DNA from: Acidovorax defluvii
Lineage (GTDB): Bacteria; Pseudomonadota; Gammaproteobacteria; Burkholderiales; Burkholderiaceae_C
Length of the DNA: 64,000 bases
Direction of reading: 5' to 3'
NCBI GenBank assembly: GCA_003268905.1
Contig: QLTU01000002.1
Span: forward strand, 101,313-165,312
Of this stretch, positions 1 through 64,000 are shown piece by piece. The notes under the pieces were generated by a model. The model saw only the letters and a list, made by a program, of their open reading frames with translations. It had not been told where the DNA came from and did not search any database. Position numbers and translations under genes: made by a program. Each line of letters begins with the position of its first letter. The first letter of the stretch is position 1.

Positions 1-557
1 CCGCTTTCGTGCGCACCCACGGGGTTGAAATAGCGCAACCGCGCAATGCACCATTGCCCCGGCTCAGCCGCATCCACATCGGCCAGCACCTGCTCCATCA
101 TGAGCTTGCTCCAGCCGTAGGGGTTGGTGGCAGACAGCGGGAAGTCCTCGCGAATCGGCACGGTGGCAGGCTCGCCATACACCGTGGCCGACGAAGAAAA
201 CACCAGCGTGCGCACACCCGCCACCTGCATCGCACGCAGCAATGCCACCGTACCCGCCACATTGTTGTCGTAATAACGCAACGGCTCGCGCACCGACTCG
301 CCCACGGCCTTGAGCGCGGCAAAGTGGATCACGCCGTCAATGGGGTGCTGCGCGAACACCCGCGCCAGCAAATCGGCATCGCGCACGTCACCCTCGACAA
401 TAAGAGGCTGCACGCCTGTGATGCGCCCCAGCCGCTCCAGCACCGAGCGGCGGCTGTTGCCAAAGTTGTCCAGAATCAGATGGGGAATACCGGCCTGGGC
501 CAGCGCCACGCAGGTGTGCGAACCGATGAAGCCGGCTCCGCCTGTGACAAGAATCAA
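1..557 (-). CDS. galE: UDP-glucose 4-epimerase, partial (C-terminus off window)
   Basis: Short-chain dehydrogenase-type epimerase interconverting UDP-Glc/UDP-Gal, and in some members UDP-GlcNAc/UDP-GalNAc. About 185 codons are visible. The N-terminus reads ILVTGGAGFIGSH (Rossmann NAD-binding glycine motif), followed by VFSSSATVYGE with the catalytic Ser, the YGWSK catalytic Tyr/Lys motif and RYFNPVGAHESG near the window edge. The start is a TTG at 557: GAAGGAG lies about 7 nt upstream, and no ATG fits the N-terminus. The gene is divergent from pelA across an AT-rich spacer. Pel is rich in GalNAc/GalN and its synthesis needs a UDP-GlcNAc C4-epimerase (PelX in some pseudomonads), so a precursor-supply role is plausible but inferred. 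Substrate range cannot be read from this part. Confidence 0.93.
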   Translation of the reverse strand, partial: MILVTGGAGFIGSHTCVALAQAGIPHLILDNFGNSRRSVLERLGRITGVQPLIVEGDVRDADLLARVFAQHPIDGVIHFAALKAVGESVREPLRYYDNNVAGTVALLRAMQVAGVRTLVFSSSATVYGEPATVPIREDFPLSATNPYGWSKLMMEQVLADVDAAEPGQWCIARLRYFNPVGAHES

Positions 558-825
558 GTTATTACTCCTTCACGCCGGGGACGGAAAACTCCAGCCCTCA
601 GTTACAGATCTCTCTTGCAAAAAATATTATTATCTATGATCAAACGTATTTCGATATATTGATCCAATTCTTTCACTCTTAGAATTTGCGCTCACGTTCG
701 GATACCTTTTCGCGTTGCGAAGGATGCGCCTGGTGGCCGCTGCCGGCAAGAGATTCCATTCAAGACTGCGGCCACAGGCCACAACCCATTCAGTTCCGCA
801 GCCCAGGCACACCCGTTCTAGCGCC
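558..825. promoter_or_regulatory. Divergent galE/pelA control region
   Basis: The spacer between the galE TTG start and the chosen pelA ATG. A strongly AT-rich patch at about 611-665 stands out in otherwise GC-rich DNA and is the likely promoter zone for one or both genes. I could not fit a convincing -35/-10 pair with normal spacing, nor a recognisable FleQ-type operator. The part from 715 on is open in the pelA frame and could be coding if an upstream TTG were used. Confidence 0.4.
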
Positions 826-3666
826 ATGCTCTCTCTTCCAATGGTTTTCGCGTCGAGCCGGTTGCACTGGCTTGTTTACGGCCTGCTGGCCTGCCTGCTG
901 ATGATGCCGCAGGCGGCGCAGGCGGCGGCGCCCGCCGTGGCGTTGTATTACGGTCGCACCATCCCACTGGAAGAATTCAGAACCTTCGATATTGTCGTGG
1001 TCGAGCCTGACCACGGCCATGATCCCGTGCGATACCAGGCCAGCGGCAGCACACTTTATGCCTACGTATCGGTCGCAGAGGCCCACCCCTCGCGGGCCTA
1101 CTACGCAAACATCCCGCCATCATGGAAGATGGCCCGCAATGGCCAATGGAACTCGGATGTTCTTGACCAGACGCCCGAGGCTTGGCCCGATTTTTTTGCA
1201 ACCCGCGTGGTAGGGCCTTTGTGGGAACGGGGCTACAAAGGTTTTTTCCTGGACACCCTCGACTCCTACCGCCTGGCGGAAAAGTTTGACGAAACAGCCC
1301 AGCAAGAAGGCCTGGTACGGGTTATTGAAACCCTGCACCGCAGATTTCCCGGTATCCGCCTGATCCTCAACCGGGGTTTTGAGATCGTCCCGCGTGTGCG
1401 GGACAAAATCGAAATGGTGGCGGCCGAATCGCTGTACCGGGGCTGGAACGCTGGCACCCAACGTTACGAGGAAGTCAAGACCGAGGACAGTGCATGGATC
1501 CTGAACCAGTTGCGCACCATTCAGGAGCGCGACCGACTGCCCGTTCTGGCCATTGACTATGCACCGCCGCACGACCGCGCCACAGCACGCGAGACGGCGC
1601 AGCGCATCGCAGCCCACGGGTTCATCCCCTGGGTCACCGACAGCCAGCTACACACGTTGGGCGTGGGCAGCATCGAGGTGGTGCCCAGGCGCATTCTGGT
1701 GGTCTATAACGGTGCCGAGGCGGTTACCCTGAACTACACCAACGCGCACAGGTTCCTGCAGATGCCGCTGAACCACATGGGATATGCCGTGGACTATGTC
1801 GACACGCGCGAACCGCTGCCCGAAGGTGTGTACCGAGACCGCTACGCAGGCATTGCCACCTGGTTTTCAGGCTACGTTCCCTCGCAAAAAAGCAAGGCGC
1901 TGAGCCGCTGGCTGTTGGCGCGGGTTGCCGAGGGCATGCCCCTGACCGTCATGGACGACTTTGGTTTTCAGCCCGACCGCGACTGGACCGCACAAATGGG
2001 CATTCAGGCAGCGAACGTGGAATCGCTAGGTGCACTGCGCACCGTGCGTGAGCACGCCATGATGGGTTTCGAAACCCCCACGCCAGCACCCAGCCGCGAC
2101 TACTCCCCCGTGCAACTGACGGGAGACATGGGCGCAGGGGCCACACCCCTGGTGGAGTTGCAGGACGCGCGCGGCCAAGTTTTTGTCGGTGGCGCACTCA
2201 TGCCCTGGGGAGGCTTTGCACTCAACCCTTTTCTCGTGGCCGAACTGCCCGGTACGGAGCAGCAACGCTGGGTAATAGATCCCTTTGCTTTTCTGACCCA
2301 GTCATTGCGCCTGGAGCCCCTACCCGTGCCAGACGTCACGACCGAAAATGGCCGACGCCTGCTGATGGTGCATGTGGATGGCGACGGCTTTCCCTCACGG
2401 GCCGAAATGGCTGGCAGCCCGTTTGCCGCCGAGGTTTTACTCAAGGAAGTGTTCGAGAAATACCGCATTCCCCAGACCATGTCGGTCATTGAGGCCGAAG
2501 TGGCACCGCATGGTCTTTTTCCAGAGAAAAGCGCGCAACTCGAAGAGATCGCCCAGCGCATGTTTCGGCTGCCGCACATCGAAATCGCCACCCACAGTTT
2601 CTCTCACCCGTTCCTGTGGGATCAGAGCAACAAGCATGGCATCTTTATGGAAGAAACCCAGAAAGACTACCACCTCGATCTGCCCGGCTACACCTTCAAC
2701 CTGGAGCGTGAAATCGTGGGCTCGTCGGATTACATTCGCCAGCGCCTCGCGCCAGCGGGCAAGCCGGTGCGCATCATGCTGTGGACGGGCGACACGGCCC
2801 CCAGCGCCGAAGCACTGGCTGTTGCCGAGCGCGCCGGGCTACTGAATATGAACGGCGGCGACACCTTCATTTCTCGCAGCCACCCCTCTCTCACAGCGGT
2901 GCGCAGCCCTGGCATTCACAAGGGCGGATACCTGCAGGTCTTTGCCCCCATCACCAACGAGAACATCTACACCAACCTCTGGCAGGGGCCTTTTTACGGT
3001 TTTGAGCGCGCCATTGAAACCTTTGAGATGACAGACAAGCCCCGGCGCATCAAGGCTGTCGATATTTACTACCACACCTACTCCGCCAGCAAGCGGGCGG
3101 GTCTGAATGCGCTGCACAAGGTCTATCGCTGGGCGCTGTCGCAGCCGCTTCACCCGGTGTTCAACTCGGAATACATCCGCAAGGTGCAGGATTTTTACGG
3201 CTACACGATCGCGCGCGACGGGAAAGGCTGGCGCGTGCGCGGCACGGGCGAGCTGCGCACCCTGCGGCTGCCCCCCCAATGGGGTGCCCCTGCTCTGGCG
3301 GAAAGCCAGAACGTGGCTGGCTACCACGCGGGCGTGGAGGGCACCTACCTGCACCTGGCCGGCGGCCAAGCCTGGTTCAAGACGCAAGACGCAGCCACCG
3401 CCCTGCCCCAGACCTACCTGCACGAAGCCAATGCTCGTGTTCAGGACTGGCGCAGCAGCACCGACGGCACACGCACCGAGTTCACACTCAAGGGGCATGT
3501 GCCGTTGCAATTCGGCGTGGCCATGGCATCCAGCAGATGCCAGGTCCGAGCCAACGGACGGACGCTTTCGCCCGCTCGCACGACCGCTCCCGCACGAGTC
3601 GATATCCAGACCTTCCAGCTGACCCATGCTTCCGCGCATATCCAGATCCTCTGCCCCGGCCGTTGA
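826..3666 (+). CDS. pelA: Pel polysaccharide hydrolase/deacetylase PelA
   Basis: Periplasmic bifunctional enzyme that deacetylates and cleaves Pel during export. The chosen ATG gives 946 residues, close to the roughly 948 of Pseudomonas PelA, and a signal peptide ending near QAAQAA. The N-terminal glycoside hydrolase domain (GH166 type) has FFLDTLDS and a candidate catalytic Glu in VAAESLY. A middle Rossmann-like region follows. The CE4-like deacetylase domain has HVDGDGF (Asp about 518/520) and THSFSH (His about 590/594); this spacing matches the metal-binding Asp/His/His of the family. A beta-rich C-terminus ends the protein. An upstream in-frame TTG (715) would add 37 residues before the signal peptide and is unlikely; ATG 841 is an alternative. 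The 3' end overlaps pelB by 41 bases. Both active sites look intact. Confidence 0.95.
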   Translation: MLSLPMVFASSRLHWLVYGLLACLLMMPQAAQAAAPAVALYYGRTIPLEEFRTFDIVVVEPDHGHDPVRYQASGSTLYAYVSVAEAHPSRAYYANIPPSWKMARNGQWNSDVLDQTPEAWPDFFATRVVGPLWERGYKGFFLDTLDSYRLAEKFDETAQQEGLVRVIETLHRRFPGIRLILNRGFEIVPRVRDKIEMVAAESLYRGWNAGTQRYEEVKTEDSAWILNQLRTIQERDRLPVLAIDYAPPHDRATARETAQRIAAHGFIPWVTDSQLHTLGVGSIEVVPRRILVVYNGAEAVTLNYTNAHRFLQMPLNHMGYAVDYVDTREPLPEGVYRDRYAGIATWFSGYVPSQKSKALSRWLLARVAEGMPLTVMDDFGFQPDRDWTAQMGIQAANVESLGALRTVREHAMMGFETPTPAPSRDYSPVQLTGDMGAGATPLVELQDARGQVFVGGALMPWGGFALNPFLVAELPGTEQQRWVIDPFAFLTQSLRLEPLPVPDVTTENGRRLLMVHVDGDGFPSRAEMAGSPFAAEVLLKEVFEKYRIPQTMSVIEAEVAPHGLFPEKSAQLEEIAQRMFRLPHIEIATHSFSHPFLWDQSNKHGIFMEETQKDYHLDLPGYTFNLEREIVGSSDYIRQRLAPAGKPVRIMLWTGDTAPSAEALAVAERAGLLNMNGGDTFISRSHPSLTAVRSPGIHKGGYLQVFAPITNENIYTNLWQGPFYGFERAIETFEMTDKPRRIKAVDIYYHTYSASKRAGLNALHKVYRWALSQPLHPVFNSEYIRKVQDFYGYTIARDGKGWRVRGTGELRTLRLPPQWGAPALAESQNVAGYHAGVEGTYLHLAGGQAWFKTQDAATALPQTYLHEANARVQDWRSSTDGTRTEFTLKGHVPLQFGVAMASSRCQVRANGRTLSPARTTAPARVDIQTFQLTHASAHIQILCPGR

Positions 3667-6600
3667 ACGCCCCGTTCTCGCACCGCACTCGCTGACGATC
3701 CTGCTGGCAGGTATGGTTTGTGCCGCGCTGTGGCTGCTGTATCCGCGCCAAGACCTGGAGCGGCGCCTGGCCAGTGCCCAGGATGACTCTGCCTTGTCCA
3801 CCACCTACCTGAACAACCTGCTGCGAAGTGATCCGGACAATCCGCAGTTGCGGCTGCTGCTGGCCCAGCGCCAGGCGGCGCAAGGCGAAGTGGAGCAGGT
3901 GCGCAAGACATTGCAACCCGCCACCGCCTCCAACAATCAACGGCTTCACCGCGAGGCCGTATTGACCCTCTGGGAAGCCACGTTCAACAGGTACCAGAAA
4001 ACGCCCCCTCAGGACAAGGCCGCACGTGGCGCCTTGCACAAGGATCTGACACAACAACTCACCGCACTGCTGCAGGAAGAATGGCCCCTGGCACAGCATC
4101 AGCAACTGATACGACAAGCCTTCTTGCTGGGAGCGCGCGCCGAAGGCATCACACTGCTGAGAGCGCTGGCTTTGCGCGAAAAGCAGCCAGGCAAGGCGGC
4201 AGCAATTTACGAAAGCGCCGCACGCGAAGCCCTCGCAACCTCGAACTATCAGCTCTGCGCCGAGCTTTACATACTGGCCCGTCGGTCGGCGCCCGATGCC
4301 CAAAGTGCCAAAAACCATTACCTGTCGGCGGTGGCAGCGATGCAATCCAGCGGGAGGGCCGAGGCAGCCCTGGAGCTGGCGGAGCGCGAGCTGGGCGACC
4401 TCCATGACGACCCCGAAACCCTGCGCGTTGTGGTGCAGCTGGCGCGTGCGGCCGGACGGCCGGACATCGCCGAGCGTTACATCAAACAACTCCTGCGCCT
4501 GGCGCTCATGCTGCAATGGCAGCAACAGAATGTGGCCGAGGCCGTGCAATCCATGCCGCTCGCACTGCAGCCCACCATAGCTCGGAACGCCAACCCGGCA
4601 CCTTCGCCGCGTTACGAAGACCGCGCCTATCTCCTGGACCCGGCGCTACTGCGCACCCCTTCAAGTCCATATGTCGAGGGCAGCGCGCACTTCGTTCGCA
4701 CCAACCAGAAACAGATGGCCGACACGAAGGCCGGCCCCGGCCTGCCGTTTGACGACAAAACCTACACCCTGGGATACAGCGTATTTCTGGAAAACAGGAA
4801 TCTGGAGGACGCGTGGCTGGTAGCGCGGGCAGCCGTGCAGCAGGCCCCCCACAACATGGTCTGGCGTGAACGCCTGGCCCAGGTCTCGGAATGGACTCTG
4901 CGCCTCGAAGTGGCGCTGGAACACTGGCTCGCGCTGGCGCGGCGCACCCAGAAAGATGCGGCCTGGCAGGCTGTTTTGCGCTTGGCACCCGGCCAGTTTG
5001 ACGATGCCGCACTCCTTGAGGCCCTGCACTTTGAACTCAGGCGCAAGCCTGGAAAAGAAACCTTGGTGATGGAGCTCGTAGCCGCATACGAGCGCGTTGG
5101 CACACCCCAGCCCGCCATTGATTACCTGCGCCAGCAGGCGCCAACGCCCCGCACACTCGAAATGCTGGCAGGCCTGGCCCAGCGGGCCGGCGACCTTGAA
5201 ACCGCCCTCGAAAGCTGGCAACGGCTGTTCCAGGATCCCGCCCGTATCACCCCGGAACTGGCCATGCGTGCGGCCGTCCTGGCGCTGCTGCGTGGACAGG
5301 GCCAGCAAGGTCTTGCGTGGCTCGATGCCGCCCAGAGCAAGGTCACCCCCCAAACCGAAAATGCACCAGCCTTCTGGCGCCTCACCGCTCAGCTCGCGGA
5401 CACACAGCAAAAGGACACCCTGGCAACGCTGGCCTACCGGAAGCTGCTGGACACGGAGGATGCGGACATCGGAGATTTTGACGCCCTGATCCGCATCCTT
5501 CAGACTGAACATCCGCTGGAAGCCGCTGCCATCGCCACCCTGGCATGGGATCGCTACGACGAGCCACGCCACCTGGTGCTGGCCCTCACGCTGTATGTCA
5601 ACCGCAACCAATGGGCCGACGCCAGGCGCCTGGTGGGCCAACTCGACCCATCACCGCAGGCCAGCCGCCGCGCGCTGACGCGCCTGCGCAAGGAGCCCGA
5701 GTTCCTGAGACTGGTCGGCACCTATTACCAGAACACAGGTCAGCACCAACAGGCTCGCCAGTACTATGAGGCGGGGCTGAGGGCGGCGCCCCAATCGTCC
5801 GCCATGCGCCAGGCACTGTTGTGGCTGTTCATCGACAGCAACGACACCGTCGCCTTGCGCGATCTGCTGGCCCGGCACGAGCCTGAATGGAGCCAGGACG
5901 AGGAGGTGCACGACGCCCTTGCTTCTGCCCACCAGGCCCTCTCGCGGCCCACAGTGGCGCTGCAACGATACCTTCAGCCAAGGCTTGCATCGCACCAGAC
6001 CGACCTGCTGTGGCTCATGAACTACGCCGATATCCTGGAGCAGAACCAGCATCCCGATCGCGCCTGGCGACTGCGCAGGCACTTGCTGTCCGCCGAGTGG
6101 CAAAAGGCCCGCCAGAGTGAACCCGGCCACCAGCTTGACCACGCACAGGCCCGCGCGCGCTGGCTCACCGAAGAAGGACTGGATGAAGTGCGGCGCCTGG
6201 CCCGCGCGCGCCTGCAACTCATGCAGCGCCCGGGCGATGCGGGACTGCAAACGCTGCGCGAACTGCTGCGACTGGATCGCGATGCACGCGGCGGGCTTTC
6301 CAATGCAGCCGCTGAAACGGCCATCGGCTGGCTGCAGGATGCGGGCGAATACACAGCGGAGCGCGGCTTCCTGTGGCATCAATATGCGCGCAGCCACAGC
6401 CTGCGCGCCAACCGTCCCTTGTGGGCCGATATCACCTTGGCGCTGGCCGAAAAGGACAAGGCCGCAACAGGGCAGTTGCTGGAAACCTTTGACGAGCGCC
6501 TGCCCCGCTATGACCGCATCAATGCAGCGACAACCGTGGGCGACGTCCGGCGGGCGCAGACCGCTGCCTTCGAAACCCAGGGCGACCAGCCCGACGACTC

Positions 6601-7633
6601 GTCCATCCACCTGCAACTGACAGAGAACCTGCTGGCGTTCAGCGACCATGCCGGCGCCGAGGCGGCCTCACGGCAACTCGACGGTGTCAACGAACGCGAA
6701 ACCAGTGCGCAATGGCATCTGGCACTCAATCCCCGGCTTTTCCTGGACCTCAAGCTCCAGAATATTGACCGGCGCGCCCCTGCCCCCCAAACCGTCTACA
6801 ACCCCTCGCCAGAGAATGCGCTGCAGGCAGAGTTGCGCTGGCTGCACAACAACGGAAGCACCCTGGTGCGCCTCGCCCGACGAGAAAGCCTGACCGGCTA
6901 CACCCCCTTGCAGCTCGAACAGGAACTGCGCCTGGATGACCGGCTGGCGTTGCGACTGGACCTGGGTACACAGTTGCCGACCCAGGAAAGCCTCGTTTTG
7001 CGCATGGGTGGCATGAAAAACCGCCTGGGTGCCAGCCTGCGCTACCAGCCCACAAGGCTCGACCAGTTCGTTATCGAGCACTGGCGCGACAAGTACCAGC
7101 TGCAGACTGGCGGCCACCTCGGCAGCGGCCGTAACACCTCCCTCAGCTACACCCATACCTACCGGCTGGATGCCCCCACGGTGGACGTTGGCGCCTTCTG
7201 GTCAAGCCATGCCTACCGCCGCAACGATCCGGCGGGGCTGGCCGGCGCAGACCTTGCGTACATTCGCTACCTGCCGCCACAGGCCCTGCCGGCGGGGGCA
7301 GGCTACTTCCTGCCCGACAATTTCAACTTTTATGGCGTACAGCTGACCACCAACATGCGCTTTGAACGTGATTACACGCGGGCGATGCGCCCCTTTGCGG
7401 CTATTGCACGCACATGGCATAGCCAGCAAGGCCCTGGCTACAGCGTGCGTCTGGGGTTGGCTGGCAGCGTGCTGGGCACCGACCACCTGAGCCTGCTCTG
7501 GAGCGTGGGCAAGTCCGGAGCGCAGTCACCCGGCCTGACCCGCGAAATTCAGCTGATCTACCGCAACCATTACTGCCCCCCCCTTCAAGGTACATCACCA
7601 TGCGCCACACATCCCGCCCCTTGCCCCGACTAA
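3626..7633 (+). CDS. pelB: Pel outer-membrane export porin/TPR scaffold PelB
   Basis: Outer-membrane protein that carries Pel out of the cell, with a periplasmic TPR superhelix that binds PelA. 1335 residues. One hydrophobic segment lies at residues 20-38. A long run of helical TPR-like repeats rich in Ala, Leu, Gln and Arg follows to about residue 1000. The C-terminal 300 residues have alternating beta-strand patterns typical of a 16-strand barrel. It is larger than Pseudomonas PelB (about 1190), consistent with extra TPRs. The barrel appears to finish at about IQLIYRNHY, after which a short Cys/Pro-rich tail runs over an 8-C tract and 34 bases into pelC. PelB diverges fast in sequence; the call rests on architecture and position between pelA and pelC. 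Confidence 0.93.
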   Translation: MLPRISRSSAPAVERPVLAPHSLTILLAGMVCAALWLLYPRQDLERRLASAQDDSALSTTYLNNLLRSDPDNPQLRLLLAQRQAAQGEVEQVRKTLQPATASNNQRLHREAVLTLWEATFNRYQKTPPQDKAARGALHKDLTQQLTALLQEEWPLAQHQQLIRQAFLLGARAEGITLLRALALREKQPGKAAAIYESAAREALATSNYQLCAELYILARRSAPDAQSAKNHYLSAVAAMQSSGRAEAALELAERELGDLHDDPETLRVVVQLARAAGRPDIAERYIKQLLRLALMLQWQQQNVAEAVQSMPLALQPTIARNANPAPSPRYEDRAYLLDPALLRTPSSPYVEGSAHFVRTNQKQMADTKAGPGLPFDDKTYTLGYSVFLENRNLEDAWLVARAAVQQAPHNMVWRERLAQVSEWTLRLEVALEHWLALARRTQKDAAWQAVLRLAPGQFDDAALLEALHFELRRKPGKETLVMELVAAYERVGTPQPAIDYLRQQAPTPRTLEMLAGLAQRAGDLETALESWQRLFQDPARITPELAMRAAVLALLRGQGQQGLAWLDAAQSKVTPQTENAPAFWRLTAQLADTQQKDTLATLAYRKLLDTEDADIGDFDALIRILQTEHPLEAAAIATLAWDRYDEPRHLVLALTLYVNRNQWADARRLVGQLDPSPQASRRALTRLRKEPEFLRLVGTYYQNTGQHQQARQYYEAGLRAAPQSSAMRQALLWLFIDSNDTVALRDLLARHEPEWSQDEEVHDALASAHQALSRPTVALQRYLQPRLASHQTDLLWLMNYADILEQNQHPDRAWRLRRHLLSAEWQKARQSEPGHQLDHAQARARWLTEEGLDEVRRLARARLQLMQRPGDAGLQTLRELLRLDRDARGGLSNAAAETAIGWLQDAGEYTAERGFLWHQYARSHSLRANRPLWADITLALAEKDKAATGQLLETFDERLPRYDRINAATTVGDVRRAQTAAFETQGDQPDDSSIHLQLTENLLAFSDHAGAEAASRQLDGVNERETSAQWHLALNPRLFLDLKLQNIDRRAPAPQTVYNPSPENALQAELRWLHNNGSTLVRLARRESLTGYTPLQLEQELRLDDRLALRLDLGTQLPTQESLVLRMGGMKNRLGASLRYQPTRLDQFVIEHWRDKYQLQTGGHLGSGRNTSLSYTHTYRLDAPTVDVGAFWSSHAYRRNDPAGLAGADLAYIRYLPPQALPAGAGYFLPDNFNFYGVQLTTNMRFERDYTRAMRPFAAIARTWHSQQGPGYSVRLGLAGSVLGTDHLSLLWSVGKSGAQSPGLTREIQLIYRNHYCPPLQGTSPCATHPAPCPD
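7576..7583 (+). repeat. C8 homopolymer at the pelB/pelC junction
   Basis: Eight consecutive C near the 3' end of pelB, just past the presumed last barrel strand. A one-base gain would bring the pelB frame into the pelC frame; a one-base loss would read through pelB's stop in the third frame. It is short for a phase-variable tract. Confidence 0.8.
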
Positions 7634-8151
7634 AAACCCTGGCCTGCACCGCATTGCTGGCCCTGCTGGCGGCTTGCTCTACGGTTGATCGCGGCAAGCC
7701 ACCCGCGCTGGAGAGCGCCGCCACCTGGGCGGTGCTCCCCTTTGCCAACCACACCGAGACACCCTTGGCGGGCAACCGCGCCGAGGCCATTGCCGAGGCC
7801 CTGCTGCACGCTCAGGGCGTGGGCCAGGTCAAGCGCTACCAGGGCAACACGCAGCAAGAAGCTCTGTTCGACGCGGGTTCGCCGCGACGGCTGGAGGAAG
7901 CACTGGCCTGGGCCCGCGAACAGAAGGTGCGTTACGCCGTCGTCGGTGCGGTGGATGAATGGCGCTACAAAGTGGGCGTGGATGGGGAGCCGGCTGCTGG
8001 CATCACCCTGCAAATCATTGACGTAGGTACGGGCGACACGCTCTGGAGCGGTGCGGGCGGCAAGAGCGGCTGGAGCCGGGAAGCCCTGTCCGCCGTGGGG
8101 CAGAAACTCATTCGTGAGTTGCTTCAATCCGGACTTGCCGGCGCGCGCTGA
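7600..8151 (+). CDS. pelC: Pel export outer-membrane lipoprotein PelC
   Basis: Small lipoprotein that in Pseudomonas forms a dodecameric ring under the PelB barrel and funnels cationic Pel to the pore. 183 residues. The N-terminus MRHTSRPLPRLKTLACTALL leads to the lipobox LLAAC. The rest has the CsgG/TolB-like fold pattern: AVLPFANHTETP strand, paired helices over GNRAEAIAEALL, and a late ALSAVGQKLIRELL helix. The ATG at 7600 has CAAGG about 9 nt upstream and overlaps the pelB 3' end. Length and place match the family (about 170). Confidence 0.93.
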   Translation: MRHTSRPLPRLKTLACTALLALLAACSTVDRGKPPALESAATWAVLPFANHTETPLAGNRAEAIAEALLHAQGVGQVKRYQGNTQQEALFDAGSPRRLEEALAWAREQKVRYAVVGAVDEWRYKVGVDGEPAAGITLQIIDVGTGDTLWSGAGGKSGWSREALSAVGQKLIRELLQSGLAGAR

Positions 8152-8168
8152 AGAATCGCTCCCTTGCC

Positions 8169-9545
8169 ATGCCCACTGCGACCACCAGGGATCAACCCAA
8201 TGCCCCGGAACCCCAGCACCTGCCCAGAACGCCCAACAACGTAGGCTACACGGGGTCCCCACTGGGCAAGCTGACGGCTACCGGCGTTGCTCCATGGGTT
8301 GTGCTGCTCGAAATCTTGCTGATTCCGCTGGTCGCCCTGGCCATTGGCTTGCTTGTCAACCCGCAAGACCCGTTGTGGATTCATTCGGAATTCCATTGGA
8401 CATGGCTTGCACCGGTACTTGTGGCGCTGCGTTATGGTCCATTGCCCGGGCTGAGCGCGGCCGGTGTGCTGCTGGCGAGCTGGCTGGCCCTGAACCGCGG
8501 GCACTTCGACCAGTTTCCCCAAGTTTTTTTTCTGGGCGGCCTGATCATCGTGATGCTGGTGGGCGAGTTCTCCAGCCTGTGGAGGGCCCGAACCCGGCGC
8601 GCTGAGACGGTGCAGCATTACCTGAACCAGCGCATGGAGCACCTGATTCGACAGTATTACGTGCTGCGACTGTCCCATGACCGGCTGGAACAGGAGCTGA
8701 TAGGGCGCCCCATGTCGATGCGCGACGCACTCAAAACCCTGCGCGGGCTGGGCAGCGTGCAAGCCGACGCACAAACCCTGCTACGCCTTCTGGCGCAATA
8801 TTGCCAAATCAGTGCTGCGGCGCTGTATCACTTGGAGAACCAGCAACTTGCAGCCGAACCCCTGGCCCGCATCGGATCTCCCATCGCCCTGCACTGCGAA
8901 GACCCGCTGGTACGCCAGGCCCTGGAGACGGGAAAGCTCTGCCACGTGGCCCAGGTAACTGCGGAGCAACAAACCAGCCGCTATCTTGTAGCAGCCCCCT
9001 TGCTGGACCTGGGCGGCGATATCTACGGCATATTGCTGGTCGATGAGATGCCATTTTTCTCGGTACAAGAAGAGAACCTGCAGACCATCAACCTGCTGCT
9101 GGGCTACTACACCGACGGACTGTCCACCCAGGCACTGGCCCAGCCACTGCAGCAGGCTCTCCCCGCATGCCCATCAGAGTTTGCATTTGAGACGCATCGC
9201 CTGTGGCGCATGCACCAAAAAGCTGGCGTGCCCAGCATCATCGTGGCACTGGAGTTCACCCCCTCTGCCGTTGAGCGCGACATGCCGCAACAACTGTTGC
9301 GCCAGCGGCGGCTGATGGATGAAACCTGGCTGATTCAAGGCCCCGGCCGCCAGGTGCTGGCCGTGCTGATGCCACTGGGCGATGCGCCCACTGCAGAGGG
9401 CTTTCTGGCCCGGCTGGAGCGCTGGATCCACCAGAAGGAGGGCATTTCACTCGCCGACGCCGGCGTTTTCCCGCACCAGCTGCCACTGGGCACTACTCCG
9501 CCTCTGGCCACGTTGCAGCGCCTGCACGGAATCGCGCATGCTTAG
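8169..9545 (+). CDS. pelD: c-di-GMP receptor PelD
   Basis: Inner-membrane c-di-GMP receptor that switches on Pel synthesis. 458 residues. Two pairs of hydrophobic segments at about 40-63, 78-90, 96-108 and 118-132 match the four transmembrane helices of PelD. A helical linker, a GAF domain (about 185-315) and a degenerate GGDEF domain with no GGDEF catalytic motif follow. An RxxD-type inhibitory site is visible as R381-L-M-D384, the expected place for c-di-GMP contacts. Starts 17 bases after pelC; its end overlaps pelE. The retained RxxD suggests that Pel output here is controlled after translation by c-di-GMP. Confidence 0.93.
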   Translation: MPTATTRDQPNAPEPQHLPRTPNNVGYTGSPLGKLTATGVAPWVVLLEILLIPLVALAIGLLVNPQDPLWIHSEFHWTWLAPVLVALRYGPLPGLSAAGVLLASWLALNRGHFDQFPQVFFLGGLIIVMLVGEFSSLWRARTRRAETVQHYLNQRMEHLIRQYYVLRLSHDRLEQELIGRPMSMRDALKTLRGLGSVQADAQTLLRLLAQYCQISAAALYHLENQQLAAEPLARIGSPIALHCEDPLVRQALETGKLCHVAQVTAEQQTSRYLVAAPLLDLGGDIYGILLVDEMPFFSVQEENLQTINLLLGYYTDGLSTQALAQPLQQALPACPSEFAFETHRLWRMHQKAGVPSIIVALEFTPSAVERDMPQQLLRQRRLMDETWLIQGPGRQVLAVLMPLGDAPTAEGFLARLERWIHQKEGISLADAGVFPHQLPLGTTPPLATLQRLHGIAHA

Positions 9546-10554
9546 CACCAAACTCGGCCTGTCGGCCGTGTTGATGGAACTGGCCGCCTGGAGCGGCCCG
9601 GTTCTGTTCAACAGCCATTCTGACGCTGCCCTGATCAGCTATCTGATTGCCCATGCCATTGCCAGCACATTGCTGGCCCTGTTGATTCTGCCGCTCCTGC
9701 GCGGAGAGCAGGCGCGCCCACGCACGCCCATCCTCGCGTTTTTAGCGCTGTGCAGCTACACCGTGCCGATTGCGGGTTTCCTGGGCGTCTTTGCGGGATT
9801 ACTGGTGCTGCGTTACTACCGTTCCCCCGCCACGCACAGCCATTTTGACTCGCTGCAACTGCCCGAATTCGATCAACATCAGCGCGTCAAAGGGGGGTTC
9901 CGCCAGACAGGGCTACGGTCGTTTCTGGGCAACACGGAGGTCCCCATGGACTCCCGCATGCGTGCCATGGTGTCCTTGCAGCACGTTTCGGGCCGGGTGG
10001 CATCTCCCTTGTTGCGCAATGTTTTGAACGACACCAGCGAAGACCTGCGTCTGCTGGCCTACGGCATGCTGGACACACTGGAGCAACGCATCAGCCGATC
10101 GGTAGACCATGAACTCCAGGCTTGGCGGGTTGCACTGGCCACCGAGGGACAGGAACACCCGGGGCCGCTGACCCTGAAAGCCGCACAAAACCTGTCCGAC
10201 CTCTACTGGGAATTCATCTACCAAGGCCTGGCCCAGGGGGACCTGCGTGAATACGTCAGCCAGGAATCTCTGCGCTATTGCGAAATTGCACTGGCGCTCC
10301 AGCCCGACAACGCCCAACTTTGCCTGCGCCGAGGCCTGCTTTTGCACGCTCTCGGACGCCTGGAAGACGCCGCTGAAGCCTACGACAAGGCCCATTCGCT
10401 GGGACTGCCCGCTACGCGCGTATTACCCTACCAGGCCGAGCTGAGTTTTGAGCAGCGGGACTTCGCCCGCACACGTGAAATCATGCAGCGGCTGGACCAG
10501 TGGAGCGCACTGCCACGGCTGCGCCCTGTCATCGACTACTGGAGCGCGCGATGA
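9538..10554 (+). CDS. pelE: Pel biosynthesis inner-membrane protein PelE
   Basis: Inner-membrane protein of the Pel synthase complex; in Pseudomonas it interacts with PelD and PelG. 338 residues from the ATG at 9538 (family about 330), overlapping the pelD stop by eight bases. Two N-terminal hydrophobic segments (about 8-60 and 70-90) precede a cytoplasmic helical part. A TPR-like stretch lies near residues 250-290 (LCLRRGLLLHALGRLEDAAEAYDKA). A longer open frame reaches back to 9382 but lies inside pelD and is not used. Its stop overlaps the pelF start as ATGA, so translational coupling is likely. Confidence 0.92.
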   Translation: MLSTKLGLSAVLMELAAWSGPVLFNSHSDAALISYLIAHAIASTLLALLILPLLRGEQARPRTPILAFLALCSYTVPIAGFLGVFAGLLVLRYYRSPATHSHFDSLQLPEFDQHQRVKGGFRQTGLRSFLGNTEVPMDSRMRAMVSLQHVSGRVASPLLRNVLNDTSEDLRLLAYGMLDTLEQRISRSVDHELQAWRVALATEGQEHPGPLTLKAAQNLSDLYWEFIYQGLAQGDLREYVSQESLRYCEIALALQPDNAQLCLRRGLLLHALGRLEDAAEAYDKAHSLGLPATRVLPYQAELSFEQRDFARTREIMQRLDQWSALPRLRPVIDYWSAR

Positions 10555-12098
10555 CGTCCGGCACTCCACACCCCAAGGCCCGGGAGGCAGACATTGCACT
10601 GCTCCTGGAGGGAACCTTCCCCTATGTCAGCGGCGGCGTTTCCAGCTGGATCAATCAGATTGTCCGAGCCTACCCCGAGTACCGCTACGCCATCGTTTTT
10701 CTTGGAAGCCGCCGCTCTGACTACAACGGCTTCAAATACGAACTGCCTGCCAATGTGGTGCACTTCGAGGAGCACTTCCTCTACGACGATCTTTCTGCGC
10801 GAGGACTGCCCGTCGCGCGGCGCGGAAACGAGTTCGCGTTTGCCATGGCGACTTCCCTGGTGGAATGCCTGCGCCACGGCGAGGCCGACACTGCCCAGAC
10901 CTTGAAAACGCTGCGCAGCCTCACCCGCGAAATGATGCCGGGCGGGAAGCTGCAAATCGACGATTTCCTTTACAGCGAGCGTTCATGGGAACTGATGTGC
11001 GACACCTACCGGCGCTATTGCACCGATCCATCGTTCGTAGACTATTTCTGGACCGTGCGCATCATGTTTCAGCCCCTGTGGATGCTGGCAAAAGTGGCGC
11101 AGCAGCTGCTGCCGGTCCGCGTTTTGCACAGCGCCTCGACAGGTTATGCAGGCTTTCTGGGCGCGCTGCTGCACGAGGCCCGCGGACTGCCCATGGCACT
11201 GTCGGAGCATGGCATCTACACCAAAGAGCGCCAGATCGATCTGCTCAAAAGTGAATGGATCCGGGACAACCGCAACGTATTCCAGCGCGACCCGACAGAG
11301 TTGTCCTACTTCCGGCAGATGTGGATACGCTTCTTTGAGTGGATGGGGCGCTACTGCTATGACGCCGCCGACCCCATCATTGCGCTGTACGAAACCAACC
11401 GCCTGCGCCAGATCCATGATGGTGCCGAGGCTTCGCGCACCTTCAACATCCCCAACGGAATCAACCTTGCCCGCTTTGCACCGCTGCGCCAATTGCGCCC
11501 CGCGACGCCCCCGCCCGTGCTGTGCCTGATCGGCCGCGTGGTGCCCATCAAGGACATCAAGACCTTTATTCGCGCCATGCGCCGCGTGGTCAACCAGATG
11601 CCCGCCGCCGAGGGCTGGATCGCAGGCCCCGCCGAAGAAGACCCGCAGTATGCACAGGAATGTCAAAGCCTGGTCCAAAGCCTGGGCCTGCAGGAGCATG
11701 TGAAATTTCTGGGATTTCAGCGCGTGGAAAACCTCATGCCCCAAATCGGCCTGGTGGTGCTTTCATCCATCAGCGAAGCATTGCCCCTGGTGATTCTGGA
11801 GGGCTACGCAGCCGGTGTGCCAACGGTCTCCACCGACGTGGGTTCCTGCCGCCAACTGATCGAAGGGCTGGGCGATGACGACCGTGCTCTCGGCAGCAGT
11901 GGTGCCGTGGTCCCTATCGCAGATCCGCAGGCCCTGGCCGACGCCTCCATCGCGCTGCTGTCGGACACCACCGCCTGGAACAGCGCCAGCGCCGCCGCCA
12001 TGGCCCGCGTGGAACGTTACTACACCGACACCATGATGTTCGACCGTTATCGCAGCGTGTACGACAAAGCCCTCCAGGGCCAGAAAGAGCCCGTCTGA
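10551..12098 (+). CDS. pelF: Pel glycosyltransferase PelF
   Basis: Cytosolic GT4-family glycosyltransferase that polymerises Pel, reported to use UDP-GalNAc/UDP-GlcNAc. 515 residues (Pseudomonas 507). The N-terminal glycine loop EGTFPYVSGGVSSW marks the acceptor-side Rossmann domain. The C-terminal donor domain has LCLIGRVVPIKDIKTF and the retaining-GT signature SEALPLVILE (E-x7-E) before GYAAGVPTVSTDVGSC. It overlaps pelE by four bases (ATGA) and pelG by one base. GT-B fold with both halves intact; no transmembrane segment. Confidence 0.95.
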   Translation: MTSGTPHPKAREADIALLLEGTFPYVSGGVSSWINQIVRAYPEYRYAIVFLGSRRSDYNGFKYELPANVVHFEEHFLYDDLSARGLPVARRGNEFAFAMATSLVECLRHGEADTAQTLKTLRSLTREMMPGGKLQIDDFLYSERSWELMCDTYRRYCTDPSFVDYFWTVRIMFQPLWMLAKVAQQLLPVRVLHSASTGYAGFLGALLHEARGLPMALSEHGIYTKERQIDLLKSEWIRDNRNVFQRDPTELSYFRQMWIRFFEWMGRYCYDAADPIIALYETNRLRQIHDGAEASRTFNIPNGINLARFAPLRQLRPATPPPVLCLIGRVVPIKDIKTFIRAMRRVVNQMPAAEGWIAGPAEEDPQYAQECQSLVQSLGLQEHVKFLGFQRVENLMPQIGLVVLSSISEALPLVILEGYAAGVPTVSTDVGSCRQLIEGLGDDDRALGSSGAVVPIADPQALADASIALLSDTTAWNSASAAAMARVERYYTDTMMFDRYRSVYDKALQGQKEPV

Positions 12099-13471
12099 TG
12101 GCAGGCATTGGTTTCGAACTGCGCCGCCTACTGCGCAAAAACACGCTGGTGGGGCTCATCGAGGCCTACGCCTATGCGGGCGTGATCGGCTCCGGGCCGT
12201 GGGTTTTCTCCATCGTCGGCATCCTGCTGGTGGGCATTTTCAGCGCCAGCGTGGTGGTGCCGTCCTATCTGGTTACGCAGTTCCAGACCTCGGTGACCTA
12301 CCTCGTGGCCGGCAGCCTGATCCTCACGGGTTTCGTGCAACTGGCGTTTACACGTTTCGTCTCTGACCGACTGTTTGAAAAACGCAAGGACCTCATCCTG
12401 CCCAACCTGCACGGACTGCTGCTGGTGGTGGTGGCTGTCGCAAGCGTGCTCGGCACGCTGGCGCTTTTTTTGCTGCTGCCAGGACAAGCGCTGGTGTACC
12501 GCCTGTTGATGCTGGCGGGATTCACGGTGATGTGCGGCGTCTGGATACTGACCATCTTGTTGTCCGGCATGAAGCGCTACAAAGCCATCACGGTGCTATT
12601 CGGCAGCGCCTACGTCATCATCGTGGCTGCCTCCCTGCTCATGCGCCCCTGGGGTCTGGCCGGACTGCTCGGCGGCTTCGTGCTGGGCAACCTGGTGCTG
12701 CTCATGGGCATGTGGCTGCTCATCGTGCGCGAATTCAATCCCCAAGGCCGCCTGATCGCTTTTGACTTCGCGCAGCGCAGCATGCTCTATCCATCCCTCA
12801 TCGCCGTAGGCTTTCTCTACAACTTCGGCATCTGGGTGGACAAGTTCATGTTCTGGTACTTTGCACCCACCTCGGAGGCCATCATCGGTGGACTGCGCGC
12901 CTCGCTGATCTACGACCTGCCGGTCTTTCTTTCCTACCTGTCCATCATTCCCGGCATGGCCGTTTTTCTGGTCCGCATCGAGACCGATTTCGTCGAGTTC
13001 TATGAGAAGTTCTATGACGCTGTGCGCAGCGGCGGATCGCTGGAATACATCGAGTCCATGCGCGACGAAATGGTGTATTCAACCCAGCAAGGCCTGGGCG
13101 AGATCGCCAAGATACAGACCCTTGCGGTACTTGTGACGCTCGTCGCTGGCCCGTCGCTGCTCAACGCGCTGGGCATCTCCCAGCTGTATCTGCCCCTGCT
13201 CCAGGTGCAGGTCGTCGGCGCCGGCCTGCAGGTGGGTCTGATGGCCATCCTGAACGTCTTCTTCTATCTGGATCAGCGCCGCATTGTGCTGATCCTTTGC
13301 GTGCAGGCGGTGTTGCTGAACATTGTCCTGACCGCATTCACACAGTATTTCGGGGCTGCGCTCTACGGCTATGGCTTCGCGCTGGCCATGCTGATCACGC
13401 TGTGCACCGGCCTGGCATTGCTCACACGCCAGTTCAACCGGCTCGAATACGAAACCTTCATGCTTCAATAG
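12098..13471 (+). CDS. pelG: Pel inner-membrane transporter PelG
   Basis: Polytopic membrane protein of the MOP/polysaccharide-transporter type, thought to move Pel across the inner membrane with PelDE. 457 residues (Pseudomonas 456). The family's N-terminus MAGIGFELRRLL and IGSGPWVFSI are present, followed by about 12 hydrophobic segments spread over the whole length. Start overlaps the pelF stop (TGATG). Last of the seven canonical pel genes; the following lipoprotein gene is only 34 bases away and likely on the same transcript. Confidence 0.95.
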   Translation: MAGIGFELRRLLRKNTLVGLIEAYAYAGVIGSGPWVFSIVGILLVGIFSASVVVPSYLVTQFQTSVTYLVAGSLILTGFVQLAFTRFVSDRLFEKRKDLILPNLHGLLLVVVAVASVLGTLALFLLLPGQALVYRLLMLAGFTVMCGVWILTILLSGMKRYKAITVLFGSAYVIIVAASLLMRPWGLAGLLGGFVLGNLVLLMGMWLLIVREFNPQGRLIAFDFAQRSMLYPSLIAVGFLYNFGIWVDKFMFWYFAPTSEAIIGGLRASLIYDLPVFLSYLSIIPGMAVFLVRIETDFVEFYEKFYDAVRSGGSLEYIESMRDEMVYSTQQGLGEIAKIQTLAVLVTLVAGPSLLNALGISQLYLPLLQVQVVGAGLQVGLMAILNVFFYLDQRRIVLILCVQAVLLNIVLTAFTQYFGAALYGYGFALAMLITLCTGLALLTRQFNRLEYETFMLQ

Positions 13472-13505
13472 GCTGCCCTCACCAACCTGCACGGAGCCTG
13501 CCGCC

Positions 13506-14675
13506 ATGCCTTACCAAATTTCTCCCCGCGTTCAGGCCGGCATGCTCTGCCTGGTAACATTTTTATCTGCCTGCGGCGGCGGCTCGGAAACCCCCACCCC
13601 TGCGCTCAGCGTGAGCATTGCTGCCCCAGCCGCTGCCAATCAGGTTTTCAGCCTCAACACCCCCATTGCCGTGAGCGCTCGCGTCACCGTGAATGGCGCA
13701 TCGGCACCCGATGGCACGACCGTGAATTTCTCCGCCCCGGCAGGCAGCTTTGCCACCACCAGTACCTTGACACATGGCGGCACGGCCAGCACGACACTGA
13801 CCGCTTCGACGCCAGGCAAGCAGACGTTCACGGCCACTGCCACGCTCTCGGGCGCCACCGGCACTTCATCGCAAACCGTTTACGTGCGCCAGCCGCCAGC
13901 CCCGCTGGAGATTCTGGTTCCGGCGTATTTTTACCCCTCGGCAGGGGGCTCCGACTGGAACCGAATGACCGCCAGCGCACTCGCCCATCCCGGGCTGAAG
14001 TTCACCGCCATCCTCAACCCCGCCAACGGCATTTTCAACAGCACCGAACCCCGTTACCTGCTAGCCGCACAAGATTTTGTCGGAGCAGGCGGACGTTTGC
14101 TGGGCTATGTCTACACCCGCTATGGCACAGGGGCGCGCTCCGTCTCCGACATCAAGGCCAACATCGACCGCTACCTGGACCTTTATGGGCGCAGCCTGAT
14201 CAGCGGCATTTTTCTGGACGAAATGGCCGCCGATCCCACCAGGATCGGTTTCTACCGGGAGATTTACGACCACATCCAGTCCCGGGATCCAAGCCTGCGC
14301 ATACTGGGCAACCCCGGCACGGTTCCCGCCGAAGGGTACGCTGGCGTTGTTGATGCAGTCGTCACCTTTGAGGGCACAGGAGCGGGCTACGCCAGCTACG
14401 ACCCACGGCAGACCGCAGATTGGCTGTATTCGCGGCCCAACAGCACCCAGGCCATGCTGGCCCACAACGTGATGACATGCCAAGCCATGCAAGGCATTGT
14501 GGCCACCGCCGCCACGCCACTGGCGAATGCGGGCATGGTCTATGCCACCGACCGCGTTTTCGACTACGCCACAGGCACAGGCAATCCGTGGGCCACCCTG
14601 CCCAGCTACTGGACGCGTTTGCTGGAGACCGTGGAAGCCATCAACCAGGGGCAAGCGCTCCCTGGTTGCCCATAG
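13506..14675 (+). CDS. Lipoprotein with spherulin-4/GH135-like glycosidase domain
   Basis: 389 residues. The signal peptide ends at lipobox LSAC (Cys23), so the protein is membrane-anchored. Residues 30-128 look like a bacterial Ig-like (invasin type) beta domain. Residues 133-389 resemble the spherulation-specific family 4 / Sph3 fold: LVPAYFYPSAGG strand, GIFLDEM (Asp238-Glu239) and VVTFEG (Glu289), the places where Sph3 enzymes have their acidic catalytic residues. Sph3 (GH135) cleaves galactosaminogalactan, a GalNAc/GalN polymer chemically close to Pel. GGAG lies 9 nt before the start, and the gene is 34 bases after pelG with the same orientation. I infer a surface Pel hydrolase acting in matrix trimming or release. 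It is not one of pelA-G, and PelA already carries a GH166 domain. Confidence 0.82.
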   Translation: MPYQISPRVQAGMLCLVTFLSACGGGSETPTPALSVSIAAPAAANQVFSLNTPIAVSARVTVNGASAPDGTTVNFSAPAGSFATTSTLTHGGTASTTLTASTPGKQTFTATATLSGATGTSSQTVYVRQPPAPLEILVPAYFYPSAGGSDWNRMTASALAHPGLKFTAILNPANGIFNSTEPRYLLAAQDFVGAGGRLLGYVYTRYGTGARSVSDIKANIDRYLDLYGRSLISGIFLDEMAADPTRIGFYREIYDHIQSRDPSLRILGNPGTVPAEGYAGVVDAVVTFEGTGAGYASYDPRQTADWLYSRPNSTQAMLAHNVMTCQAMQGIVATAATPLANAGMVYATDRVFDYATGTGNPWATLPSYWTRLLETVEAINQGQALPGCP

Positions 14676-14684
14676 GTTCTGTTC

Positions 14685-15548
14685 TCAAAGCACCCTGAGC
14701 TCTTGCCAGCCCTGCCACCGCTCTGCTGGCGCCAAGGGCACGAGTTCATCGATCTGTGCTGCCTCCACGCAGAGCATGGATCGGTAGCCGTCGGCGGGCA
14801 GATCTGGCAAACGCGAACTCAGGCTGGCACCGGGGTTCCACACCACGGTGCTGCCCAGGCTCTGGCTCTGGCTGATCTGCAGGCTGTGCGGGCCGTCGTG
14901 CAGCCGCATGGGCTGCACTGGCGCACGGAAAACACGGTCGTACTCACCGGCAATGGTCACCGCACCAGACTGGAGGCCATGCTGGTCCCGCACCGCATCC
15001 CATCGTGCGCACCCCTCCAGCCCCTCCAGACGGGTGCTTTCGACCGCATCGACCGCCAGATAGGTGTGCAATGCCGTGGTGAACTCCCACAGAGTTTTGC
15101 CGGTGTTGTACACATCCAGCTGAACACGCAGCAACCCCTCGCCCAGTGTCAGCGCAAGCTGGGCCTTGAAGTCGTGTGGCCAGATGGCCCGGGTGGTTGG
15201 ACTGCTGTGCAGTCGAAGGCGCAGCACAGTGGCGTCTTGTTCGGTGTCCGACAAGGGCGCCTGCGCCGCCCACGCCAGATTGCGCGCAAAACCATGCTTG
15301 GGCAGCGGCCCGCGCTGGTTGAACTGGGGAAAGCACAGCGGAATGCCGCCGCGGATGGCCGATCGGCCATCGAACACGGCCTTCGGACTCAGGTACAGGC
15401 GCTCACGTCCGCCTGCCACCCAGGACAGCACCTGGGCGCCATGCAAGGCCACCAGCGCGCTGTCACCCTGGGCGGTGGTCAGGCGGATGCAGGGCTGGCC
15501 CTGCAGGGACTCCAGGCAGCGGGTAGCAACCGCAGGGTCAGGCCGCAT
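14685..15548 (-). CDS. D-hexose-6-phosphate mutarotase (YeaD-like aldose 1-epimerase)
   Basis: Galactose-mutarotase superfamily protein that interconverts anomers of glucose-6-phosphate and related sugars in the cytosol. 287 residues from the ATG at 15548, which overlaps the hisA 3' end by 11 bases. Family motifs visible: [36 protein letters not shown] and VVWNPG near the C-terminus. It is co-directional and overlapping with hisA, so it sits in the his transcript, where hisF would often be expected. It converges tail to tail with the pel cluster with only 9 bases between stops and no room for a terminator. Confidence 0.9.
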
Positions 15549-16284
15549 GGCCCAGCACGTCGGCCCGGGCCTGGGCAGCAGCAAAATCGAGGTCGCCGCT
15601 GTAGATGGCCCGGCCGCAGATCACGCCTTCGACGCCTTCGTGCTCCACGGCGCACAGCTGCTCGATGTCGGCCATGTTCGACAGGCCACCCGATGCGATG
15701 ACGGGGATGCTCAGAGCCTGCGCCAGCTTCACCGTGGCGTCGATGTTGATGCCCGACAGCATGCCGTCGCGGCCGATGTCGGTGTAGATGATGGATTCAA
15801 CGCCCCAGTCCTCGAACTTCCTGGCCAGGTCCACCACTTCGTGGCCGGTGAGCTTGCTCCAGCCGTCGGTGGCGACCTTGCCGTCCTTGGCATCGAGCCC
15901 CACGATGATGTGGCCACCAAAGGCGCTGCAGGCGTCCTTGAGGAAGCCGGGGTTCTTGACCGCTGCCGTGCCGATGATCACGTAGCGCAGGCCACCGTCG
16001 ATGTATTTTTCGATGGTGTCGAGATCACGGATACCGCCGCCCAGCTGTACCGGGATCTCGTCGCCCACTTCCTTCAGGATGGACTTGATGGCGGCGTAGT
16101 TCTTGGGCACGCCCGCAAAGGCGCCGTTCAGGTCCACCAGATGCAGGCGGCGTGCGCCCTGCTCCACCCATTTGCGGGCCATGGCGGCAGGGTCTTCACC
16201 GAAGGTGGTGGATTGGTCCATGTCGCCTTGCTTGAGGCGTACACAGTGGCCGTCCTTGAGGTCGATGGCGGGGATGAGCAGCAT
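15538..16284 (-). CDS. hisA: ProFAR isomerase HisA
   Basis: Fourth step of histidine synthesis: isomerises ProFAR to PRFAR, a (beta/alpha)8 cytosolic enzyme. 248 residues, family-typical. Key parts: [16 protein letters not shown] with the catalytic Asp8, [10 protein letters not shown] phosphate-binding loop, [12 protein letters not shown] around the second catalytic Asp, and PVIASGGLS. It follows hisH after 60 bases that hold a stem-loop. Its last bases overlap the mutarotase start. Confidence 0.97.
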
Positions 16285-16293
16285 GGTGGTGAG

Positions 16294-16332
16294 GTTCGGG
16301 AGAAAAAGGGCGAGTCACAACTCGGCCCGAAC
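16294..16332 (-). other. Stem-loop in the hisH-hisA spacer
   Basis: Outer arms GTTCGGG and CCCGAAC (7 bp) enclose an inner CGAG/CTCG pair. It occupies most of the 60-base gap between hisH and hisA. There is no T-run after it, so it looks like an mRNA processing or stability structure rather than a terminator. Function unknown. Confidence 0.4.
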
Positions 16333-16344
16333 GGGGTGAAAATA

Positions 16345-17013
16345 TCAGGGATTCCAGTGCAGAAAATTGCGGTACAGGGCCAATCCGTGCTCCGCGCTTT
16401 TTTCGGGGTGAAACTGCGTGGCAAAAATATTATCGCGCGCAATGGCGGCTGCGAACCAGCCGCCGTAATCCGCTTGGCCCGCGCAATGGGCAGGATTTTG
16501 CGGCACCGCATAGAAACTGTGCACAAAGTAAAAGTAACTGTGGTCGGGCACACCCGCCCACACGGGGTGGACCTTGCCCGCATGGGGCACCTGTCGCACC
16601 TGGTTCCAGCCCATCTGGGGCACCTTGAAACGGCTGCCGTCGGGCTGGGTTTTGCCCGCCAGGTCGAACTTGAGCACATCGCCCGGGATGAGGCCCAAGC
16701 CCGGTGTGTCGCCCTCGGCGCTGTGGTCCAGCAGCATCTGCATGCCTACGCACACGCCAAACATCGGTTTGGTGGCGGCAGCTTCGAGCACCGACTCCTG
16801 CAGGCCCGACTCGCGCAATTCGCGCATGCAGTCGGGCATGGCGCCCTGGCCCGGCAGCACAATGCGCTGCGCAGCGCGCACGTCTTCCGGACGAGAAGTG
16901 ACCACCACGGTCCAGCCCGTGTCGTGGGCGGCGGCCTGCACAGCCTGCGACACCGAGCGCAGGTTGCCCATGCCGTAATCGACCACCGCAACGGTTTTTG
17001 CTTCTATATTCAT
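16345..17013 (-). CDS. hisH: Imidazole glycerol phosphate synthase subunit HisH
   Basis: Glutamine amidotransferase subunit that passes ammonia to HisF to make imidazole glycerol phosphate and AICAR. 222 residues. Class I GATase motifs: [25 protein letters not shown] with the nucleophile Cys, and TQFHPEKS with the catalytic His. The first codons (MNIEAK) lie inside a copy of the dispersed palindrome, so the N-terminal five residues come from the repeat. The partner hisF is not present in the window. Confidence 0.97.
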
Positions 17014-17057
17014 AGCTGCTAGCGCTTATCCATTAAGGGCTAGAGCCCGATTTGACC
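17000..17057 (+). repeat. Dispersed two-hairpin palindrome, copy 1
   Basis: First of nine copies. Written in the + orientation the element has a small hairpin (GCTAT..ATAGC-like, here TCTAT..ATAGC), then a larger palindrome (AGCGCTTAT..ATAAGCGCT-like; right arm here AAGGGCT) and a tail AGAGCCCGATTTGACC. It lies between hisB and hisH and covers the hisH start codon. Confidence 0.85.
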
Positions 17058-17065
17058 TAAAAAAT

Positions 17066-17701
17066 TCACAAAGAACCCTTGGTGGAGGGGATGACACCCG
17101 CCGAGCGGGGATCGCGCTCCAGCGCCGCGCGCAGCGTGCGCCCGAACGCCTTGAAGATCGTTTCGCACTGGTGGTGTGCGTTGATGCCCTTGAGGTTGTC
17201 GATGTGCAACGTGACGCCCGCGTGGTTCACAAAGCCCTGGAAGAACTCGTATACCAGCTGCGTGTCGAGCTGGCCGATGCTGCCCGCCGTGAACTTCACA
17301 TCGATGTGCAGCCCCGGGCGACCCGAAAAATCCACCACCACGCGCGAAAGCGCTTCGTCGAGCGGCACGTAGGCGTGGCCATAGCGGCGGATGCCCTTCT
17401 TGTCGCCCACCGCCCGCGCAAACGCCTGGCCCAGGGTGATGCCCACGTCTTCCACCGTGTGGTGGCCGTCGATGTGCAGGTCGCCAGCGCAGTCGATGTC
17501 CAGGTCGATCAGGCCGTGGCGTGCGATCTGGTCGAGCATGTGGTCAAAAAACCCGATGCCTGTGTGCAGCTTGGCCTGGCCCGTGCCGTCGAGGTTGATG
17601 CGCACGCTGATGCGGGTTTCTGCGGTATTGCGGCTGACCTCGGCAATGCGGTCGGCAAGGAGATCGGGGGAGGCGGAGGTGATGAGTGCGGAGGATGTCA
17701 T
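17066..17701 (-). CDS. hisB: Imidazoleglycerol-phosphate dehydratase HisB
   Basis: Mn-dependent dehydration of IGP to imidazole acetol phosphate. 211 residues, the monofunctional form without a phosphatase domain. Metal-ligand motifs [14 protein letters not shown] and HHTVEDVG in the first half are mirrored by [10 protein letters not shown] and [14 protein letters not shown] in the second, the family's internal duplication. Start overlaps the hisC stop by four bases (ATGA). Confidence 0.97.
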
Positions 17702-18825
17702 AAGGAAGCCTGGAGTGCAGCCAGCATCTGTGCGTTGTCTTCGGCCGTGCCCACCGTGAGGCGCAGGCAGTTGGCCAGCAATGGGTGCATTGTAGAAACG
17801 TTCTTGACCAGCACCTTGCGCGCCTTCATGCCCTCATACGCCCGTGCGGAATCGGCCACGCGCACCAGCACCATGTTGGCCTCGCTGTCCCAGCATTTTT
17901 CAATGCCGGGCATCTGGCGCAGCGCGTTCACCAGCACCGTGCGCTGGGCCACCAGTTCGGCGGCCTGCGCGGCAAACACGTCGGCATGCTCGAGCGCAAA
18001 CAGCGCCGCCTCGCCATTGAGCACGCTCACGTTGTAGGGCGGGCGCACCTTGTCGATCTCGGCCACCAGCGCGGCGGGGCCGATGAGGTAACCCAGGCGC
18101 ACACCGGCCAGGCCAAACTTGCTGAGTGTGCGCATGAGCAGCACATGGGCATTGCGTGCAGGCTCGGCACGCATGCGGTCGATGAATGTGCGGCTGGCAA
18201 AGGGCTGGTAGGCCTCGTCCATCACCACGATGCCGCCCTGCGCACCAGCGGCATCGATGATGCGCTGCACCGCACCCTCGTCCCACAGCGTGGCCGTGGG
18301 GTTGTTAGGGTAAGCAATGTAGGTAATGGCAGGCTGATGCCTGGCGATGGCGGCCAGCATGGCGGGCTCATCCAGCTCGAAGTCGGGCGTGAGCGGCACG
18401 CCCACGAAGTCCAGGCCCTGCAGTTGTGCAGACAGCGGATACATCACAAAGCCGGGCATGGGCGCGAGCATGGTGGCGCGCTGGCCCGTGCCAGGTTGCG
18501 CGCAGGCCAGGGCCAGCAAGGTGATGAGTTCGTCCGAGCCGTTGCCCAGCACGATGCCATAGCCCTCGGGCATGTCGGCGTACTTTGCCAGCGCAGCCTT
18601 CAGGTCCAGCACGCGGTCGCCCGGATAGCGGTTGAGCGCCAGCGCGCCCAGCCGCTGGCCGAGCGCCGCCTGCAGATGCGCGGGCAGGCGAAACGGGTTT
18701 TCCATCGCGTCCATCTTGAGCATGCCGGTGGAGGGCTGCACACCATACGCGTGCATGGCGCGCACGTCGGGGCGGATGCGGGCCAGCGCGTTGAGGGGTG
18801 TCGATGGAGCGGCGGGGGAGTTCAT
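17698..18825 (-). CDS. hisC: Histidinol-phosphate aminotransferase HisC
   Basis: PLP enzyme that makes histidinol phosphate from imidazole acetol phosphate with glutamate. 375 residues from ATG 18825 ([10 protein letters not shown]). A longer frame upstream lacks family similarity. Motifs: [32 protein letters not shown] and [15 protein letters not shown], containing the PLP Lys. An 88-base gap separates it from hisD. Confidence 0.96.
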
Positions 18826-18913
18826 TCGGCAGTGTCCAGTGCGTTGGGGGGCCACAAGAAAGGGGCTGGTCATGGGCACGGCATCCATCCGGACATCGTG
18901 CCTAAAGGCCTCG

Positions 18914-20284
18914 TCAGCCTTGCGCTTGCTTTGGCGACGGCTTGAGCCGCATCTCCGCCGCCCGCGCGTGGGCTTGCAGGCCTTCGCCATGGGCCAGCAC
19001 GCTGGCGATCTGGCCCAGCGTCTGCGCACCGGCTTCGCTCACCTCGATCAGGCTGCTGCGCTTTTGAAAGTCATACACGCCCAGTGGCGAACTGAACCGC
19101 GCCGTGCCGCTGGTGGGCAGCACATGGTTGGGGCCTGCGCAGTAGTCGCCCAGGCTCTCGGACGTGTAGGCACCCAGAAAAATGGCGCCTGCGTGGCGCA
19201 GCAGTGGTTCCCAGCGGTGCGGGTCGTTGCTGCTCACTTCCAGGTGCTCGGGCGCGATGCGGTTGCTGATGGCGCAGGCCTCTTCCATGTCCTTCGTGAG
19301 GATCAGTGCGCCACGGCCCGTGAGGCTTTTGGCAATGATCTCGGCGCGCGGCATGGCGGGCAGCAGGCGGTCGATGGCCTCTTGCACGGCATCGATATAG
19401 GCGGCATCGGGGCACAGCAGAATGCTTTGCGCCAGCTCGTCGTGTTCGGCCTGGCTGAACAGGTCCATGGCCACCCAGTCGGGCGGGGTGGTACCGTCGG
19501 CCAGCACCAAAATTTCGCTCGGGCCCGCAATCATGTCGATGCCCACGGTGCCGAACACGCGCTTTTTGGCGCTGGCCACATAGGCGTTGCCGGGGCCGGT
19601 GATCTTGTCCACCTTGGGCACGGTGGCCGTGCCGTAAGCCAGCGCGGCCACAGCTTGGGCGCCGCCGATGGTAAAGGCGCGGGTGACACCCGCCACGTAG
19701 GCGGCGGCCAGCACCAGGGCGTTTTTCTCGCCCTTGGGGGATGGCCAAGGGCCGTCCCTGCGGGCCGGCGTGGGCACTACCATGATGATCTCGCCCACAC
19801 CCGCCACATGGGCAGGGATGGCGTTCATGAGCACGCTGCTCGGATAAGCGGCCTTCCCACCGGGCACATAGATGCCCACGCGGTCCAGCGGCGTGACCTT
19901 CTGACCCAGCAACGTGCCGCCTTCGTCGCGGTAGCTCCAGCTCTCGCCCGAGGCCTTTTTTTGTGCCTCGTGGTAGCGGCGCACGCGGGCAGCGGCGGCC
20001 TGCAGCGCGTCGCGCTGCACGGCGGGAATGGCGTCGAAAGCGGTCTTGAGCTCTGCCTGCGTCAGCTCCAGCGCCGCCATGGAGTCGGCCTGCAGGCCAT
20101 CAAAGCGCTGGGTGTATTCCAGTACCGCTGCATCGCCGCGCTGGTGCACGTCGGCCAGGATATCGGCCACGCGCTGCTCGATGGCCGCGTCGGTGTCGGC
20201 AGACCAATGCAGGCGGGCTGCAAAATCAGCCTCAAAAGTGGCCGAAGTGGTTGACAGACGGGCGGGAGCAGCTATCAAAGTCAT
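18914..20284 (-). CDS. hisD: Histidinol dehydrogenase HisD
   Basis: NAD- and Zn-dependent two-step oxidation of histidinol to histidine. 456 residues, slightly long for the family (about 430-440). Motifs: [58 protein letters not shown] and PEHLEV. Residues 174-183 (about 19736-19765) form a roughly ten-residue insertion rich in Pro/Arg/Gly before [16 protein letters not shown], where relatives read straight from PTP to GE. The first codons (MTLIAA) match one arm of the dispersed palindrome. hisG lies 21 bases upstream. Confidence 0.97.
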
Positions 20285-20305
20285 AGTATCAGCCGGTGGG
20301 TGGGG

Positions 20306-20959
20306 TCAGTTTTTTTCGGCAGGAATGGCAGACGCAAACGCATCGATGATGCGGCGCAGCGGTGCCTGCTTGAGCTTGAGGGCCGCCTGGTTGACCACCA
20401 GGTGCGAGCTGATGTCCATGATGCGTTCCACCTCGACGAGGTGGTTGGCCTTGAGGGTGTTGCCGGTGGACACCAGATCGACGATGGCGTCAGCCAGCCC
20501 GATGAGGGGCGCCAGTTCCATGCTGCCATAGAGCTTGACCATGTCCACATGCACGCCCTTGGCCGCAAAGAAGTCGCGGGCGATGCTGGTGTATTTGGTG
20601 GCCACCTTCAGGCGCGAGCCCTTCTTGACGGCCTGGGCGTAATCGAAATCGTTGCGCACGGCCACGCTGACGCGGCACTTGGCAATGCGCAGATCGAGCG
20701 GCTGATACAGGCCCTGGCCGCCATGCTCGATGAGGGTGTCCTTGCCCGTCACACCCAGGTCGGCGCCGCCGTATTCGACATAGGTAGGCACATCGGTGGC
20801 ACGCACCAGCACCACGCGCACATTGGGCAGATTGGTGGGCAAGATGAGCTTGCGCGACTTTTCCGGGTCTTCCAGCACCTCGATCCCGGCAGCGGCCAGA
20901 AGGGGCAGGGTTTCGTCAAAGATGCGGCCTTTGGAAAGGGCGAGTGTGATCATGCTCAT
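20306..20959 (-). CDS. hisG: ATP phosphoribosyltransferase, short form HisG
   Basis: First and feedback-regulated step of histidine synthesis (ATP + PRPP). 217 residues: the short form, which lacks the C-terminal regulatory domain and works with HisZ; no hisZ is in this window. Motifs: [28 protein letters not shown] and [16 protein letters not shown], the PRPP loop. Its start overlaps the murA stop by four bases. Confidence 0.97.
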
Positions 20960-22230
20960 GCTTTCACTCTTTCAATGTCCGCGCCGATACCGCGCAGCTT
21001 GGCTTCCATGCAGTCGTAGCCACGGTCCAGGTGGTAGATGCGGTCCACCACCGTTTCGCCGTCGGCCACCAGGCCCGCAATGACCAGGCTGGCCGAGGCG
21101 CGCAGGTCGGTGGCCATCACCGTGGCGCCCGACAGGCGTGGCACGCCCTTGATCACGGCCACCTTGCCATCGACCTGAATCTTGGCGCCCAGGCGCACCA
21201 GTTCGTTGACGTGCATGAAGCGGTTTTCAAAAATCGTTTCGGTCACCGTGGCCGTGCCCTGCGCAATGCAGTTGAGCGCCATGAACTGGGCCTGCATGTC
21301 GGTGGGGAAACCCGGGTATTCGGTGGTGCGAAAGCCCTGCGCCTTGAGCGTGGCCGCGCCTGCGCTTTGCACACGGATACCGCCTTCCACCGCTTGCACG
21401 GTGGCGCCTGCTTCACGCAGCTTCTCGATCACGGCGTCGAGGTGGTCGGCGCGGCCGTGGCGCAGCACCACATCACCGCCCGTAGCGGCCACGGCGCACA
21501 AAAAGGTGCCGGCCTCGATGCGGTCGGCCACTACGCGGTGGGTGCAACCGTGCAGCCGCTCGACGCCCTGGATGCGAATGCGGCTGGTGCCATGGCCTTC
21601 AATCTTTGCGCCCATGGCGATCAGCATATCGGCCAGGTCCGAAATTTCAGGCTCCTGGGCGGCGTTTTCCAGCACTGTCTCGCCCTCGGCCAGCGCGGCA
21701 GCCATGAGGAAGTTTTCGGTGCCCGTCACGGTGACCATGTCGGTGGTGATGCGTGCGCCCTTCAGGCGCGTCCATCCTGCCGGCAACCTGGCGATCATGT
21801 AGCCGTGCTCGACCACGATCTCGGCGCCCATGGCGGCCATGCCCTTGATGTGCTGGTCCACCGGGCGCGAACCGATGGCGCAACCGCCAGGCAGCGACAC
21901 CGTGGCCTCGCCAAAGCGGGCCAGCAGCGGGCCCAGCGCCAGGACCGACGCGCGCATGGTCTTGACCAGTTCGTAGGGGGCCTCGGGCGTATTGAGCGCA
22001 CCGGCGTCAATGCGCACGGTGCCATCGTCCGATCGCTCGGCCGTCACGCCCATGTTGCGGATGAGCTTGAGCATGGTGCCCACATCCTGCAACTGGGGAA
22101 CATTCAGCAGCGTCACCGGCTCGGCTGTGAGGAGTGCGGCGCACAACTCCGGCAAGGCGGCGTTCTTGGCGCCAGAGACCAGCACCTCGCCATGGAGGGT
22201 GCGTCCGCCGCGGATCAGGAGTTTGTCCAT
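20956..22230 (-). CDS. murA: UDP-N-acetylglucosamine 1-carboxyvinyltransferase MurA
   Basis: First committed step of peptidoglycan synthesis: transfers enolpyruvate from PEP to UDP-GlcNAc in the cytosol. 424 residues, family-typical. N-terminal [24 protein letters not shown] with the catalytic Lys/Asn region; [15 protein letters not shown] holds the fosfomycin-target Cys. The C-terminal repeat has [17 protein letters not shown]. First gene of the murA-his run and directly overlapping hisG. Confidence 0.97.
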
Positions 22231-22252
22231 CGCAAAAGTCAGAAATATGTAT

Positions 22253-22309
22253 GAAAAGTGCTTCTAGCGCTTATGAATAAAGCGCTAACAGCTATTAATT
22301 TAAGAGCAC
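22253..22309 (-). repeat. Dispersed two-hairpin palindrome, copy 2
   Basis: Inverse orientation: TTCTAGCGCTTAT, then ATAAAGCGCT and a small hairpin over AGCTATTAATTTAAGAGC. It occupies the 90-base gap between the BolA-family gene and murA, about 20 bases upstream of the murA start. Confidence 0.85.
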
Positions 22310-22320
22310 CAATCCACTAT

Positions 22321-22563
22321 TCACTGTGCCTGCGTTGCCCACTCAGCGGGCGTGAAGGTTTTCATCGACAGGGCATGCACTTCGTCATTGGCCAGTTTGG
22401 CGCCCAACGTGGCATATACGCGCTGGTGGCGCTGAATGGCCCGCTTGCCCTCGAACTCGGCCGAGACGATGGTGGCATACCAGTGGCGTCCGTCGCCCTC
22501 CAGCGTGATGTGATCGCAGGCCAGGCCTGCGGCGATGATGTCTTTAAGTTGGTCTGCAGTCAT
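22321..22563 (-). CDS. ibaG: BolA/IbaG family protein
   Basis: 80 residues from ATG 22563. BolA fold with the class signature KRAIQRHQRVYATLG and the invariant His, plus EVHALSMKTFTPAEW at the C-terminus. IbaG/YrbA-type BolA proteins bind Fe-S clusters with monothiol glutaredoxin and are often found beside mla and murA, exactly as here. The start is one base after the ABC permease stop, so it belongs to the same transcript. Exact function in this organism is not known. Confidence 0.92.
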   Translation of the reverse strand: MTADQLKDIIAAGLACDHITLEGDGRHWYATIVSAEFEGKRAIQRHQRVYATLGAKLANDEVHALSMKTFTPAEWATQAQ

Positions 22564-22564
22564 G

Positions 22565-23320
22565 TCAGTTCCGAATTTTGTAGCCGATGCGCAGCAGGTG
22601 CACGGCAAAAAGGCTCACGGCCAGCCAAGCAATGCCCACGATGCCCAGGCTGAGCCAGGGAGAAGTGTCGCTCTGGCCGAAAAAGCCATAGCGAAAGCCG
22701 TCAATCATGTAGAAAAAAGGATTCAGGTGGCTCACGGTCTGCCAGAAAGGCGGCAGCGACTGGATTGAATAAAAAACGCCCGACAGAAACGTCATGGGCA
22801 CGATGACGAAGTTCTGGAACGCCGCCATCTGGTCGAACTTGTCGGCCCACAGCCCGGCAATCAGCCCCAGCGTGGCCAGCAGGGCCGCGCCCAGAAATGC
22901 AAAAACCACAATCCACAGCGGCGCAGCAAACTCAGGCCGCGCAAACGCCAGGGTCACAATGAACACCCCCAGCCCCACGACCAGCCCGCGCACCACGGAC
23001 GAGCCCACATAGGCCACAAACCAGGCCCAGTGCGACAGTGGCGTGAGCAGCAAAAACACCAGGCTGCCCATGATCTTGCTCTGAACCAGGCTCGATGAGC
23101 TGTTGGCGAAGGCGTTTTGCAGCACGCTCATCATCACCAGCCCCGGCACCAGAAAAGCGGTGTAGCTGATGCGGTCATACACCTTTACATGGTCTTCGAG
23201 CACATGGCCAAAGATCAGCAGGTATAGCACGGCGGTGAGCACGGGCGCGGCCACGGTCTGGAAGCTGACCTTCCAGAAGCGCAGCACTTCCTTGTAAAAA
23301 AGAGTTTGCCAGCCGGTCAC
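22565..23320 (-). CDS. ABC-2 type exporter permease (YadH-like)
   Basis: 251 residues with about six hydrophobic segments, ABC-2 membrane family. It begins VTGWQTLFYKEVLRFWKV; the GTG at 23320 is chosen because GTGA overlaps the ATPase stop and GGAGG lies just upstream. Motifs typical of YadH/NodJ proteins: NSSSSLVQSKIMGSLVFLLL and VPMTFLSGVFYSIQSLPP. Works with the preceding ATPase. The substrate is unknown; this pair commonly accompanies mla genes in betaproteobacteria. Confidence 0.92.
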   Translation of the reverse strand: MTGWQTLFYKEVLRFWKVSFQTVAAPVLTAVLYLLIFGHVLEDHVKVYDRISYTAFLVPGLVMMSVLQNAFANSSSSLVQSKIMGSLVFLLLTPLSHWAWFVAYVGSSVVRGLVVGLGVFIVTLAFARPEFAAPLWIVVFAFLGAALLATLGLIAGLWADKFDQMAAFQNFVIVPMTFLSGVFYSIQSLPPFWQTVSHLNPFFYMIDGFRYGFFGQSDTSPWLSLGIVGIAWLAVSLFAVHLLRIGYKIRN

Positions 23321-24255
23321 AGTGCCACCTCCGACAGGGGAATGTTGGATGCGGAGGTGCCCGACATCACCTGCAGGAACACATCTTCCAGATCGGGCCG
23401 GCGGATTTCCATGTCCTGCACCTCGACACCCGCCACGCGCAGGGTGGCGAGATGGTTTTCGATCTCTGCCGCATCGCGTGCGGGCAACTGCACGATGCGG
23501 CCGGTGACGCGCGCCAGGTGGTCCAGTGCGGGCGGCAGCAACGCATCGGTCTTGAATTGCAGCACGCTGCCCGAAGCCGTCTTGAGCAGCTCGGACGTGC
23601 GATCGAGCGCCACCACGCGCCCGGCCTTGAGCATCGCGATGCGCCCGCACAGGGCCTCGGCCTCTTCCAGGTAATGGGTGGTGAGCAGCACCGTGTGCCC
23701 CTCTTTGTTCAGGCGGGCGATAAAGTGCCAGAGCGTCTGGCGCAACTCCACATCCACGCCCGCCGTGGGTTCATCGAGCACGATGATGGGCGGCTTGTGC
23801 ACCAGGGCCTGGGCCACCAGCACGCGCCGTTTCATGCCACCCGACAGCTGGCGCATGTTGGCGTTGGCCTTGTCCGACAGGCCCAGGTTGGCCAGCAGTT
23901 CGTCAATCCAGGCGTCGTTGTTCTTCACGCCAAAATAGCCCGACTGAAAGCGCAGCGCCTCGCGCACGTTGAAAAACGGGTCGAACACGAGTTCCTGAGG
24001 TACCACGCCCAGCTTGCGCCGTGCCTGGGCAAAATGGGCCTGCACGTCGCTGCCCTGCACCAGCACCCTGCCTTGCGTAGCGCGCGCCAGGCCGGCCAGG
24101 ATGCTGATGAGCGTGGTCTTGCCCGCGCCATTGGGCCCAAGAAGCCCGAAAAATTCGCCCTCCTCGATGTCCAGATTGACCTGGTTCAGTGCTTGGAAGG
24201 GGCCTTTGGGGGTGACAAAGGTTTTGGAGACGGCTTGGAATGAGACTGCGGGCAT
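23317..24255 (-). CDS. ABC transporter ATP-binding protein (YadG-like)
   Basis: 312 residues from ATG 24255. Walker A GPNGAGKTT, Q-loop VPQELVFDPF, signature LSGGMKRRV, Walker B IIVLDEPTAGVD and the H-loop LLTTHYLEEAE are all present. The last 80 residues are an extra C-terminal domain typical of the NodI/DrrA/YadG group. Stop overlaps the permease GTG. Export role by family; cargo not known. A 93-base gap separates it from mlaB. Confidence 0.93.
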   Translation of the reverse strand: MPAVSFQAVSKTFVTPKGPFQALNQVNLDIEEGEFFGLLGPNGAGKTTLISILAGLARATQGRVLVQGSDVQAHFAQARRKLGVVPQELVFDPFFNVREALRFQSGYFGVKNNDAWIDELLANLGLSDKANANMRQLSGGMKRRVLVAQALVHKPPIIVLDEPTAGVDVELRQTLWHFIARLNKEGHTVLLTTHYLEEAEALCGRIAMLKAGRVVALDRTSELLKTASGSVLQFKTDALLPPALDHLARVTGRIVQLPARDAAEIENHLATLRVAGVEVQDMEIRRPDLEDVFLQVMSGTSASNIPLSEVAL

Positions 24256-24348
24256 GAAGCCTCTGATTTTAAGGCCTTGGCCTGCACCCCGCCGCCCCGC
24301 GCCCAACAGCACGCGGGCGTCCGAGGTCATTGGGGGTCACCGCAAAAA

Positions 24349-24621
24349 TCAGTGGGCCGCCTGGAGCAAGGCATCCACACCATACAGGCCGGCCATGCCC
24401 ACCAGAGCTGCAGGCAGGCCCTTGACCACAAACGCCTTGCGGTCTGCCAGCGCTTCGCGCCGGCACTCCAGCAGCACCGCCAGCGCAGAGGTGTCAAACA
24501 CGGTCAGGGCGCTGGCATCCACCACCACCTCGGGCCCCTTGAGGACCTTGAGCCCCTGCACCAGCATGCGCAGGCAGGCGCTGGCCTGGCGGTAGGTGAG
24601 GTCGGAGGGTAGTACCAGCAT
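24349..24621 (-). CDS. mlaB: STAS-domain protein MlaB
   Basis: 90 residues from ATG 24621. Single STAS domain with EVVVDASALTVFDTSALAVLLE, the conserved strand-helix that contacts the MlaF ATPase. MlaB stabilises the MlaFE complex on the cytosolic side. The frame upstream of this ATG has no family match. It follows mlaC by 16 bases. Confidence 0.9.
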   Translation of the reverse strand: MLVLPSDLTYRQASACLRMLVQGLKVLKGPEVVVDASALTVFDTSALAVLLECRREALADRKAFVVKGLPAALVGMAGLYGVDALLQAAH

Positions 24622-24637
24622 GCGCGACGTCTCGCTG

Positions 24638-25276
24638 TCAGCCCTTGGCGGCATTGCTCTTGTTGCGGGACACGAGCGCCTGGATGAGGCCATCCACGCC
24701 GCGCGCATTGATCTCCGAGGCAAACTGGCCGCGGTAGGTTTCGACCAGCCACACGCCCAGCACGTTGAGGTTGTAGATTTTCCAGCCAGCGCCCTCACCC
24801 GGGGTTTTTTCGAGCCGGTAGTCCAGCTGGATCGGGTCGCCACGGCCCGTGATCTCGGTGCGCACCAGCACATCCTTGTCGTCGGCGGCAGCCCGCATGG
24901 GCTTCATGGTGATGGTCTGGTCACTCACCTGGGCCAGAGCACCTGCGTAGGTGCGCACCAGCAGTATCTTGAACTCATCCTGCAGGCGCTTTTGCTGCTC
25001 GGGGCTGGCCCTGCGCCAGCCCGGGCCCACGGCAGCCGCCGTCATGCGCCGGAAATTCACGTTGGGCATGATCACCTTGTCGACCAGCATGATCACCTTG
25101 TTGATGTCGCCCGCCTGAATGGCCTTGTCGTCGCGCACCATGCTGATCACCTCGGTGGACAGGCGCTTGATCAGCGCGTCGGGCGCTTCGTCGGCAGCCA
25201 TGGCACTCCACGGCACCATGGAGCAGGCCACGGCCAGCGTCGCGGCCATGCGGCCCAGATTGCGTCGATTCATCAT
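24638..25276 (-). CDS. mlaC: Periplasmic phospholipid-binding protein MlaC
   Basis: Soluble periplasmic carrier that shuttles phospholipid between MlaA and MlaFEDB. 212 residues. Signal peptide ends at WSAMAA (residues 1-27). The MlaC/Ttg2D fold includes VDKVIMPNVNFRRMTAAAVG, YAGALAQVSDQTITMKP and GWKIYNLNVLGVWLVETYR. ATG 25276 or 25273 would start it; the first is used. A 125-base gap from mlaA holds no recognisable element. Confidence 0.94.
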   Translation of the reverse strand: MMNRRNLGRMAATLAVACSMVPWSAMAADEAPDALIKRLSTEVISMVRDDKAIQAGDINKVIMLVDKVIMPNVNFRRMTAAAVGPGWRRASPEQQKRLQDEFKILLVRTYAGALAQVSDQTITMKPMRAAADDKDVLVRTEITGRGDPIQLDYRLEKTPGEGAGWKIYNLNVLGVWLVETYRGQFASEINARGVDGLIQALVSRNKSNAAKG

Positions 25277-25401
25277 GTGAGGTCTTTCCATCGGGCGACT
25301 GTGTCGCCTGTCATTTGATTGTGTTGGGCCACCGTGTAGGCCATGCGTCGCTGCGTTGTGCGGATGCAAGCAATTGCAACCGCGCGCATCGCTGGCAGCG
25401 C

Positions 25402-26205
25402 TCAACGATCGGCTTCCGGTTCGGGCGGCAGCATGCCGTCGTTGTCATCGCCACCGTCTCCATCACGGGCACCGGGACGTTGTGCGCTCTGGGCGCGCAA
25501 CTGCAGGAACACATCCCGTGTGAAGCTGTACTTGTCCAGTGCCGCGCTTTCCAGCACAGCCCCGGCCCCCAGCAGGCCGGCGCGGGTGTCCACCAGCCGC
25601 AGGGCATACAGCGAATTGCGTGCAGATACTGAGTCAAACTGGCCTACCAGGTTTCCCTGCCTGTCCACGGGCATTGCCAGCGTGTCGCGTACGGTGGATG
25701 GGCCCAGCAGGGGCAGCACCAGATAGGGTCCCGTGGGCACGCCCCAGCGCCCCAGCGTGAGACCAAAATCCTGCCGATTGCGCTCAACCCCCATCTCCGA
25801 TGCAATATCGAGCACCCCGCCCAGACCAAACACTGTGTTGACGTTGAAACGCACCAGGCTGGAGAGCGCTTCTTCGGGGCGCAGTTGCAAAACGTTGTTC
25901 ACAAACGACCAGACGTCTCCCAGGTTGCCAAAGAAGTTGTTCACCCCCGTGCGCACCGGCGAGGGCACAGCGTCCTTGTAGGCCGTGGCCACGGGCTTGA
26001 GGACCGCCTCGTCCACGCCATCATTGAACCGGGTCATGCTGCGGTTGTAGGGCTCCAGGGGGTCATCGGGATGGGCTCCTGGGCCGCTGGCGCAACCCGC
26101 CAGCAGCACAGCACCCAGCACCAGGGCGCACCAGCGCAGGCCTGCGTGGGCAAACCGGGGCGCTCCATCATGGCGGGCAAAGCCCGCAGTCTTCCAGGTC
26201 ATCAT
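25402..26205 (-). CDS. mlaA: Outer-membrane lipoprotein MlaA (VacJ)
   Basis: Removes misplaced phospholipid from the outer leaflet of the outer membrane. 267 residues. Lipobox LLAGC after a hydrophobic stretch. Family motifs DPLEPYNRSMTRFND, NFFGNLGDVWSFVNNVLQ, RFNVNTVFGLGG and the YLVLPLLGPSTVRD block. The acidic C-terminus (DGDGGDDND) is variable. Start overlaps mlaD by four bases. mlaA inside the mla operon is the usual betaproteobacterial arrangement. Confidence 0.95.
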   Translation of the reverse strand: MMTWKTAGFARHDGAPRFAHAGLRWCALVLGAVLLAGCASGPGAHPDDPLEPYNRSMTRFNDGVDEAVLKPVATAYKDAVPSPVRTGVNNFFGNLGDVWSFVNNVLQLRPEEALSSLVRFNVNTVFGLGGVLDIASEMGVERNRQDFGLTLGRWGVPTGPYLVLPLLGPSTVRDTLAMPVDRQGNLVGQFDSVSARNSLYALRLVDTRAGLLGAGAVLESAALDKYSFTRDVFLQLRAQSAQRPGARDGDGGDDNDGMLPPEPEADR

Positions 26206-26690
26206 TTTTTCCTGCCTGCGTCCGAAGGCGTGCCGCCCTCTTCGGCCTTGCTGTAGAGAAACTGCCCGATCAGGTTTTCCAGAACCACGGCAGACTGTGT
26301 GGCCGTAAGGTTGTCACCCGCCGCCAGATTGTTTTCGTCAGCCCCCGCTTCGATGCCAATGTATTGCTCGCCCAGCAGACCGCTGGTGAGAATCTTCAGG
26401 GAGCTGTCCTTGGGGAAGGCGTACTGCTTGTCCAGCTCCAGCGTCACGCGTGCCTGAAACGTCTTGTCGTCAAACGTGATCGACTCCACGCGCCCGACCA
26501 CCACCCCGGCACTGCGCACCGCAGCCTTGGGCTTGAGTCCGCCAATGTTGTCGAAACGCGCGGTCACGCGGTAGCCTGTCTGGAAATTCAGGTGCAGCAG
26601 ATTGGCCGCCTGCAGCGCCAGAAACACCAGCGCAGCGGCTCCGAGCATGACAAACAGGCCCACCCAGAAATCGTTTTTGGATTGTTGCAT
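26202..26690 (-). CDS. mlaD: MCE-domain lipid transport protein MlaD
   Basis: 162 residues: one N-terminal membrane helix (about 8-27) and one MCE domain (about 40-120) with ARFDNIGGLKPKAAVRSAGVVVGRV and SGLLGEQYIGIEAG. MlaD forms a hexameric ring on MlaFE and passes lipid to MlaC. 33 bases after mlaE, four-base overlap with mlaA. Confidence 0.96.
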   Translation of the reverse strand: MQQSKNDFWVGLFVMLGAAALVFLALQAANLLHLNFQTGYRVTARFDNIGGLKPKAAVRSAGVVVGRVESITFDDKTFQARVTLELDKQYAFPKDSSLKILTSGLLGEQYIGIEAGADENNLAAGDNLTATQSAVVLENLIGQFLYSKAEEGGTPSDAGRKK

Positions 26691-26723
26691 CGTGCTTTCC
26701 TTGTCACGCCGGCTGCGCCAGCG

Positions 26724-27506
26724 TCAGATACTGAACATCATGGCCGTGAGGACGAAGTCCAGCGCCAGCACCGCCAGCGAGGCCATCACCACGGTGCGCG
26801 TGGTGGCACGCGAAACCCCTTCGGGCGTCGGCTTGGCCGTGTAGCCCTGCAGCAGCGCCACGAAGGTCACGGTGAAACCAAACACCACACTCTTGATGAC
26901 GCTGTTGCCCAGGTCACTGAAAATATCCACACCGCCCTGCATCTGGCTCCAGAAGGCGCCGCCGTCCAGCCCGATCATGGGCACCGCCACCATCCAGCCG
27001 CCAATCACGCCCACCGCGTTGAACACCAGCGCCAGCACGGGCATGGCGATGACGCCCGCCCAGAAACGGGGCACCAGAATGCGGCGCACGGGGTCCACGG
27101 CCATCATCTCCATGGCGCTCAGCTGCTCGCCAGCGCGCATCAGCCCGATCTCGGCCGTGAGCGAAGTGCCTGCGCGCCCCGCAAACAGCAGGGCCGTGAT
27201 GACCGGTCCCAGCTCGCGCAGCAAACTCAGCGCCACCAGCTGGCCCAGTGCCTCGGTAGAGCCAAAATCCTGCAGCGTGTAAAAACCCTGCAGCGCCATC
27301 ACAAAGCCCACGAACAGGCCCGACACGGCAATGATGGCCAGCGAATAGTTGCCCAGGAAATGCACCTGGTCGCGCACCAGCCCTGGGCGCTGCAAGGCCG
27401 CCGGGAACAGGCGGACCAACCGCCAGAACAGGCGCGCGGCCAGCCCGGCATCGGCCAGCTGGCTGCGCACAGCCAGGCCCACATCCGAAGGGCGCCACCA
27501 GCTCAT
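26724..27506 (-). CDS. mlaE: Phospholipid ABC transporter permease MlaE
   Basis: 260 residues, five to six hydrophobic segments. MlaE family signature [24 protein letters not shown] and [15 protein letters not shown], the ATPase-coupling region. The ATG overlaps the mlaF stop by four bases. Confidence 0.96.
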
Positions 27507-28336
27507 GCAGACCTCCCGTCCAGCGGACCAAAATCACTGGCCGCCGTGGGCCCCGGGTAATGGAACGGCACCGGGCCCGTGGGCAGCGCGTTGACAAACT
27601 GGTGCACCAGCGGATCGGTGCTGGCGCGCACTTCGGCGGGGGTTCCCTGCGCCGCCACCACGCCAGCCCCCAAAATGATGACGTGGTCTGCCAGCGCAAA
27701 GGTGGCATCCAGGTCGTGCGACACCAAGAGGGTGGTCAGCCCCATCGCGTCGTTGAGTTGCCGGATAAGTTGCGCGGCCGTGCCCAGCGAAATGGGGTCG
27801 AGCCCGGCAAAGGGCTCGTCGTACATGACGAGTTCGGGGTCGAGTGCAATCGCCCGCGCCAGCGCCACGCGCCGCGCCATGCCCCCGGAAATCTGGCTGG
27901 GCATGAGATCGCGCGCCCCGCGCAGGCCCACGGCATGGAGCTTCATGAGCACGATGTCGCGCACCAGCGCATCCGACAGGTCGGTGTGTTCGCGCAGCGG
28001 AAACGCCACGTTTTCAAACACCGTCAGATCGGTGAACAAGGCACCAAACTGGAACAGCATGCCCATGCGCCTGCGGGCCGCATACAAGCCCGCCGCATCC
28101 ATGCGACCCACATCCTGCCGGTCGAACAGCACTTCGCCTTGCTGCGCCCGGTGCTGACCGCCAATCAAGCGCAACACCGTGGTCTTGCCCCCGCCCGACG
28201 CCCCCATGAGCGCCGTGACCTTACCGCGCGGGATCTTCAACGACACGTCGCGCAGGATGACGCGCTCACCGTACCCGAAGGTGACGTTGCGCAGTTCCGC
28301 CAGCGCGCTGGCAGGCGATGAGTCGTTGAATGGCAT
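27503..28336 (-). CDS. mlaF: Phospholipid ABC transporter ATPase MlaF
   Basis: 277 residues from ATG 28336 ([10 protein letters not shown]). An in-frame TTG four codons upstream is less likely. Walker [10 protein letters not shown], signature [17 protein letters not shown], Walker [14 protein letters not shown] and switch His in LLVSHDLD. First gene of the mlaFEDACB run; the C-terminal tail after the ATPase core may contact MlaB. Confidence 0.95.
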
Positions 28337-28679
28337 GGTGCAGAACAAAAAACGCCGTCAGTGGCCGAGACCCTGACAGCAGGCCAAGCATCATAGGGGA
28401 AACCCCTTGGTGTTGCTCAGCCCATCGTTAAAACCTGTGGTGTGCAAGTGACGCTTGTCCATGCTTGACGGTTATAAAACTTCGGTAGCAAGCGATGCAC
28501 CTTGGTCGCCATTGCGGAATGGGTTGCAGGGGCGGGTTTCGCAGGGGCTTCGTTGGGGCTGGGAGTGGTTTGAATGTGGCGCCCCCGGGACTCTTACCTC
28601 CCCAAAGGCTCCAAAACTATCAAAACAATAGCTACTAGCGCTTTACTGGCAAGCGCTAGAGCCCGATTTCACCAAAAAT
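28337..28679. other. Gene-free spacer between mlaF and the amino-acid ABC ATPase gene
   Basis: 343 bases with no plausible gene. Its right end (28617-28673) is a copy of the dispersed palindrome. The rest should hold the mlaF promoter, but I found no -35/-10 pair with normal spacing on the - strand. Confidence 0.7.
28617..28673 (+). repeat. Dispersed two-hairpin palindrome, copy 3
   Basis: Small hairpin CTATCAAAACAATAG, then CTAGCGCTTTA and CAAGCGCTAG around a 4-base centre, then the AGAGCCCGATTTCACC tail shared with copy 1. It lies just downstream of the amino-acid ABC ATPase gene and could act as its 3' mRNA hairpin. Confidence 0.88.
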
Positions 28680-29459
28680 TCAAAGCATGTGCTGCAAAAA
28701 CGCCCTGGCCCGCTCATGCCCCGGATCGGCAAAAAACTCCCCCGCGGGCCGCGCAGCAATCAGTTCGCCCTGGTCCATGAAGGCCACGGTGTTCGCCACC
28801 TCGCGCGCAAAGCCCATTTCGTGGGTGACCACCAGCATGGTCATGCGCTCATCGGCCAGCTCGCGCATGGTGCGCAGCACCTCGCCGGTGAGCTCGGGGT
28901 CGAGCGCCGAGGTGGGCTCGTCGAACAGCATGATGTCGGGCTGCATGCACAGCGCCCGGGCAATGGCCACGCGCTGCTTTTGCCCACCCGACAGGCGCGC
29001 GGGGTAGTTGCCCTGCTTGTCGGACAGGCCCACCTTGGCCAGCAGCCGTTCGGCGCGGGCGATGGCCGCTTCGCGCGACAGGCCCTGCACCACCATGGGC
29101 GCCTCGATCAGGTTTTCCAGCACCGTGAGGTGCCCAAACAGGTTGAAGTGCTGGAACACCATGCCGGTCTTGCGGCAGATGCGGCGCAACTCGGCGTCCG
29201 GCGCGTAGACGCAGCGGCCTTGAGCGTCGGTGGTGACCAGCGTTTCGCCCTCGATGGCGATATGGCCGCTGTCGATGGTTTCCAGATGGTTCAGGCAGCG
29301 CAGAAAGGTGCTTTTGCCCGAGCCCGACGGCCCAATCACCGCCACCACTTCGCCCTGGCGCAACTGCAGCGAGACGCCGCGCAGCACCTGGTTGGCGCCG
29401 AAGGCCTTGCGGATGTCACGGGCCTCGATCATGGGCGCATCACTGGTCATATTTGGCAT
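28680..29459 (-). CDS. Polar amino-acid ABC transporter ATP-binding protein (GlnQ family)
   Basis: 259 residues. Walker A GPSGSGKST, Q-loop VFQHFNLF, signature LSGGQKQRVAIARALC, Walker B IMLFDEPTSALDPE, switch MLVVTHEMGF. ATG 29459 has GGAG seven bases upstream and overlaps the permease gene by 20 bases. Together with the next two genes it makes an importer; the cognate amino acid cannot be read from the ATPase. Confidence 0.93.
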   Translation of the reverse strand: MPNMTSDAPMIEARDIRKAFGANQVLRGVSLQLRQGEVVAVIGPSGSGKSTFLRCLNHLETIDSGHIAIEGETLVTTDAQGRCVYAPDAELRRICRKTGMVFQHFNLFGHLTVLENLIEAPMVVQGLSREAAIARAERLLAKVGLSDKQGNYPARLSGGQKQRVAIARALCMQPDIMLFDEPTSALDPELTGEVLRTMRELADERMTMLVVTHEMGFAREVANTVAFMDQGELIAARPAGEFFADPGHERARAFLQHML

Positions 29460-30093
29460 AGCGTTTCTCCATGCGCTGAAACCCCCAGGTGAGGATCAGG
29501 GTCATGATGAGATAGAAGGCCGCCGCCACGATGAAGGGCGTGGTGGTGAAGTCGCGCTGCACGATGCCGCGCGCGGCGCGCAGCAGGTCGTTCAGGGCCA
29601 GCACGTAAATCAGCGAGGTGTCCTTGACCAGGGTGATGGTCTCGTTGCTCATGGGCGGCAATATGCTGCGCACCGTCTGCGGCAGCACGATGCGGCGCAT
29701 GGTCTGGCCGTAGCCCATGCCCAGTACCTTGGCGGCCTCGTACTGCCCCCGGTCCACCGACTGGATGCCGGAGCGAAAGATCTCGGCAAAGTAGGCCGCG
29801 TAGTTCAGCGCAAAGGCCGCCACCGCCGCCGGAAAGTCGGGCAGTCGCACGCCAATCACCGGCACGAACGGAAGTGCAAAGTAGATAAACAGCATCTGCA
29901 GCATGAGCGGGGTGCCGCGCATGAGCCAGATGTAGCCGTTGACGGCCGCCGACAACGGCGCAAAGCGCGACACGCGCGCCAGCGCCAGCACCAGCCCGAG
30001 CGGCACCGCCAATGCCAGCGTGATGGCAAACAGCTTGAGGGTGACGGCAGCGCCCTGCGCCAGTGGCCCGAGGAGGGAAAGAACGTAGTCCAT
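29440..30093 (-). CDS. Polar amino-acid ABC transporter permease
   Basis: 217 residues with about five membrane segments, HisM/GlnP family. The N-terminal GAAVTLKLFAITLALAVPLG and the coupling motif EIFRSGIQSVDRGQYEAAKVLGMG (EAA loop) are clear. A single permease gene suggests a homodimeric channel. The 171-base gap from the binding-protein gene carries strong hairpins. Confidence 0.94.
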   Translation of the reverse strand: MDYVLSLLGPLAQGAAVTLKLFAITLALAVPLGLVLALARVSRFAPLSAAVNGYIWLMRGTPLMLQMLFIYFALPFVPVIGVRLPDFPAAVAAFALNYAAYFAEIFRSGIQSVDRGQYEAAKVLGMGYGQTMRRIVLPQTVRSILPPMSNETITLVKDTSLIYVLALNDLLRAARGIVQRDFTTTPFIVAAAFYLIMTLILTWGFQRMEKRYAKYDQ

Positions 30094-30195
30094 AGCGGCA
30101 ACGGTTCAGAGTTGTGTACAGCCTGCTGCCGTCGCAACCGGCGCGGCCCAGACCAGCGACCGCCGCGCAAGGGCCGCCCCGCAGCGCTGGCGGTG

Positions 30196-30256
30196 CCCCC
30201 TTCCCGGCTCGCGCAGCGAGGCGAGAGAAGGGGGAAGCGGCGCAGCCGCTCAGGGG
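30196..30256. repeat. Pair of GC-rich hairpins between binding-protein and permease genes
   Basis: Two inverted repeats in tandem. The first has CCCCCTTC / GAAGGGGG arms with inner GGCTCGC / GCGAG-like pairing. The second is AGCGGC-GCA-GCCGCT flanked by further G- and C-runs. It resembles the GC-rich palindromes common between genes in Comamonadaceae. Placed directly after the binding-protein stop, it could protect the upstream mRNA and lower permease/ATPase expression relative to the binding protein. Confidence 0.65.
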
Positions 30257-30264
30257 GTTGTACC

Positions 30265-31059
30265 TTATTTAATGATGTTCTTGCCGAACCATTGCTCGGC
30301 AATCTTCGCGGCGACGCCATCGGCCTTCATGTCGGCCAGTGCCTTGTCCAGCTTGCCGTGCAGATCGGTGTCGTCCTTGCGCAGGCCCACGCCATAGTCT
30401 TCGGTGCCGAAGTGGTCGTCGAGCACGGCATAGACGTCGGGCTTCTTGGCCACGTAGTACCGGCCCACCACCTCATCGACCACCACGGCATCCAGGCGGC
30501 CGGTGGTCAGGTCCATCAGGGCGGTCACGTTGTCGCCAAAGGTCTTGATGTCCTTGAACGACTTGAAGACGGCCTCGTCCTTCTTGATGGCGTCCACGGC
30601 ACTGCTGCCTTCCTGGGCGCCGACCACCTTGCCGGCCAGATCAGCCTTGGTCTTGATGGCGGAGTTGGCGGCCACCACGATGATCTGGTGGTTTTCCATG
30701 TAGGGCGCGGTGAACAGGATGTTCTGCTTGCGCTCTTCGGTGATGGTCAGGCCGTTCCACAGTGCGTCCACGCGCTTGCCCGAGAGCTCGGCTTCCTTGG
30801 CGCTCCAGTCGATGGGCTTGAATTCCACTTCCAGGCCCAGGCGCTTGGCGGCTTCCTTGGCCATGTCGATGTCAAAGCCGATCAGCTCGTTCTTCTCGTT
30901 GCGAAAACCCATGGGCGGGAAGTTGTCGTCCAGGCCGACGACGATTTTGGTGACAGCCGCTGGCGCGGGTGTGGCGGCGGGTGCGGCGGGCTCCTGCTTG
31001 GAGCAACCAGCCAGCACGGCGCCCAGGGTCAGCAAGGCAACAGCGGCAATTTTTTTCAT
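30265..31059 (-). CDS. Amino-acid ABC transporter substrate-binding lipoprotein
   Basis: 264 residues from ATG 31059 (MKKIAAVALL). Signal peptide with lipobox VLAGC (Cys about 18), then an Ala/Pro linker and a family 3 solute-binding domain: VGLDDNFPPMGFRNEKNELIGFDIDMAKEAAKRLG, MDLTTGRLDAVVVDEVVGRYY and YGVGLRKDD. The family binds polar amino acids (Gln, His, Arg, Cys and others). First gene of the transporter transcript. Confidence 0.94.
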   Translation of the reverse strand: MKKIAAVALLTLGAVLAGCSKQEPAAPAATPAPAAVTKIVVGLDDNFPPMGFRNEKNELIGFDIDMAKEAAKRLGLEVEFKPIDWSAKEAELSGKRVDALWNGLTITEERKQNILFTAPYMENHQIIVVAANSAIKTKADLAGKVVGAQEGSSAVDAIKKDEAVFKSFKDIKTFGDNVTALMDLTTGRLDAVVVDEVVGRYYVAKKPDVYAVLDDHFGTEDYGVGLRKDDTDLHGKLDKALADMKADGVAAKIAEQWFGKNIIK

Positions 31060-31227
31060 GGTGTAGCGATTTTCAAAAAGAACAGACAGGGGGGCAAAGC
31101 CGGACGGGGCATGCACCACCCACTGGTGCAGTGTTCGAAGCCCCGGGAAAACCCTGCATTGTCCCATTGATGTGGATTGCCGGCATCTGGGTCGCCATGC
31201 GCCGCCCCGGGAATAAGCAGCAAAATA

Positions 31228-31277
31228 CGGCTTCAGCGCACACTGGATAAGCGCATATAGCTATTTAATCAATAGCA
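31228..31277 (-). repeat. Dispersed two-hairpin palindrome, copy 4 (diverged)
   Basis: Left arm degraded (TTCAGCGCACACTGG), right arm ATAAGCGC, small hairpin GCTATTTAATCAATAGC intact. Lies between the gltD terminator and the binding-protein gene. Confidence 0.75.
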
Positions 31278-31286
31278 ACACAAACG

Positions 31287-31312
31287 CCAACGGCGCCCGC
31301 GGGCGCCGTTGG
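31287..31312 (-). terminator. Rho-independent terminator after gltBD
   Basis: A perfect 26-base palindrome (13-bp arms beginning CCAACGGCGCCCG) 22 bases past the gltD stop. On the - strand it is followed by GTTTGTGTTG, a moderate T-rich tract. Confidence 0.72.
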
Positions 31313-31334
31313 AGAGGTCGGTGCGGTTGCCGGC

Positions 31335-32813
<1,479 letters not shown>

Positions 32814-32861
32814 GACGATGTCCTTGTCTGTGAATGCTGTGCGGATGTCTGCGGCGTCGCC

Positions 32862-37595
<4,734 letters not shown>

Positions 37596-37664
37596 GGCGC
37601 ACTCCTATATTTTTCGCAGGGACTGCAAGAATAGTGCAACGCAACATATTGAGGCAAGCACAAC

Positions 37665-37688
37665 AATTGGGGTCAGAGTCCAATTATT
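37665..37688 (+). repeat. Left inverted motif of the RAYT unit
   Basis: AATTGGGGTCAGAGTCCAAT followed by TATT. It is an imperfect palindrome and the inverse of the motif at 38511. A related AATTGGGGACACATCAATT lies at 37713-37731. Confidence 0.8.
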
Positions 37689-37724
37689 CACACCTAATTG
37701 TTGAATAGGTTTAATTGGGGACAC

Positions 37725-37782
37725 ATCAATTTGAATAGCTGTTACCGCTTATCCATAAAGCGCTATAAGCCAATCTGACTCA
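37725..37782 (+). repeat. Dispersed two-hairpin palindrome, copy 5
   Basis: ATCAATTTGAATAGC small hairpin, ACCGCTTAT..ATAAAGCGCT main palindrome, then TAAGCCAATCTGACTCAA. It lies inside the RAYT unit, directly after (and sharing the stop codon of) the transposase gene. Confidence 0.85.
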
Positions 37783-38475
37783 ATTTTTTGGCGTGATTGC
37801 TGGACGCCCAGCCCTGGCCTTGGTGACGCGGCGTGGGGATTTTTTTTGCAACTCCGCTACAAATTCTGTGTCGCCCAACGCCCAGCCGCTCAATGCCGCG
37901 TCGGTCAAAGCCGCCTGGTCGCCACAGCCAATGCCTGCCTGCACCAGCCCTGCATAGGCGGCCTCGCGTGCAAACGGCGTGTTGCCCAGTGCCCAATACA
38001 GCGCATGCGGGGTCACGAGCTTGTCGATGCGCTGGCCCAGGTAATGGGCGTGGCTGGACCACTGCCAGGCCCCCGGTTGCGCCACCATGCCGGCCCGCAC
38101 CGGGTTCAGATCGATATACACCATGCAGGCGAGCAAATAGCGCTCCGTCTCGATCAGCGTGGAGCGGTAGCGCCCCTCCCACAGCGTGCCACTGCGGGCG
38201 TGGCGCTGGTTGAAATAGCGCACATAACTGCGCCCCACCGCCTGCATCATCAAAGGCAACGCCTCGGCCGTGGCCGGCGTGGCGAGCAGGTGAAAGTGGT
38301 TGTCCATCAGCACATAGGCATGGACCGCAACCGCAAACTTATGTGCGTTTTCGGCCAAAAGCGCCATCATGGTGGCGAAATCCTGGGTGTCCGCAAAGAT
38401 CATCTGGCGGTTGTTGCCGCGCTGAATGATGTGGTGCGGGTAGCCGGGAAGCGTGAGACGGGGCAGGCGGGCCAT
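37780..38475 (-). CDS. REP-associated tyrosine transposase (TnpA_REP, Y1/HUH type)
   Basis: 231 residues. Y1 transposase of the IS200/RAYT class, single-strand endonuclease acting on hairpin DNA. HUH motif in MDNHFHLL (His60, His62); GYPHHIIQRGNNRQMIF N-terminal block; candidate catalytic Tyr in GRSYVRYFNQRHARSGTLWEGRY; YIDLNPVRAGMV and WQWSSHAHYLG are typical RAYT blocks. The frame is intact. The C-terminal 60 residues are less conserved and end in a basic tail (RRVTKARAGRPA). RAYTs are usually single-copy and domesticated, and are thought to spread REP sequences. Confidence 0.92.
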   Translation of the reverse strand: MARLPRLTLPGYPHHIIQRGNNRQMIFADTQDFATMMALLAENAHKFAVAVHAYVLMDNHFHLLATPATAEALPLMMQAVGRSYVRYFNQRHARSGTLWEGRYRSTLIETERYLLACMVYIDLNPVRAGMVAQPGAWQWSSHAHYLGQRIDKLVTPHALYWALGNTPFAREAAYAGLVQAGIGCGDQAALTDAALSGWALGDTEFVAELQKKSPRRVTKARAGRPAITPKN

Positions 38476-38510
38476 GGCGATGTACTGAACAAGGAAACAC
38501 GGGCAATTTT

Positions 38511-38534
38511 AATTGGGCTCTGACCCCAATTATT
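38511..38534 (-). repeat. Right inverted motif of the RAYT unit
   Basis: AATTGGGCTCTGACCCCAAT followed by TATT; its complement matches the left motif at 37665 with few changes. It lies 36 bases upstream of the transposase start. Confidence 0.8.
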
Positions 38535-38576
38535 GAGTTGGCCACGTATTGCCCCTGAGGAGTGTTTGCACGGACC

Positions 38577-39503
38577 CTATTCCTGCGGCGACACGGCGGC
38601 GTCTGCCGACAGCCCGAAACGCGCTCCCAAAGCCTGCTCGAGCCCGAACTCGCGCAGGATGGCGCGCAGCCGCTCCTGGGCGCTGCGCTTTCTCTGACCG
38701 GTGTAGCGGGCGATGATCAGCTCGTTTTTCATGCTGTGCTCCCAACCCACCAGCTCGGTCACTGTGACCTGGTAACCGCTGGCCTCCAGGTGCAGGCACC
38801 GCAACACGTTCGTTACCTGGCTGCCCACCTCGCGGGTGTGCAGCGGGTGGCGCCACAGTTCGGCCAGGGGCGTGCGCGCCAGTTGCAGAGCCTTGCCCTG
38901 GCGCAGGCAGGCAGCCACTTCGGCCTGGCAGCAGGGCACGATGACCATCGCGCGTGCCTGTTTTTGCAGGCCGAAGGCAATGGCATCGTCGGTGGCGGTG
39001 TCGCAGGCATGCAGCGCGGTCACCACATCAATGCGCTCGGGCAGCTCGGCCGCATCGGTGGATTCAGCCACCGACAGGTTCAAGAACGACATACGCCCAA
39101 AGCCGAGTTGCTTGGCCAGTGCGCGCGATTTTGCGACCAGTTCGGCGCGCGTTTCAATGCCATAGATATGACCGCGTCCGAGCGCCTTGAAATACAGGTC
39201 GTACAGGATAAAGCCCAGGTAGGACTTGCCCGCGCCATGGTCGGCCAGCGTGGGGCTGTGCCCGTTTGCCGACATTTCTTGCAGCAAGGGTTCGATGAAA
39301 TTGAACAGGTGGTAGACCTGCTTGAGCTTGCGGCGTGAATCCTGGTTCAGCCGCCCTTCGCGCGTGAGGATATGCAGCTCTTTCAATAACTCAACGGACT
39401 GCCCCGGGCGCAGCTCGGACAACTCTGCGCTGGCTGCCGGCGGGTTTTTGGCCGACACTTTGGTCGCCGCCTTGTCAGCCGTCTTGTGGTGCGCGGCTTT
39501 CAT
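38577..39503 (-). CDS. Class I SAM-dependent methyltransferase (Methyltransf_32-like)
   Basis: 308 residues. A variable Lys/Ala-rich N-terminus (1-40) leads to the methyltransferase core: LADHGAGKSYLGFILYDLYF replaces the usual glycine loop, IYGIETRAELVAKSRALAKQLGF is the second strand/acidic loop, IDVVTALHACDTATDDAI is the ALHACD motif, and MVIVPCCQAEVA follows. This pattern is seen in the GSTCD/Methyltransf_32 family. Substrate unknown (RNA is a guess from the family). Start overlaps the DUF1415 stop by four bases. Confidence 0.85.
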   Translation of the reverse strand: MKAAHHKTADKAATKVSAKNPPAASAELSELRPGQSVELLKELHILTREGRLNQDSRRKLKQVYHLFNFIEPLLQEMSANGHSPTLADHGAGKSYLGFILYDLYFKALGRGHIYGIETRAELVAKSRALAKQLGFGRMSFLNLSVAESTDAAELPERIDVVTALHACDTATDDAIAFGLQKQARAMVIVPCCQAEVAACLRQGKALQLARTPLAELWRHPLHTREVGSQVTNVLRCLHLEASGYQVTVTELVGWEHSMKNELIIARYTGQRKRSAQERLRAILREFGLEQALGARFGLSADAAVSPQE

Positions 39504-40123
39504 GCCGGGTCCTTCTGCAGTTCAGGCGTGGTTGCCGCCGTGCTCACGCCCACGTCCAGCGCCTGCCAGCCTGGCATACCCAGCTGCTCCAGCACCTCCA
39601 TGTTGCGCTCGTAGATGGCTTCGGCGTCGGGGTAGGCCTGCACTGCCCGGTCAATGCTGTCTTCGCGCAGCAGGTGCAAGGTGGGATATGGCGCGCGATT
39701 GGTGCAGTTGGTGACATCACCCGCATCGGTGCCCGCAAACTGGAACTGCGGATGAAAGCTGGCAATCTGCAGGGTGCCGTCCAGGTCCAGCTCCTCCAGA
39801 ACGTCTTCGGCCACACCCAGGAAATCGTTGAACTCCAGAAACTCCTGCAGGCAGTCGGGCGCCATCAGCAAGGTGGTGTCGCGCACCTCAGCAGGGGCTG
39901 CGGCCAGATCGGCCAGCTCGCGCCGCAGGTCTTGCGCCAGTGCCACGGCATCGGTGGCGGCGCTCACCGCATAGTGAATCTGCCCCTTGGCGTGCACGCC
40001 CTTGGCAAACGGGCACAGGTTCAACCCGATCACGGCCCGCTCCAGCCAGCGCACCATGTCCTTCATGATGAGGTCCGCCCGTTCAGAAGGCGCGAGGGGC
40101 GGCGTGGGTGCGGCAGCGTTCAT
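39500..40123 (-). CDS. DUF1415 family protein
   Basis: 207 residues from ATG 40123 (MNAAAPTPPL). Conserved DUF1415 blocks: WLERAVIGLNLCPFAKGV, DTTLLMAPDCLQEFLEFNDFL, IASFHPQFQFAGT and NCTNRAPYPTLHLLREDS with likely metal or cofactor residues (Cys, His). No known function. It is coupled to the following methyltransferase gene by a four-base overlap. A 183-base spacer without features separates it from dgt. Confidence 0.87.
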   Translation of the reverse strand: MNAAAPTPPLAPSERADLIMKDMVRWLERAVIGLNLCPFAKGVHAKGQIHYAVSAATDAVALAQDLRRELADLAAAPAEVRDTTLLMAPDCLQEFLEFNDFLGVAEDVLEELDLDGTLQIASFHPQFQFAGTDAGDVTNCTNRAPYPTLHLLREDSIDRAVQAYPDAEAIYERNMEVLEQLGMPGWQALDVGVSTAATTPELQKDPA

Positions 40124-40306
40124 GGCAGATCGATTCAGAAGACAACAAAAAGGGGGGGTGAAGTTTAACGAACCGCAGCCACCACGGCGAGCCGCTCGCA
40201 GCGGCTGATTCCATTTGCAATTCAGCGATGCCCGTGGCGACGCCGCAGGCAGTGCTGACCCACGGCAAGGCATATCAACAGCAGCACCGGTGATTTGGTG
40301 ATGGCA

Positions 40307-41479
40307 TCAACCCAGCAGACGCAGGCCGGTCAATCGCTCGTGTTCGCGCCCCGCGAAACGGTCGGTCATTCCGGCGATGTAATCCGCCACCGTCCGGGCG
40401 CGTGCCGGGGGCTCGCCTTCCAGTGCCTGGCGGGCAAATCGGGGCTTCATTTCGCCGGGTTGGGCCACATACGCAGCAAACAGCTCGGTTACCACGCGCT
40501 GGGCGCGCCCGGTGGTCTCCACCACCTGCGGGTGGCGGTAGAGGTCCTTGAAAAGAAACCGCTTGAGCTCCGATGACTGGGCCCGCATGGGGGCACTGAA
40601 GCCCACCAGCGTTGCGGCCATGCGCACGTCGTCCACGCTGCGGGGCGCGGCACTGGCCAACGCGGCGCTGGTGGCCTCGATCACGTCATAGACCTGCGCA
40701 CTGAGCATGCGCCGGATGGCTTCATACAACAGGCGCCGCTCCATCGCAGTGCCCCCCAGATGAGGATGCTCGGCCTGCGCCACACGGCGATAGTGGTCGA
40801 ACAGCGGAACATCGGTCAGTTGCGCCAGCGTGATCAGGCCCGAGCGCACGCCGTCATCAATGTCATGCGCGTTGTAGGCGATTTCGTCCGCCAGATTGCA
40901 CAGCTGCGCCTCCAGGCTGGGCTGCTCCTTGCGCAAAAACCGCCCCCCTACACCGCCGGGTTCATTCAACTCCAGCCGCTGCGCGTTTGCCTGCGAGCAA
41001 TGTTTAAGCACGCCCTCCCGCGTTTCGAAGGTCAGGTTGATGCCGTCGTAATCGGGGTAGCGCTCTTCAAGGTGGTCCACCACCCGCAGGCTCTGCAGGT
41101 TGTGCTCGAACCCGCCATGGGCATGCATGCACCCGTTCAGCGCATCCTGCCCGGCGTGCCCGAAAGGGGTGTGGCCGAGGTCATGGGCCAGTGAAATGGC
41201 CTCCACCAGGTCTTCGTTGATGCGCAACGACCGGGCAATCGAACGCCCCAGTTGCGCCACCTCCAGCGAATGCGTGAGCCGCGTGCGAAACAGATCTCCC
41301 TCGTGGTTCAGAAAAACCTGGGTCTTGTAAACCAGCCGACGAAACGCCGACGAGTGCACGATGCGGTCACGGTCACGCTGGTAGTCGTTGCGCGTGGGCG
41401 CTGCAGGCTCAGGGTAGCGGCGCCCGCGCGAAAGCGCCGGGTCGCAGGCATAGCACGCCAGAGAAGAGTTTTGGGTCAA
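40307..41479 (-). CDS. dgt: dGTP triphosphohydrolase-like protein
   Basis: HD-superfamily enzyme releasing tripolyphosphate from dNTPs. 390 residues, the shorter dGTPase-like type common in betaproteobacteria. Motifs: FRRLVYKTQVF, TRLTHSLEVAQLGR (first HD-domain His), AISLAHDLGHTPFGHAG (HD pair) and LADEIAYNAHDIDDG. The start is the TTG at 41479 (MTQNSSLACY); no ATG fits, and the TTG lies at the edge of a palindrome copy. It follows aroB, the usual order aroK-aroB-dgt. Confidence 0.94.
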   Translation of the reverse strand: MTQNSSLACYACDPALSRGRRYPEPAAPTRNDYQRDRDRIVHSSAFRRLVYKTQVFLNHEGDLFRTRLTHSLEVAQLGRSIARSLRINEDLVEAISLAHDLGHTPFGHAGQDALNGCMHAHGGFEHNLQSLRVVDHLEERYPDYDGINLTFETREGVLKHCSQANAQRLELNEPGGVGGRFLRKEQPSLEAQLCNLADEIAYNAHDIDDGVRSGLITLAQLTDVPLFDHYRRVAQAEHPHLGGTAMERRLLYEAIRRMLSAQVYDVIEATSAALASAAPRSVDDVRMAATLVGFSAPMRAQSSELKRFLFKDLYRHPQVVETTGRAQRVVTELFAAYVAQPGEMKPRFARQALEGEPPARARTVADYIAGMTDRFAGREHERLTGLRLLG

Positions 41480-41532
41480 ATTGGCCTCTAGCGCTTTATC
41501 AGCAAGCGCTTAAAGCTATCATATTAATAGCA
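41476..41532 (-). repeat. Dispersed two-hairpin palindrome, copy 6
   Basis: TCAAATTGGCCTCTAGCGCT then CAAGCGCTTAAAGCT and the small hairpin GCTATCATATTAATAGC. One of the best-preserved copies. It fills most of the aroB-dgt gap and includes the dgt start codon. Confidence 0.9.
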
Positions 41533-41563
41533 ATTGATTCCATGAATACCAGGTGACGGCCTG

Positions 41564-42667
41564 TCACCCGGCGCAGCAGGCGTCAATCACCTCGCGCACC
41601 AGCGCATCGGGTGCGGCACGCACGCAGGCCCGGCCCGGCCCGTCGATCAGCACAAAGCGGATCTCGCCCGCCTCCGCCTTCTTGTCCACGCGCATCAGTT
41701 CCAGATAGCGGCCAGCATTGTCAGCAGCATCCAGCACCGCGCCGCGAAGGGGCAATCCAGCACGCTGCACCAGCACCTTCAAACGCGCCACAAACGCCTC
41801 ATCCACCAAGCCCAGCCTGCGCGACAGCTCGGCCGCCATCACCATGCCTGCACCCACACCCTCACCATGCAGCCAGGCGCCATAGCCCATACCGGCCTCT
41901 ATGGCGTGGCCGAAGGTGTGCCCAAAGTTCAAAATGGCGCGCAGTCCGGCCTCGCGCTCGTCCTGCCCCACCACCCAGGCCTTGATCTCGCAGCTGCGCC
42001 GCACTGCATGCGCGAGCGCCGCGCGGTCGCGCGCCAGCAGGTCATCCATGTGATCTTCGAGCCAGCCCATGAAATCCATGTCGGCAATCGGCCCGTATTT
42101 GATGACCTCTGCGAGGCCAGCGCTGAGCTCTCGCGCTGGCAAGGTATCGAGGGTCGCCAAGTCACACACCACCAGTTGCGGCTGGTAGAACGCACCAATC
42201 ATGTTCTTGCCCAGCGGGTGGTTGATGGCCGTCTTGCCCCCTACCGACGAATCCACCTGCGCCAATAGTGTGGTCGGCACCTGCACAAACGGCACCCCGC
42301 GCATGTAGCTGGCGGCGGCGAAGCCGGTCATGTCGCCAATGACTCCACCACCTAGCGCGAACAGCACGGTTTTGCGGTCGCAACCGTGCTGCAGCAGGGC
42401 ATCAAAAATCAGGTTCAGGGTCTGCCAGTTTTTGTGTTCTTCGCCGTCGGGAAGTGCCACCAAGTGCACCTGTGCGTACTTCGGCGCAAGGGCTGCGCGC
42501 AAGGCATCGGCATACAGCGGCGCCACTGTGGTGTTGGTGACGATGAGGGCTGCAGCAGCCGCTGGCAGACCAACATAAATATCGGCAGAGCCCAGCAGGG
42601 CCGCACCAATTTCGATAGGGTAGCTGCGGTCCGCCAAGTCAATAAGGACTGTCTGGATACTGGGCAT
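41564..42667 (-). CDS. aroB: 3-dehydroquinate synthase AroB
   Basis: Second step of the shikimate pathway: NAD- and Zn-dependent cyclisation of DAHP. 367 residues from ATG 42667 ([11 protein letters not shown]). Motifs: [63 protein letters not shown], and metal ligands in [13 protein letters not shown] and [13 protein letters not shown] 42703 is an alternative start. Upstream, where aroK normally sits, only a decayed aroK remains. The 294 bases from 42668 to 42961 hold no intact gene. Confidence 0.96.
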
Positions 42668-42961
42668 CAAAGAAGAGATGAAAGAAGGCAAATCAGACTG
42701 CATGGTGTGAAACGAAGAAATAACTGCGATGTTAGTGCGCCCGGTGAACGGCATGCATAGCGGGTCTGGCCTGACGCAGGTACGCACGCCAACTCAAACT
42801 ACATCCTGTTGGCCTGCGTTCTACCGAGGGGCATTCGATTTCAGTCAGGCAATGTGCAGACGCACAGCACTGCAGAGTGCCCTGTGCGTTCTGAATGCCC
42901 TGACGCTGCAGCGAAGGTTTTGCGCCTCCGATAACGGCTCCGGGGGGCGAACCGCATACAA

Positions 42962-42986
42962 AACCGCCGGCGTGGTGCCGGCGGTT
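42962..42986 (-). terminator. Terminator-like hairpin after the aroK remnant
   Basis: Ten-base arms AACCGCCGGC / GCCGGCGGTT around a five-base loop, followed on the - strand by TTGTATG, giving a short GTTTTG tract. It lies three bases past the stop of the aroK remnant and would end transcription from the pil/Ig-like genes before aroB. Confidence 0.62.
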
Positions 42987-42988
42987 AG

Positions 42989-43219
42989 TCAATCCATAAC
43001 CGCTTCTTCCATGCTCCGAAAGGCGTCTTCGCCCTCGCGCTCAGAGAAGAAGAAAATTGAGCAGCCAATGCGCTGCTCGATCACCTGGTCAGAGTCGGTT
43101 AAGCCCACCCCGGCCGCCGAGCGAGTGCCTGCCGACAGTGGCTTTGCTCCAGCCGTGCAGGCCGCGATGAGCGACAGAAGAATGAACCCAGTGTCTGCGT
43201 CCGCAGTTGCAGTGAGCAT
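42989..43219 (-). pseudogene. aroK: Decayed shikimate kinase (aroK remnant)
   Basis: A 76-codon open frame whose residues 41-75 read TDSDQVIEQRIGCSI, then three Phe, then SEREGEDAFRSMEEAVM, a clear match to the shikimate-binding region of AroK (DSD-x-VIEQRIGCSI..EREGE-x-FR..EEAV). Upstream the P-loop is broken. In this frame it reads TAGAKPLSAG, but the neighbouring frame gives GLHGWSKATVGR, close to GLPGSGKSTVGR, so at least one frameshift pair separates the parts. A stop follows the EEAVMD segment, leaving less than half of the usual 170-180 residues. It is at the canonical aroK place before aroB. Its ATG overlaps the stop of the Ig-like gene (TGATG). Confidence 0.8.
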
Positions 43220-45951
43220 CAAAGCAGAGGAACGATCCGACTGGTTACAGTACCGGTCTTCGGGGTCTTGACCTCGATAACTATTGAATCGCCAACGGCG
43301 CAGTCCTTTAGCGATGCCGCCCACGGGAATGGATCCAGAGTGTTGGGAATCACCGCCTTACTACCCGCAGCTACGCCACAAGAGAGGCTGTTAGGAGTTT
43401 GATCCACTGCCGTAACAGTGATCTCGCTGCCGGTGGGCATACTGTTGCCATTGACATCGGCAACAACAAAGGAGACACCGGCAGGGGTCGCCGCTGTGGG
43501 GGTGATCACTGCAGCGCTGGTAGCAAAGATGATGATGTGCTGTTGACGCACATCCGCGGCCCCCCAGACCCCGTCACCACTGGCGGGGGTAGTCCCCGTA
43601 CGCGGCACCGAAAACTCAGCATTGTTGTCGAAAGCACTGTTCTCGTTGTCATCACGGAAAGCGGTGCCCAGATCGCTAAAGGTTTCACCAGAGTCATGTA
43701 CGTTGTTGAAGTTGCCATCATTGAAATCTTCTTCACCAGCAGCGTAGGCCAGGATGCTGACGCGACCTGCACGTGGGGTGAGAGCTTGTGGACGCGGGTT
43801 CTGGCTGCGAATCTTCACCGTGCATTGCGAGTTGCCTGCCGCACTGGTGCCCGTGGTACAAACCGGCGGAATCATCACACCGCCCTCGGTGACAAAGTTC
43901 ACCGCTGTGCCATCGGGTACCGGGTTGCCCTGGCGGTCGGCCAGAGACATCGTTACCGTCGATTCATCGCCATCCACGTTGAAGCCCTCAATGGCAAACT
44001 TTTCAATGGCCAAGCTGACACGCGCTTGGGCCGGACGGCCCGAGGCAATGGTCAGCACCGCCGAATCGGTCTGAATAGCAGCATCCGAGGCCAAACGCGC
44101 ATTGATCAGCACGTTCGTGGGCACCGTCCCCGAGAACACCGGTACCGACACTTCACCGTTGGAATCGGTGGGTGTGGTGATGGGAGCGATGTTACCCACC
44201 GTACCAAAGGTAGCCTTGTTGGCATCGAGTGCACCCGTCACCGTCTTGAGGGACAGCACGACATCTCGACCGAGGATCGGTTCGCCCTGGGCATTGACCA
44301 GCTTGAACTTGAGCAGCGACTGGGTTGCTCCGCCCGAGTTGGCCAGATAAATGCGGACCGGAGTGGCACTGACAAAACTCATACTGGTGGCGGGAGCTCC
44401 CGATACACTCAAAGTTCTGGAAACCACTGTTGCACCCAGAGTGCTGGCCGAAATCTCCACGGACTTGCCGCTGCAACCTTGGGTGCTTTGGGCGGTACCG
44501 GGAGCATCGGTGGCCGAGTAGCTGACGGTGACCTTGCCTAGGGTATTCGTCGATGCAGAGGCCGGTGAAATCTGACCACAAGTGGCAGTGAAGTTGACCT
44601 GCACCGGTGTGGGAGTGGGCACGCCGTTCAGATTCACCTGTACCGACACCTGGCGGGTACCGTACGCAACAAGAGTGCCAGCACCCACATCCAGATTGTC
44701 CAGGGTGATATTGGCGGTGGCCAGTTGATAACCCACATAGGTTGAAATCGTCTTGTCTATTGTGGGTGGCTGTGAGCCATCGGGATAGGAGGAGATGCTC
44801 CCCGCCTTGTAGCTGTACGTGACCGTCAAGGCGCCTGCGCCACTGGCATTGAGAGACGCCCGGGCGACCTTGATGCTGGCCACCCCAGCAGCGTTGGTCA
44901 GGCCCGAAGCGCCTTCGGGAAACTTTACCTGGGTTTGATCGCCGCCGACGCTGATTAATTGGTTCGCCAACGGTGCACCCGACGGCGATGTCAGCGTAAC
45001 ACTGAGCGTGGTGAAGCCCGACGCGCTAATGGAATTGGTCGCGGCACCGGCACTGTCTTTCAAACCGGGGGCCTTCAACACCGGATCGGCACTGACAGGG
45101 GTACCAGGGGTGTCTGTTACCACTTCGACCGAGATGCTCAGGCTGTCACCTTTGGAGTCGGTGAAGCGCAATGTGGATTTGCCCACCTTGGCTGCATTTA
45201 CGGTAACCACCGTGCCGCTGATGACGGCCATGGCCACGGCAGGATCACTGCTGGTAACCTGATAAGGCTTTGCCCCGCCGCTCAACAGGTAGTTTTGGGC
45301 AGTACCTGCATACAGGGTCACGCTGCTGGGTGCAGTGGTGAAAAATGCAGTCGATGAACCGACAGAAACGTTGAGATTCAACGTGCTACCGTCCATGTCA
45401 CTGACCACTATCGAGGCAGTGCCCCCGATGACACCGGTCAATACGAGGGTACTACCGCTTACGCCCGGCCTCACCACGCCCAAGTCGCTGCTGGTCGCGG
45501 TATAGGGAGGGCGTCCGCCGGTGATGGTGTAGGAAGTCACGTCGCCCTGCGCAATGTTCACGCTTGCAGGCGCCGTTGTGAACAGCGGACGCGTTGGATC
45601 GGTAGCCTCGGTCGAAACGCTGACACCGATAGTGACCACCGTACCTAGGGCATCGATGACCGAGAATACTGCACTGCCTGAGGACAGCGATTGCACAGTA
45701 AGTTTGTTACCGTCAATTTTTGCAGTCCCTACGGCCACGTTGTTGCTGGTCACGCGATAAGGTGCCCTGCCTCCCTCCACTACAAATTCCTGGCTGGTAC
45801 CGGCAAGCATGATTAGCGCCGCAGGTGCAGTTGTGCGCAGAACCGGCGGTGTTGCGCCACTGGACGTTCCCGCCTCTCCTCCTCCACCTCCGCAGGCCAC
45901 CAGTGTGGCAGCGAGCATCAGCATCAATATTTTGAATATCTTATGCATCAT
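43219..45951 (-). CDS. Large Ig-like-domain lipoprotein next to the type IV pilus operon
   Basis: 910 residues. Signal peptide with lipobox LVAC (Cys20) followed by a Gly run. Three tandem repeats of about 80 residues (38-115, 121-200, 203-280) share TTAPA..V....G....Y.ITGG..PY.VTSSD; these look like Ig-like or cadherin-like beta domains. Residues 300-720 hold invasin-type (Big_1) domains, for example SGFTTLSVTLTSPSGAPLAN and SLADRQGNPVPDGTAVNF. Residues 740-780 are rich in Asp/Asn (DFNDGNFNNVHDSGETF, FRDDNENSAFDNN), a likely calcium-binding segment. Only 23 bases separate it from pilQ, so it may be co-transcribed with pilMNOPQ. A surface adhesin or pilus-linked role is inferred, not shown. 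Confidence 0.85.
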   Translation of the reverse strand: MMHKIFKILMLMLAATLVACGGGGGEAGTSSGATPPVLRTTAPAALIMLAGTSQEFVVEGGRAPYRVTSNNVAVGTAKIDGNKLTVQSLSSGSAVFSVIDALGTVVTIGVSVSTEATDPTRPLFTTAPASVNIAQGDVTSYTITGGRPPYTATSSDLGVVRPGVSGSTLVLTGVIGGTASIVVSDMDGSTLNLNVSVGSSTAFFTTAPSSVTLYAGTAQNYLLSGGAKPYQVTSSDPAVAMAVISGTVVTVNAAKVGKSTLRFTDSKGDSLSISVEVVTDTPGTPVSADPVLKAPGLKDSAGAATNSISASGFTTLSVTLTSPSGAPLANQLISVGGDQTQVKFPEGASGLTNAAGVASIKVARASLNASGAGALTVTYSYKAGSISSYPDGSQPPTIDKTISTYVGYQLATANITLDNLDVGAGTLVAYGTRQVSVQVNLNGVPTPTPVQVNFTATCGQISPASASTNTLGKVTVSYSATDAPGTAQSTQGCSGKSVEISASTLGATVVSRTLSVSGAPATSMSFVSATPVRIYLANSGGATQSLLKFKLVNAQGEPILGRDVVLSLKTVTGALDANKATFGTVGNIAPITTPTDSNGEVSVPVFSGTVPTNVLINARLASDAAIQTDSAVLTIASGRPAQARVSLAIEKFAIEGFNVDGDESTVTMSLADRQGNPVPDGTAVNFVTEGGVMIPPVCTTGTSAAGNSQCTVKIRSQNPRPQALTPRAGRVSILAYAAGEEDFNDGNFNNVHDSGETFSDLGTAFRDDNENSAFDNNAEFSVPRTGTTPASGDGVWGAADVRQQHIIIFATSAAVITPTAATPAGVSFVVADVNGNSMPTGSEITVTAVDQTPNSLSCGVAAGSKAVIPNTLDPFPWAASLKDCAVGDSIVIEVKTPKTGTVTSRIVPLL

Positions 45952-45974
45952 CTATCCTATTTACAGTTGAATCA

Positions 45975-48113
45975 TTAGCGATTGGATGCGCGGTCCGAAA
46001 TAACCTTCGGTGTAATAAACACCAGCATCTCTCTCTTCGTGGACTCTTTTGTTCTGCTTTTGAACAAATTACCCACTACTGGAACGTCACCGAGAACTGG
46101 AATTTTGTTTTCTTGATTGGTTTCTTCCATCTCGAAAATGCCACCGATCACCACAGTGCCGCCATTTTCAATCAGTATTTGGGTTTTGATATGCTTGGTA
46201 TCAATAGCTACGCCCTGTGTCGTAGTTTCACCGCGACTATCTTTATTGATGTCCAAATCAAGAATAATATTGCCTTCCGGCGTTATTTGCGGCGTGACCT
46301 CAAGTTTTAGCACGGCCTTCTTGAAAGCCAATGTTGTGGCACCATTAGGGGCCGTTACCGAGTATGGATATTCGGTACCTTGTTCAATCAAAGCCTTGGT
46401 TTGATCGGCAGTGATAATTCGGGGGCTTGACACAATTTTGCCCTTGCCATCTGCCTCCATGGCCGAGAGTTCAAGCGTCAGGAATCTATTGGCGGCAGAG
46501 TTGAATATGGAAAGTGCGAAACTTCCCACGCTGCTGACATTGGACAGGCTTGCGGGCAGATTAACAAAATTTCCGTTTGTGTTTGTCGTTCCGCCTGCGC
46601 CACTCGAGGCAACTGCATCACTGTAGCTGGAGCCAAACACAACGCGGTTATTTCCACTAATACCATAACCCCCATCACCACCACGATTGGCGCGCAAGTC
46701 TGCACCACCCAATCGCACCCCCAAAGATCTGCCAAAGGAATCACGCGCTTCGACAATACGGGCCTCAATCAACACCTGGCGCACGGCCACATCTAGCGTC
46801 AACAGCAATTGACGTACTTCTTCCAGTTTGCTGGGCGTGTCGGTTACAAAAAGCTGGTTCGTGCGGGGTTCAGAAATTGCACTTCCCCGTTCCGTCAAGA
46901 ATCTAGTGGAAGAACTGCTCCCGCCACTTGAGCTGGTTGTTAACTGCGACACCATATCCGCCGCTTTGGCGTAGTTCAGCTGAAAAGCTTGGGTTTTGAG
47001 GGGTTCCAACTTCTGAATGGCCAACGCAGCCTCGAAGTCTTTCTTGGTGCGCGCATCAATTTCGTCCTTGGGGGCAATCCACAACACGCTTCCGGATTTG
47101 CGCATGCCCAAGCCCTTGGCGTCCATGATGATCTGAAGCGCTTGATCCCAAGGAACGTCCTTCAACCGGAGTGTCAGCGCACCCGTCACCGTGTCGGAGG
47201 TCACGATATTGAAATTTGTAAAATCTGCAATCACTTGCAGCAAAGACCTGACTTCAATATTCTGAAAATTCAGCGACAGCTTTTCTCCGCTGTACCCCGG
47301 TCCCTGGGTCAATTTGCTCAAATCCACCTTCTTCTGGCGAATTTCTACGACGAATTGATTATCGCTTTGATAAGCGCTGTGATCCCAGTCTCCAACGGGC
47401 TCTATCACCATGCGCACGCGTTCACCCTGTTGGGACGTGGTCACTATTTGGACAGGCGTGCCAAAGTCCGTCACGTCAAGACGACGGCGCAGTCCTTCCG
47501 GCAAAGATGAACGCAGAAAATCAATGGTCAAACCTTTGCCTTGCCGGCGTAAATCAACACCAACCTGGTTGTTCGCAAGCCCGACAATAATGCGCCCCGA
47601 GCCGTCAGCGCCCCTGCGAAAATCAACATCCTTCAAAGGAAGCGAATCGCTGTTCGCACCCTCTGCAAATACCACAGCAGAAGACTGCTGCGAAGCCGCC
47701 ATGGAGGTCGTCACAGGCACCAAAGAAATGATAAGTGTCTTGCCTTGCACCTCCGCCTGGTAAGACGTTGCCTGCTTAAGGTTCAAAACCAACCGAGACC
47801 GGTCACCGGCTTGCACGATGTTGATGGACTTCAGATTCCCCTGATTCACATCGACGACAGACCGCCCCATTGAGTTGGTGGTGCCGGGAAAATCCAGCGC
47901 GATGCGCGCTGGCGATTGAATTGCGAAGCCGGTGGGAACGGCAGCGAGTGGCTGCGATAGCTCAACACGAACAACTTCTGCACCACCCTGCATCGTGCCA
48001 GTGACCGCCTCAATGGCGCTTTGTGCCATGGCAGCCGTTGCAGCCAACGTTGCCACTATTGCACATACGGCATTTCTGTAGTGGTTCATAATCCAGATAT
48101 TTTTCGTTATCAT
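45975..48113 (-). CDS. pilQ: Type IV pilus secretin PilQ
   Basis: Outer-membrane secretin channel through which the pilus passes. 712 residues. Signal peptide to about residue 30 (TAAMAQ). N-terminal AMIN domains (about 35-260), then STN/N0 (SLNFQNIEVRSLLQVIADFTNFNIV), N1 (PLKTQAFQLNYAKAADM) and the secretin domain with VLIEARIVEARDSFGRSLGVRLGG, EVTPQITPEGNIILDLDI and GGTVVIGGIFEMEE near the C-terminus. Start overlaps pilP by four bases. Confidence 0.96.
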   Translation of the reverse strand: MITKNIWIMNHYRNAVCAIVATLAATAAMAQSAIEAVTGTMQGGAEVVRVELSQPLAAVPTGFAIQSPARIALDFPGTTNSMGRSVVDVNQGNLKSINIVQAGDRSRLVLNLKQATSYQAEVQGKTLIISLVPVTTSMAASQQSSAVVFAEGANSDSLPLKDVDFRRGADGSGRIIVGLANNQVGVDLRRQGKGLTIDFLRSSLPEGLRRRLDVTDFGTPVQIVTTSQQGERVRMVIEPVGDWDHSAYQSDNQFVVEIRQKKVDLSKLTQGPGYSGEKLSLNFQNIEVRSLLQVIADFTNFNIVTSDTVTGALTLRLKDVPWDQALQIIMDAKGLGMRKSGSVLWIAPKDEIDARTKKDFEAALAIQKLEPLKTQAFQLNYAKAADMVSQLTTSSSGGSSSSTRFLTERGSAISEPRTNQLFVTDTPSKLEEVRQLLLTLDVAVRQVLIEARIVEARDSFGRSLGVRLGGADLRANRGGDGGYGISGNNRVVFGSSYSDAVASSGAGGTTNTNGNFVNLPASLSNVSSVGSFALSIFNSAANRFLTLELSAMEADGKGKIVSSPRIITADQTKALIEQGTEYPYSVTAPNGATTLAFKKAVLKLEVTPQITPEGNIILDLDINKDSRGETTTQGVAIDTKHIKTQILIENGGTVVIGGIFEMEETNQENKIPVLGDVPVVGNLFKSRTKESTKREMLVFITPKVISDRASNR

Positions 48114-48652
48114 TTCTTACCCTCCTGCAGGTCAAGCGATGCGGTGCGCTCTATCCAATCTCCAGTGGCGTCTTGCACTATTTCGCGCAACTCAACCGCC
48201 GTTTCAGAGATTTTGGTAATTTTTCCATAATTCTGACCCAGGTAATTGCCCAACCGAACCTGATACAACAGATTGTCAACCTTGAGAAGGGCGGTGGGTG
48301 TTCCTGTCTTGTTGAGACTGCCAACCATTGTCATGGCATCCAGCGGAAAGGCCTCTAAAGGTTCTTTTCTGCGCGCCATTTCCGGAGCAATCAACGAAGC
48401 ATTGGATGCAATCTGGACAGAATCACGTCTCAGAGCTTGTGTCAGCTTGATTTGATTGAACGGTTCGATTCCATTTTCGACGGTATACGCTTGCGGCTGA
48501 AACTGCTTGGGCTCAGTAAGAGGAGTGATGCGTGGTTTGGTTGTGGCACGTTGATCGGCCATCCATTGGCGCAGCTCATCTTCTCCCGTGGGGCCGCAAC
48601 CGGACAAAAACCCAATACAACCAATCAAAACCAGACGACCGACCCACATCAT
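48110..48652 (-). CDS. pilP: Type IV pilus assembly lipoprotein PilP
   Basis: 180 residues. Lipobox FLSGC (Cys19). The disordered middle is followed by the PilP beta-sandwich: PLEAFPLDAMTMVGSL and VRLGNYLGQNYGKITKISETAVELREIVQDATGDWIER. PilP bridges PilNO in the inner membrane to PilQ. Four-base overlaps on both sides. Confidence 0.95.
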   Translation of the reverse strand: MMWVGRLVLIGCIGFLSGCGPTGEDELRQWMADQRATTKPRITPLTEPKQFQPQAYTVENGIEPFNQIKLTQALRRDSVQIASNASLIAPEMARRKEPLEAFPLDAMTMVGSLNKTGTPTALLKVDNLLYQVRLGNYLGQNYGKITKISETAVELREIVQDATGDWIERTASLDLQEGKK

Positions 48653-49317
48653 TTCTTGCCTCCGGCATTCTTTTGCGCCTGAATTTCTTCAGGATCCAGG
48701 TAACGGAAAGTTCTCGCGGTAGCGTCCATAGACAACGTTCCGGACTCCTTTCCACCAGGAGCAATCGAGATATTGTTCAGCGTCACGATGCGAGACAAAT
48801 GTGCAACATCCGACGCAAATGAACCAATGTCATGGTATTTGCCAGTTACCCGAACAGCGATCGGAAGCTCGGCATAATAATCTCTTACAACGATTTGGCC
48901 AGGGCGAAACAGATCGAATTGCAAACTCCGACCTAAGCCGGCCTGGTTGATATCAGACAGCAAGGCAGCCATTTCTGCCTTGCTGGGCAATTGCTTTTCC
49001 AATTGAATAACATATTGCTGAATCTGCTCGCGCTGCTTCTTGAGCGCCTCAAGACTCACCGCCTTCACGAGCTTCTTCGTATAATCCTCACGGAGAACAA
49101 CTTCCTTACCACGCTCAAGTTCGAGCTCTGCCTGGTAATCCGTCAGCTTGACAAACCAGAGAGCTACGGCTACGCCAATTGCGATAAACGCACAGAGCAA
49201 AACTTTCGGCAAGACCGGCCAAAGCGATGGGTCCTTGGTGTCGAGATTCTTAAACTGTCGTTGCAGATTGCTTTGTAACGCAGCGAAATCAATTTTCGGA
49301 GATTGTGTTTTTGCCAT
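48649..49317 (-). CDS. pilO: Type IV pilus alignment protein PilO
   Basis: 222 residues: a cytosolic N-terminus, one membrane helix (about 45-62, VLLCAFIAIGVAVALWFV), a coiled coil (about 75-115) and a ferredoxin-like periplasmic domain with LPSKAEMAALLSDINQAGLG and LPIAVRVTGKYHDIGSFASDVAHL. Pairs with PilN. Three bases after pilN. Confidence 0.95.
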   Translation of the reverse strand: MAKTQSPKIDFAALQSNLQRQFKNLDTKDPSLWPVLPKVLLCAFIAIGVAVALWFVKLTDYQAELELERGKEVVLREDYTKKLVKAVSLEALKKQREQIQQYVIQLEKQLPSKAEMAALLSDINQAGLGRSLQFDLFRPGQIVVRDYYAELPIAVRVTGKYHDIGSFASDVAHLSRIVTLNNISIAPGGKESGTLSMDATARTFRYLDPEEIQAQKNAGGKK

Positions 49318-49319
49318 AG

Positions 49320-49940
49320 TTACTTTCCAGCCGGAGCAGCAACATTCGAGCTGGCGGCGTCCATGGTCTTTTGAGCCTCACTTGCCCGTACAAGCTGAAA
49401 TCTCAAATTGAAAGCGCCCACACGACGCTGATCGCGCGGAGTCAAGGCTACATTGCTGGCGACGATTTCCACCAACTCCGGCTTGGAAAACCAAGGGGTG
49501 TTGTTGGTGAGATTGCGCAACATCTCAGAAACACGCTCGTTGGACTGGGCCATACCTTGCATGGTGATGGTCTGCCCGGCTTGCTTTATGCTGGTGATGT
49601 AAACGCCATCGGGCAATTGCTTGACGAGTTCGTTCAGCAAGTGCACCGGCAAATTGCGGTCAGATTGCAGGTCCTCAACAGCCTTCTGGCGAGCGCGCAA
49701 GGAAGCAATTTCTTCTTCAATGGACGCAATTTCCTTAATCTGATTTTCGAGAACCTTGATTTCACTCTGAAGAAAGCTGTTTTTGCCTTGTTGGTCCGTG
49801 ATCATCACCTGAAACCACCAATAGATGGATCCAGCGATAGCAAGGCCCAACAATAACGACGCGAACATCGTTGCCTGAAACGCCTCACGCCTGCGTTTAC
49901 GCGCAGCCTCCCGGTGCGGGAGCAGATTAATCAATATCAC
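49320..49940 (-). CDS. pilN: Type IV pilus alignment protein PilN
   Basis: 206 residues from a GTG start at 49940, chosen because it gives the family N-terminus ILINLLPHREAARKRRR (the PilM-binding INLLPWR-like motif) and overlaps the pilM stop as GTGA. One membrane helix (about 22-42), a coiled coil and a periplasmic domain with LPDGVYITSIKQAGQTITMQG. An upstream ATG would lie inside pilM. Confidence 0.94.
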   Translation of the reverse strand: MILINLLPHREAARKRRREAFQATMFASLLLGLAIAGSIYWWFQVMITDQQGKNSFLQSEIKVLENQIKEIASIEEEIASLRARQKAVEDLQSDRNLPVHLLNELVKQLPDGVYITSIKQAGQTITMQGMAQSNERVSEMLRNLTNNTPWFSKPELVEIVASNVALTPRDQRRVGAFNLRFQLVRASEAQKTMDAASSNVAAPAGK

Positions 49941-51016
49941 TGCAAAAACCTCCGCATTGCCAAACCGCATGAAGTCAAATACGAAGGGGCTTCACGCACC
50001 ATTTTTTTCAGCCGCACGGAACTTCCAATTTCCATACCATCAAAAGGATTGACCGCACTGCAAGCAAATCCGGTTTGCTGTGTGACGGCTTCCGTCAACC
50101 CGGGGAGCGGCGCCGACCCGCCGGCGAGCATGATGTGGTCGACCCGGTTGTGGGGGGTGCTGGTGAAGAAAAATTGCAACGCACGGCCAATTTCTTGCGC
50201 CATGTTTTCGACAAACGGGCGCAGTACGGACGCTTGGTAGTCTTCAGGAAGGTCACCATTGCGTTTTTTGCTCTCCGCCTCTTCGATGGAAAAGCCGTAT
50301 TGCCGCACGATGAGTTGCGTCAGCTGCGCACCGCCGAAAGCTTGGTCTCGGTCGTACAAGACTTCTTCATTTCGAATGACCTGCATGCTCGTGGTGAGCG
50401 CGCCGACCTCAAACAGAGCGACCAAGGCATCCACCCCTTTATTGGGTAATGCTTCGATCAAGCGCCCTGCAGCCAGCCGTGATGCGTGTGACTCGATGTC
50501 GACAACGACGGGATTGAGACCGGCTGCCTCGGCGAGACCTTGACGGTCTTGCACCTTTTCACGCCGTGAAGCAGCAATCAGCACATCCACGTCGCCTGGC
50601 GCATTTTTGCTAGGCCCAATCACACAGAAGTCCAGACTGACCTCATCCAGCGAAAATGGAATGTATTGATTGGCCTCCGACTCGACTTGCACCTCGAGCT
50701 CCTGCTCCGTCATCCCCCCCGGCAACGTGATCTTTTTGGTGATCACGGCGGACGGTGGTAAGGCCAAGGCAACGTTCTTGGTGCGCGTGCCGCTCTTCTT
50801 GACCAACCTGCGCAACGCTTCGGCGACCTCATCGAATTTTTCGATGTTTCCGTCTGTGATCCATCCGGGCTCCAGCGGTTCGATCGCGCAACGCTCAAGC
50901 ACCAGCCCGCCGGACTTGTCATGCCCCAACTCCACCAGCTTGACGCTGGAGGAACTGATGTCGATACCCAGCAGCGGTGCAGACTGGCGACTAAAAAAGG
51001 ACCCCGTAGAGATCAA
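49937..51016 (-). CDS. pilM: Type IV pilus actin-like protein PilM
   Basis: Cytosolic actin-fold ATP-binding protein that docks on the PilN N-terminus. 359 residues from the TTG at 51016, chosen for the AGGAGA six to seven bases upstream; a TTG eight codons earlier is possible. LLGIDISSSSVKLVEL phosphate loop, QVESEANQYIPFSLDEVSLDF, DIESHASRLAAGRL, DQAFGGAQLTQLIVRQYG and DHIMLAGGSAPLPGL. First gene of pilMNOPQ, divergent from mrcA as is usual. Confidence 0.94.
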   Translation of the reverse strand: MISTGSFFSRQSAPLLGIDISSSSVKLVELGHDKSGGLVLERCAIEPLEPGWITDGNIEKFDEVAEALRRLVKKSGTRTKNVALALPPSAVITKKITLPGGMTEQELEVQVESEANQYIPFSLDEVSLDFCVIGPSKNAPGDVDVLIAASRREKVQDRQGLAEAAGLNPVVVDIESHASRLAAGRLIEALPNKGVDALVALFEVGALTTSMQVIRNEEVLYDRDQAFGGAQLTQLIVRQYGFSIEEAESKKRNGDLPEDYQASVLRPFVENMAQEIGRALQFFFTSTPHNRVDHIMLAGGSAPLPGLTEAVTQQTGFACSAVNPFDGMEIGSSVRLKKMVREAPSYLTSCGLAMRRFLQ

Positions 51017-51253
51017 GATTGGTCTCCTGTAACTTGCCAAAATGACGCAACAAATCTTAACATTTCACATGAATGCTATCAGTAAGGTACTTCACCAGCA
51101 AAGGTTTTCAGGCACGCACAATCTTTCAAACGTTGCCAAAAGCAGACGGTTCGTTGCTTCGCGACACTGCCATTGATGCATTCGTCGGCCGTCCTGGCTG
51201 GCCGATAAGATTGAGGGCGCACCCCCTACAACTGCATCAGTCGCCGCCGTTTT

Positions 51254-51259
51254 TATAAT
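51254..51259 (+). promoter_or_regulatory. Probable -10 box of mrcA
   Basis: A perfect TATAAT 27 bases before the mrcA start, in the 269-base pilM/mrcA divergent spacer. No good -35 hexamer at 16-18 bases upstream, so it is a partial promoter call. No clear promoter toward pilM was recognised in the same spacer. Confidence 0.5.
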
Positions 51260-51285
51260 GGGGGCTCTTTTCCATTCGGAGCGAT

Positions 51286-53685
51286 ATGGCGCCCCCCAAG
51301 TCCCCCAAACAACCTCAAAAGCCAGACGCTTCGGCAACTGGTCGACGCCCCGGCTGGTTCCGCTGGATTTTTCGTGCTTTTTTATGGATCGGTGGGCTCG
51401 GGTTGGCAGGAGGAATCGCATTGCTGCTGACCGTTGGCGTGGCGCTTTCCATGGCCTACCCCAATCTTCCCGACGTATCAGACCTTGCAGACTACCGACC
51501 CAAGCTTCCTCTGCGGATCTACTCGTCGGAAGGTGCTTTGCTGGGAGAGTTCGGCGAGGAAAGGCGCAACCTGACGCCCATAGGCGAGATCCCCACCGTG
51601 GTGAAAGACGCAGTGCTGGCCATTGAAGATGCACGGTTCTTCCAGCACGGTGGCGTCGATTACAAAGGAATGATGCGCGCAGTCCTTGCCAATCTGGGCC
51701 GCGTCAAAAGCCAGGGCGCCTCGACTATCACAATGCAGGTGGCGCGCAATGTTTATTTATCTTCCGAGAAAACATTTACCCGAAAAATTTACGAAATCTT
51801 GCTGACATTCAAACTCGAACATTTGCTCACAAAAGACCAAATTCTCGAGATTTATATGAATCAGATTTACTTGGGCAACCGGGCGTATGGTTTTGCAGCC
51901 GCCTCCGAGGCCTATTTTGGCAAGCCACTCAAGTCGGTTTCCATCGCGGAAGCAGCGATGCTGGCTGGTCTGCCTAAGGCGCCCTCGGCTTACAACCCCA
52001 TCAGCAACCCCAAGCGCGCCCGGTCGCGTCAACTTTACATCATTGAGCGGATGCAAGAAATCGGCTACATCACCGCCGACGAAGCCGCTGAAGCCAAACA
52101 GGAAAAAATCACCATACGATCAGGATATGACAACACCCGCGTTCATGCTGAATACGTTGCCGAGATGGTGCGCCAACTGATCTTCAGCCAGTACGGCAAT
52201 GAGGCATACACCCGCGGCTTGAACGTATACACCTCCCTGAACGCAGGCAACCAGGAGGCTGCTTATGCCGCTTTGAGGCGCGGCATCATGGATTACGAAC
52301 GGCGCCAACATTACCGCGGCCCCGAACAGTTCGTGAGTCTGCCGACTGCAGCAGAAGAGGTGGAAGACGCGATTGACGAAGCACTGGCCAACCATCCGGA
52401 CAATGGCGATATCCTGGCTGCGGTGGTGCTGGAGGCCACGTCACGCAAGATCGTGGCGGCGCGCGCCAATGGCGATACCCTCGAAATCACGGGCGACGGA
52501 CTCAAGCCTGCGCAGTCGGGTCTGAGCGACAAGGCAGCCCCCAACATCAAGATTCGCCGCGGCGCCGTGATTCGCGTGGCCAAGACGCCCAAAAACGCCT
52601 GGGAAATCACCCAACTCCCCGAGGTCGAGGGTGCTTTGGTGGCTGTCGATCCACGCAACGGAGCCATCAAGGCGCTGGTGGGCGGTTTTGATTTTGACAA
52701 GAACAAGTTCAACCATGCAGCCCAAGCATGGCGCCAGCCGGGTTCCAGTTTCAAGCCCTTCATCTATTCCGCCGCGCTGGAAAAGGGCTTTACCCCGGCC
52801 ACCGTTGTCAACGACGCTCCGCTGTTTTTTGACGCAGGCGTCACTGGCAGTCAACCCTGGGAGCCCAAAAATTACGACGGAAGATACGACGGCCCCATGA
52901 CCATGCGAACGGGGCTTGCAAAGTCCAAGAACATGGTCTCCATTCGCATCCTGCAGGCGGTAGGGCCCAAAACGGCGCAGGAGTGGGTCACCCGTTTCGG
53001 GTTCGAGGCTGAAAAGCACCCCGCCTATCTGACCATGGCATTGGGTGCGGGTTCTGTTACGCCCTTGCAAATGGCATCTGCCTTCTCGGTGTTTGCCAAT
53101 GGTGGCTACCGCGTCAACCCTTGGTTGATTACACGCGTGACCGACCACAAGGGTCGGGTGATCTCGGAGAACCCGCCCCCTGACATCAGTAATCTGCCTC
53201 GCGCCATTGATGCAAGAAATGCATTTGTCATGAACAACCTGTTGCAGGAGGTCACGCGCTCGGGGACTGCTGCACGGGCGCAAGCCACTCTCAAGCGGAC
53301 GGATCTGCATGGCAAGACGGGCACCACGAACGACTCCGTGGACGCCTGGTTTGCAGGCTATCAGCCCACCTTGGCGGCCGTGACGTGGATCGGCTATGAC
53401 AAGCCGCGCAACCTGGGCAGCCGTGAAACCGGGGGCGGACTGAGCTTACCGGTATGGATCAACTTCATGGAACGGGCCCTCAAGGGCGTGCCAGTCATGG
53501 AGGCCACTGTGCCGCCAGGGGTGGTGAATGTTGGTGGTGAGTGGTTCTATGAGGAATATTCGCGCAACGCGGGCGTTGCAAACGTAGGCCTGGAAAATCG
53601 GCCCACCCCTTCATCGACCGTGGCACCGCAGGCGCCACCGCCACCCGAAGAACGCGGTCGCATACTCGACCTGTTTCGCAACTGA
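51286..53685 (+). CDS. mrcA: Bifunctional penicillin-binding protein 1A
   Basis: Class A PBP that polymerises and cross-links peptidoglycan. 799 residues. Cytosolic tail and membrane helix (about 25-57). Transglycosylase domain with AIEDARFFQHGGVDYKG (catalytic Glu), QGASTITMQVARN and KILEIYMNQIYLGNRAYG-like block. Transpeptidase domain with PGSSFKPF (active-site Ser), SKN and GKTGTTN. Pro-rich C-terminal tail. GGAG lies four bases before the ATG. Divergent from pilM, the standard arrangement. Confidence 0.97.
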   Translation: MAPPKSPKQPQKPDASATGRRPGWFRWIFRAFLWIGGLGLAGGIALLLTVGVALSMAYPNLPDVSDLADYRPKLPLRIYSSEGALLGEFGEERRNLTPIGEIPTVVKDAVLAIEDARFFQHGGVDYKGMMRAVLANLGRVKSQGASTITMQVARNVYLSSEKTFTRKIYEILLTFKLEHLLTKDQILEIYMNQIYLGNRAYGFAAASEAYFGKPLKSVSIAEAAMLAGLPKAPSAYNPISNPKRARSRQLYIIERMQEIGYITADEAAEAKQEKITIRSGYDNTRVHAEYVAEMVRQLIFSQYGNEAYTRGLNVYTSLNAGNQEAAYAALRRGIMDYERRQHYRGPEQFVSLPTAAEEVEDAIDEALANHPDNGDILAAVVLEATSRKIVAARANGDTLEITGDGLKPAQSGLSDKAAPNIKIRRGAVIRVAKTPKNAWEITQLPEVEGALVAVDPRNGAIKALVGGFDFDKNKFNHAAQAWRQPGSSFKPFIYSAALEKGFTPATVVNDAPLFFDAGVTGSQPWEPKNYDGRYDGPMTMRTGLAKSKNMVSIRILQAVGPKTAQEWVTRFGFEAEKHPAYLTMALGAGSVTPLQMASAFSVFANGGYRVNPWLITRVTDHKGRVISENPPPDISNLPRAIDARNAFVMNNLLQEVTRSGTAARAQATLKRTDLHGKTGTTNDSVDAWFAGYQPTLAAVTWIGYDKPRNLGSRETGGGLSLPVWINFMERALKGVPVMEATVPPGVVNVGGEWFYEEYSRNAGVANVGLENRPTPSSTVAPQAPPPPEERGRILDLFRN

Positions 53686-53797
53686 TTCTTTGCAAGATGC
53701 GGTCCTGCTGTGTTTTCACAGTGGCGCCGCATGTGCAATACATGTCCGGGTCTTGCCACTGCAAGGCTGGCTCGGCTCCCGATCCTGCCAGCGCTAA

Positions 53798-54127
53798 TCA
53801 GGCCACGAATCGCAACGGCGTGCCCGACTGCTGTTCGGCATCCCGGCTCAGCCGGTCAAAGAATTCGCCGGCACCTTTGGTGTCTTGCCAGGCCAAGCCA
53901 TCAAACCGGTAGTGGTATCCGCCCGACTTTGCGGCCATCCACACCTCATGCAGCGGTTTTTGCAAGTTGATGATGATTTGACTGCGGTTGGGAAATGTCA
54001 GTGTCACCATGCCGCCTGTGCGCTGGCTGTCCACATCGGCGGCCCCCTCATCGTTGATGCGATCGCAACTGCGTTCAACGGCAAGCAGCAGTTTTTCAGC
54101 CTGGTCCAGAAATTCAAGGTCGGTCAT
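53798..54127 (-). CDS. cyaY: Frataxin homologue CyaY
   Basis: Iron-binding regulator of Fe-S cluster assembly that interacts with IscS. 109 residues. Acidic N-terminal helix [22 protein letters not shown], then the frataxin sheet with [39 protein letters not shown]. Converges with mrcA (112-base gap) and is divergent from lptM with only 12 bases between start codons. Confidence 0.96.
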
Positions 54128-54139
54128 TACAATTTACGC

Positions 54140-54349
54140 ATGTTGAGAGCTTCCCAAATTCTAGTCAGGTCTATTGCCCTTGCTGCCAGTGCGGCAGTGC
54201 TGTGGGGCTGCGGCCAGCGCGGCCCCTTGTATCTACCTGGGGCGCCTGAAGCCAGTCAACGCGCCACGTTGCCTGAAACGCTGTCCCCTGTAAAAACGGA
54301 ACCGGCAGCACCCGCCACGGCCGCACCACCCGCTTCCGTACCACGGTGA
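54140..54349 (+). CDS. lptM: LptM-like small lipoprotein (YifL family)
   Basis: 69 residues. Signal peptide and lipobox followed by the invariant WGCGQRGPLYLP, the signature of LptM (YifL), which assists disulfide maturation of the LptD/E complex in the outer membrane. Pro/Ala-rich tail. Divergent from cyaY, so its promoter must overlap the cyaY coding region. In many relatives lysA follows directly; here it does not. Confidence 0.88.
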   Translation: MLRASQILVRSIALAASAAVLWGCGQRGPLYLPGAPEASQRATLPETLSPVKTEPAAPATAAPPASVPR

Positions 54350-54401
54350 CTGTGCAGGCGGCGGCCTTCAGGTATGTGAAACGCACAGGGCAAACGCAAA
54401 C

Positions 54402-54415
54402 TTGATTCTTATCAA
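54402..54415 (+). promoter_or_regulatory. Perfect FNR/ANR-type operator
   Basis: TTGAT-TCTT-ATCAA, the exact FNR/ANR consensus half-sites with four-base spacing. A TACAGT hexamer at 54438-54443 would be a -10 with the box centred near -41.5 (class II FNR promoter), giving a start about 22 bases before the downstream ATG. Confidence 0.75.
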
Positions 54416-54471
54416 GCACTAAGAACGTGGGTAATCGTACAGTCGATGTTTTATTGCATTGCAGCATCGAC

Positions 54472-55298
54472 ATGGCCCTGGAACTCTATCGCGACAAGCA
54501 TCACGCCTGCCTCATGTTTACCGACCTCATCGAGGAGGATGGGCAGGCGGTTCAGGCCAACCAGTTCCTGATCGTCGATGACGACACGGGCGCAATCATC
54601 GATCCCGGAGGCAACCTCGCCTTCAATGAATTGTTCATGGGGATGTCCAAGCACTTCCCGCCCAGCAAGCTGGCGTATGTCATCGCATCGCATGCCGATC
54701 CAGACTCATTGCCTCACTCGATCGCTGGATGAGCACCACCAAGGCTTCGCTGGTGATTTCTCGGGTGTGGGAGCGGTTTGCCCCCCATTTCACCAAGGTG
54801 GGCAAGACAGAAAACCGCGTGATCGGCGTGCCCGACAGTGGCGGCCACCTGCCTTTGGGGCGCCACGAACTGGTGTTGCTGCCAGCGCACTTCATGCACT
54901 CCGAGGGCAACTTCCGTTTCTACGACCCGGTCAGCCGCATTCTTTTCACCGGCGACCTGGGCGTGTCAATGACGTCGGGGGCAGAGGCGCGCATTCCTGT
55001 CACCGATCTGGCTGCGCATATCCCGCGCATGGAGGGTTTTCACCGCCGCTACATGGTGTCCAACAAGATCTTGCGGCTGTGGGTGCACATGGCGCGCCAG
55101 CTGGACATCGCCATGCTGGTGCCCCAGCATGGCGCACCCATCATGGGAAAAAAGGCCATCAGCGATTTTCTGGACTGGATCGAAAACCTCATGTGCGGCA
55201 TCGACTTGTTTGATGACCGCGCCTACCAGATCCCGACCGCCCACATCGACCCGGTAAGCCGACAAATGCGGCCAGCACTGCACGCGGTGAACGCTTGA
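54472..55298 (+). pseudogene. Oxygen-binding di-iron / MBL-fold protein, frameshifted
   Basis: Two abutting frames together encode one metallo-beta-lactamase-fold protein of the di-iron ODP type. The first (54472-54732) has LIVDDDTGAIIDPGGNLAF and the metal motif SHADPD, then goes out of frame at about 54700-54712. The second (54729-55298) carries the rest: LPAHFMHSEGNFRFYDP, LFTGDLGVSM and VPQHGAPIMGKKA with the remaining ligands. One missing base (an A in GAC-ATC) would join them into about 275 residues reading HADPD-IIASLDRWMST. The first frame's TGA overlaps an ATG of the second (ATGA), so some restart is conceivable, but the ligands would be split over two chains. Either a recent pseudogene or a sequencing error. 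Confidence 0.82.
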
Positions 55299-55308
55299 TG
55301 GTTATTGA

Positions 55309-55363
55309 CAAAATCGGCTCCAGCCCTTTCGCATAAAGCGCTAACAGCTACTATTTTAGTAGC
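55309..55363 (-). repeat. Dispersed two-hairpin palindrome, copy 7
   Basis: CGGCTCCAGCCCTTTCG, ATAAAGCGCTAAC and small hairpin GCTACTATTTTAGTAGC, whose stem has compensatory changes relative to GCTAT/ATAGC in the other copies. Located between two convergent genes. Confidence 0.85.
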
Positions 55364-55365
55364 AT

Positions 55366-56007
55366 TCAAAATGACTTTGCGGCTTTGCCGTTTCCCGAAG
55401 ACCGTGCCGCCCTGGAGACCATGCGCCGCCACAGGCGCCAGCCCAGCAGCACCGACAGAATGGCGGCATACACCGCAACTTCCGCAAAGTCGTTTTTGCC
55501 CGCGCGCATCCAGAAAAAATGCAGGATCGCCAATCCGGCCACTCCATACACTGCCCGGTGCAGCGCCTGCCACCGGCGCCCTCCCAATGCCCGAATGGCA
55601 CGTTGGAATGAGGTGGCTGCCAACACGGCGAGCAGGAAAAACGCCAGGAACCCCACCAGGATAAAGGGGCGCTTGGCAATGTCGCGTGCTATCTCGGCAA
55701 GGTCAAAGCCCATGTCGAACCCGCTGTAGCTCAACAGGTGCAGCAGCGCATAAAAAAACACAAACAGGCCCACCATGCGCCGAAAACGGGCCAGCTGCGG
55801 GCTTGCGGTAATGACGCGCAGCGGTGTCACCGCAAGCACCAAGCACAGGGCCCGCAGGGTCCAGTCGCCTGTGGCACGGATCAGCGCCTCTGCCGGGTTG
55901 GCGCCCAGCTGGTTGGTGGCGGCCGCGTAAACCAGCCACACCAAGGGAAGCAGACACAACACAAACAACACCGGTTTGGCCACCGGATGGAGCAGAAGTT
56001 TTCTCAT
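55366..56007 (-). CDS. msrQ: Heme-binding membrane subunit MsrQ
   Basis: 213 residues from ATG 56007. Six hydrophobic segments, ferric-reductase-like family (YedZ). Heme-ligand histidines in FYALLHLLSYSG and WQALHRAVYGVAGLAILHFFW. Passes electrons from the quinone pool to periplasmic MsrP for repair of oxidised methionine. 46 bases after msrP. A palindrome copy lies just past its stop. Confidence 0.95.
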   Translation of the reverse strand: MRKLLLHPVAKPVLFVLCLLPLVWLVYAAATNQLGANPAEALIRATGDWTLRALCLVLAVTPLRVITASPQLARFRRMVGLFVFFYALLHLLSYSGFDMGFDLAEIARDIAKRPFILVGFLAFFLLAVLAATSFQRAIRALGGRRWQALHRAVYGVAGLAILHFFWMRAGKNDFAEVAVYAAILSVLLGWRLWRRMVSRAARSSGNGKAAKSF

Positions 56008-56053
56008 GGCACAACGCACCGGACGATTGGCCCGATGTCACCCGCGGCGGTGA

Positions 56054-57049
56054 TCAATAAAACTTCTTGAGATCCATGCCGGCGTAGAGCTGGCCCACCT
56101 GGGCCTCGTAGCCGTTGAACATCAGGGTTTTGCGCTTCTTGGCAAACAGGCCGTCTTCGCCAATGCGGCGCTCGGTGGCCTGGCTCCAGCGCGGGTGATC
56201 CACCTCGGGATTCACATTGGAATAGAACCCATATTCCTGTTTGGCTGCCTTGTTCCAGGCCGTTCCTGGCTCTTTCTCGACAAAACGGATCTTGACGATG
56301 CTCTTGGCACTTTTGAAGCCATATTTCCAGGGCACCACCAGGCGCACTGGCGCGCCGTTCTGGTTGGGCAGCACTTCGCCATACATGCCAAAGGCCAGCA
56401 GCGTTAGCGGGTGCATGGCCTCGTCCATGCGCAGGCCCTCCACATACGGCCAGTCGAGCACGCGCGAGCCCACATAGGGCATCGTCGCCTTGTCGGCCAG
56501 CGTTACGAACTCCACATACTTGGCGTTGCCCTGCGGCTCCACGCGCTTGATGAGCTCGGCCAGCGAGTAGCCCACCCAGGGAATGACCATGGACCAGCCC
56601 TCCACGCACCGAAGGCGGTAAATGCGCTCTTCCTGGGCGCCGAGCTTGAGCAGGTCTTCGATGCCGTATTTGCCGGGCTTCTTGACCAGGCCTTCCACCT
56701 CCACGGTCCAGGGGGCGGTCTTGAGGGTGTGTGCGTTGCGCGCAGGATCGGCCTTGTCGGTGCCAAATTCGTAGAAGTTGTTGTAGGTGCTCGCGTCCTT
56801 GTAGTCGGTGAGCTTCTCCATCGAGACCGCCCCCGCCACCGCCGACCTGGCACCCGCCAGCGCTGCCAGTTTGCCTGGGCGCGCCACCTGGGCCATGGCC
56901 TCACGCCCCGCCCAGGAAGCCAGAGCGGCGCCCGCCGCACCGCCCGCCATGAGCTTGAGCATCTGGCGGCGGTCTTCGTAAACCGAACGTGGGGTGATTT
57001 CGGAGGAGTGCGGGTGGATAAAACCCGAATCGCGCGATGGAATCAGCAT
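56054..57049 (-). CDS. msrP: Periplasmic methionine sulfoxide reductase catalytic subunit MsrP
   Basis: Molybdopterin enzyme repairing methionine sulfoxide in periplasmic proteins. 331 residues from ATG 57049; ATG 57064 is possible. The Tat signal reads [19 protein letters not shown], with Met where Phe is more usual. The Mo ligand Cys lies in [29 protein letters not shown] and [15 protein letters not shown] are further family blocks. Forms a two-gene unit with msrQ. Confidence 0.96.
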
Positions 57050-57155
57050 GGAGGCTCCGGTCATTCTCTGGTTGAAACAGCTGTGCGGTAGAGCAGAACA
57101 ACTGTTAGTTCGTTCCCTGAGCCGATCAGGTTACACCGAGGACGCGAGAGTTGCA

Positions 57156-57174
57156 GGCCATGCCCTGCATGGCC
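57156..57174. other. Stem-loop in the ccsB-msrP spacer
   Basis: Eight-base arms GGCCATGC / GCATGGCC around a CCT loop, 18 bases past the ccsB stop. It lacks a T-tract on the - strand, so it is not a canonical terminator; it may mark the 3' end of the ccs mRNA. Confidence 0.4.
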
Positions 57175-57192
57175 TTTGCCATCATCGCGGTA

Positions 57193-58530
57193 TCAAAGCG
57201 TGCCGTAGCTGTGCAGCCCGCTCAGAAACATGTTCACGCCCAGAAAGGCGAACGTGGTGACCACCAAGCCCACCAGCGCCCACCAGGCAGACACGGTACC
57301 GCGCAGCCCCTTCATGAGGCGCATGTGCAGCCACGCTGCATAGTTCAGCCACACGATCAGCGCCCAGGTTTCCTTGGGGTCCCAGCTCCAGTAACCGCCC
57401 CAGGCCTCGGCCGCCCACAGCGCCCCCAGCACGGTGGCAATGGTGAAGAAGGCAAAGCCCACGGCGATGGACTTGTACATCACATCGTCGAGCACCTCGA
57501 AGGACGGCAGGCGCTCGCCAATGCGGCGGCGACCCGCAAGAATGGCCCCGACGATGAGCGCGGACACACCGAAATACACCATCCAGTAGCTACTGCCCGC
57601 TTCGGTGGAACCCTGGCGGAACACCAGGGGCTCGAAGCACAGCACCACACCCAGCAGCCACAGCGGTGCCAGCTTGTACCAGCGCGTCTCGCCCGCCTGT
57701 TGCTTGATGAGGTAGGCAAAAGCCACCATGGCCGACAGCGCGAAGGTGCCATAGCCGATGAAGTTGGCGGGCACATGCAGCTTCATCCACCAACTCTTGA
57801 GCGCAGGCACCAGCGGCTGGATCTCATGCGCCTCGCGCACCACGGTGTACCAGAGCAGGAAACCCACGGCCGCGCTCACCACCAGCATCACGAAGGCGCC
57901 CAGCGCGCGCGTCTGGTACTGCTCCTCGTAGTACAGGTAGAACAGCGCCGTCATCCAGCAGAACATCACGAACACCTCGTAGAGGTTGCTCACCGGAATG
58001 TGGCCCACGTCAGGGCCCAGCAGGTAGCTCTCATACCAGCGCACCATGGTGCCGATCAGCGCCATGGCCACCGCCACCCAGGCCAGCCGCGAACCCAGCA
58101 GCGACAGGGTGCTGCCCTCGCCGCGCGAGAACATGCCGATCCAGTAGAAGATCGTGCTCATGAAGAAAACCACGCTCATCCACAGGATGGCGGACTGGCT
58201 GGAGAGGAAATACTTGAGACCGAACACCGCCTCGGCGCGCTCCAGACTGCCTGCACCGTCCTGCTGGTACAGGCCGATGGCCATCAGCGACAGCGCAGCC
58301 ACCACCAGCATCAGGGTGCGCAGCGGGCGCCAGAACCAGCCCAACCAGATCGCGCCGGGGATGGAGCCCAGCAGAATGCCTTTCTCGTACACATCCATGT
58401 AGGCTGCGTAGCGCTGCAGCGCGAACAGCCCGCCCGCCACCACGATGGCGGCAAACAGCCAGTCCAGCCAATTCCGGCGTGCGAAGAATCCCTCGTTGAG
58501 GGTCACCGTGGTGGTGGTTGCGGTGTTCAT
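57193..58530 (-). CDS. ccsB: Cytochrome c synthetase component CcsB (ResC)
   Basis: System II cytochrome c maturation: presents heme to apocytochrome. 445 residues with about eight to nine membrane segments. The WWD-type heme motif appears as EAWGGYWSWDPKETWALIVW; conserved His in SAWWALVGLVVTTFAF neighbourhood and WLHMRLMKG. Four-base overlap with resB. Confidence 0.95.
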   Translation of the reverse strand: MNTATTTTVTLNEGFFARRNWLDWLFAAIVVAGGLFALQRYAAYMDVYEKGILLGSIPGAIWLGWFWRPLRTLMLVVAALSLMAIGLYQQDGAGSLERAEAVFGLKYFLSSQSAILWMSVVFFMSTIFYWIGMFSRGEGSTLSLLGSRLAWVAVAMALIGTMVRWYESYLLGPDVGHIPVSNLYEVFVMFCWMTALFYLYYEEQYQTRALGAFVMLVVSAAVGFLLWYTVVREAHEIQPLVPALKSWWMKLHVPANFIGYGTFALSAMVAFAYLIKQQAGETRWYKLAPLWLLGVVLCFEPLVFRQGSTEAGSSYWMVYFGVSALIVGAILAGRRRIGERLPSFEVLDDVMYKSIAVGFAFFTIATVLGALWAAEAWGGYWSWDPKETWALIVWLNYAAWLHMRLMKGLRGTVSAWWALVGLVVTTFAFLGVNMFLSGLHSYGTL

Positions 58531-60686
58531 GTGGAGCCTCCATGGCGGGCCGTCGGTGCGACCCCGATGAGTTTCTCGGTCAGTTGGGCGAACTCGCGGT
58601 CGCCATCCATTGTCTTGCGGTTGGTGGACAGCGCCATGGTGGCGTGCGCGCCCCCATCGTGTGGCTTGACCCAGACCCAGACGCGCCGCTCGCGGATGTA
58701 GAGCATGGCGAAGATGCCGACGATCAGCAGGGCACAGCCCAGATACACGATGTTCTTGCCCGGTGCGCGCGCCACCTCAAACACGCTGGCCTGCACCTGT
58801 GTGAAGTCCTTGAGCGCCAGCACCACGGGCGCAGGGTAGATCTGCGCATCGCTCAAGGCCACCACCATCTGCGTCATGAAGGCCAGGGTCTGCTCATTGG
58901 ACTCCAGCGGCTTGAGTCCGGCCTGCTGGCGCGTGAGCTGGGCCAGTTCGTACAAGGCACCGTTGAGAATACGCACCAGCACCTCGCTGGCCCGCTCGCG
59001 TTCGGCCTCGGGGACATTCTTTTCCAGGAAGCGGGCAATCGCGGGCAAGCCGCCGATGTACTGGCCATCCTCGTCCGGGCCACCGGCGTAGAGTGCCAGT
59101 GTGCGGGACGCCGACTGCGCCAGCTGCTCCACCATTTCCTTGCGCCCACCCTCCATGGCCTGGGTCGCATAGCGCAACACGGCCTGCTCGCGCGCGGCCG
59201 GGTCCTGCAGCGCAAGGCGCATGCGCATGAAACCGTCGATACCCCCTTGCTCATCCACAGGCACGCGCAGGTAGCGGAAGGTTTCTGCCTGGCTCTCGCG
59301 CACCCCCAGGAGGAACACCGGCGGATTGCCGTCGCCCATGTCCACGGGCAGCATGTAGTTGTGGTACTCCCGCGCCTGCCCTGCCGCATCACGCAGCTTG
59401 TAGCCAATGCTGGGGCCGACATTGCGCAGGTCTTTGTTTTTCGCAGTCTTGTTGGCCGCGCCCATGCGCGCACCGATGGATGCCCCCAGATCCACCTTGC
59501 GCACATCCGCGCCCGATGAGGTCTTTTCCCCGCTGTCGCTGAAATTTTCGACGTTGATGGTGCGCAGGGACACCAGTTCCAGCGCCAGCGGTTCGCCGTC
59601 CGTGTCCTTCAGCGGCTGGGCTCGGCCGCCAATCACCCCCTGCACTTCGAAACCCGAGGCCTTGGGCACCATGGGCAGGGCGCTGAGCGTGACCGAAGAG
59701 CCCCCGTCGTCGAAACCCGACTGGTAGATCTCGATGCCCTTGAAACGTGCGGGGTGATTGACCTCGATGCGTTGCTCGGTCTTCTCTCCCGTGGCCTTGT
59801 CGTGGATGACCACGTCGCTGGCGAACAGCTTGGGCATGCCCGATTCGTAATGTTCGATGATGAACTTCTTGAGCTCCAGCGAGAACGGCAGCTCCTGCAC
59901 CAGAATGCCGTCCGACTGGCTCAGGATGGCGGTGCTCGACTGCGTTCCCTCGGTCACCATCAGATTGCCCCGGAAGGTGGGGTTGGTGGCCGCCAGCCGG
60001 TGCGCGGCGGGCACGTCGGCAATCATGCCGCCACCCGCAAAGGTGGACTTGCCGTTGAACCACATCTGCGCGCGCACGACCAGGTCGCCATCGAACAGCC
60101 CCCCCAGGCAGATCAGCACGATGGCACTATGGGCTGCGATGTAGCCGATCTTGTTGGCCGCACCGGCCTTGGCCGCCACCATCCAGCCCGTGCCCGCGCC
60201 CTTGGCCGAATCCCGCTGCTGCAGTTTCACCTTCCAGCCGCCACTGGCCAGCGTGCTGCCAATGCGTCGCGCTGCGGCCTCGGCCGGTTCCGCCAGCGAA
60301 CCTTCGGCCTTGTGGTGAAAGGACCGAAGGCTTTGCTCGCGGATATTCTCTTTGTAGACCTTCAGATCCACCAGAATTTTGGGCGTGTTGCGCGCGATGC
60401 ACAACGACGTGCTGACCACCAGAAAGGCCAGGATCAGCAGGAACCACCATGCGCTGTAAACCGCATTGAGCTGGATGGCTGCAAAGAGTTCTGCCCAGAA
60501 CGGGCCGAACTGGTTCACATAATTCACCGCCGGTTCATGCTGCTTGAGCACCGTGCCAATGACCGATGCGATGCAGATCACCGTCAGCAGCGAAATGGCA
60601 AAGCGCATGGAAGACAGCAGCTCGATGCCTGCACGCAGGGCCTGGGAGCCAGACCGGACTTGAACGCCTTGGGTTGTGTCAGACAT
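58527..60686 (-). CDS. resB: Cytochrome c synthetase component ResB (Ccs1)
   Basis: 719 residues from ATG 60686 (MSDTTQGVQV). ResB family: N-terminal membrane segments (LLSSMRFAISLLTVICIASVIG, AVYSAWWFLLILAFLVVSTSLC), a third at about 180-200 (IGYIAAHSAIVLICLGGLFDG), a large periplasmic domain, and a last segment near 660 (IVYLGCALLIVGIFAMLYI). Works with CcsB to attach heme to CXXCH sites. Located between cytochrome c4 and ccsB, as usual in betaproteobacteria. Confidence 0.95.
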   Translation of the reverse strand: MSDTTQGVQVRSGSQALRAGIELLSSMRFAISLLTVICIASVIGTVLKQHEPAVNYVNQFGPFWAELFAAIQLNAVYSAWWFLLILAFLVVSTSLCIARNTPKILVDLKVYKENIREQSLRSFHHKAEGSLAEPAEAAARRIGSTLASGGWKVKLQQRDSAKGAGTGWMVAAKAGAANKIGYIAAHSAIVLICLGGLFDGDLVVRAQMWFNGKSTFAGGGMIADVPAAHRLAATNPTFRGNLMVTEGTQSSTAILSQSDGILVQELPFSLELKKFIIEHYESGMPKLFASDVVIHDKATGEKTEQRIEVNHPARFKGIEIYQSGFDDGGSSVTLSALPMVPKASGFEVQGVIGGRAQPLKDTDGEPLALELVSLRTINVENFSDSGEKTSSGADVRKVDLGASIGARMGAANKTAKNKDLRNVGPSIGYKLRDAAGQAREYHNYMLPVDMGDGNPPVFLLGVRESQAETFRYLRVPVDEQGGIDGFMRMRLALQDPAAREQAVLRYATQAMEGGRKEMVEQLAQSASRTLALYAGGPDEDGQYIGGLPAIARFLEKNVPEAERERASEVLVRILNGALYELAQLTRQQAGLKPLESNEQTLAFMTQMVVALSDAQIYPAPVVLALKDFTQVQASVFEVARAPGKNIVYLGCALLIVGIFAMLYIRERRVWVWVKPHDGGAHATMALSTNRKTMDGDREFAQLTEKLIGVAPTARHGGST

Positions 60687-60717
60687 GAAAGAGGTGAACG
60701 CAAGCACTAAAGAAAAA

Positions 60718-60749
60718 GGGCGGGGCCATCTTGAACGATGGGCCCGCCC
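60718..60749 (-). terminator. Terminator after the cytochrome c4 gene
   Basis: Thirteen-base arms (GGGCGGGGCCATC / GATGGGCCCGCCC, one mismatch) with a six-base loop, followed on the - strand by TTTTTCTTT. It separates the cytochrome gene from resB. The + strand also has a T6 a few bases past the other arm. Confidence 0.68.
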
Positions 60750-60820
60750 GTCTTGGGGTTTTTTATTGGCGGTTGGTTCCAGGGTTCCCGCCTGGCGGGG
60801 CCGCCGAAATCACAAAAAAA

Positions 60821-61462
60821 TCAGCGCAGGCCGGCAATGTAGTCGGCAACCGCCTTGATTTCCCGGTCATTGAGCTTTGCGGCTACCTGGGTCATCTGCA
60901 GACTGTTGGCACGCGAGCCGTCACGGAACATGTTCAACTGCGACACGGTGTAGTCGGCATGCTGCCCCGAAAGGCGGGGATATTGCGACGGAATGCCCGC
61001 GCCATTGGGGCTGTGGCAACCCGCGCAAGCAGCAATCTGGCGGTCTGCGATGCCGCCGCGGTAGATGCGCTCACCCAGTGCCACCAGGGCCTTGTCGGTC
61101 GACGTGCCGGGCGTGGCGGGCTTGGAAGCCGCCCAGTACGAGATGTTCTTCATGTCCTCGTCGGTCAGCATCGATGCAAAGCCGGTCATGATGGCGTTGC
61201 TGCGTTTGCCGGACTTGAACTCCTGCAACTGCTTGACAAGGTATTCCGGATGCTGCTGTGACAGCTTCGGATTGACAGGAATGGCGGAATTGCCATCTGC
61301 ACCGTGGCATGCAACGCACACCGCAGCGTAGCTGGCCTCGCCTTTGACCAGGTCGGGCTTGGCCGCCTTGGTCGGCGCCGCAGGTGTTTCACCCGCAGAA
61401 AAGGCCGGGAGAGCGGGTGCTGCCAGTGCGGCAGCCATCAGCATAGAGGCAAGCAACTTCAT
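60821..61462 (-). CDS. Di-heme cytochrome c4
   Basis: 213 residues. Signal peptide cut near PAFSAG (about residue 23). Two heme-binding motifs, CVACH and CAGCH, about 100 residues apart, each followed by a helical cytochrome domain with a later Met ligand (NAIMTGFASML and NSLQMTQVAAKL). Periplasmic electron carrier to terminal oxidases. Sits directly upstream of the cytochrome maturation genes and is divergent from engB. Confidence 0.95.
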   Translation of the reverse strand: MKLLASMLMAAALAAPALPAFSAGETPAAPTKAAKPDLVKGEASYAAVCVACHGADGNSAIPVNPKLSQQHPEYLVKQLQEFKSGKRSNAIMTGFASMLTDEDMKNISYWAASKPATPGTSTDKALVALGERIYRGGIADRQIAACAGCHSPNGAGIPSQYPRLSGQHADYTVSQLNMFRDGSRANSLQMTQVAAKLNDREIKAVADYIAGLR

Positions 61463-61502
61463 ATCGAGGGTCTGTAATTAGGTCCGCAAAACCACGCGAT
61501 TC

Positions 61503-61508
61503 TACAAT
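61503..61508 (+). promoter_or_regulatory. Possible -10 box of engB
   Basis: TACAAT 26 bases before the engB ATG in the 72-base spacer from the cytochrome gene. The -35 is not recognisable, so this is tentative. Confidence 0.35.
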
Positions 61509-61534
61509 GAGGCTTCAACGTATCCTAACTTTCC

Positions 61535-62287
61535 ATGACGACACCCTCTTTCGCGCCAGTTGCTGGCTCCCTTTCGCCCGCACCAGACGCCAAGATCGCC
61601 ATGGGCTGGATGCACACCGCCAAGTTCCTCACCACGGCTGCGCAACTGCACCATCTGCCGCCCATCCACGTGCCCGAGATAGCCTTTGTGGGCCGTTCCA
61701 ACGCGGGTAAATCCACTTGCATCAACACGCTTACCCAGCAAAAGCAGCTGGCGTTCGCCTCTAAAAGGCCCGGGCGCACGCAGCACATCAACCTTTTCTC
61801 TCTGGGCAAACACGGCGTGACCGATGCCGTGCTCGCTGATCTGCCCGGCTACGGCTACGCGAAGGTGTCGCGATCCGACAAGGTGCGCTGGCAGCAAGTG
61901 ATGGTCAATTACCTGGTCAGCCGCCCCGGGCTCACCGGCATCGTCTTGTTGTGCGACCCACGGCTCGGGTTGACCGAGCTGGACGAGGCTCTGCTCGAAG
62001 TGCTGCGCCCACGGGTCGAAGAAGGCCTGAAATTCCTCATCCTGCTGACCAAGGCCGACAAGCTCACACGCTCTGAGCAGGCCAAGATCCTGTCGATTAC
62101 GCGACTGAACGCGGCCGGCGGAGATGTGATGATGTTCTCGGCCCTCAAGAAGCAAGGGGTGGACGAGGTGGCGCAATTGCTGTGGCAATGGGCACACCCG
62201 GTGTTGCCTGCAACCGAAGCGGCGCAAGCGCCCCCCGAGTCGGCCCCCGAAGCACCGGAAAATTCTGGGAAATCTGAACCAAACTAG
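61535..62287 (+). CDS. engB: Ribosome biogenesis GTPase EngB (YihA/YsxC)
   Basis: TRAFAC GTPase needed for 50S subunit assembly. 250 residues, with a longer than usual C-terminus. G1 GRSNAGKST, G2 region RPGRTQHINLF, G3 DLPGYGYAKV, G4 TKADK, G5 SALKK. The last 30 residues are Pro/Ala/Glu-rich and probably disordered. A palindrome copy begins at its stop codon. Confidence 0.96.
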   Translation: MTTPSFAPVAGSLSPAPDAKIAMGWMHTAKFLTTAAQLHHLPPIHVPEIAFVGRSNAGKSTCINTLTQQKQLAFASKRPGRTQHINLFSLGKHGVTDAVLADLPGYGYAKVSRSDKVRWQQVMVNYLVSRPGLTGIVLLCDPRLGLTELDEALLEVLRPRVEEGLKFLILLTKADKLTRSEQAKILSITRLNAAGGDVMMFSALKKQGVDEVAQLLWQWAHPVLPATEAAQAPPESAPEAPENSGKSEPN

Positions 62288-62335
62288 GCTCTGGCGCTTA
62301 TGCATCAAGCGGCAGCAGCTATTGATTACATAGCA
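62286..62335 (-). repeat. Dispersed two-hairpin palindrome, copy 8
   Basis: GGCTCTGGCGCTTATGC, then CAAGCGGCAGC and small hairpin GCTATTGATTACATAGC. It fills the 50-base gap between engB and the hydrolase gene and ends three bases before the hydrolase ATG. Confidence 0.85.
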
Positions 62336-62337
62336 CC

Positions 62338-63243
62338 ATGATTTTTTCAGAAGCCATCGACCTGCCGCACGGCATCACCCTGCAGTGCCGCGTGAGCGGC
62401 GTGGCGGGGCGGCCTACCCTGTTTTTTTTGCACGGCTTTCCGGAAGGCGCCTTCATCTGGGACGCTTTGCTGCTGCATTTTTCGCGCCCCGAAAATGGCG
62501 GCTACCGTTGCGTGGCGCCATTTTTGCGCGGCTTCGGGGCATCGAGCAGTCCGGCGGAAGTGGCGGCTTATCGCGCCAAACACCTCGTGCAGGATCTCGT
62601 TGCGCTGATTGCCGCTGAATCCCCCGGCGGCGTACTCGAATGCCTGGTGGCGCACGACTGGGGCGGTGCGGTGGCCTGGAATCTGGCCAACCAGCAGCCC
62701 GGTCTGATGAAGCGGCTGGCCATCTTCAATTCACCCCACCCGGGGGCTTTTTTGCGCGAGCTGCAGCACAACCCGGCGCAGCAGGCCAGCAGCCAGTACA
62801 TGCACTTTTTGTGCAGGCCCGATGCCGAGGCACTGCTGGCCGAAAACGACTTTCGTCGCCTGTTTGCTTTTTTCAACAACCCGGACGGCAGCGCCCCCGC
62901 GTGGCTGACCGACACCGTGCGCGCACAATACCGCGCCCTGTGGCAGCAGGGTCTGACCGGCGCCTGCAACTACTACCGCGCCAGCCCGCTACGCCCGCCC
63001 CGCGAAGGCGACCCGGCCGCGCAGGCAGTCACCCTGCCCGACACGATGCTGACCGTGGATGTACCCACACTGGTGCTGTGGGGTATCGACGACCCTGCCC
63101 TGCTGCCCGGCCTGCTGGACGGCCTGCCGGGCTGGGTGCCGCAGCTGCAATTGCAGCGCGTGCAGGGCGCATCGCACTGGATCGTGCATGAACACCCGGA
63201 GCGCGTGGCCGTGGAATTGCAGCGCTTTTTGCAATCAAACTGA
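62338..63243 (+). CDS. Alpha/beta hydrolase, epoxide-hydrolase-like
   Basis: 301 residues. Oxyanion motif FFLHGFPEG, nucleophile elbow VAHDWGGAVAW with Asp as nucleophile (epoxide hydrolase/haloalkane dehalogenase type rather than Ser), acid in LWGIDDPALLPG, and catalytic His in GASHWIVHEHPE. A cap domain lies at about 135-225. Substrate unknown. No room for its own ribosome site outside the palindrome copy that precedes it. Confidence 0.88.
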   Translation: MIFSEAIDLPHGITLQCRVSGVAGRPTLFFLHGFPEGAFIWDALLLHFSRPENGGYRCVAPFLRGFGASSSPAEVAAYRAKHLVQDLVALIAAESPGGVLECLVAHDWGGAVAWNLANQQPGLMKRLAIFNSPHPGAFLRELQHNPAQQASSQYMHFLCRPDAEALLAENDFRRLFAFFNNPDGSAPAWLTDTVRAQYRALWQQGLTGACNYYRASPLRPPREGDPAAQAVTLPDTMLTVDVPTLVLWGIDDPALLPGLLDGLPGWVPQLQLQRVQGASHWIVHEHPERVAVELQRFLQSN

Positions 63244-63290
63244 TAGCTGCTTGCGCTTTATCTATAAGCGCCAGAGGCCATTTTGACTCA
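63232..63290 (+). repeat. Dispersed two-hairpin palindrome, copy 9
   Basis: Small hairpin ATCAAACTGAT, GCGCTTTATCTATAAGCGC as the main palindrome, then CAGAGGCCATTTTGACTCA, the same tail as copies 1 and 5. It covers the hydrolase stop codon, so the last codons come from repeat sequence. The remaining 114 bases to the next gene show nothing. Confidence 0.9.
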
Positions 63291-63404
63291 TATTTTGCAG
63301 CACAGGCTGCGCCACACTGCTGCCACCATGGAGCTGTCTTGGCCGGGTTGCCGTCGCCCCCTGCGATAGAAGGCGCGCCGCACGCCATGAAAGCCCCGGG
63401 GAAA

Positions 63405-64000
63405 TCAATACACCGAGGGCTCGCCTGCGGGCCGCGTCTTGAACCGCTTGTGCACCCAGTAATACTGGCCGGGCATGGTGTCGATATAGGATTGCAGGCG
63501 CAGGTTCATCTGCGCCGTGTCGGCCTCTACGTCTTCAGACGGATAGCCCTCCCAAGCCGGCGTAATCTCGGCCACGTAGCCGATGGGTGTCAGGCGGGTG
63601 TACATGCCGATCACCTTGGCCCGCCCCAGCCGTGCAAACCGTGGGAGTGAGGGCACGGTTGCGGTTGGAACGCCATAAAAAGGCACGAAGATCGACTCGC
63701 CGGGGCCAAAGTCCATGTCGGACAGCAGGTACAGCAGCCCACCCTTGCGCAGGTTGGAAATGATGGGTTTCACACCATCGGCCCGGTTGAGCATGCGCAC
63801 ATCGCCAAAGCGCTGGCGCCCGGCCATGAACCAGGCGTCTACCGCCGGATCGGGGTGGGTTGAAAAAATGGATGTAAAGGCGCGCGGGGTGTGCAGCGTG
63901 AGCGCGGTGCCCCCGGCGTCCATGCCGTAAAAATGCGGGGCAAAAATGATGGTGGGGGTGTCGCCCTCCAGCTCGTTCAGCGCCCCCTGCAGCCGCACGC
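63405..64000 (-). CDS. Lipid A biosynthesis acyltransferase (LpxL/HtrB family), partial
   Basis: The C-terminal 198 codons of a lysophospholipid-acyltransferase-family protein; the N-terminus lies beyond the window. The HX4D-type motif appears as FAPHFYGMDAGG, with RADGVKPIISNLRKGGLLYLLSDMDFGPGESIFVPFYG as the second block and a late QYYWVHKRFKTRP typical of the family. Adds a secondary acyl chain to lipid A at the inner membrane. Whether LpxL or a paralogue cannot be decided. Confidence 0.9.
   Translation of the reverse strand, partial: VRLQGALNELEGDTPTIIFAPHFYGMDAGGTALTLHTPRAFTSIFSTHPDPAVDAWFMAGRQRFGDVRMLNRADGVKPIISNLRKGGLLYLLSDMDFGPGESIFVPFYGVPTATVPSLPRFARLGRAKVIGMYTRLTPIGYVAEITPAWEGYPSEDVEADTAQMNLRLQSYIDTMPGQYYWVHKRFKTRPAGEPSVY

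Follow-up and report, generated by a model that had tools for sequence, protein, structure and literature searches.

As portrayed in passages of PMC8049555, RAYTs are single-copy, vertically inherited domesticated transposases, with REPIN replication proceeding at very low rates, and PMC8266576 states, in the relevant passage, that evidence for a mobility of tnpA-REP is lacking. These RAYT/TnpA-REP genes and REPtrons (groups 2 and 3 in the sections of PMC8266576 that treat them; PMC2817692, an excerpt of which names Thauera as a betaproteobacterial case) are the described systems closest to the locus studied here, which has in common with them the Y1/HUH fold, single copy, vertical inheritance, and a gene bordered by inverted hairpins with few further hairpin copies. 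As far as those sections go, the present locus differs in that its ends carry GGGGTCAG instead of the GTAG tag, with few further copies, that the gene is docked at gltB, that its NCBIfam score lies just under the cut-off, and that relatives from the same clade are multi-copy. Insertion sequences of the IS200/IS605 type also have a Y1 transposase and hairpins at both ends; in contrast to these, the present RAYT is one copy at one conserved locus, with one gene in the unit, and mobility in the sense of more than one position is not seen.

Two kinds of small intergenic repeat have been described from the same bacteria. According to one section of PMC5217627, Acidovorax ebreus has 114 mostly intergenic copies of GCTTAT(N)5AAGCG (44 convergent versus 4 divergent), and Polaromonas naphthalenivorans has 125 mostly intergenic copies of ATAGCT(N)22CAAAAG; a mechanism, element boundaries or a link to a transposase are not given there. 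The BRE repeat of Bordetella and Comamonadaceae, as characterized in part of PMC3110155, is 75-91 bp long with an average GC content of 69%, and is arranged in tandem in places.

Here, we analyze a stretch of 64,000 nucleotides from Acidovorax defluvii (the window), in which a preliminary description had recognized an intact RAYT unit with the fifth of nine dispersed palindromes inside it at its 3' end, and had proposed that the transposase could spread one or both repeat families. Our comparative results make it probable that the RAYT is a domesticated gene fixed upstream of gltB, and that the palindromes are a separate, old and static family whose copy 5 is an inherited passenger. The unit and its neighbors are laid out as follows.

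32862-37595, minus strand: gltB, encoding the large subunit of glutamate synthase, the fixed neighbor on the 3' side (ORF and synteny).
37655-37660, minus strand: candidate gltB -35 box TGCTTG, adjoining the 3' end of the unit (sequence and consensus of 111 relatives; putative promoter role).
37665-37685, plus strand: AATTGGGGTCAGAGTCCAATT hairpin that forms the end of the RAYT unit on its 3' side, with 4 nt between it and the candidate -35 box.
37713-37731, plus strand: AATTGGGGACACATCAATT, an inner end motif that reads GATGTGTCCCC on the strand of the RAYT, with conserved [TC]GTCCC (sequence).
37780-38475, minus strand: RAYT-type Y1/HUH transposase gene, 231 aa, with HUH motif H60-F-H62 and candidate catalytic Tyr Y120.
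38511-38531, minus strand: the AATTGGGGTCAGAGTCCAATT hairpin again, in inverted orientation, forming the end of the RAYT unit on its 5' side.
38577-39503, minus strand: methyltransferase-domain gene, the usual 5' neighbor (within 1.5 kb in 108/132 relatives).

The 231-residue protein matches Pfam Y1_Tnp (8.4e-10) and scores 78.4 bits against the NCBIfam model REP_Tyr_transpos (NF047646), which has a cut-off of 80 and matches 28/28 scanned relatives at E ≤ 1e-3. The HUH motif H60-x-H62 is invariant in all 112 distinct RAYT proteins compared, and Y120, presumably the catalytic tyrosine judging from the motif YIDLNPVRA, is kept in 109 of the 112. Five AlphaFold models were obtained, the best with a pLDDT of 80 and the rest ranging from 78 to 48. 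The top structural match in the PDB is 4er8, a RAYT with bound REP hairpin (E 1.6e-7; TM 0.76 by target, 0.55 by query), followed by the IS608 and ISDra2 transposases; a sequence search of the PDB gave no hits, and PADLOC provided no lead. In its Y1/HUH domain with the HUH motif as well as in its fold, the protein is thus of the RAYT type, and would be expected to bind and cleave DNA as a Y1/HUH-type single-strand endonuclease. Apart from overlapping antisense frames it is encoded by the sole gene of the unit, and with dN/dS values of 0.10-0.14 against five close relatives this gene is under purifying selection.

Inverted AATTGGGGTCAGAG ends border the gene on both sides. They form part of a 34-nt inverted repeat (37653-37686 and 38510-38543, 85% complementary), and within it lie AATTGGGGTCAGA hairpins, inverted to each other, at 37665-37685 and 38511-38531. 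A variant third motif, GGGGACA, is found at 37717, and copy 5 of the palindrome spans from this motif into the end of the RAYT gene. The anatomy originally outlined is therefore confirmed, both for the Y1/HUH gene between inverted motifs (ORF, Pfam Y1_Tnp and 34-nt inverted repeat) and for copy 5, which at 37722-37785 lies inside the unit at its 3' end and overlaps the stop codon. Perfect ATTGGGGTCAGA occurs at two sites in the 4.11-Mb genome, both of them the ends of the unit, and the same two ends are the only perfect GGGGTCAGANNCCANTT sites in the window, where ten sites are found with up to 3 mismatches versus 5.0 expected. Among relatives, the 18-mer of the 3' end is found with at most 2 mismatches in 76/109 (control strand 0/109) and that of the 5' end in 32/109 (control strand 3/109), and the 3' hairpin is far better conserved than the 5' hairpin. 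TCTGACCC is present with at most 1 mismatch at 136/136 loci (control strand, 5), and [TC]GTCCC is kept in 133/136 (control strand, 7/136).

The end motif is a small repeat in its own right. The present genome contains ten GGGGTCAGANNCC sites, compared to 2 for the pattern read backwards, and these comprise the 2 RAYT ends, 6 that lie outside coding-like frames and have the matching TCC(C)AAT arm, and 2 that appear unrelated. Instead of the dispersed GTAG-tagged REPs described as flanking RAYTs of groups 2 and 3, the groups covered by this comparison, the gene is flanked by GGGGTCAG ends with six further non-coding copies (GGGGTCAG[AC/AT]TCC) elsewhere in the genome. Beyond the RAYT ends, non-coding GGGGTCAGACTCC/GGGGTCAGATTCC hairpins were seen at L336-L339, L342 and L343, on the genome's own contigs C4, C17 and C20; two of them follow each other in tandem at a distance of 26 nt, and two, with 1.76 kb between them, neighbor small ORFs that we take to resemble PIN-domain toxins.

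The genomic setting of the unit is largely constant. It is the sole RAYT match in the present genome, and matches are found in 142/150 genomes of the family and 44/47 of the genus. The gltB gene lies directly 3' of the RAYT and co-oriented with it at 136/138 loci, at 129-263 nt from the stop codon; on the other side follow the methyltransferase-domain gene, a DUF1415 gene and a dGTPase. At two loci (L139 and L168) the RAYT is separated from gltB on its 3' side by about 1.6 kb, with something in between, the usual spacing being about 180 nt. Low-identity RAYT matches include paralogs, and gltB linkage refers to the named loci; where second matches are listed in the family and genus, they are mostly paralogs of at most 37% identity. 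A set of 22 more distant loci contains 12 with gltB 183-417 nt on the 3' side, namely 11 of the 21 that come from other families (those 11 being in f3, f8 and f32) and one from the same family, and the remaining ten (in genomes of f8, f15, f23 and f24) are not beside gltB. Two genomes, G140 and G043, have a gltB region without the RAYT, and the end motifs are missing there as well. The nearest named records of the locus belong to Acidovorax (among the best 80 of 333 loci). One contig filed under a cyanobacterial MAG (L161, Oscillatoria princeps) also carries a Comamonadaceae-type RAYT-gltB locus, which is probably contamination.

A once-mobile RAYT has thus long been fixed just upstream of gltB in a large bacterial group. 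The gene is single-copy and vertically inherited, and the locus fits the description of RAYTs given in the passages of PMC8049555. The docking at gltB is the new part: a literature search for RAYT together with glutamate synthase gave no report on the subject, by title or start of abstract, among the matches listed. Of the "intact RAYT unit" initially put forward, the anatomy with its own inverted ends stands, and the notion of a jumping element gives way to a gene fixed beside gltB at the loci counted above. In the mechanism that we propose, the locus would be passed on vertically as a single copy docked upstream of gltB; the docking probably predates the split of the compared families, and the substrates of the protein would be the GGGGTCAG-type hairpins at the unit ends and their few further copies. 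A role for the unit as a control module of gltB, in which the 3' hairpin, the better conserved of the two and only 4 nt away from the candidate -35 box, would serve as an operator bound by the RAYT protein, is an unlikely extension. If it is true, a former transposase would tune nitrogen assimilation.

The palindromes themselves were delineated with a covariance model, which places the nine copies of the window as follows.

16999-17062, plus strand: dispersed palindrome copy.
22245-22308, minus strand: dispersed palindrome copy.
28615-28678, plus strand: dispersed palindrome copy.
31214-31277, minus strand: dispersed palindrome copy.
37722-37785, plus strand: copy 5, overlapping the RAYT stop codon and without the outer TGCTAT arm (60.6 bits).
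41469-41532, minus strand: dispersed palindrome copy, its site, judged by position and orientation, filled in several genera of the family.
55301-55364, minus strand: dispersed palindrome copy.
62272-62335, minus strand: dispersed palindrome copy.
63230-63293, plus strand: dispersed palindrome copy.

Each is 64 nt long with 33-47% GC; the palindrome as a family has the stems GCTAT/ATAGC and CTAGCGCTT/AAGCGCTAG followed by TTTGACTCAAA. The model scores all nine at 59.9-76.7 bits, which holds by construction because it was built from them; the independent result is that the present genome contains at least 150 copies, all 150 scored candidates having passed. The counts are lower bounds, with 150 candidates scored in the present genome and 112, 35 and 26 per genome in the genus, the family and other families, respectively. 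Using this model (R1), which was made from the present genome and misses diverged versions elsewhere, we found the palindrome in 45/47 genomes of the genus and 53/150 of the family, and as a single hit in 1/195 genomes from other families of the order. Most other copies have the outer TGCTAT arm that copy 5 lacks. As single-stranded DNA, copy 5 folds no better than its shuffles (z 0.27), and three other copies reach z scores of -1.5 to -2.7. Rfam returned no families at gathering scores, and neither a GTAG nor a CGTC tag is present beside the stem in the consensus of 30 copies.

Like REPs and REPINs, the palindrome is high in copy number and intergenic. By gene calls from a home-made GC-frame heuristic, which is crude, its midpoints lie outside called ORFs in 9/9 cases in the window and 31/41 in 370 kb of a second genome (G152), where 11 copies are between convergent genes, 16 between tandem and 4 between divergent ones, and 10 within called ORFs. 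This mostly intergenic placement with few divergent cases is also that reported in the section of PMC5217627 cited above. The core sequence of those motifs is that of the palindrome, and GCTTAT(N)5AAGCG is present in palindrome copies, for example, L029; the palindrome has thus been published before, as an intergenic motif without explanation. By description, it is set apart from BRE, which in the part of PMC3110155 concerned is likewise a small, usually intergenic repeat of overlapping genera: 64 nt and about 40% GC (33-47% in the window) compared to 75-91 bp and 69%. The searched text of PMC6006769 and PMC3733652 contained no match for the Burkholderiales names looked for, and a literature search by DNA strings returned nothing relevant by title among the matches listed.

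Whether the palindromes move was judged from a comparison of G152 with G173 over 370 kb at about 90% identity, using 400-nt flanks and 85 of 95 rows (2 antisense duplicates and 8 rows below 30 bits were dropped). The nine window palindromes are found at orthologous sites and in the same orientation 9/9 times in G173 and 8/9 times in G152, where the ninth, copy 5, is aligned without a model hit. Scorable sites number 33/41 in G152 and 36/44 in G173, with 32 filled by a model hit in each, and the other scorable sites have an aligned, decayed-looking copy, including one flagged as shorter. No clean empty site was found among the scorable sites in the 370 kb of the two genomes. Sixteen sites were unscored with 400-nt flanks; with longer flanks, eight of these form four facing pairs in the same orientation and are therefore filled in both genomes, one G173 site is missing from G152 along with about 0.94 kb, and one is replaced by about 1.3 kb. 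With no call for six, the sixteen thus provide no absence confined to the element. The idea that the palindromes are recent insertions was rejected, since orthologous sites are filled and none is cleanly empty.

Sequence divergence conveys a similar picture. Across 38 sites, identity is 0.81 in the palindromes versus 0.90 in their flanks. Nine of 64 columns are unchanged in 24 ortholog pairs, compared to an expectation of 1.2 and a maximum of 6 over 5000 shuffles; this test starts from model-chosen sites in one genome, which favors conserved cores. Something may therefore keep the core of the palindrome. Compensatory changes in the stems were not found: 63 of 336 pair cells are changed, and pairing survives in 19 of these (in one case with both sides changed) and is lost in 44. 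Individual copies are old and in decay, with a core that, judging from the unchanged columns, is perhaps kept.

The presence of one such copy at the end of a transposase gene makes a connection tempting, and a REPtron with a switched substrate, in which the RAYT slowly replicates the palindromes and copy 5 is the cognate REP beside the gene, is the chief alternative, even if we find it quite improbable. Consistent with such a connection, when the region 3' of the RAYT is scanned with a matrix derived from 30 dispersed palindrome copies, the highest-scoring position falls on one strand and one offset at 60/109 loci, and still at 50/99 loci after removal of covariance-model hits. Copy 5 is therefore an ancestral feature of the unit in the family of Acidovorax, as a link between RAYT and palindrome would also predict. 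It is also the case that RAYTs elsewhere are single-copy and vertical and replicate REPINs very slowly, according to the passages of PMC8049555. Further support comes from a GCTA[TC] box at the RAYT end, assessed in the 44 genus genomes with RAYT and in 84 of 149 other family genomes with flanks to hand, leaving out 1/44 and 17/84 as unanchorable. With kinship ignored, the box is present in 29/38 palindrome-rich versus 0/5 palindrome-poor genomes of the genus and in 17/31 versus 9/36 of the other family genomes, and its rank correlation with palindrome copy number is weak in the genus (rho 0.17, p 0.27) and moderate in the family (rho 0.41, p 0.0006). Such an association would also be expected if all copies of a genome decay together, and was set aside; nine of the 38 palindrome-rich genus genomes were scored as boxless, although G168 among them is probably mis-anchored.

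Since the RAYT is found almost throughout the family (142/150 genomes), co-occurrence was not accepted as evidence that proves a link. A RAYT match is present in 51/53 palindrome-bearing family genomes and 42/45 of the genus, but also in 91/97 family genomes without a palindrome hit. The five palindrome-bearing genomes without a match, which are the candidates for the refuting case named in the preliminary description (rich in the palindrome, no RAYT), have no assembled gltB region: a gltB hit is likewise missing from G040, G179, G183 and G189, and the contig of G131 breaks off 182 nt upstream of gltB, both 3' motifs being preserved. Against the switched-substrate reading stands, in addition to the lack of clean gains among the scorable sites, that the RAYT is equally selected where the palindromes are nearly gone. 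Four palindrome-poor genomes (G162, G165, G169 and G192, with 2-5 hits) group together as a single clade, surrounded by rich genomes, in a tree built from 58 loci, and their RAYT has a dN/dS of 0.10-0.15 compared to 0.07-0.13 in two rich sets. G150 and G156 are also palindrome-poor; in all, six genus genomes have 0-5 hits and most others about 100 or more. Chance neighborhood is moreover not unusual, with a palindrome within 20 nt of the 3' end in 8/53 genes of the window and 18/325 of G152, as counted with the same heuristic gene calls. Finally, none of the 8 anchorable RAYT-gltB loci from other families has its best palindrome match at that strand and offset (3 of the 11 could not be anchored), even though [TC]GTCCC is seen in 8 and the GACCC motif in 10 of the 11 by eye. 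As to a spread of the palindrome by a cognate RAYT, as in REPs and REPINs, the comparative data thus speak against it and the box association for it.

The proposal that the RAYT spreads the nine palindromes accordingly loses its footing: they are without the RAYT end motif, none of their scorable sites is cleanly empty, the palindrome-poor clade keeps a selected RAYT, most family genomes without a palindrome hit have a RAYT match all the same, and the anchorable RAYT-gltB loci of other families show no palindrome at the 3' end. We favor the passenger reading, in which the palindrome would be a separate, old and now static intergenic repeat family, one copy of which would have reached the gap that separates the RAYT from gltB in an ancestor of the family and been inherited ever since, like the other old copies. 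It is the simplest account, and copy 5 is most likely such an inherited passenger. The RAYT presumably has no action on the palindrome, but slow or past action may have occurred.

A derivation in the opposite direction, with the palindromes as non-autonomous derivatives of the 3' stem-loop of the RAYT unit, would explain the common core at a fixed offset, yet it is very improbable. No such stem is present at the 8 anchorable other-family loci despite their kept end motifs, on which grounds the idea was rejected, and the outer TGCTAT arm is found in most dispersed copies and not in those at RAYT ends.

Relatives of the RAYT that share its ends point to a different repeat as the clade's own. In G262, from another family, four copies of the RAYT clade are 98.9-100% identical. 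Taking L315 as the reference, L314 matches over 789 bp and L317 over 787 bp, the identity of both ending at AAATGGGGTCAG and CTGACCCCATTT, and it stops at these motifs in three flank contexts. Some flanks have been duplicated too, since L316 has another 0.8 kb downstream in common with L315 and L314 shares a displaced 272-nt piece; beside the copies there are additional tandem copies of the end hairpin and a 111-nt left-end fragment. Likewise, the two copies in G255 are 98.95% identical over 858 bp ending at GGGGTCG and CCGACCCC. These boundaries in both genomes identify the GGGGTCAG hairpin as the true end and small repeat of the RAYT clade. From this sequence pattern, the clade would move the GGGGTCAG end and not the palindromes. 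The other half of the original proposal, that the protein acts on its own end family, accordingly remains plausible, with mobile-looking relatives sharing the ends and six further copies in the genome. If counted as RAYTs, these relatives in G262 and G255 look like exceptions to the immobility stated in the passage of PMC8266576. That the unit in the window is itself a presently mobile insertion sequence is hardly credible: gene and ends are intact and G262 and G255 have several copies of related units, but it is one copy in the present genome, occupies the same locus in nearly all relatives, and second matches, where listed, are mostly distant paralogs.

A RAYT long settled at one promoter offers a concrete place to test what domesticated RAYTs do for their hosts. 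The relatives that share its ends and occur in several copies illustrate the condition from which the gltB RAYT may have come. The locus also corrects a tempting inference, as a repeat adjoining a transposase gene need not be the product of that transposase. The copies L314-L317 (G262) and L319-L320 (G255), with their inverted GGGGTC ends, thus represent relatives of a domesticated gene that are apparently mobile. At L300-L303 and L311 we also observed second paralogs of RAYT type with 32-35% identity, and these have an end motif of their own, GGGGTCAGGTCTTG.
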